Positions 1 to 7,658 of a DNA stretch of 7,658 nucleotides are shown here, in pieces. Numbering within the stretch: position 1 is the first letter of the stretch; each line of letters opens with the position of its first letter. Under the pieces are notes generated by a model, which did not search any database, was not told where the DNA came from, and was given only the letters and a program-made list of their open reading frames with translations. The position numbers and the translations under genes are program-made. The stretch comes from Planctomycetes bacterium UBA2386 (GTDB lineage: Bacteria; Planctomycetota; UBA1135; UBA2386), in contig DDSQ01000192.1 in NCBI GenBank assembly GCA_002343845.1, positions 1-7,658 of the forward strand. The letters are read 5' to 3'.

Positions 1-1
1 G

Positions 2-676
2 AAGCTCGGCCTGGCCGCGCCCGACGCACTGGCCGACCTGGGCGCCATTGCCGAACTGCGCGGCATCACGGTGGCCGGCGGCGCCGTGAAGATCGGCGCC
101 ATGACCACGCACGCCGCGGTGGCCGCCAGCGCCGACGTGCAAAAGGCCATCCCCGCGCTGGCCGACCTGGCCGGCAACATCGGCGACCGCCAGGTGCGCA
201 ACCGCGGCACGATCGGCGGCAGCCTGGCCAACAACGACCCGGCGGCCTGCTACCCGGCAGCCGTGCTGGGCCTGGGCGCCACGGTGCACACGAACAAGCG
301 CGACATCGCCGCCGACGACTTCTTCCAGGGCATCTACACCACCGCGCTGGCCGAGGACGAGATCATCACCGCGGTGAGCTTCCCCATCCCCGAGAAGGCG
401 GGCTGGCAGAAGTTCAAGCAGCCGGCGTCGCGCTTTTCGATCGTGGGCGTGTTCGTCAGCAAGGGGCCGAAGGGTGTGCGCGTGGCCGTCACCGGCGCCG
501 GCGCCGGCGGCGTCTTCCGCGCCAAGGCGCTGGAAGACAAGCTGGCCGCCAGCTGGTCGGCCGCGGCGCTGAACGGTGCGGTGGTCAGCGCCGACGGGCT
601 CAACAGCGACCTGCACGGCTCGGCCGAATACCGCGCCGCGCTGATCCCGGTGCTGGCGGCGCGCGCGGTGGGCTGA
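2..676 (+). CDS. Molybdenum hydroxylase FAD-binding (medium) subunit, CoxM/XDH type, 5'-partial
   Basis: The reading frame is open from base 2 to a TGA at 674-676, giving 224 visible residues; the start lies outside the window. It matches the FAD-binding subunit of xanthine/CO dehydrogenase-type enzymes, which passes electrons between the iron-sulfur subunit and the acceptor through FAD in the cytoplasm. Visible family marks are IGAMTTHAAVAAS, then DRQVRNRGTIGGSLANNDPA (TIGGS at 209-223 is the second FAD-binding loop), and a C-terminal SAEYRAALIPVLAARAV, which matches the usual end of the CoxM C-terminal domain. The family is normally about 260-290 residues, so some 40 N-terminal residues are missing, including the first FAD loop (AGGxS). 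A GTG at 71 is in frame but internal to the domain and is not the real start. The substrate (CO, a purine or another compound) cannot be told without the large subunit. The family call is firm. Confidence 0.93.
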   Translation, partial: KLGLAAPDALADLGAIAELRGITVAGGAVKIGAMTTHAAVAASADVQKAIPALADLAGNIGDRQVRNRGTIGGSLANNDPAACYPAAVLGLGATVHTNKRDIAADDFFQGIYTTALAEDEIITAVSFPIPEKAGWQKFKQPASRFSIVGVFVSKGPKGVRVAVTGAGAGGVFRAKALEDKLAASWSAAALNGAVVSADGLNSDLHGSAEYRAALIPVLAARAVG

Positions 677-696
677 AGGGCCTATCCTTGCCCGGC

Positions 697-727
697 AAAC
701 GCCGCAGCGCGCTGCGGCGTTTTTCTT
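697..727 (+). terminator. Rho-independent terminator after the FAD subunit gene
   Basis: A perfect inverted repeat lies 20 bases after the stop: AAACGCCGCAGC (697-708) and GCTGCGGCGTTT (711-722). It folds with a 4-base CGCG loop and an 11-base-pair GC-rich stem. The descending arm runs into TTTTT and then CTTT (720-727), the classic U-rich tail. It should end transcription of the hydroxylase operon. The next start codon is only about 20 bases further on. Confidence 0.88.
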
Positions 728-746
728 TCCCCGACGGACATCCACC

Positions 747-1649
747 GTGAGCGACCTGCCTTCCAGCATCGACGACACCGCCGCGCAACTGCTGGCGCAC
801 GACTATGTGCCCGACCGCCAGCTGGCCACCGTGGTCTTCCTGGCGCTGAAACTGCAGCGCCCGCTGTTCCTGGAAGGCGAGCCCGGCACCGGCAAGACCG
901 AGATTGCGCGCACCCTGGCCACCATGCTCGGCCGCGAGCTGATCCGCCTGCAGTGCTACGAAGGCCTCGACCTGGCCGGCGCCGCCTACGAGTGGAACTA
1001 CGGCCGGCAGATGATGGAGATCCGCCTGGCCGAGAAGGAAGGCATCACCCGCGACGCGCTGGCGGCCGAACTCTTCAGCGAGCGCTTCCTCAACCAGCGG
1101 GCGCTGCTGCGCGCCATCGACCCCCAGCGCGAAGTGCCGCCGGTGCTGCTGATCGACGAGCTCGACCGTGCCGACGAGCCCTTCGAGGCCTTCCTGCTCG
1201 AGGTGCTGAGCGAGTTCCAGATCACCATCCCCGAGCTGGGCACCATCAAGGCCGTTCAGCCTCCCATCGTCATCTTGACCAGCAACCGCACGCGCGAGAT
1301 CCACGACGCCGTCAAGCGCCGCTGCCTGTACCACTGGGTGGGCTTCCCCGATGCCGCGCGCGAGCTGCAGATCCTGCAGCGCCGCGTGCCCGGCGCCGGT
1401 GAGGAACTGGCGCGCCAGATCGTCGCCTTCGTGCAGAAGCTGCGCGAGATCGAGCTCTACAAGCTGCCCGGCATCGCCGAGACCATCGAATGGACGCGCG
1501 CACTGATGCAGCTGGACGCGCTGGTGCTGGACCCGCGGGTCATCCAGGACACCCTGGGCGTGCTGCTGAAGTACCAGGACGACATCGCGCGTGTGCAGGG
1601 CAGCGAGGCGGCGCGCATCCTCGAGCAGGTGCGCAGCGCGGCGCGCTAG
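747..1649 (+). CDS. MoxR-family AAA+ ATPase (CoxD-like)
   Basis: A cytoplasmic 300-residue AAA+ ATPase of the MoxR class. Beside CO dehydrogenase-type genes the homologue CoxD is known to help mature the metal active site, working with a VWA-domain partner; that role is inferred here from context. Motifs seen: Walker A GEPGTGKT at residues 44-51, Walker B VLLIDELD at 133-140, sensor 1 ILTSN ending at N180, then basic residues KRR at 190-192 in the arginine-finger region. The length is normal for the family. The GTG start at 747 begins MSDLPSSIDDTAAQLL; only a weak GGA (735-737) precedes it. The terminator hairpin sits just upstream, so transcription comes from read-through or from a promoter inside the FAD subunit gene. 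The DUF2164 gene follows after 14 bases and the VWA gene after that, so these read as one operon. Confidence 0.92.
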   Translation: MSDLPSSIDDTAAQLLAHDYVPDRQLATVVFLALKLQRPLFLEGEPGTGKTEIARTLATMLGRELIRLQCYEGLDLAGAAYEWNYGRQMMEIRLAEKEGITRDALAAELFSERFLNQRALLRAIDPQREVPPVLLIDELDRADEPFEAFLLEVLSEFQITIPELGTIKAVQPPIVILTSNRTREIHDAVKRRCLYHWVGFPDAARELQILQRRVPGAGEELARQIVAFVQKLREIELYKLPGIAETIEWTRALMQLDALVLDPRVIQDTLGVLLKYQDDIARVQGSEAARILEQVRSAAR

Positions 1650-1651
1650 AC

Positions 1652-1655
1652 GGAG
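1652..1655 (+). promoter_or_regulatory. Shine-Dalgarno site of the DUF2164 gene
   Basis: GGAG lies 8 bases before the ATG at 1664, directly after the TAG stop of the ATPase gene. It supports this start for the small gene and its separate translation. Confidence 0.6.
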
Positions 1656-1663
1656 CAGCCGCC

Positions 1664-1954
1664 ATGGCCATCGAACTGGACAAGGACACCCGCGCCCGCG
1701 CCATCGCGTCCATCGAACGCTGGTTCCAGGACGAGCGCGACGAACGCATCGGCAACATCGCCGCCGGTGCGCTGCTGGGCTTCTTCCTCGAGGAGATCGG
1801 GCCCAGCGTCTACAACCAGGCCGTGGCCCAGGTGCAGGAGCGGCTGATGCAGCGCATCGGCGAGCTCGACATCGAGGTGCACGAGGACGAATTCGGCTAC
1901 TGGCGCAAGATCGACGCCGCGGCCCGCGCTGCCGGCAAGGGCCGCGGCCGCTGA
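1664..1954 (+). CDS. DUF2164 family small protein
   Basis: A 96-residue soluble protein that begins MAIELDKDTRARAIASIERW and carries the DUF2164-type core: an acidic and basic N-terminal helix, ERIGNIAAGALLGFFLEEIGPSVYNQAV in the middle (about residues 47-74), a VQERL helix, and an acidic VHEDEFGYWRK end. No signal peptide or membrane segment is seen, and the function of the family is unknown to me. It has a good Shine-Dalgarno site (GGAG, 8-base spacing), starts 14 bases after the MoxR ATPase and ends 2 bases before the VWA gene ATG, so it is co-translated with two enzyme-maturation genes. That placement suggests, but does not prove, a helper role in the same process. The family assignment is from memory of the conserved core and is fairly sure. 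Confidence 0.82.
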   Translation: MAIELDKDTRARAIASIERWFQDERDERIGNIAAGALLGFFLEEIGPSVYNQAVAQVQERLMQRIGELDIEVHEDEFGYWRKIDAAARAAGKGRGR

Positions 1955-1956
1955 GC

Positions 1957-3015
1957 ATGCTGAGGCTGGACCAGAGCCCGGGTCACCTGGCCGAGAACGT
2001 CATGCACTTCGGGCGCGTGCTGCGCGCTGCCGGCATGCCGGTGGGCAGCGACCGCGTGCAGGCCGCGCTGCAGGCGCTGCAGGTGGCCGGGCTGCAGCGG
2101 CGCGGCGACTTCCACGCCGTGCTCAGCGCCTGTCTGCTCGACCGCATCGAGCACCGCGAGCTGTTCGACCAGGCGTTCCACCTCTTCTGGCGCGACCCCG
2201 ACCTGGAAGGCCGCATGCGCGCCCTGCTGCTGCCCAAGGTGCAGATCAAGGACGGCCCGCCGCCGGTGCCCGAAAACCGCCGCCTGGGCGAGGCGCTGTT
2301 TCCGCGCGGCCCCGAGGACGAGCCGCCGCCTGCTGGCGAGCAGCTGGAGATCGACGCCGCGCTGACCTTTAACGACCGCGAGCAGTTGCAGAAGGCTGAC
2401 TTCGAGACCATGAGCGCCGACGAATGGCGCCAGGCGCAGCGCCTGCTGTCGCAGCTGAAGCTGGCCTTCGAGCCCATCCGCACCCGCCGCAGCCGCCGCG
2501 CCAGCCACCCCGGCCGGCCCGACTGGCGCGGCACGCTGCAGGCCATGGCGCGCCATGGCGGCGAGCTGTGGAACCTGCGCTGGCGGCAGGAACGCACACG
2601 ACCGGCGCCGCTGGTGGTGCTGGCCGACATCTCGGGCAGCATGAGCCGTTATTCGCGCATGCTGCTGCACTTTGGCCACCTGCTGGGCCATGCCGACGCA
2701 CGGGTGGAGAGCTTCGTCTTCGGCACCCGGCTCACACGCACCACCCGATTGCTGAAGAGCCGCGACCCCGACCTGGCCGTGGGCCAGGTGGTGCGGGCGG
2801 TGGAAGACTGGTCGGGCGGCACGCGCATCACGTCCACGCTGCATGAGTTCAACCAGCGCTGGGCGCGGCGCGTGCTGTCGGGCAATGCCACCGTGCTGCT
2901 GATCACCGACGGCCTGGAGCATGGCGACACCACGGCACTGGGGTTCGAGATGGAACGCCTGCACAAGAGCTGCCGGCGCCTGATCTGGCTGAACCCGCTG
3001 CTGCGCTTCGACGGC
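1957..3015 (+). other. CoxE-like VWA portion of the chimeric ORF, missing its C-terminus
   Basis: This part belongs to the ATPase and DUF2164 operon by spacing and codon use. CoxE-type proteins carry a VWA metal-binding domain and work with a MoxR ATPase; in CO dehydrogenase loci the pair is implicated in active-site maturation. The N-terminal half (residues 1-210) has the family-typical helical region with FHLFWRDPDLEGRMRALLLP, followed by a proline and acid-rich stretch and an arginine-rich RTRRSRRASHPGRPDWRGTL. The VWA fold runs from LVVLADISGSM to CRRLIWLNPLLR. Normal members go on for roughly 40-50 more residues after NPLLR; that tail is absent here. Confidence 0.82.
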
Positions 3016-4245
3016 TACCACATGCTCTGCGACGCGGCCCAGCTGCCCAACCTGGCCACGCGCAGCCGGCGCTGGTGCTGGCAGCAGCTGCGCGCCGCGG
3101 TGCTGCGGACCGCCGAGCCGCGGCCGCTGGTGCCCGCCCGCGGCGAGGCACCATGGCTGTGGGCCTACGCGCCGCTGTCGCTGCTGATGCGCTGGATCGT
3201 GTCGCTGGCGGTGCTGGCGTGGCTGGCGGGCGTCTCGCCGTGGGTGGCGGCGGCCGTCGCGTTGCCGCTGGCCTGGTTGCTGCTCGTGCGGCCGTGCGTG
3301 CAGGCCTGGCAGCTCTGGCAGGGCAGCGGGGCCCCGGCCGCGCGGCGGCGGCAAGTCGCGCGGCGGCTGGCAATGGTCGCGATCGCGGCCGTCCTGCTGG
3401 TCGGCGTGCTGCCGTGGCCCTACCGCACGACGGTGCAAGGCGTCTGGTGGCAGCCCGAGGACAACCTCGTGCGCACCGGGGTCGATGGTTTCGTGGCCGA
3501 GGTCGTCGCGGGCCATGGCCAGGCGGTGCAGGCCGGCGATGTGCTGCTGCGCCTGCACACCCCCGCCGTCGAGGCCGAGCGGGCTCGGCTGGCCGCGCGG
3601 GTCGAGGCGCTGCGTTCCGAGCAATGGCAGGCCTTGCGCGATGACCCGCCGCGGGCGGTGCAGCTCGAGCACGAACTCGCCGCGACGCGCGCCGAACTCC
3701 AGCGCGCGCAGGCCCAGCTCGACAGCCGCCTGGTGCGGGCGTCGACGGCCGGCCGCGTCGCGCTGGCCGGCGAGGCCGACCTGCCCGGCCGCTGGCTGCC
3801 GCGCGGCAGCCTCGTGGCCCACCTGGCGACGGGCTCGCCACCGGTCGTGCAGGCGGCCGTGCCGAACGAGGATGTCGCGCTCGTCGCCGCGGCCTCGCCG
3901 CGCGTCCAGATCCGGCGCGCCGACCCGCGCGCCCCGGCCCTGGTCGCCCGCTGGGACGGGTTGCTCAGCGGCGCCGGCTCGCCGCTGCCGAGCCCCGCGC
4001 TCGGCGAGCGCAGCGGCGGCAGCCTGGCGACGGATCCCGCGGATGCACAAGGCCTGAAGCCGCTGCGGGCGGTCGCCGTCGCGCAGCTGCGCCTCGAGCC
4101 GGGTCAGGCGGCCGCGACGGGCGAGCGCATCGGCGAGCGCGTCTGGGTTCGCTTCGACCACGGCCACGAGCCGCTGGCCGGCCAGGCCGCCCGCGCGATC
4201 CGCCAGACCCTGCTGCGCCACCTTCAACCGGACCCCCGACGATGA
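1957..4245 (+). CDS. Chimeric ORF: CoxE-like VWA protein fused in frame to the C-terminal part of an M50 peptidase/HlyD protein
   Basis: One uninterrupted frame of 762 residues made of two unrelated parts. Residues 1 to about 350 are a CoxE-like VWA protein with MIDAS residues DISGS (224-228), T289 and D318 (LLITDG). Residues about 346 to 762 are the rear of a membrane M50-type peptidase joined to a HlyD-like adaptor: NPLLRFDGYH (346-355), LPNLATRS (363-370), hydrophobic segments near 400-450 and 470-488, a lipoyl-like half motif GVDGFVAEVVAGHGQAVQAGD after residue 508, a charged Glu/Arg coiled coil, and a second half VRASTAGRVALAG. The ATG at 1957 is chosen because it lies 2 bases after the DUF2164 stop and begins the conserved SPGHLAENVMHFGRVLRAAG segment; the open frame reaches back to 1591 but only as a shadow of other genes. 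The stop overlaps the next start (ATGA, 4242-4245). I know of no family with this combination, so the fusion is a recombination product or an assembly join. Confidence 0.8.
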   Translation: MLRLDQSPGHLAENVMHFGRVLRAAGMPVGSDRVQAALQALQVAGLQRRGDFHAVLSACLLDRIEHRELFDQAFHLFWRDPDLEGRMRALLLPKVQIKDGPPPVPENRRLGEALFPRGPEDEPPPAGEQLEIDAALTFNDREQLQKADFETMSADEWRQAQRLLSQLKLAFEPIRTRRSRRASHPGRPDWRGTLQAMARHGGELWNLRWRQERTRPAPLVVLADISGSMSRYSRMLLHFGHLLGHADARVESFVFGTRLTRTTRLLKSRDPDLAVGQVVRAVEDWSGGTRITSTLHEFNQRWARRVLSGNATVLLITDGLEHGDTTALGFEMERLHKSCRRLIWLNPLLRFDGYHMLCDAAQLPNLATRSRRWCWQQLRAAVLRTAEPRPLVPARGEAPWLWAYAPLSLLMRWIVSLAVLAWLAGVSPWVAAAVALPLAWLLLVRPCVQAWQLWQGSGAPAARRRQVARRLAMVAIAAVLLVGVLPWPYRTTVQGVWWQPEDNLVRTGVDGFVAEVVAGHGQAVQAGDVLLRLHTPAVEAERARLAARVEALRSEQWQALRDDPPRAVQLEHELAATRAELQRAQAQLDSRLVRASTAGRVALAGEADLPGRWLPRGSLVAHLATGSPPVVQAAVPNEDVALVAAASPRVQIRRADPRAPALVARWDGLLSGAGSPLPSPALGERSGGSLATDPADAQGLKPLRAVAVAQLRLEPGQAAATGERIGERVWVRFDHGHEPLAGQAARAIRQTLLRHLQPDPRR
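2989..3018 (+). other. Chimera junction at a shared LNPLLRFDGY sequence
   Basis: The codons for L-N-P-L-L-R-F-D-G-Y fit both parents: CoxE proteins end their VWA domain with RLIWLNPLLR followed by an aromatic residue and often DG, and M50 peptidases of the HlyD-fused type have NPLLR-F-DGY-H as the motif carrying a zinc-ligand aspartate. The exact crossover cannot be placed inside this stretch. The frame is kept. Confidence 0.75.
3016..4245 (+). other. M50-type peptidase/HlyD-like membrane portion of the chimeric ORF, missing its N-terminus
   Basis: This piece resembles the second half of the proteins often annotated as putative peptide zinc metalloprotease, in which a site-2-protease-like membrane domain is followed by a HlyD-like periplasmic arm. 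DGYHMLCDAAQLPNLATRSRRW is the usual stretch after the zinc-ligand NPLLxxDG motif. Hydrophobic segments follow at about 3150-3300 and 3364-3420. The rest is periplasmic: lipoyl-like halves flank a coiled coil (about 3550-3730), then a barrel-like region with VRF and a basic end. The N-terminal membrane region with HExxH is absent, so as it stands this part would not be a working protease. It belongs with the SecA-like and adaptor genes that follow. Confidence 0.75.
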
Positions 4246-6311
4246 ACGCGAGCCTCGACACCGTCCTTGCCGATCCCGCGCCGCTGCCGGTGATGACCCG
4301 CTCGACGCTGCCGGCGGCGTCGGCTCCCGCGCCCGCCGATGCCGCCCCGACGCACCGCCGCCGCCTCGCGCTGGCGCGCCCGGGCCTGCAGTGGGGCCTG
4401 CAGCCGCAGCGTCGCGAACACGAGGCGGCGTGGTATGCGACGCCGTGGCAGCGGCTGCGCCTGGCGCGTCAGGCGCTTTTCCTCGACCCGGCGGAGGTGC
4501 GCGACGTGCGCGTGCGCCAGCACGCGTGGACGCTGCTGGGCAGCGACGGCGAGTCTGCGCTGCGGGCCGCGCTGCGCGCGCGCCTGGCGGCGGACGGCTT
4601 CACGCCCGCGCTGCGCGACGAGGCCTTGGCCTGCGTGGCCGCGAAGGCGTATCGCGTGCTGCGCCGCAGCCCCTACGAGACCCAGTTGCTGTGCGCCCGT
4701 GCGCTGATGGACGGCCACCTGGTCGAGATGGCCACGGGCGAGGGCAAGACGCTGGCCGTGGCGCTGGCCGCCGCGGCGATCGCGCTGTCCGGCACGCCGG
4801 TGCACGTGATGACGGCCAACGACTATCTCGCCGTGCGCGACGCGCGGCTGCACGCGCCGCTGTTCAGCGCACTCGGGCTGCGCGTGGGCATGATCGTGGC
4901 GACCTCGACGCCCGAACAGCGCCGCGCCGCGTACACCGCCGACGTCACCTACGCCACCGCGCGCGAGATCGCCTTCGACCACCTGCGCGACGACCAGACC
5001 CTGCAGGCCGCCGGTCCCGAGGGCCGCGGCGACCTCGCCCGCCGTGCGGCCCGGCTGGCCGGCGAGGCAGCGCCCGCGTTGCTGCAGCGCGGCCTGTGCT
5101 GCGCGCTGCTCGACGAGGCCGACAGCCTGCTGATCGACGAGGCCGTGATGCCGCTGGTCCTGGCCGAGCCGCACGACGACCCGCAGCTGCGGGCGGCGTG
5201 TTTCCAGGCACTCGCGCTCGCGCGGCAGCTGCAGCTGGACGAACACGCGGTGCTCGACACGGCCCAGCAGGCCGTGCACTGGACGCCGGCCGGGCTCGAG
5301 CGACTCGAGTCGCTGTCCGCCGGGTTCGGCGGCGCCTGGCTGAACCGCGCGCATCGGGAGGACCTGGCTGCGCAGGCGCTGGTGGCCCTGCACGGGCTGC
5401 ACCGCGAGCACGACTACCTCGTCGAGGACGGCCGCGTCGAGCTGCTGGACCGCCTGAGCGGCCGGCGCGCCCAGGGCCGGGTCTGGTCGCGCGCGCTGCA
5501 GACGCTGGTCGAGCTGAAGGAAGACTGCCGGCCGAGCCCGTCCAGCCGCACCGCGGCGCAGACCAGCTACCAGCGCTTCTTCGCGCGCTACCACCACCTG
5601 GCCGGCACCAGCGGCACGCTGGCCGAGTGCCGCGGCGAACTCGCGGCGGTCCACGGCAAGGCCGTGGTTCACGTGCCGCTGCGCCGGCCGAGCCTGCGCG
5701 AGGACCTGCCGCCACGCGTCTTCGAAGCCTCGTGCCAGCGCGAGGCGGCGGCCGTGACACGCATCGCGAACCTGCAGGCGATCGGCCGGCCGGTGCTCGT
5801 CGGGGTGGCCTCGGTGGCGGCCGCGCAGGCCTTGTCGGCGGCGCTGGCGGCCGAGGGCGTCGAACACGAGGTGCTCGACGCGCGCCACGAGGCTGGCGAG
5901 GCCGCGATCATCGCGCGCGCCGGTCGCAGCGGGGCCGTGACCGTGGCCACCGCGCTGGCCGGGCGCGGCACCGACATCGAGCTCGGCCCGTGTGTCGCCG
6001 CGCTCGGCGGCCTGCACGTGCTGGACCTCCTGGACACGCCCTGCGCGCGCACCCGCCGCCAGCTGATCGGCCGCGCCGCGCGGCAGGGCGACCCCGGCAG
6101 TGCCGAGACCTGGCACGCCGCGGACACCGCCGTCTGGACCGACGGCTTTCTCGACAGCCCGCGCAGCGACGCGCCGTTGTGGATGGTGCAGGCCGCCAGC
6201 CGCCTGCAGCAGCGTTTGCATGGCTGGACCCAGCGGCGGCTGCGCCGTCGCCTCCTGAAGCAGGACCTCGCATGGCAAAGAAGACTCGGCTTTTCAAGGC
6301 GGCACGCCTGA
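4242..6311 (+). CDS. SecA-like ATPase, shortened (accessory export motor)
   Basis: A 689-residue SecA-related DEAD-box ATPase, cytoplasmic or at the inner membrane, presumed to drive or assist export of a dedicated substrate. SecA marks in order: ETQLLCARALMDGHLVEMATGEGKT with Walker A at 163-170; VHVMTANDYLAVRDA 187-201; TYATAREIAFDHLRD 236-250; LLDEADSLLIDEA 289-301 (the DEVD box of SecA, here DEAD); EHDYLVEDGRVELLDRLSGR 389-408; LAGTSGTL 453-460; VTVATALAGRGTDIELG 566-582; and QLIGRAARQGDPGS 607-620. A region like the SecA preprotein cross-linking domain lies between about 305 and 390. Housekeeping SecA is about 900 residues; only about 70 follow the last ATPase motif here, so the helical scaffold, helical wing and zinc-binding tail are gone or much reduced. 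The first 45 residues are low-complexity Ala/Pro. The start overlaps the preceding stop (ATGA) and the adaptor gene starts inside the 3' end, so translation is coupled. It is not the housekeeping secA. Confidence 0.9.
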   Translation: MNASLDTVLADPAPLPVMTRSTLPAASAPAPADAAPTHRRRLALARPGLQWGLQPQRREHEAAWYATPWQRLRLARQALFLDPAEVRDVRVRQHAWTLLGSDGESALRAALRARLAADGFTPALRDEALACVAAKAYRVLRRSPYETQLLCARALMDGHLVEMATGEGKTLAVALAAAAIALSGTPVHVMTANDYLAVRDARLHAPLFSALGLRVGMIVATSTPEQRRAAYTADVTYATAREIAFDHLRDDQTLQAAGPEGRGDLARRAARLAGEAAPALLQRGLCCALLDEADSLLIDEAVMPLVLAEPHDDPQLRAACFQALALARQLQLDEHAVLDTAQQAVHWTPAGLERLESLSAGFGGAWLNRAHREDLAAQALVALHGLHREHDYLVEDGRVELLDRLSGRRAQGRVWSRALQTLVELKEDCRPSPSSRTAAQTSYQRFFARYHHLAGTSGTLAECRGELAAVHGKAVVHVPLRRPSLREDLPPRVFEASCQREAAAVTRIANLQAIGRPVLVGVASVAAAQALSAALAAEGVEHEVLDARHEAGEAAIIARAGRSGAVTVATALAGRGTDIELGPCVAALGGLHVLDLLDTPCARTRRQLIGRAARQGDPGSAETWHAADTAVWTDGFLDSPRSDAPLWMVQAASRLQQRLHGWTQRRLRRRLLKQDLAWQRRLGFSRRHA
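6262..6265 (+). promoter_or_regulatory. Shine-Dalgarno site of the adaptor gene
   Basis: AGGA lies 6 bases before the ATG at 6272, inside the end of the SecA-like gene. It fixes the adaptor start, since the frame itself is open far upstream to 4391. Confidence 0.6.
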
Positions 6312-7519
6312 TCCCCGGCCCGGGGCTGCTGGCGCTGCTGAGCCTGTCGCCGTCGCTGACCGGCGGTCCGGCCGTCGCCCGCGACGTGCCGGCTGCGGCC
6401 CCGGCAGTCGACGCACCGCGGCTGGCGCTCGCCGCGACGACGACCCCCGCAGCGGTCTCGCAGCCGCCATCGACGGCCGGCCCGTGGGCCGGCGGCCCGG
6501 CTGCGGCCTTGCCCGGCGGACCGACGAACGGCGCGAGCTCCAGCGGAGCCGGCGCGGCCGTTTCGCCCGCCACGCCGGCGCCGGGCAACGGGCCCTCGAC
6601 GGGTCGCCCTCACCGCGGTTCGGTCGGCTGCCTGATCGGCCCGGAGCGCTCGGCCGACATCGGCAGCGCGGTGACCGGGGTGGTCGCCGCGATCCGCGTC
6701 GATCGCGGCGACAGCGTGCGCCGGGGCCAGCCCCTGGTCGTGCTGCAGAACGCCGTCGAGCAGGCCAACCTGAAGGCGGTCGCGGCGCGCCATGCGATCG
6801 AGGCCGACATCCGCAGCGCCGAGGCCAGCGTCGCGCTGGCCCGCGAGCGCCACGAGCGCTTCGCGAGCCTGGTCGACACGGGCGCGATCGCGCTGCTGAC
6901 GGCCGAGCAGGCCAAGGCCGAGTACGACGTCGCGCGCCAGCGGCTGCAGCAGGCCCTCGGCCAGCGTCGGGTGATCCAGCAGGAGCTCGGCGTCGCGCAG
7001 GCGCAGCTCGCCCAGCGCACGCTGCGTGCGCCCTTCGACGGCGTCGTCGTCGAGCGCCTCTCGCACGAGGGCGAGCGCGTCGAGGAGAAGCCGTTGCTGC
7101 GCATCGCGCAGCTCGATCCGTTGCGTGTCGAGCTGGTGATGCCGGCATCCCGCTGGGGGAGCGTGCAGGCCGGCCACACGATGCGCATCGTGCCCGAGCT
7201 GCCCGGCACGACGGCACTGGTGGCCCGGGTCACGCACATCGATCGCACGCTCGATGCGGCGAGCAACACCTTCCGCGTGCGCCTGGCGCTGCCCAACCCC
7301 GGCAACCGGATCCCGGCCGGCGCACGCTGCCGGGCCGATGCGCCCGAAGACGTCGCGGCGGCACCGGCCGGCACTCTCGCCGTGGGCGTTCCGCCACGGG
7401 ATGCCGCTGCGTCCGCTTCGTCGCGGGACGCCGCTGCGCCCGTTCCGTCGCGGGACGCCGCCGCACGCGACACGACCCCAACGGGCCAGCCCGTGCCGCG
7501 TCGCGGCCCGGCCGCCTGA
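6272..7519 (+). CDS. Periplasmic adaptor protein, HlyD/AcrA (RND membrane fusion) type
   Basis: A 415-residue exported adaptor that would link an inner-membrane export component to an outer-membrane channel. The N-terminus MAKKTRLFKAARL followed by a hydrophobic run to about residue 30 and an AVA-RD site near 36-37 looks like a signal peptide. Residues 38-113 are a Pro/Ala/Gly-rich linker. The folded part begins GCLIGPERSADIGSAVTGVV; the first lipoyl half is about 131-160 (VDRGDSVRRGQPLVVL), the coiled-coil hairpin 161-250, the second lipoyl half 251-280 (LRAPFDGVVVERLSHEGERV), and the barrel 283-355, with SNTFRVRLALPNPGNRIPAG typical of RND adaptors. The C-terminus carries three 9-residue repeats and a Pro/Arg-rich end. 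The ATG at 6272 is supported by AGGA 6 bases upstream and by the signal peptide; it overlaps the SecA-like gene by 40 bases. No RND pump gene is seen here, so its partner is probably the M50/HlyD membrane protein or an unseen transporter. Confidence 0.88.
   Translation: MAKKTRLFKAARLIPGPGLLALLSLSPSLTGGPAVARDVPAAAPAVDAPRLALAATTTPAAVSQPPSTAGPWAGGPAAALPGGPTNGASSSGAGAAVSPATPAPGNGPSTGRPHRGSVGCLIGPERSADIGSAVTGVVAAIRVDRGDSVRRGQPLVVLQNAVEQANLKAVAARHAIEADIRSAEASVALARERHERFASLVDTGAIALLTAEQAKAEYDVARQRLQQALGQRRVIQQELGVAQAQLAQRTLRAPFDGVVVERLSHEGERVEEKPLLRIAQLDPLRVELVMPASRWGSVQAGHTMRIVPELPGTTALVARVTHIDRTLDAASNTFRVRLALPNPGNRIPAGARCRADAPEDVAAAPAGTLAVGVPPRDAAASASSRDAAAPVPSRDAAARDTTPTGQPVPRRGPAA
7387..7467 (+). 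repeat. Three tandem 27-base repeats in the adaptor C-terminus
   Basis: Three imperfect direct copies at 7387-7413, 7414-7440 and 7441-7467, with no gap between them. They encode VPPRDAAAS, ASSRDAAAP and VPSRDAAAR, sharing the core RDAAA. Being a multiple of three, copy-number change would keep the frame. The segment is probably a flexible tail outside the folded adaptor core. Confidence 0.85.
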
Positions 7520-7565
7520 GCGCGTCGGCCGCAAGCCGCCAACCGCCTGTTCCTCCGCACGCCGC
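7520..7565. other. Short spacer before the LEPR-type gene
   Basis: 46 bases between the adaptor stop and the TTG start. No inverted repeat with a T-rich tail, no clear promoter and no convincing Shine-Dalgarno sequence is seen, so the downstream gene is probably read from the same transcript. Confidence 0.5.
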
Positions 7566-7658
7566 TTGAACGCCCGCCAGACCCGTCCCCGCGCCCAGCT
7601 CGAGGCCCTCGAGCCGCGCATCCTCTACGCCGCCGACGCGCTGGCGCTGGCGGCGCAG
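7566..7658 (+). CDS. LEPR-XLL-type large surface/secreted protein, N-terminus only (3'-partial)
   Basis: The last 93 bases encode 31 residues from a TTG start: an Arg/Gln-rich lead MNARQTRPRAQ and then LEALEPRILYAADALALAAQ, open to the window end. The LEPRxLxxADA motif near the N-terminus is typical of very large, repetitive proteobacterial proteins, often followed by a DUF4347 domain and cadherin-like or similar repeats, annotated as LEPR-XLL domain proteins. I know this from family resemblance; nothing after the motif can be seen. No ATG or GTG lies in frame in the 75 bases upstream, and the TTG gives the usual short lead before the motif, so it is the best start although no good Shine-Dalgarno site precedes it. 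It is the likely substrate of the export genes upstream. Confidence 0.68.
   Translation, partial: MNARQTRPRAQLEALEPRILYAADALALAAQ

Follow-up and report, generated by a model that had tools for sequence, protein, structure and literature searches.

A 762-residue frame joining CoxE-type and M50/HlyD sequences is very probably a chimera of assembly or library preparation

Introduction

An open reading frame that begins as one protein family and ends as another, unrelated one raises the question of where the two were joined, in a cell or in the making of the sequence. In the window analysed here, by which we mean the whole stretch of 7,658 nucleotides, such a frame occupies positions 1957-4245 and encodes 762 amino acids followed by a stop codon. 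The original prediction read it as the start of a CoxE-like VWA protein running on in frame into the end of an M50-peptidase/HlyD membrane protein, and attributed the joining to a peptide shared by both families, acting either through recombination in the cell or through an assembler. Here we combine profile searches, alignments to relatives, DNA comparison across the join, gene neighbourhoods and codon usage in weighing these explanations.

Results

The frame is made of two incomplete proteins

Three features make up the frame:

1957..2991, + strand: CoxE-type VWA part, residues 1-345 (PF05762; 305/355 to the relative P0002; coxE DNA identity drops afterwards)
2989..3018, + strand: the join, LNPLLRFDGY, a block common to both families (identity switch; all 25 shared strings of at least 20 bases lie here)
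2992..4245, + strand: M50-peptidase/HlyD second half, residues 346-762, without HExxH (416/417 to residues 323-739 of P0001)

Our analysis confirms the proposed make-up: the frame follows a CoxE-type VWA protein as far as about residue 345 and, from residue 346 onwards, an M50/HlyD protein, of which it holds the second half; Pfam domains and the alignments to P0001 and P0002 agree on this. The Pfam VWA_CoxE profile (PF05762) matches residues 170-356 with an E value of 2.8e-53, spanning profile positions 8-198 of 222, so that the domain is incomplete, and HlyD-type profiles match only beyond residue 490. Residues 345-354, encoded by 2989-3018, read LNPLLRFDGY, and the NPLLRFDG that starts at residue 346 supplies the motif NPxxxxDG, which we take to be the second M50 motif. 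A scan of all 762 residues for the HExxH motif found none. Each partner is thus without the part that it was expected to lack, the CoxE profile stopping at 198 of 222 and the HExxH half of the peptidase being gone.

Intact relatives carry the missing parts

A protein search with the full 762-residue frame yielded 5434 relatives from 7998 scored candidates. The best 120 of these comprise 112 CoxE-type proteins of 419-448 residues and 8 M50/HlyD proteins of 730-746 residues; none has the fused architecture, and coverage of the query never exceeds 58%. A search of 200 related genomes, with up to 5 candidates scored per genome, matched 121 genomes, and none of the listed matches both starts before residue 300 and ends after residue 400. 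A 762-residue fusion of this kind in other genomes, the outcome that had been named as speaking against an artefact, is therefore absent both from the best 120 of 5434 proteins and from the listed matches of the 200-genome search. A 48-base stretch across the join likewise had 0 matches in a viral collection; for a bacterial contig this is to be expected, and it carries little weight.

The right-hand partner was recovered intact. P0001, an M50-HlyD protein of 739 residues on another contig (13,399 bases), shares 416 of 417 positions with window residues 346-762 over its residues 323-739, and it carries HEAAH at residue 227, an N-terminal half of its own and NPLLRFDG; against the M50 profile PF02163 it scores 26.0 bits, slightly below the cut-off of 27.2. 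The left-hand partner is represented by relatives only, at no more than 86% identity. The closest of these among the best 120 of 5434, P0002, matches window residues 1-354 at 305 of 355 positions, then continues into a CoxE tail and fills the VWA_CoxE profile to 222 of 222, and no intact coxE of the left organism itself was found among those 120. The expectation that both free partners would be found thus held for the HExxH-bearing M50-HlyD protein and failed for the CoxE protein with its tail, which appeared only in relatives. When P0001 and P0002 are compared with each other, their best match is 7 of 9 residues, around NPLLRFD.

The two sides belong to separate neighbourhoods

To the left of the fused frame the window holds:

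2..676, + strand: FAD-binding subunit of a xanthine-dehydrogenase/CO-dehydrogenase-type molybdoenzyme, its start cut by the window (PF00941, E 5.6e-34)
747..1649, + strand: MoxR-type AAA+ ATPase, CoxD-like (AAA families; NF047784, E 4.5e-79, 265.7 bits, below the cut-off of 475)
1664..1954, + strand: small DUF2164 protein (PF09932, E 4e-25)

To its right lie:

4242..6311, + strand: SecA-like ATPase of 689 residues (PF07517, PF21090, PF01043)
6272..7519, + strand: HlyD-type membrane fusion protein (PF16576, PF13437)
7566..7658, + strand: start of a LEPR-XLL protein, cut by the window end (NF012209, E 1.6e-7, 30.7 bits against a cut-off of 17)

In residues 1-345 and in its operon of molybdoenzyme FAD subunit, AAA+ ATPase and CoxE-type gene, the window resembles known CoxE loci (VWA_CoxE, PF05762), but it differs from them in lacking both the tail and the last part of the conserved domain. 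CoxE acts together with the AAA+ ATPase CoxD in the maturation of CO dehydrogenase, according to PMC4240915. Residues 346-762 and the right operon, in turn, resemble M50 membrane peptidases with an HlyD part that stand beside SecA-like, HlyD and LEPR-XLL genes (P0001 and the M50 loci described below), with the difference that the N-terminal HExxH half is absent from the window.

We assembled 120 loci of relatives from the M50 alignment (the best 80 of 142 confirmed) and from genome searches, and compared the window proteins with them by tblastn. coxE is present in 39 loci, among which two coxE places are counted twice; MoxR accompanies it in 38, and in 32 the FAD subunit is there too. In these 39 loci, which hold at most about 4 kb, tblastn detected no M50, SecA-like or window-type HlyD gene. 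The other 81 contain M50, accompanied by the SecA-like gene in 69, by an HlyD gene in 50 and by both in 41, and in these tblastn detected no FAD subunit, MoxR or coxE. Not one of the 120 loci holds both coxE and M50. Given the length of the coxE loci, this count shows separate neighbourhoods rather than distance; where both halves do occur on one long contig they can sit far apart, as in genome G144 (contig C1), near 5.47 Mb and 3.37 Mb. The two sides of the window follow two different standard neighbourhoods, and the change falls at the join. Named relatives of both the left and the right block are Rubrivivax and other Burkholderiales.

Several further observations concern the two operons themselves. 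The DUF2164 gene sits between MoxR and coxE (1664-1954); it may be specific to this lineage, since a search of the 120 loci at E 1e-8 found no relative. The exact window MoxR protein (P0242) occurs on 1 contig of 13,400 bases, and its relative P0243, 99% identical, comes from a contig that is 1,592 bases long. The cluster of the SecA-like protein (P0122) occurs on 2 contigs, the longest of 13,400 bases, and we infer that the second is the 13,399-base contig of P0001. At 13,399 bases, the contig of the intact M50 protein is thus nearly as long as the window's own, which apparently has 13,400. The SecA-like protein itself scores at best 375.5 bits against a cut-off of 862, and because its scores lie far under the cut-offs of the SecA and SecA2 models it may form a family of its own. 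The right block (3019-7658) represents a recurrent set of M50-HlyD, SecA-like and second HlyD genes, all three of which occur in 41 of the 81 M50 loci. A frame with a LEPR-XLL-like motif is present in 14 of 80 M50 loci, in 13 of these downstream and on the same strand, and the set may serve specifically to export large LEPR-XLL proteins. Our literature search found LEPR-XLL named in 2 papers and no paper combining at least three of SecA-like, HlyD, peptidase M50 and LapA.

DNA identity switches at the shared block

The proposal that the switch lies at the shared NPLLRFDG block is borne out at the DNA level, where identity to relatives changes as well. We read the join site in 36 of the 39 coxE loci, those with the motif by which the site was located. 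In the 60 bases to the left of codon 346, the number of positions matching the window is 25-52 in these 36 loci as opposed to 12-24 in 29 of the 81 M50 loci; in the 60 bases to the right of the block the relation is reversed, with 8-20 in the coxE loci and 30-51 in the 29 M50 loci. Across all 81 M50 loci the mean number of matches is 20.4 on the left and 34.9 on the right. DNA identity thus passes from coxE-like to M50-like at base 2992. Between the flanks lie 18 bases, and 7 of the 36 coxE loci and 5 of the 29 (of 81) M50 loci agree with the window at every one of them.

Past the site, all 36 coxE loci have a CoxE tail that follows the pattern F-x-(P/A)-(R/K)-A-x-G. That CoxE homologues might instead continue into the membrane region had been put forward as evidence against a chimera, and no such continuation appeared in the 36 coxE relatives read. 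Together with the completion of the CoxE profile in P0002, this makes it hardly credible that CoxE-type proteins naturally run on into a membrane region and that there is no join at all.

The block also stands out in a direct comparison of the two gene families. In 899 coxE-M50 gene pairs (31 by 29, picked by length and identity, two coxE places entering twice), 25 exact strings of at least 20 bases are common to both genes, and all 25 lie at this block; 8 of the 31 coxE loci and 9 of the 29 M50 loci contribute these strings, which therefore do not count as 25 independent cases. The longest common string lies at the block in 240 of the 899 pairs and elsewhere in the remaining 659, where it never exceeds 19 bases, and when coxE is compared with the M50 genes in reverse complement the maximum is 18 bases. 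Because all common strings of at least 20 bases lie at the block, the join falls at the place that offers an assembler, or a recombinase, the longest identical stretch between coxE and M50 genes.

How long the overlap is differs between genomes. From base 2992, the exact run shared with the window in the 36 coxE relatives reaches a maximum of 25 bases, being at least 16 in 13 of them and at most 8 in 19; to judge from these sequences, a long overlap is likely in the true left parent. In seven genomes that carry both genes, the run common to coxE and M50 at the block is 7-18 bases.

Composition is compatible with one genome or two

The GC content of the window is 70.4% before base 3000 and 76.6% after it, and the best single change point, at base 3028 with a log-likelihood gain of 19.4, adjoins the join. 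We considered this step as proof of two genomes and dropped it, as GC3 is similar on both sides (0.927 left, 0.934 right); with GC3 alike, the step resides mainly in codon positions 1 and 2, that is, in the amino-acid make-up of the right-hand proteins.

For codon usage we compared coxE and MoxR with M50 and SecA, as far as these were present at each locus. The left-right difference in the window, 0.0174, ranks third from the top among 20 single-genome comparisons, with 2 of the other 19 above it, and 81 of 342 between-genome comparisons lie at or under it; among the 99 between-genome pairs with high and similar GC3 the median is 0.016. The seven-genome version of the comparison gives the same picture. 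With all window genes included the difference is 0.027, and gene by gene against the left genes it is 0.008-0.012 for the SecA-like gene and 0.032-0.064 for M50 and HlyD. Neither base composition nor codon usage settles whether the window comes from one genome or two.

Discussion

Our results lead us to conclude that the contig is, very probably, a chimera that arose at a short shared string during assembly or library preparation. Reads or graph paths from an FAD-subunit/MoxR/DUF2164/coxE operon of Burkholderiales type would be the source of the left side, and an M50-HlyD/SecA-like/HlyD/LEPR-XLL operon, again of Burkholderiales type, would be that of the right. The two would have been joined at an identical string, perhaps as long as about 28 bases, from which both genes encode NPLLRF(DG), and the joining would belong to assembly or library preparation, not to the cell. 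The homology-driven joining of coxE with M50/HlyD that had been predicted finds support in P0001, which matches the right half at 416 of 417 residues and possesses the HExxH half that the window lacks. The occurrence of the SecA-like protein on 2 contigs, against 1 for the exact MoxR protein, also speaks for a chimera.

Recombination in the cell, which would act at the short string, either between two loci that are unlinked in a single Burkholderiales genome or with a fragment acquired by transfer, is the best of the alternatives, and we regard it as unlikely. Both genes can share a cell, as 7 of 15 searchable genomes with this M50 gene also contain a CoxE match at E 1e-100 or better, and codon usage and GC3 are compatible with a single genome. 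However, the common run of only 7-18 bases in the seven two-gene genomes makes such an event less likely; it would be a deletion, inversion or translocation with its break inside both genes, leaving both broken and the fusion a dead by-product. A second fusion, moreover, is found neither among the best 120 of 5434 proteins nor among the matches listed from the 200 genomes, and a near-identical intact right locus exists in P0001, perhaps from another strain, as one residue differs. We therefore judge assembly to be much likelier than recombination in the cell. A genuine recombinant chromosome, in which unrelated operons had been joined and the conserved peptide NPLLRFDG had served as a recombination point between non-homologous genes, appears if anything slightly more doubtful again.

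A working fusion protein, in which the VWA domain would steer a membrane-bound HlyD-like tail, is very improbable. Its 762 codons are open, but protein relatives of this make-up are lacking among the best 120 of 5434 and the listed 200-genome matches, both partners are cut inside conserved parts, and the near-identity of the tail to an ordinary M50-HlyD protein leaves no post-fusion divergence visible. If the join was made during assembly or library preparation, the open frame needs no selection to explain it, since the NPLLRF string has the same reading frame in both families. The 762-residue frame is not a new protein architecture, and the protein is probably absent from any cell.

Chimeric contigs of this general kind have a precedent. 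According to passages of PMC8171044, sequence common to two species gives rise to chimeric metagenome contigs via shared nodes, and large shares of contigs assembled from test data by several assemblers were chimeric. The window resembles the contigs joined at a common de Bruijn-graph node that are described there in that differing flanks would meet through a common stretch and each side matches a different ordinary locus. It differs in that the stretches treated in those passages are common to evolutionarily similar species, whereas here the bridge would be a short conserved peptide of two unrelated families and the frame remains open.

Users of this sequence should divide the contig near 2989-3018 and handle the two pieces separately before working with either operon, and the 762-codon frame should be flagged as a probable error before it is studied as a new gene. 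Surveys of domain fusions would score such a frame as a new architecture. The lesson from these two families is that a conserved peptide of otherwise unrelated proteins can link separate loci during assembly without interrupting the reading frame.
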